This document shows, one piece after another, positions 1 to 12,362 of a stretch of DNA of 12,362 nt (position 1 is the first letter of the stretch; each line of letters starts with the position of its first letter). A program made the position numbers and the translations under genes. Origin of the DNA: Promethearchaeota archaeon (GTDB lineage Archaea > Asgardarchaeota > Lokiarchaeia > Sigynarchaeales > SOKP01); assembly GCA_030620005.1 (NCBI GenBank), contig JAUXAJ010000146.1, positions 1 to 12,362 of the forward strand, in the 5' to 3' direction. The notes below the pieces were generated by a model. It saw only the letters and a program-made list of their open reading frames with translations. It was not told the DNA's origin and made no database searches.

Positions 1-129
1 AGCGCTGGGTCGGACATAAGTGAAGATTTATTAAAAAAATATATAAATCAAATGATTAAAGCTAATGGACCAATTGAATATGACCCTAAAAATGAAACTG
101 TAACTCTAAAAAAGGAGGTTGATATCTAA
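1..129 (+). CDS. C-terminal end of an unrecognised protein (partial)
   Basis: Frame 1 is open from the left edge to TAA at 127-129 and gives 42 residues ending in ...TLKKEVDI. The start lies outside the window. The tail is polar and lysine-rich, with a short beta-like ending (IEYDPKNETVTL) that could be the wing of a small winged helix, but that is only an impression. The stop codon shares one base with the ATG of the next gene (TAATG). The strong ribosome-binding site of that next gene lies inside this reading frame, so the two are almost certainly co-transcribed and translationally coupled. No function can be assigned from this fragment. Confidence 0.7.
   Translation, partial: SAGSDISEDLLKKYINQMIKANGPIEYDPKNETVTLKKEVDI
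114..118 (+). promoter_or_regulatory. Shine-Dalgarno site (GGAGG)
   Basis: GGAGG lies 10 bases before the ATG at 129, inside the end of the preceding reading frame. It fixes the start of the coiled-coil gene and shows that this organism uses Shine-Dalgarno initiation for internal operon genes. Confidence 0.8.
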
Positions 130-854
130 TGGTAAAAGAGATACTTTCGAATCTTGAGCAATTTGAGACCGTAATTGATGGATATTTACAAGTATTAAAG
201 AAAAACAACGACGATATTTATCAAAATTTAAGTGAAATTTGGAAAAACATGCAAGCGGCACAAAAAGAAGACGAAGAATTAACAAAAACAATAGCAGAAC
301 AAAATTCAGAATTAACCGAGTTAAGAGGAGAAGAAGAAGGATTAGATAAAACGATTGAAGGACATAAAGAAAAAAAAGGTGGTTTGAACTCAAAAGTAAC
401 AGAACTGAAAAACACTCTGGAGACAACTTTAAATGACTTGAAAAAACCCCAATTTGAGCTAGAAGATATTATTTCCAAATTAGAAAACGCAAACAACAAA
501 ATAACTGCAAAGGACTCCGAAAAGACACAATTAGATCAGAAAAAGATCGATAATGAAAACAGAGAAGAGAGCTTAAATTTTGAATTCTCAAAAAAAATTG
601 ATGAATTAGACAAAAAAATAGAAACATTAAAACAAGAAAATTTTTTCTCTACATTCTTGATCGAAAATTCAGATGAAGATATGCCCGAAGTTGACATAAT
701 TGCAGCGATAATGGAAAAAGAAACCAGCAACCTTGACGAATTAAAAAAAATGTTAGACGTGCCGCCAATAATGGCCGTACGAACGATTAAGCAACTTGCA
801 GTTAAAGGAATTATCAAGCTGGACGAAAGAAGTGGGAAGGTTTCAATGCCATGA
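129..854 (+). CDS. Coiled-coil protein with C-terminal winged-helix domain
   Basis: This gene encodes 241 aa. Residues about 40-172 are highly charged, rich in E, K, L and N, with heptad-like spacing, and should form a long coiled coil. Residues about 185-241 look like a winged helix-turn-helix: two helices (EVDIIAAIMEKE and NLDELKKMLDV), a recognition-like helix (PIMAVRTIKQLAVKGI) and a short wing (IKLDERSGKVSMP). There is no signal peptide or membrane segment, so it should be cytoplasmic. The start is supported by GGAGG 10 bases upstream and by TAATG coupling to the previous gene. Coiled coil plus winged helix occurs in archaeal DNA-binding regulators and also in ESCRT-like and other protein-assembly factors. 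The sequence does not tell me which applies here. A T-rich stretch follows the stop. Confidence 0.85.
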   Translation: MVKEILSNLEQFETVIDGYLQVLKKNNDDIYQNLSEIWKNMQAAQKEDEELTKTIAEQNSELTELRGEEEGLDKTIEGHKEKKGGLNSKVTELKNTLETTLNDLKKPQFELEDIISKLENANNKITAKDSEKTQLDQKKIDNENREESLNFEFSKKIDELDKKIETLKQENFFSTFLIENSDEDMPEVDIIAAIMEKETSNLDELKKMLDVPPIMAVRTIKQLAVKGIIKLDERSGKVSMP

Positions 855-884
855 TCTTGAATTTAATAAATTTCTTATAACATG

Positions 885-912
885 TTTTTAAATTTTAAAT
901 TTCTTTTTTTAG
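885..912 (+). terminator. Possible T-rich archaeal terminator
   Basis: About 30-55 bases after the stop of the coiled-coil gene there are T runs (T5 near 885 and T7 at 904-910) with no GC-rich hairpin. This is the form expected of archaeal intrinsic terminators. It sits in the 78-base gap before the convergent peptidase/VWA gene. Confidence 0.35.
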
Positions 913-932
913 ATTTTTATTTTACAGAACCT

Positions 933-2684
933 TCATGAATAATATTTTCTAATCTCTTCTATAACTAAATTAACTAAATCATTAACATTTTTTATTGGAT
1001 AAAAGGTAACCTTATCTAATAACTTTTTAAATCTACTTTTTGGTATTTTTGTAGCGCCGATAAAAAATCCAACAATTTTATGGCCGCTATTTGCCAAATT
1101 AATCATCACTTTTTGCGAAGCACCCCAATTATAAATTCCAAAATCAGTTATTATAAAAACAAGAACGGGTCGTTCTGCTTTGGCACATTGAGTTTCAATG
1201 GCTTTTATTGGTAATTGAGTACCTCCTCCTTGATATCGCAACAGCACTTGCTCGGCATTTTGGTAATTAGCAGTCCATTGGCACACATCAGCTCGGTTTG
1301 AAAAATTTATCACGCTAAACTTAGCACCATTATTAGCAGCATGATGAAGCGAAGCAAATGATGCCACTAACGCTGTATGATATGGACCCATCCTTGAATT
1401 TGATTTTTCCGTATAATTCCAGCCCATAGAGCCGGAAGAATCAAGAACGATTAATAAATCAGGAATTTGTTTTTCAATTAAATGCCCAGGACCTTCTTTA
1501 TAAGCCCATTTTCTAGTTGTCATGTTAGGGATAATTACAGGAGAACATAAAAGCGTTTGGACAATGTCTAAGTCTTCCATGGGATCTCCAATTTTCCATA
1601 CTTCAGGATAGATAGGAACCTGTCCGCCAGGTTTTTCTTCAAAGATTTTAATCTCTATTAAATTCTTAGCTAGCCCTCGATACCAAGTTGCCAGGGGATT
1701 TCCATCAATTAAAATTCCTGCTTGTCCTGCTGGCGCTCCAAATTCAGAATATGGAACGTCTTTAGCAAATTCTTCTGCTTTTCGTCGTAATTCATCGTCG
1801 TTGTCTTCTTTCAATTTATCGCAATTTTTACTTTCAAGAGGATTATCCATGATCTCTAACACATCTTCAGGAACCTCTATCATCGCCTGCCCCCTACCAG
1901 GAGCTTTTCTTTTTGCTCTCCCTCGACTTAAACTTCCACCACGACCTATTAGAGCGAACGAATTGTTAATCGAATCCTTTAAATAATACGCAACTTTAGA
2001 CACTTTTTGTTCCCATTTATTATCATCTTCAAAATCGTTTAGGATTACATCAATTACCTTATTTACCATGTAATCCATTTCGTGAAGTGAGTTATCATGC
2101 GTTACATCGACGTTCCACATTTTTTCGTAAGCTCGGAATAAAAAGCCTGCAAATTCGCTCAATTTATTGCCATCGAGATTGCTTTTAATGTGCTTGTACG
2201 TGTTTTGTAGCTCCCATACCATTAGATCAGGATATTTTCGATATAATTTCATGTCAATTATTAAGTCTGCAAATACATTTACGACGATTGGAGCAAAAAC
2301 CTGGTTCACTCTTTTCATTGCTGCTCGCAACAGTTTAGCATTAATAATTCCATCATAAGGTATTGTTTGATAATGAGATACTTCGTGCATTGAAATTGCG
2401 TGAAAATATTTTATATATTCTTCATCTTCTTTAAATAGGGGCGTATTGGCGAGATTCATTGTTATTTGCCATTTTCTTTCAGGGTCAATGTAGAAGCCTT
2501 CTTTATGCGTGTAGTCAAAAACGAAATTTGGCTCGTTTAAAACCAGTTCAACGTAAAATTCTTTACATGTCATTCCCCAAGCTACTCTAGCTAATTCTCT
2601 AATTTTTTTCTCCTTTTCCTTGAGATCCTTTTTACGCATCAAACCTTTACTTTTTTTTTTTGGCCTACTTCTTGGTTCAATCAT
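933..2684 (-). CDS. VWA-domain protein with HExxH metallopeptidase-like N-terminal region (partner of MoxR ATPase)
   Basis: This gene encodes 583 aa. Residues 1-30 are very basic. An HEVSH motif (H100, E101, H104) gives the HExxH zinc-peptidase signature. NVFADLIIDMKL (136-147) follows, in the position where VWA-like putative metallopeptidases carry the conserved N...D helix that may give the third metal ligand. A basic, glycine/arginine-rich linker lies at 247-265. The C-terminal VWA domain (about 408-580) has a complete-looking MIDAS: DSSGS at 415-419, T489 in GGGTQ, and D514 in IITDFG. The gene begins 6 bases after the MoxR ATPase gene ends and has an AAGGA-like ribosome site, so the two form an operon. 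Known MoxR-VWA pairs (RavA-ViaA, CbbQ-CbbO, NorQ-NorD) act in metal insertion or complex assembly. A similar role is inferred here, but the substrate is unknown. Whether the HEVSH region is catalytic cannot be told. An 11-base T run (2651-2661) encodes the PKKKSKG region. Confidence 0.9.
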   Translation of the reverse strand: MIEPRSRPKKKSKGLMRKKDLKEKEKKIRELARVAWGMTCKEFYVELVLNEPNFVFDYTHKEGFYIDPERKWQITMNLANTPLFKEDEEYIKYFHAISMHEVSHYQTIPYDGIINAKLLRAAMKRVNQVFAPIVVNVFADLIIDMKLYRKYPDLMVWELQNTYKHIKSNLDGNKLSEFAGFLFRAYEKMWNVDVTHDNSLHEMDYMVNKVIDVILNDFEDDNKWEQKVSKVAYYLKDSINNSFALIGRGGSLSRGRAKRKAPGRGQAMIEVPEDVLEIMDNPLESKNCDKLKEDNDDELRRKAEEFAKDVPYSEFGAPAGQAGILIDGNPLATWYRGLAKNLIEIKIFEEKPGGQVPIYPEVWKIGDPMEDLDIVQTLLCSPVIIPNMTTRKWAYKEGPGHLIEKQIPDLLIVLDSSGSMGWNYTEKSNSRMGPYHTALVASFASLHHAANNGAKFSVINFSNRADVCQWTANYQNAEQVLLRYQGGGTQLPIKAIETQCAKAERPVLVFIITDFGIYNWGASQKVMINLANSGHKIVGFFIGATKIPKSRFKKLLDKVTFYPIKNVNDLVNLVIEEIRKYYS

Positions 2685-2690
2685 GATCCT

Positions 2691-4457
2691 TCATTGATCT
2701 TGTTGGTCATCTTTTTGCATGTAATCAAGACTTTCAAGAATTCCTCTCAACTTTAAAGCGTCAGAGCCTCCAGAAATTTGAATATTTACAAGAGAATCGT
2801 CATTAGTTCCGGTAACATTTACTTCAATTAGTAAATCCTCCGTTCGTATTTGTTTCGTCTGTCTTTGCTTGAAAGCTTCTTTTAATGGCTGGTCTAAATT
2901 AGAAAATTCTGAAGCAATGTCTGCCCATACTTCCTTCCAATAAGCGTATTTAAAAACAAAATCAGTAACGGTTTGCTTGTAAAGTTCACGATTACACCAA
3001 TTAATTAAATCCGATCTATTTGAAACATCTAGATCTTCAATGAGATAATTTCTCATTCCCGCCAAATCGTCAATATTTCCCGTTTTTGTGGCAGCTCTTA
3101 TTTTTTTCGCAAGTTCACTGTAACTCTTATTGTTGATTGAGTTAACGAATGGAATCAAATCGTATTTAACGATTAAGTCGTTTTTTTGATATCTCTTTAG
3201 TTCAGTTAGTTCTGTTGATTTTGCAATACCATTTCTAAAATTGTCGGCAATTAGATAACAGGACTCGCGGTTTTTAAACCTCTTTAAGATTGTTTTTAAA
3301 ATTTCTTTAGACAGCCCGTATTTATTACCCCAAAAAGGCGATTTTTCTAATTCTCTTTTAACGTACATTACACGGTGTGAAATCACATAAGGCGCGATGA
3401 TACTAACGATATTAATGTCAATATTATCGATTCCTAATAACCACGCCAATGCCTTAGAATATCTTAAAAGATCCTTAGCAACTCTCACGCTTAATATTGA
3501 ATCAATTTTATTACATACATTTTGTGCTGTATTAAAATGGCATCCTTGGCATAGGCCTGCACTTGGCTTTAAATCTTCAGTATTTCCCTTATCTATTCTC
3601 GCACATAACGTGTATTCTCTAATTATTGCGTGAATATAATTGTTAACATCAGGAGGAAAACTTATTTTGTTCACATAATACCAAATTTCCATGAGTTCTT
3701 CTATATTTAAGACTTTTGGAACTTGGACGAGCTCGTCGTAACCTGAATACTTTTCGTCTTTACCTGTTAAAATCAATTGCAAATCGTGGCTTGCCGGCAT
3801 TGAAATCGGAATAGAAATGCCGAATCTATCTAAAAATGGCTGGGACAAAATTCGTATAATTCATGATTCGAATCATAATTCGAATGTCCCAACATCTTGG
3901 GGATTAATTGTAGCGTACAGCGTATATTTATTTATATACATGATAGAATCGTAATATTTTATCTGTCCCTCAGCCAATAAGGATAATAGAATATCTTGAG
4001 CATAGGGCGTTAACCGATTCACTTCATCAATAATTTTCCAGAAATTTAAAACGAATTTTTTCCAAACAACTTCTTCCACACCATCTTTCATTAACTTACC
4101 TAATTTAAGCGTTCCAACAAGCTTTTCTTCCGTGAGCTGCGGATTTGCCCTTACTATTGCGCCTTCTACTTCATTTAATGACGCCCCTGTGAACATCCTC
4201 CCTAATAGCTTTGTAATGGATGTTTTTCCGCCCCCATGCCCACCGATTAAAAGCATTGCCGAGTTAGGTACTATTGCGTTTAATACACATATGGTTAAAA
4301 TTTCTGGTAATTTTTTTGTCTGAATTTTATTTTCCTCGTCTAAATATTTAATTTCCAAGTTTTTTGAGTGCACGAAAAGTTGATTCGCTTGAATTAAATT
4401 GATGATTTTCCAGACTTTCTTTCTTAATTCCTTTTCTTCATTTATTTTTGTCGACAC
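2691..4457 (-). CDS. MoxR-family AAA+ ATPase, interrupted by a 30-nt BHB intron (join 3879-4457 and 2691-3848)
   Basis: Read as complement(join(2691..3848, 3879..4457)), this encodes 578 aa. Exon 1 (193 codons) carries Walker A GGHGGGKT (72-79), Walker B WKIIDE (140-145) and sensor-1 asparagine N185 in TINPQD. Exon 2 starts LSQPFLDRFGISIPI, with the likely arginine finger R201, and has the helical lid SVRVAKDLLRYSKALAWLLG (about 313-332). A cysteine cluster C275, C293, C296, C305 just before the lid suggests a zinc or Fe-S site, which is unusual for the family. Without splicing, the frame meets TGA at 3875-3873 and again at 3863-3861. Both parts are in one frame and together make one ordinary ATPase. 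The start is GTG at 4457, with GAGG 9 bases upstream and an in-frame TAG just before it. The protein probably remodels a target together with the adjacent VWA protein. The alternative, two separate genes with a TTG start at 3848, is unlikely because the cut falls inside a conserved ATPase motif. Confidence 0.9.
3839..3893 (-). ncRNA. Bulge-helix-bulge RNA fold spanning both splice sites
   Basis: This is the full recognition structure for tRNA splicing endonuclease: outer exon-exon helix (3885-3893 with 3839-3847), 4-bp central helix (3881-3884 with 3851-3854), opposed 3-nt bulges (3878-3880 and 3848-3850) and an intron stem-loop (3855-3877). The dimensions match the canonical hBHBh' geometry. 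A perfect 14-bp palindrome inside the intron, ATGATTCGAATCAT, can form a competing 5-bp hairpin (AUGAU/AUCAU, loop UCGA) that would break the inner helix. Confidence 0.85.
3849..3878 (-). other. Predicted archaeal BHB intron (30 nt) in a protein-coding gene
   Basis: On the minus strand the intron reads U, UAUGAUUC, loop GAAUCAU, GAAUUAUA, CGAA, UU. Its flanks pair: GUUGGGACA in exon 1 with UGUCCCAGC in exon 2 (9 bp, one G-U). The central helix is UUCG (exon 1) with CGAA (intron), 4 bp. The bulges are AAU (5' side) and UUU (3' side), each 3 nt. The inner helix is UAUGAUUC with GAAUUAUA, 8 bp with one G-U. Splicing endonuclease cuts between bulge nucleotides 2 and 3, giving GAA|U at 3879/3878 and UU|U at 3849/3848. 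Joining produces GAA-TTG-TCC-CAG (E L S Q), phase 0. The intron holds two in-frame TGA codons. The structure and the restored protein motif are independent lines of evidence that agree to the base. Confidence 0.9.
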
Positions 4458-4466
4458 AAGGAGTGT

Positions 4467-4470
4467 CCTC
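4467..4470 (-). promoter_or_regulatory. Shine-Dalgarno site for the ATPase gene
   Basis: GAGG on the minus strand lies 9 bases before the GTG at 4457. An in-frame TAG just upstream of GTG rules out a longer protein, so the GTG start is well supported. Confidence 0.6.
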
Positions 4471-4479
4471 TACAATTTT

Positions 4480-4513
4480 ATTAAATTAGAAGTATTATTA
4501 AATTAGAAGTATT
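4480..4513. repeat. 17-bp tandem duplication in the ATPase promoter/leader
   Basis: ATTAAATTAGAAGTATT occurs twice head to tail (4480-4496 and 4497-4513) with no mismatch. It lies between a TATA box and the Shine-Dalgarno site of the minus-strand ATPase gene and would straddle the expected transcription start near 4496. It may be a duplicated operator or simply a replication-slippage duplication. Confidence 0.85.
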
Positions 4514-4517
4514 TTTG

Positions 4518-4528
4518 TTATATATTTC
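4518..4528 (-). promoter_or_regulatory. TATA box for the ATPase-VWA operon
   Basis: GAAATATATAA on the minus strand matches an archaeal TATA box preceded by a purine-rich BRE-like context. The spacing predicts a transcription start near 4496 and a leader of about 40 nt, which contains part of the tandem repeat and the GAGG site. Confidence 0.55.
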
Positions 4529-4638
4529 TTTTTTCATGAAATATTTGCATATTAATTTTTATCAATTAAACTCTTTCTGAATTTTCAATAATACCTCAAA
4601 AATGAATGGTGCTTTTATTAAATTCCGATTTCCAAATT

Positions 4639-4646
4639 TTTAAATA
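4639..4646 (+). promoter_or_regulatory. TATA box for the PAS kinase gene
   Basis: TTTAAATA, preceded by CCAAAT (BRE-like), is centred about 25 bases before the ATG at 4667. This spacing puts the transcription start at or next to the ATG, so the message is probably leaderless and 4667 is the likely start codon. Confidence 0.55.
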
Positions 4647-4666
4647 AAAAGCGTTTAACTATTATA

Positions 4667-5182
4667 ATGTTATTAAATCATATAACTAATTCATTTAAAC
4701 TCTTAGTCTATACGATTTATTTACTTGCTAAAATAAAGCATGAAACAAAAATGAATGTTACTGCAGGAGTAAATGAGTTCCTTGATATAGTCCTAGAACA
4801 TGCTTCAGTTTTGATCGCATTCATGGATCCCCAGTTTAATTACACGAAATTTAACCGTGCGCATGCCGAGGTTAACAATCAAGATGCATCATTCTTTCCT
4901 GATAAAAATCATTTTGAATTATGTCCTAATCCAGAGAATGAGGCCATCTTTCAGCGCGTCGTGAAAATAGGAGAACCCGTTGTTGTGAAAGCCAAGCCAC
5001 GTGGACATCCTGAACACCCTGAGTGTGGAATTTCTTATTGGGATTGGAGCTTGATTCCTGTCAAAGACCACTCAATAATTGGAACTGGATTGGTCCTAAC
5101 ATTACAAAATGTTATTGAACATTTAAAAGTAAAACAAGCATTAAAAGAAAGTGAGGCAAGATGGCGAAAAAAGAAAGTTTAG
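4667..5182 (+). CDS. PAS-domain N-terminal part of a sensor kinase (ends by frame change)
   Basis: This frame encodes 171 aa. A PAS domain covers about residues 34-155: FLDIVLEHASVLIAFMDPQFNYTKFN at its start, HFELCPNPENEAIF in the middle, and ISYWDWSLIPVKD leading into the last strands. It is followed by the typical inter-PAS linker VKQALKESEARWR and then ends at once as KKKV-stop. In ordinary multi-PAS kinases that linker runs straight into another PAS domain. The sensing continues in the -1 frame from 5161, so this is best seen as the N-terminus of the kinase below rather than a separate protein. The start at 4667 rests on TATA spacing; a shorter start at 4751 (MNVTAGVNEF) would keep the whole PAS domain. 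The turning point is the heptamer A AAA AAG at 5167-5173. Confidence 0.75.
   Translation: MLLNHITNSFKLLVYTIYLLAKIKHETKMNVTAGVNEFLDIVLEHASVLIAFMDPQFNYTKFNRAHAEVNNQDASFFPDKNHFELCPNPENEAIFQRVVKIGEPVVVKAKPRGHPEHPECGISYWDWSLIPVKDHSIIGTGLVLTLQNVIEHLKVKQALKESEARWRKKKV
5153..5156 (+). promoter_or_regulatory. Possible Shine-Dalgarno site for an internal restart
   Basis: GAGG lies 4 bases before the ATG at 5161, inside the end of the previous frame. The spacing is short, but it could allow re-initiation of the main kinase frame by coupling, as an alternative to frameshifting. Confidence 0.3.
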
Positions 5183-7947
5183 AAATTGAACATCTCCAAA
5201 AGAAGATTGGTGAAGTTAAAGGAATTATCGCAATTACGACCGATATAACCGAAAAAAAACGGGCTGAAATGGCACTACGGAGAAGCGAAGCACAAAAAAG
5301 AGCGATTCTCAATGGAATAACATCAAATATCGCATTTGTTAATGAAAATTTGGAAATATTATGGCTAAATAAAGCATGTGGTGATTCGGTTAATAAATCC
5401 ACAGAAGAAATGATTGGACATAAATGTCACGAATTCTGGGCGGATCCGCAAAAGCCTTGTAAACGGTGTCCAACAATAAAGGCATTCAAAACAAAGAAGA
5501 CGGAACATACTATCATAATAACACCGGACGGAAGGGTTTGGGATGAGAAAGGCGAACCAGTTTTTGACGATGTAGGAAACCTAATCGGAGTGATTGAAAT
5601 AGCACATGATATAACTGAAAGAACTCAAGCTGAGGAAGCACTCCAAAAAAGCAGAGTAAGTCTTGCTAATGCTCAACGAATTGCACATCTCGGGAATTGG
5701 GATTGGGATATAGTAAAAAATGAATTATATTGGTCCGACGAGATTTATCGCATTGCTAATATAAATAAACAAGAATTTGGGGATTCTTATGAGGCTTTCT
5801 TGAATTCTGTTCATCCAGACGATAGAAACTTTGTTCAGAAAAGTGTAGACGACGCTTTATACGAGAATCAACCATATAGCATTGATCACAGAATTCTCTT
5901 ACCAGATGGTTCAATGCGTTTTGTTCATGAACAAGCAGAAGTTACTTTCGATGAGACCGGTAAAGCCATTCGAATGTCAGGAACAGTTCAAGACATCACA
6001 GAGCGTAAACAAATGGAACAAGAATTAAGGAGATTTAATGAAGAGTTAGAACAAATTATTAGAAAAAGGACTAAAGAATTAAAAAAATCCGAAGAAAAAT
6101 ATCAATTGATATTAAATTCGTTGGATGATAATATTTATGTCATTGGCAAAGATTTTAATATGACATTTGCGAACCCTGCTCTAATTAAGTGGCTTAAAAA
6201 AATAGGTCATGAGAAAGATTTTATAGGAAAAAATATATTCAAACTTTTTCCATTTTTACAAAAGGATAAGGTTACTGACGAACTTAGGCGAGTATTTAAG
6301 AGTGGCAAAATGCTAATTACGGAGGATCGTGTTGAAATTCAAGGTGTAATTTATTTTTCAGAAACACGAAAAATACCAATACTAGTTGACAATGAAGTAA
6401 AGAATGTAATAATTATTGTCAGAGATATTACCAAGAAAAAGAAAATAGAACAGAAATTAAAAGAATCCGAAGAAAAATATCGTGTTCTTTATGAGGATGC
6501 CCCGAATGCGTATTTTTCGATTGGTCCAGATAAAACGATCAAGAAGTGCAATAATATGGCTTTAAAACTATTGGGTTACGATAATGAAGAAATGATGAAA
6601 CTGACAGTTTTTAACCTTTATGCTGATACTCCCGATGGAGTAACGAAAGCAAGAATATGTTTTCAGCGGTTCTTGAATGGAGAACAGATACAAGACGAAG
6701 AGCTTCAGATGAAACATAAGAATGGCGATCCCATATGGGTAAGCCTATCAGTGAACGCTGTAAAAGACCAAGAAGGAAATGTGATAGAATCAAGAAGCGT
6801 GATCATTAATATCACGGAACGCAAGGAAGCCGAACAGAAAATAAAATATCAAGCAATGTTAGTAGATAATGTTTCTGATGCGATTATCTCATCAGACTTA
6901 GACTTCAATATTATTAGCTGGAATAAGGCGGCAGAATCGATATATGGGTGGAAAGCAGAGGAAGTGATTGGAAAAAATGTTATGGAAACTATTACGGTTG
7001 AATATCCTTATGATGATATTGATAAAGTCCTTAAGCAATTCTCTGAAAAAGGATTCTGGAAAGGAGAAGTTATCCAACCTCGGAAAGATGGTAAAAAAAT
7101 TAATGTATTATCCTCAGTTTCGATTATTAAAGATTCAACAGGGAATCCCATAGGTGTTGTGGCATTAAACCGTGATATTACCGAGCGCAAGAAAGCAGGA
7201 AAAAAATTAAAAGAGTCAGAAGAAAGATATCGTAAAGCCTACGAACAAGCTAATTTTTTCAAGGACTTATTTGTTCACGATATGGCTAATATATTAAACG
7301 CACTTCAAATGTCTGCAGACTTACATTTTAAATTTCATGACAAACCTGAAAAGATAAATGAAAGCAATAAGTTAATGGGCATATTTAAGAGTCAACTAGA
7401 CAACGGAACGAAATTAATTTCTAACGTGCGAACATTGTCCAAATTAGAAGAAAACAAAATCTCATTAAAAGAAATTAATGTATATAATTATATAGAGGAA
7501 GCAAAAACATTTACTTTAAATAATTTTCCAGAAAGAAATATTAATATTATTGTTCGGATTCCCGATAAGAACATGGTAGTTCATGCAAATGATTTGTTAT
7601 TAGAGGTATTTAGAAATCTTTTGAATAATGCCGTGAAATACAACGATAATCCGGTAATTGGAATTATCATTAATGTTTCCAAGGAACAAAAAGAAGGCAT
7701 GAATTACATGAAACTAGAATTTATTGATAACGGGCAGGGCATATCCAACGATCGGAAACCATATATTTTTAAGAAAGGGCATGAAGAGTATAAAGGTAGT
7801 AAGGGCATGGGAATCGGATTATCGCTGGTAACAAAAATCGTAGAAAGTTATGAAGGAAAAATTTGGGTCGAGGATAAAGTCAAGGGAGACCACACTCAGG
7901 GGAGTAATTTTATAGTATTACTACTTGATCGTTCAAAAATGATTTGA
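5161..7947 (+). CDS. Multi-PAS sensor histidine kinase
   Basis: This frame encodes 928 aa. The first 35 residues are only the last strand of a PAS/PAC unit (GEVKGIIAITTDITEKKRAE). Five PAS units follow at about 44-155, 165-284, 312-426, 437-555 and 561-676, each ending in a D/N-ITER/K-type linker. The first has a C89...C100-x2-C103 cysteine group. The DHp region carries the likely phosphoacceptor H706 in LFVHDMANILNALQ. The ATPase domain has an N box (NLLNNAVKYND, 819-829), G1 DNGQGI (856-861) and G2 KGMGIGLSLV (881-890). There is no membrane segment, so it should be a cytoplasmic sensor. There is no receiver domain and no response regulator nearby, which is common for archaeal kinases. The 22-base overlap with the preceding PAS frame and the slippery A AAA AAG point to one protein made by a -1 shift, or to a recent one-base deletion. 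Confidence 0.9.
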   Translation: MAKKESLEIEHLQKKIGEVKGIIAITTDITEKKRAEMALRRSEAQKRAILNGITSNIAFVNENLEILWLNKACGDSVNKSTEEMIGHKCHEFWADPQKPCKRCPTIKAFKTKKTEHTIIITPDGRVWDEKGEPVFDDVGNLIGVIEIAHDITERTQAEEALQKSRVSLANAQRIAHLGNWDWDIVKNELYWSDEIYRIANINKQEFGDSYEAFLNSVHPDDRNFVQKSVDDALYENQPYSIDHRILLPDGSMRFVHEQAEVTFDETGKAIRMSGTVQDITERKQMEQELRRFNEELEQIIRKRTKELKKSEEKYQLILNSLDDNIYVIGKDFNMTFANPALIKWLKKIGHEKDFIGKNIFKLFPFLQKDKVTDELRRVFKSGKMLITEDRVEIQGVIYFSETRKIPILVDNEVKNVIIIVRDITKKKKIEQKLKESEEKYRVLYEDAPNAYFSIGPDKTIKKCNNMALKLLGYDNEEMMKLTVFNLYADTPDGVTKARICFQRFLNGEQIQDEELQMKHKNGDPIWVSLSVNAVKDQEGNVIESRSVIINITERKEAEQKIKYQAMLVDNVSDAIISSDLDFNIISWNKAAESIYGWKAEEVIGKNVMETITVEYPYDDIDKVLKQFSEKGFWKGEVIQPRKDGKKINVLSSVSIIKDSTGNPIGVVALNRDITERKKAGKKLKESEERYRKAYEQANFFKDLFVHDMANILNALQMSADLHFKFHDKPEKINESNKLMGIFKSQLDNGTKLISNVRTLSKLEENKISLKEINVYNYIEEAKTFTLNNFPERNINIIVRIPDKNMVVHANDLLLEVFRNLLNNAVKYNDNPVIGIIINVSKEQKEGMNYMKLEFIDNGQGISNDRKPYIFKKGHEEYKGSKGMGIGLSLVTKIVESYEGKIWVEDKVKGDHTQGSNFIVLLLDRSKMI

Positions 7948-7988
7948 AAAAAATAGAAATTTCATCAAGTCTATACGGGGGTATTAAT

Positions 7989-8062
7989 CCATTATTCCAT
8001 AATGATGGAGCATTTTCTCAGAATGTACCAATTGTAATAGAATATTAGATTTTATTAATCTA
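7989..8062. other. Two short AU-rich hairpins after the kinase
   Basis: CATTAT/ATAATG with loop TCC (about 7990-8005) and TAGATT/AATCTA with a 5-nt loop (8046-8062) lie in the 247-base gap between the kinase and the convergent phosphatase gene. They may protect 3' ends or pause transcription. The stems are weak and AT-rich, so chance is possible. I see no credible gene in this gap. Confidence 0.3.
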
Positions 8063-8078
8063 GGATTTATAAAAGAAA

Positions 8079-8096
8079 AAAAAGTGTTAACTTTTT
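8079..8096. terminator. Possible bidirectional terminator hairpin
   Basis: AAAAAGT, GTTA, ACTTTTT forms a 7-bp stem with a 4-nt loop and a T tract at its 3' side on either strand. It sits between the ends of two converging genes, the kinase (+) and the HAD phosphatase (-), which fits a shared terminator. The stem is nearly all A-T. Confidence 0.35.
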
Positions 8097-8194
8097 AGTA
8101 TAAAGAGTTTAATTTATCTCCAATTTGAGTAAGGAGGATATTAAACCTTTTTTCTCTTTCCTTGAATCGAGTAGAGTAAATTGAAAACGAAATA

Positions 8195-8896
8195 TTATTT
8201 ACTTTGTATTAACTCAACGATTTCATCCAATTTATCGATAACAAAATCCGGTGAATATTCCCAATCGTCATAACCATCAGGATATTTATTCATATTTCTT
8301 CTTAACAAGCAAACGTGAATATTAGCTCTTTTAGCGGCTAATACATCAACGATCGAATCGCCTATCATGATAGCGTTTGACTTATTTTTGTCGAAATTTA
8401 GTCTTTTTAAAATAGAAAGAATACCCCTTGGTGATGGTTTAGCAAGTGATTGATCCTTATCGCTTGAAAGCCCAAAAATCTCGTCAAAACAATTAGTTAA
8501 ATTGAATTCTTTTGTAATAAATTCAACTATGTAATCGGCTGTATTTGATATTATGGCAGTTTTATTGCTGTTGTTTTCGTTAATTTCCTTCAATATTTTC
8601 TTTACATCGTTATAAAGATGCATTTCTTTATTTTTAACGAGAACTTTTCGATATTCGAAATCAATTGCGTCAAAATACCTCCAAAAATTGTCTAAATCAG
8701 AAGCACCCCACTTTTTTAAGAGGTTGATGTATTCGTTCCCAGAGAACCAAATCTTAGATCTTTCTTGTAGTTCAGGTATTTTGTTAATTGAACCTTTTTT
8801 TAATGCCTCAACTAAAATATTATCAAAATAAAACCTAGGATTTGGAATGTGCAATAAACAATTATCTAAATCAAATAAATAGTAATCAAAATTCAT
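8195..8896 (-). CDS. HAD-superfamily hydrolase (subfamily IA-type phosphatase)
   Basis: This gene encodes 233 aa, a usual length for the group. HAD motif I is YLFDLDNCLL, with nucleophile D9 and acid D11. Motif II is S117 in AIISNTA. Motif III is K153 in LAKPSPRG. Motif IV is MIGDSIVDVLAAKRA, with D180 and D184. A helical cap lies between about 18 and 95. The set is complete, so an active Mg-dependent phosphatase of the phosphoglycolate phosphatase or pyrimidine 5'-nucleotidase type is expected; the substrate cannot be read from sequence. ATTTAAAAAT on the minus strand (8921-8930) is a plausible TATA box about 29 bases before the start. The gene lies 65 bases after the small cysteine protein on the same strand, so either its own promoter or read-through is possible. 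Confidence 0.9.
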   Translation of the reverse strand: MNFDYYLFDLDNCLLHIPNPRFYFDNILVEALKKGSINKIPELQERSKIWFSGNEYINLLKKWGASDLDNFWRYFDAIDFEYRKVLVKNKEMHLYNDVKKILKEINENNSNKTAIISNTADYIVEFITKEFNLTNCFDEIFGLSSDKDQSLAKPSPRGILSILKRLNFDKNKSNAIMIGDSIVDVLAAKRANIHVCLLRRNMNKYPDGYDDWEYSPDFVIDKLDEIVELIQSK

Positions 8897-8961
8897 CTAT
8901 ACAAAAAGTAATGAAAAATAATTTTTAAATTATCTTTCAATAATTGTCAATTAGATATTTT

Positions 8962-9351
8962 TTAGAAATAACCGACGTGACCTAAATTTTTACCTTTTTC
9001 ATCCAAAGCATATACAAGTCCCATTGATAGAGCAGCCTCATCGTCAATTTCTTTTTCATCGTCAACCCCCTTACTTTTTATATTTTTTAAAGGTCTTGCA
9101 ACTTTTTTAATAGTTTCTAGCTTTAATTGAAAGACTCCGTTACATTTTTTGCATCTAATGTGGATATACTTTGTTTGTTTTTTGTCGTCTTCTTGTTTTT
9201 CTATCTTTAATGGTTCTAACAATTTTTGATCTTCGTTATCACACCCTATCAAAAAACACTGATCTAGGCTAATTTTTTCCATACCTCTTCTTGCTAACGA
9301 GATCCAAGCGTAACTCGGTATTTCGAGCCATAAATCTTTATTTTCTTCCAT
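8962..9351 (-). CDS. Small protein with paired cysteines (possible zinc ribbon), unknown function
   Basis: This gene encodes 129 aa. The visible marks are C32-x4-C37 and, after a charged stretch, HIRCKKC with C67 and C70. This gives a likely four-cysteine zinc site spread over about 40 residues. The N-terminus (LWLEIPSYAWISLARRGM) is aromatic and the end (GHVGYF) is well defined, but I do not recognise the family. There is no signal peptide or membrane segment. The gene is followed after 65 bases by the HAD gene on the same strand. A-T rich TATA-like sequence lies on the minus strand at about 9365-9378, so the message could be leaderless. The protein could bind nucleic acid, but that is only the usual use of such ribbons. 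Confidence 0.75.
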   Translation of the reverse strand: MEENKDLWLEIPSYAWISLARRGMEKISLDQCFLIGCDNEDQKLLEPLKIEKQEDDKKQTKYIHIRCKKCNGVFQLKLETIKKVARPLKNIKSKGVDDEKEIDDEAALSMGLVYALDEKGKNLGHVGYF

Positions 9352-9587
9352 ATTTTAAAGAAATTTATATAATTTTTAAGAATTATGATTATATGTTATA
9401 GATTTTATACTATTTTTGTTTTGATTTCATTTGTAATTTATTAGTTTCTTCTATATTGATTCGTATTGCTCTTTTCCATTTAAAAAGCTTTCAAAAGATA
9501 CCTATTCGAACTAAATTTAATAAGTATTTTATTTTTATTTTTTCTATATGATAGTTAAGCTTAATTATCTGCTTTCATTATTTTTGC

Positions 9588-9601
9588 TTAATAATATATA
9601 T
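9588..9601 (+). promoter_or_regulatory. TATA-box region for gatC
   Basis: TTAATAATATATAT lies 14-27 bases before the ATG at 9615. The upstream part of the box has the right spacing for a leaderless start at the ATG. No Shine-Dalgarno site is seen before this ATG, which agrees. Confidence 0.5.
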
Positions 9602-9614
9602 TTTTTGATAAAAA

Positions 9615-9920
9615 ATGTCTAAAGACGACGAATTATCTAAGGAAACTATTGACCATATTTCAAAACTAGCGTTATTAGATTTATCAGATGAAGAAAAAGA
9701 GAAATTAACAAAGCAATTAGGAAATATTCTTTCTTATTTTAAAAAATTAAATGATTTAGATACTAGTGATGTCGAACCTACGACTCACCCAATAGACGGC
9801 TTGAAAAATGTTTTTAGAGAAGATATTCCTTGGAAATCGCTTTCTAACGAGGAAGCCCTAAAAAATGCAGAATATAAGGAGAAAGGCTATTTTAAAGCTC
9901 CAAGGATATTAAAAGAATGA
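9615..9920 (+). CDS. gatC: Asp-tRNA(Asn)/Glu-tRNA(Gln) amidotransferase subunit C
   Basis: This gene encodes 101 aa, the normal length for GatC. Family marks are the N-terminal helix pair (ETIDHISKLALLDLSDEEKEKL), the Q-LGNILSYFKKLNDLDT segment, VEPTTHP (53-59), NVFREDIP (65-72) and GYFKAPRIL (91-99). GatC is the small belt-like subunit that holds GatA and GatB together in the GatCAB enzyme, which amidates Asp-tRNA(Asn) or Glu-tRNA(Gln) in the cytoplasm. Here it stands alone. The upstream genes run the other way, and the next gene downstream is convergent, ending 29 bases away. gatA and gatB are therefore not in an operon with it in this window. A TATA box at leaderless spacing suggests it has its own promoter. 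Confidence 0.93.
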   Translation: MSKDDELSKETIDHISKLALLDLSDEEKEKLTKQLGNILSYFKKLNDLDTSDVEPTTHPIDGLKNVFREDIPWKSLSNEEALKNAEYKEKGYFKAPRILKE

Positions 9921-9949
9921 ATGATTAAAAATGTTCTAAGAAAACTATT

Positions 9950-10948
9950 TTATTCTTTATACATTTTTGTTAACATTCTAATGGCTTCTGCCATATCTTT
10001 TAAGGCTTTTTTTTTTTCTTTTAATGGCATGTTATATAAATCATCTTCGGATCTAATGCCAATATCTTGGGTTGAAACCAAGTTCTTATATTTTTTAATT
10101 ACCAAAAGAGTAATATAAGTCTCATATTCTTCGAAAGTTTCTAAAAGTTCTGGATTGTTTTTAATTTTTTCCCATAATTCTAAAGTTTCGAAAGAACGCA
10201 TGCCAATATCAATCCTGAACCAACTAATTGGGAATAAAATCTCTCTTTTTACACCCATTTCTATTACCTTAATGTTTTCTTTATCGATATAAAATTCAGG
10301 GATAACATCTTCCTTGAACACGATTCTGTCGTTCATGATGTATAGATTGGCTGCATCTTTAGACGTGCAAACGATGCCTGTTGCGAAACCTTTAGCCATC
10401 CGTAGTCGATCAGCAATATCCTCTAATCTTGAGCCTTGATAATGTAAACTTCTTTTTTTTGTTCCATGAAATGATATTTTAATCTTCTTCCTTCCTTTAT
10501 CATCGACAATAATTTGAGGAAATAAGTCCGAATCCCTTGTTTTTTTATGAGCTAACATTAATTTATTAATGAGCTCGTGTTCTAATTTTAATCCGGGTAT
10601 GACCGTATTTTGATTTAAGAACGCATCTACTTCGAAATCTATAATACCATAAAATAATTTTTTCTCTTTCATGATTTTGCGAATGTCCTTTACAATGGTT
10701 TCAATTAAGGCTTCGGGATCTTCGCGAATAGAATCGTACTGTTTTGAAGTAAACGTGTCTATTTGATCCGAAATGCCTTCTTCGTGATAAAATTCAGCCC
10801 AACTCATTTCTGTATAAACATTACCTTCAGAGTATAGATCATGTGAAGCGTCAATGCTTACAATAGTTTTACTTCCTCCTAATTCTACACCTTTTTTTGT
10901 TCCAATAGCAAGGATTGCTGCTGGAGGGTTATGAAATTCCAAGGTCAA
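9950..10948 (-). CDS. Conserved-looking protein of unknown function
   Basis: This gene encodes 332 aa. I do not recognise the family. The N-terminal part (about 1-55) has a beta-rich look with ELGGSKTIVSIDASHD. The middle (about 98-235) mixes strands and helices, with RLRMAKGFATGIVCTSKDAANLYIMND as the most family-like stretch. The C-terminal 80 residues are helical and charged. There is one cysteine (C194), no metal-binding group, no signal peptide and no membrane segment. The start is uncertain: the frame is open from further upstream, no ATG or Shine-Dalgarno site is seen, and TTG at 10948 or 10942 are only candidates. It ends 29 bases from the end of gatC in convergent orientation. An A-rich run near 10005-10020 encodes KEKKKALK. 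Confidence 0.75.
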   Translation of the reverse strand: MTLEFHNPPAAILAIGTKKGVELGGSKTIVSIDASHDLYSEGNVYTEMSWAEFYHEEGISDQIDTFTSKQYDSIREDPEALIETIVKDIRKIMKEKKLFYGIIDFEVDAFLNQNTVIPGLKLEHELINKLMLAHKKTRDSDLFPQIIVDDKGRKKIKISFHGTKKRSLHYQGSRLEDIADRLRMAKGFATGIVCTSKDAANLYIMNDRIVFKEDVIPEFYIDKENIKVIEMGVKREILFPISWFRIDIGMRSFETLELWEKIKNNPELLETFEEYETYITLLVIKKYKNLVSTQDIGIRSEDDLYNMPLKEKKKALKDMAEAIRMLTKMYKE

Positions 10949-11039
10949 AAAAGAAACACTTTTTTTATGATTTTTATTCTCAATTATTGTTTTTTAATTA
11001 TATTACACTTTATTATATATAAAAAACTAGCGTATAAAT

Positions 11040-11130
11040 TCTTTTTTTATGGAGGTAGAACGTCCTCTGCGAATGTCAAACCGAAGCTAGAGCATTCGAT
11101 ACTTTATAGTTCGTTGCGAGCGAACAATTC
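11040..11130 (-). ncRNA. Possible structured RNA at the 3' end of the TnpB-like remnant
   Basis: This 90-base stretch is clearly richer in G and C than its surroundings and holds nested inverted repeats: CGAATG/CATTCG (11070-11075 and 11093-11098), GTTCG/CGAAC (11109-11113 and 11121-11125) and GAGG/CCTC near 11052-11066. TnpB genes usually overlap at their 3' end with a guide (omega) RNA scaffold that reaches the element's right end. The position fits such a scaffold or its relic, but the pairings are short and there is no comparison to confirm it. Confidence 0.3.
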
Positions 11131-11483
11131 AAAAATCTACTGAAACCATAATCATGACTCTTGAATTGATCGTAAAAGTCATTCACGCGGTATTTTGCAC
11201 TTCTTAAATCGTGAATATTCTTGATTTTTAACGGCGAATTTAACATCGCCTCTCTGGTAATCGTGTCCTCTTTGAAAAGGTCTAGCAATAATTTTCTTCC
11301 CATGTTCCACGCTCCGTTAACGTTGGAATGAATGTAAATTGCTCTTCTTTTTGGCGTTTTTGTTTTTTTAGACTTAAATAGTCCGCGCACATTAAGAATC
11401 TTCCTTATATGTCCAATTTTGTAAAAAACCATTATTTCGGACGAACAAATGTTCGTGGCACGAACACGTGAAAATAGACACAT
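11076..11483 (-). pseudogene. TnpB-like (IS200/IS605 OrfB) C-terminal remnant
   Basis: The 135-aa frame contains RGLFKSKKTK...IYIHSNVNGAWNMGRKLL at about 34-67. This matches in pattern the last RuvC segment of TnpB proteins (RGLFKS...INADVNGAxNIxRK). The catalytic aspartate of that motif (ADVNG) is N here (SNVNG), a single G-to-A change (GAC to AAC). All upstream domains are missing: an in-frame TAA lies four codons before the ATG, and no TnpB-like sequence is apparent further upstream. The 68 residues after the motif are longer than usual and may be partly spurious, because they overlap a structured segment. It is best read as the 3' end of a decayed insertion element. A short independent protein using the same fold is less likely. 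Confidence 0.5.
11441..11465. repeat. Alternating inverted repeats at the start of the TnpB-like remnant
   Basis: ACGAACA (11441-11447), TGTTCGT (11450-11456) and ACGAAC (11460-11465) follow each other, so the middle copy can pair with either neighbour (7-bp stem with loop AA, or 6-bp stem with loop GGC). Related GTTCG/CGAAC sequences recur at 11109-11125 near the other end of the remnant. Subterminal hairpins are typical of IS200/IS605 ends, but this placement inside the frame is not proof of an element boundary. Confidence 0.5.
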
Positions 11484-11590
11484 GTTTAAAATTTACCTCG
11501 TGGAATCATTTCTTTTTAGTATTGTATTTCATGGATAGATTTGAAGATTGTATTAGTTTAAGAAGATTATTTTATGAAAATTAATAAGTG

Positions 11591-11672
11591 AGGCATTAAA
11601 TATTTTATCAACAGTCTTTTAAATATATAAATATAAAGAATTTTTAAAATAATAATTTATAAAATAATGCCT
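11591..11672. repeat. 8-bp inverted repeat pair
   Basis: AGGCATTA at 11591-11598 is the exact complement of TAATGCCT at 11665-11672, and the neighbouring TTTTAT/ATAAAA bases extend the pairing imperfectly. The enclosed 66 bases are almost pure A and T. It may be a remnant of a small inverted-repeat element or a hairpin, and it has no coding content. Confidence 0.4.
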
Positions 11673-11796
11673 TTTAGGTGATAACCAAATCTTTTTTCAT
11701 TTACTTGTTTTGTAAAAATTTAGATGGATATTACTTAAACTTTTGGATCTGATACATTTTTGTTCGTCGAACTATCATTTTTTGATAAGTTAAGCG

Positions 11797-11837
11797 CCCC
11801 AGCTTCTGGGGAAACATTAAAATAGAAGGTCTCCCCA
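11797..11837. promoter_or_regulatory. Mutually exclusive GC-rich hairpins ahead of the transposase
   Basis: CCCCAG (11797-11802), CTGGGG (11806-11811) and TCCCCA (11832-11837) form a three-part set. The GGGG block can pair with the upstream block (6 bp, loop CTT) or with the downstream block (TGGGGA/TCCCCA, 6 bp, 19-nt loop). It stands out in A-T rich DNA 35-75 bases before the transposase ATG. It may mark the left end of the insertion element or control read-through transcription into it. Confidence 0.45.
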
Positions 11838-11871
11838 ATATTAATTAAAAGTTAAAAATTGGTAGAATAAA

Positions 11872-12362
11872 ATGACGGTATACCCTGCTTTAGATGATAA
11901 AATTCGGATAAATCTTTTTTCTGGTCCTAATAAGCGGAATTCAAAATCTACTTCCCAAATAATGTGCGCTCATATCAGTTCTATTATATGGAATGGATTT
12001 AATACCTCAGAACCCGAAAAATACCATAGAATCCAGTGTTCCCAATGCGGGAAACGGTTTGGAAACGATCTTGAAATGATAAAGTTATTACTTTATCAAG
12101 AAAAAATTAAAAAGATCCTTTATGAGCTATTCATTTTAAAATATCCGCTCACTGGAATAACAATACGATGGGGAGTTCCTTAAGATAAGTTAAGTAAATT
12201 TAAAAAATCATTTATTTTGCAGGTATTTCAACAGAATTCAGAAGTAATTGAACAGAAAATAAAGGCACTTCCAAGAGGAGTCATTTTAGGAGACGAGACA
12301 TATATGGGTTCTCGGGGTAACTCCAATGTAGAAATCGTATTTATCAACAATGACTATGAAAC
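11872..12362 (+). pseudogene. Zinc-ribbon DDE-type transposase with in-frame TAA, cut by right edge
   Basis: Frame 1 from ATG 11872 encodes a zinc ribbon (C32-x-H34 ... C56-x2-C59 in QCSQCGKRFG) and then a helical, HTH-like stretch (about 65-103, ending ITIRWGVP). It meets TAA at 12181-12183 and goes on in the same frame as DKLSKFKKSF...LPRGVILGDETYMGS to the edge. D141 in GDETY is a likely first acid of the DDE catalytic triad. The join WGVP-stop-DKLSKFKKSF reads smoothly, so the stop is most simply a nonsense change (for example AAA to TAA) inside one transposase. The rest of the catalytic domain is outside the window. No splice-type fold surrounds this stop. The IS family is not certain. 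A leaderless start at 11872 is suggested by A-T rich DNA about 25 bases upstream. Confidence 0.7.

Follow-up and report, generated by a model that had tools for sequence, protein, structure and literature searches.

How does a gene whose conserved core is broken by stop codons give an ATPase? The question is raised by a MoxR-type gene of the window, by which we mean the whole stretch of 12,362 nucleotides analysed here. The two halves of the gene are in one frame, with 30 bases that hold two TGA codons between them, as the original prediction had stated and as we confirmed base for base. The features needed for the argument are listed below, a slash marking a predicted cut.

4457..2691, minus strand: MoxR-type AAA+ ATPase gene, interrupted by 30 nt at 3878..3849
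3879..4457, minus strand: MoxR exon 1, 193 codons, GTG start at 4457, C-terminal end ...INPQDVGTFE
2691..3848, minus strand: MoxR exon 2, begins LSQPFLDRFG (TTG at 3848) and runs to the stop codon
3849..3878, minus strand: predicted bulge-helix-bulge (BHB) intron, 30 nt, TTATGATTCGAATCATGAATTATACGAATT, in-frame TGA at 3875..3873 and 3863..3861
3885..3893, minus strand: outer helix, 5' strand (exon 1), GTTGGGACA, pairs with 3847..3839, 9 pairs
3839..3847, minus strand: outer helix, 3' strand (exon 2), TGTCCCAGC
3881..3884, minus strand: central helix, 5' strand (exon 1), TTCG, pairs with 3854..3851 (intron), 4 pairs
3851..3854, minus strand: central helix, 3' strand (intron), CGAA
3878..3880, minus strand: 5' bulge AAT, predicted cut AA/T, between 3879 and 3878
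3848..3850, minus strand: 3' bulge TTT, predicted cut TT/T, between 3849 and 3848
3855..3877, minus strand: inner hairpin, TATGATTC (3877..3870), loop GAATCAT (3869..3863), GAATTATA (3862..3855)
933..2684, minus strand: VWA-domain partner gene, directly downstream of MoxR, whose relatives serve as the uninterrupted control

The first open reading frame (ORF) of the gene matches the Pfam profile AAA_5, and the gene is also typed by AAA_3. When the exons are joined, the AAA_5 score rises from 37.8 to 45.2 bits and the match (residues 68-202, profile positions 2-139 of 139) spans the join. The expectation of a gene family new to such introns is therefore borne out, this being a MoxR-type AAA+ ATPase and not cbf5. 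The next gene downstream is VWA-like (VWA_2 at 23.3 bits, slightly below the Pfam cut-off of 27), so the locus looks like a MoxR-VWA pair. A protein search returned 702 MoxR relatives, and the 120 listed share 74-78% identity over 98-100% of the query. Among those listed with an organism in the source name, most are labelled Promethearchaeota and a few Lokiarchaeota, Thorarchaeota, Hodarchaeota or Hermodarchaeota. The Asgard host proposed as a possibility is supported by the genome collection, where all 45 MoxR loci come from entries titled Lokiarchaeota or Lokiarchaeia. Elsewhere in the window, a 171-residue ORF (4667..5182) runs, in another frame, into the beginning of the gene for a PAS histidine kinase of 928 residues (5161..7947), and may be a frameshifted N-terminal part. 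A 241-residue ORF (129..854) of this Lokiarchaeal contig has a coiled-coil look and a sub-threshold match to the Pfam ALIX V domain (20.6 vs 30.8 bits).

The helix lengths, bulges, loop and coordinates claimed for the BHB were all found as described. This canonical structure (3893..3839) is the minimum-energy fold of the 63-nt junction stretch, at -21.7 kcal/mol, and is retained when folded within a 102-nt stretch. Its inner helix, TATGATTC/GAATTATA, has 8 pairs and a 7-nt loop; a 9-pair version with a 5-nt loop is equal in energy. On each strand, read 5' to 3', the bulge directly follows its half of the central helix, which is also the arrangement in archaeal pre-tRNA introns. The tRNA splicing endonuclease EndA is described in a passage of PMC2738675 as cutting between the second and third bulge residue. 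Applied to the window's fold, this rule gives the in-frame exon join GTFELSQPFLDRFG and the protein GTFE-LSQPFLDRFG, as predicted. The uninterrupted junction, INPxD[VI]GTF[ED][LM][SG]xPFLDRFG, is present without insert in 118 of the 120 listed relatives, the other 2 giving no pattern match. Excision of 30 nt from 3878, 3877 or 3876 leaves an identical mRNA, and we set the intron start at 3878 because the BHB geometry singles it out. A mirror-image register, with the bulges 5' of the central helix and the intron at 3882..3853, was also considered. It yields GTLILSQPF, which mismatches the family, and the minimum-energy fold is the canonical one.

When the exons were held fixed and only the 30 nt were shuffled, 200,000 times, central and inner helices as good or better arose at a frequency of 1.5e-5 for the window's insert. 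We saw no intein features in the insert, which has two in-frame stops in 30 nt and no open frame for a splicing domain. Group I and group II introns are catalytic RNA folds of a few hundred nucleotides; the insert is 30 nt long, and Rfam gave no match in the window at gathering scores. ARAGORN found no tRNA in the window.

The best explanation, to which we assign a probability of about 0.92, is that the 30 nt at 3878..3849 are a BHB intron of a Lokiarchaeal MoxR mRNA that would be removed by EndA and the ligase RtcB. EndA would cut the mRNA at both three-nucleotide bulges, RtcB would ligate the exons, restoring GTFELSQPFLDRFG, and a 30-nt circle or linear piece would be released. Only the spliced mRNA would give a working ATPase, because the unspliced frame stops at the second intron codon, before the LDRFG of the AAA+ core. 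Cleavage, joining and any regulatory role are predicted steps, and the structure in the window, the precision of the junction, the recurrence of the insert and the codon choice of the exons can be read directly from the DNA. In the sequence-level features that we tested, the window's insert would belong to the BHB intron class, from whose canonical form the free folds of the relatives' inserts depart. The original proposal of a protein-coding BHB intron is thus supported by a junction that restores the family motif and by BHB-capable 30-nt inserts in the moxR genes of other genomes.

The alignment of relatives with and without the segment, proposed as a check, gave stop-bearing 30-nt inserts in the moxR genes of 3 genomes, among 105 matching in the 227 genomes of the phylum that were searched. 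This count is insensitive to introns that lack a stop or change the frame, and leaves out one short fragment of G140 (residues 415-577) with a listed stop. Two of the inserts, in G132 (locus L028, the same gene as L076; Loki_b31) and G131 (L078), lie exactly at the window's position and differ in sequence. The third, in G107 (L077), lies in the Walker A motif between lysine and threonine (GGHGGGK/TTLV). All three genes regain the family sequence once the 30 nt are taken out. The four inserts known as DNA are each 30 nt long and carry different stops: two TGA in the window, TGA in L076, and TAA in both L078 and L077. In both exons dN is 0.13-0.25 and dS is saturated (undefined or 1.9-3.4), a pattern indicating that the exons are under purifying selection, and none of the four interrupted genes has a further internal stop.

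Aligned on the window's register, all four central-helix pairs are possible in every one of the four inserts. Pairs 15-44, 23-39 and 27-35 have changed on both sides and are still paired in all three same-site inserts; pair 20-42 is compensated between the window and L076 and broken in L078. The motifs of the relatives are less perfect than the window's. Folded freely, L076 adds a fifth central pair that would move the 3' cut by one nucleotide, out of frame, so that an in-frame cut requires the window's four-pair register; L078 forms one of its four central pairs; and in L077 the 3' bulge faces one additional A and the 5' bulge is wider. These would be relaxed BHB motifs, a kind reportedly accepted by the two-subunit EndA type, according to a passage of PMC6379350. 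In the shuffle test the frequencies were 6.5e-5 for L076, 3.9e-4 for L078 and 1.05e-4 for L077. Same-position inserts have 17-19 of 30 positions in common pairwise, vs 6-10 of 30 with the Walker A insert, a similarity that is partly forced because the inserts pair with conserved exons. A mechanical BHB scan of 529 kb at loose settings gave 46 hits, many at the ends and starts of neighbouring genes. Ten had an intron of 45 nt or less, of which four records (three genes, since L028 = L076) are MoxR and the other six were dismissed by eye without a homology test. The scan lacks sensitivity as a screen, having missed L077 on account of the additional A that faces its 3' bulge.

Because its two strands come from exon 1 and exon 2, the outer helix is independent of the insert. 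Contiguous outer-helix pairs number 9, 9 and 6 in the three carriers vs 0-5 in 37 intronless loci, in a comparison of 40 distinct junction-spanning loci (misfits to the junction pattern left out, one mismatch allowed at the first position) that treats loci as independent and ignores shared ancestry. Without the contiguity rule the ranges overlap, with 9, 9 and 7 pairs in carriers vs 3-8 in intronless loci. The leucine codon that opens exon 2 is TTG in 3/3 carriers vs 2/37 intronless loci. One of these two exceptions, L031, is the sister of the carrier L078 (SH-aLRT 100 in a tree of 43 genes) and retains the pairing codons, which is consistent with precise intron loss in its lineage. The outer-helix test does not discriminate at the Walker A site, where 5 outer pairs, the number in L077, are also found in 4 of 42 loci that have no insert at that position.

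Protein databases hold further traces of such genes. We pooled 158 fragment clusters (P0121-P0278) from short-query protein searches, some of which end at contig ends. Fourteen of them, the window's included, end at GTFE plus 0-1 residue, and 46, first-exon fragments found among P0170-P0254, end within 9 residues past an RGH motif where the family continues PQLTEEK. The next commonest end point has 3 clusters; counted by alignment end instead, the numbers are 15 for the GTFE position and 45 for RGH. A single cluster can comprise many sequences (41 members in one), and the set is biased toward stop-bearing carriers because only these show up as fragments. RGH/PQLTEEK is likely to be a second conserved intron position in moxR. 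A frame stopping at RGH was seen in 0 of the 99 genomes that match the 107-residue RGH fragment (227 searched), vs the 46 protein clusters, and this fragment had no match among viral contigs. Each of the 14 clusters at the window's position has a frame that closes within the first two codons of the insert; selection may have favoured such an early stop because it cuts short the translation of unspliced mRNA.

In the 43-gene tree, the three genes with an insert at the window's position belong to different branches, and their grouping as a single clade was rejected in a quick tree (p-AU 1.6e-68). A quick tree of 104 N-terminal pieces, a selection comprising 15 with the window's position, 31 with RGH, 1 with Walker A and 57 without intron, requires at least 8 changes for the window's position and at least 17 for RGH; its well-supported branches force 3 and 4 changes, respectively. 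Such scatter of the carriers implies repeated gain of the intron, horizontal spread or many losses. L076 stands in the tree beside intronless genes up to 93% identical to it. Compared with intronless close relatives, this gene (6001..7722 of L028) is a mosaic, with about 20% nucleotide difference over the greater part of exon 1 and, for the most part, less than 10% in exon 2, and the breakpoint coincides with the intron. Further upstream, positions 1-2400 are again 93-97% identical to intronless relatives. Adjoining exon 1 is a unique block that encodes an 873-residue ORF (3299..5920, plus strand) with two CxxC..HH..C-type motifs, which we take to be HNH-like; the ORF has no HNH match in Pfam. 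Its family is multi-copy, with matches in 31/227 genomes, and in G001 a copy sits between the VWA and moxR genes. By eye, in the ORF lists, such an HNH-like neighbour accompanies one carrier of four (L028), with none in the window or in the analysed stretches of L077 and L078. The intron of L028 looks as if it had been acquired together with its flanking exon, by homing-like co-conversion, and a chimeric assembly could also give this mosaic. Around the moxR locus, L028 also has a ParE-type toxin-like ORF (2270..2554) and, at 8077..10116, an AAA_15 ATPase followed by a small ORF, which suggests a hot spot for mobile genes.

Other explanations of the interruption have to be weighed against splicing. 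A stop within a conserved motif, on a metagenomic contig, could reflect a decaying pseudogene or an assembly error, that is, an inactivating insertion or a mis-assembly, and the sharp mosaic at the L028/L076 insert is what a chimeric assembly might also leave. We consider this very improbable in view of same-position inserts in three genomes on separate branches and in 14 protein clusters, of a length of exactly 30 nt, and of exons that evolve as constrained coding sequence. Even less credit is due to ribosomal bypassing on the model of phage T4 gene 60, in which the RNA would stay unspliced and the ribosome would skip the 30 nt. The stop in the second insert codon and the hairpin after it fit a hop, and in the window one tRNA could, through wobble, read both the TTA ahead of the stop and the TTG where translation would resume. 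Take-off and landing codons are, however, unmatched in L076 (GAA or ACA vs AAT or TTG), in L078 (GAA or TTT vs AAT or TTG) and in L077 (AAA vs CAA or ACC), and a hop has no need of conserved exon-intron pairing.

True gene fission, by which the halves would be translated separately and then assemble, is about as improbable as bypassing. Exon 2 could start at its own TTG at 3848, and in both the window and L078 a TTG stands exactly there; this codon doubles, however, as part of the outer helix. The break would also fall inside one AAA+ domain (AAA_5, 68-202, runs across the join) and in L077 at the Walker A lysine, and fission does not require precise 30-nt BHB inserts. The least probable alternative is stop-codon recoding, with the insert translated through. 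The insert length is a multiple of three, as recoding needs, but the stops vary between TGA and TAA among the four inserts, and ten non-conserved residues would fall inside Walker A or beside the LDRF motif. In addition, neither the window's position nor RGH carries additional residues in those of the 120 listed full-length relatives that fit the pattern. Excision of a BHB intron is the reading that we retain.

The predicted splicing calls for a matching machinery. RtcB and at least two EndA-family genes are present in 6/6 genomes, three of them the carriers G107, G131 and G132. Of the two EndA paralogues in G107, one shows Ser at the place of the His in 1a79, the M. jannaschii EndA. For the other, chain 3p1z_B gave the best alignment, and it retains the His that is mutated in 3ajv (H133A); both structures are Aeropyrum pernix EndA according to a passage of PMC6379350. 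This pattern, with His kept in one paralogue and Ser in the other, suggests the two-subunit type of EndA. With introns allowed, ARAGORN called introns of 9-37 nt in 10 of the 20 tRNAs in 1.95 Mb of G107 and G002.

The neighbouring gene was used as a control: the VWA partner gave 104 matches in 101/227 genomes, none with an internal stop, and no match among viral contigs. At G112:C9:93582-95402 the VWA gene matches as two overlapping pieces in one open frame, maybe an in-frame insertion. In a wider comparison of 2110 ORFs with 2.5 Mb, which included 0.75 Mb of the carrier G107 and covers genes with a relative in the compared DNA, stop-bearing gaps with more than 2 references occurred only in MoxR (44-46 references each). 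Twelve weaker events (1-2 references, mostly of low identity or upstream of starts) were dismissed by eye. No other interrupted gene being seen in the 2.5 Mb, the phenomenon looks confined to one gene, a restriction that a general splicing capacity does not account for.

Taken together, the data allow a joint reading that we offer as tentative, with rather less than even confidence. Lokiarchaeal moxR may be a recurrent landing site for a minimal BHB intron of about 30 nt in its most conserved AAA+ motifs (Walker A, RGH/PQL and GTFE/LSQPFLDRF). The intron might spread between lineages by homing-like recombination together with flanking exon. In L028, exon 1 would then have been replaced as a tract as far as the intron, next to a gene for an HNH-like endonuclease. 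MoxR output would be tied to the tRNA-splicing machinery, the stop in the first or second intron codon silencing the unspliced message.

Lokiarchaea are among the archaea thought to be closest to eukaryotes. If the mRNA is spliced as predicted, archaea of this kind apply a tRNA-splicing system to mRNA. The carriers, the non-carriers, a probable loss and several positions in one gene would form a natural series on the gain, movement and loss of introns in a protein gene without a spliceosome. Annotation splits these genes in two (60 of the 158 pooled fragment clusters end at one of the two moxR positions), and Asgard gene sets would therefore need BHB-aware gene calling. In the open-licence literature, which leaves subscription papers and preprints aside, we found neither a BHB intron in MoxR nor one in a protein gene of an Asgard archaeon. 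A passage of PMC7714728 gives cbf5 as the only further BHB intron reported, the reference list of PMC12397907 cites the same known cases, and PMC12918454 reports circular rRNA of Asgard archaea. According to PMC2738675, putative introns have been predicted in other protein genes, among them some of 12 bp in an archaeal virus, their splicing being unproven.

Several known systems resemble the interrupted moxR genes in part, and the comparison places them most closely beside cbf5. Translational bypass in T4 gene 60 takes the ribosome past a gap that contains an early stop and a hairpin. The moxR gap, which has both and would likewise be passed over, is alike in effect; unlike gene 60, the moxR relatives lack matched take-off and landing codons and have exon-intron complementarity instead. 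The BHB intron of the cbf5 pre-mRNA in Crenarchaeota is said to have been described by Watanabe in 2002. Its relaxed BHB motifs and lineage-specific loss are recorded in a passage of Yokobori 2009 (PMC2738675). The two cases are alike in concerning a protein gene, in the shortness of the intron, in a BHB or relaxed BHB at the exon-intron borders, in a cut between bulge nucleotides 2 and 3, in a patchy presence with lineage-specific loss and in a host with two-subunit EndA, here predicted from two paralogues. They differ in that the gene is here a MoxR AAA+ ATPase, the phylum Promethearchaeota, and the length 30 nt in 4/4 DNA-level inserts; moxR also has more than one insertion position, and the carriers of one position are not a clade. 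The original description of the intron as very short holds in that 30 nt is short, but the size is not exceptional for the class, archaeal tRNA introns measuring 11-175 nt and two Staphylothermus cbf5 introns 36 bp in a passage of PMC2738675.

The BHB introns of archaeal tRNA and rRNA present the same structural substrate, presumably to the same enzymes; unlike theirs, the moxR exons are coding, and codons of a conserved motif make up the outer and central helices. The 5' UTR BHB of Haloferax HVO_1309, as described in a passage of PMC7714728, shares with moxR the action of EndA on an mRNA (predicted for moxR), but its site lies in an untranslated leader, whereas the moxR coding frame needs the removal. 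The moxR intron would thus be of a known kind, a BHB pre-mRNA intron of the cbf5 type, and, as far as our searches of the literature go, its gene, its phylum, its several positions and its recurrent turnover are new.
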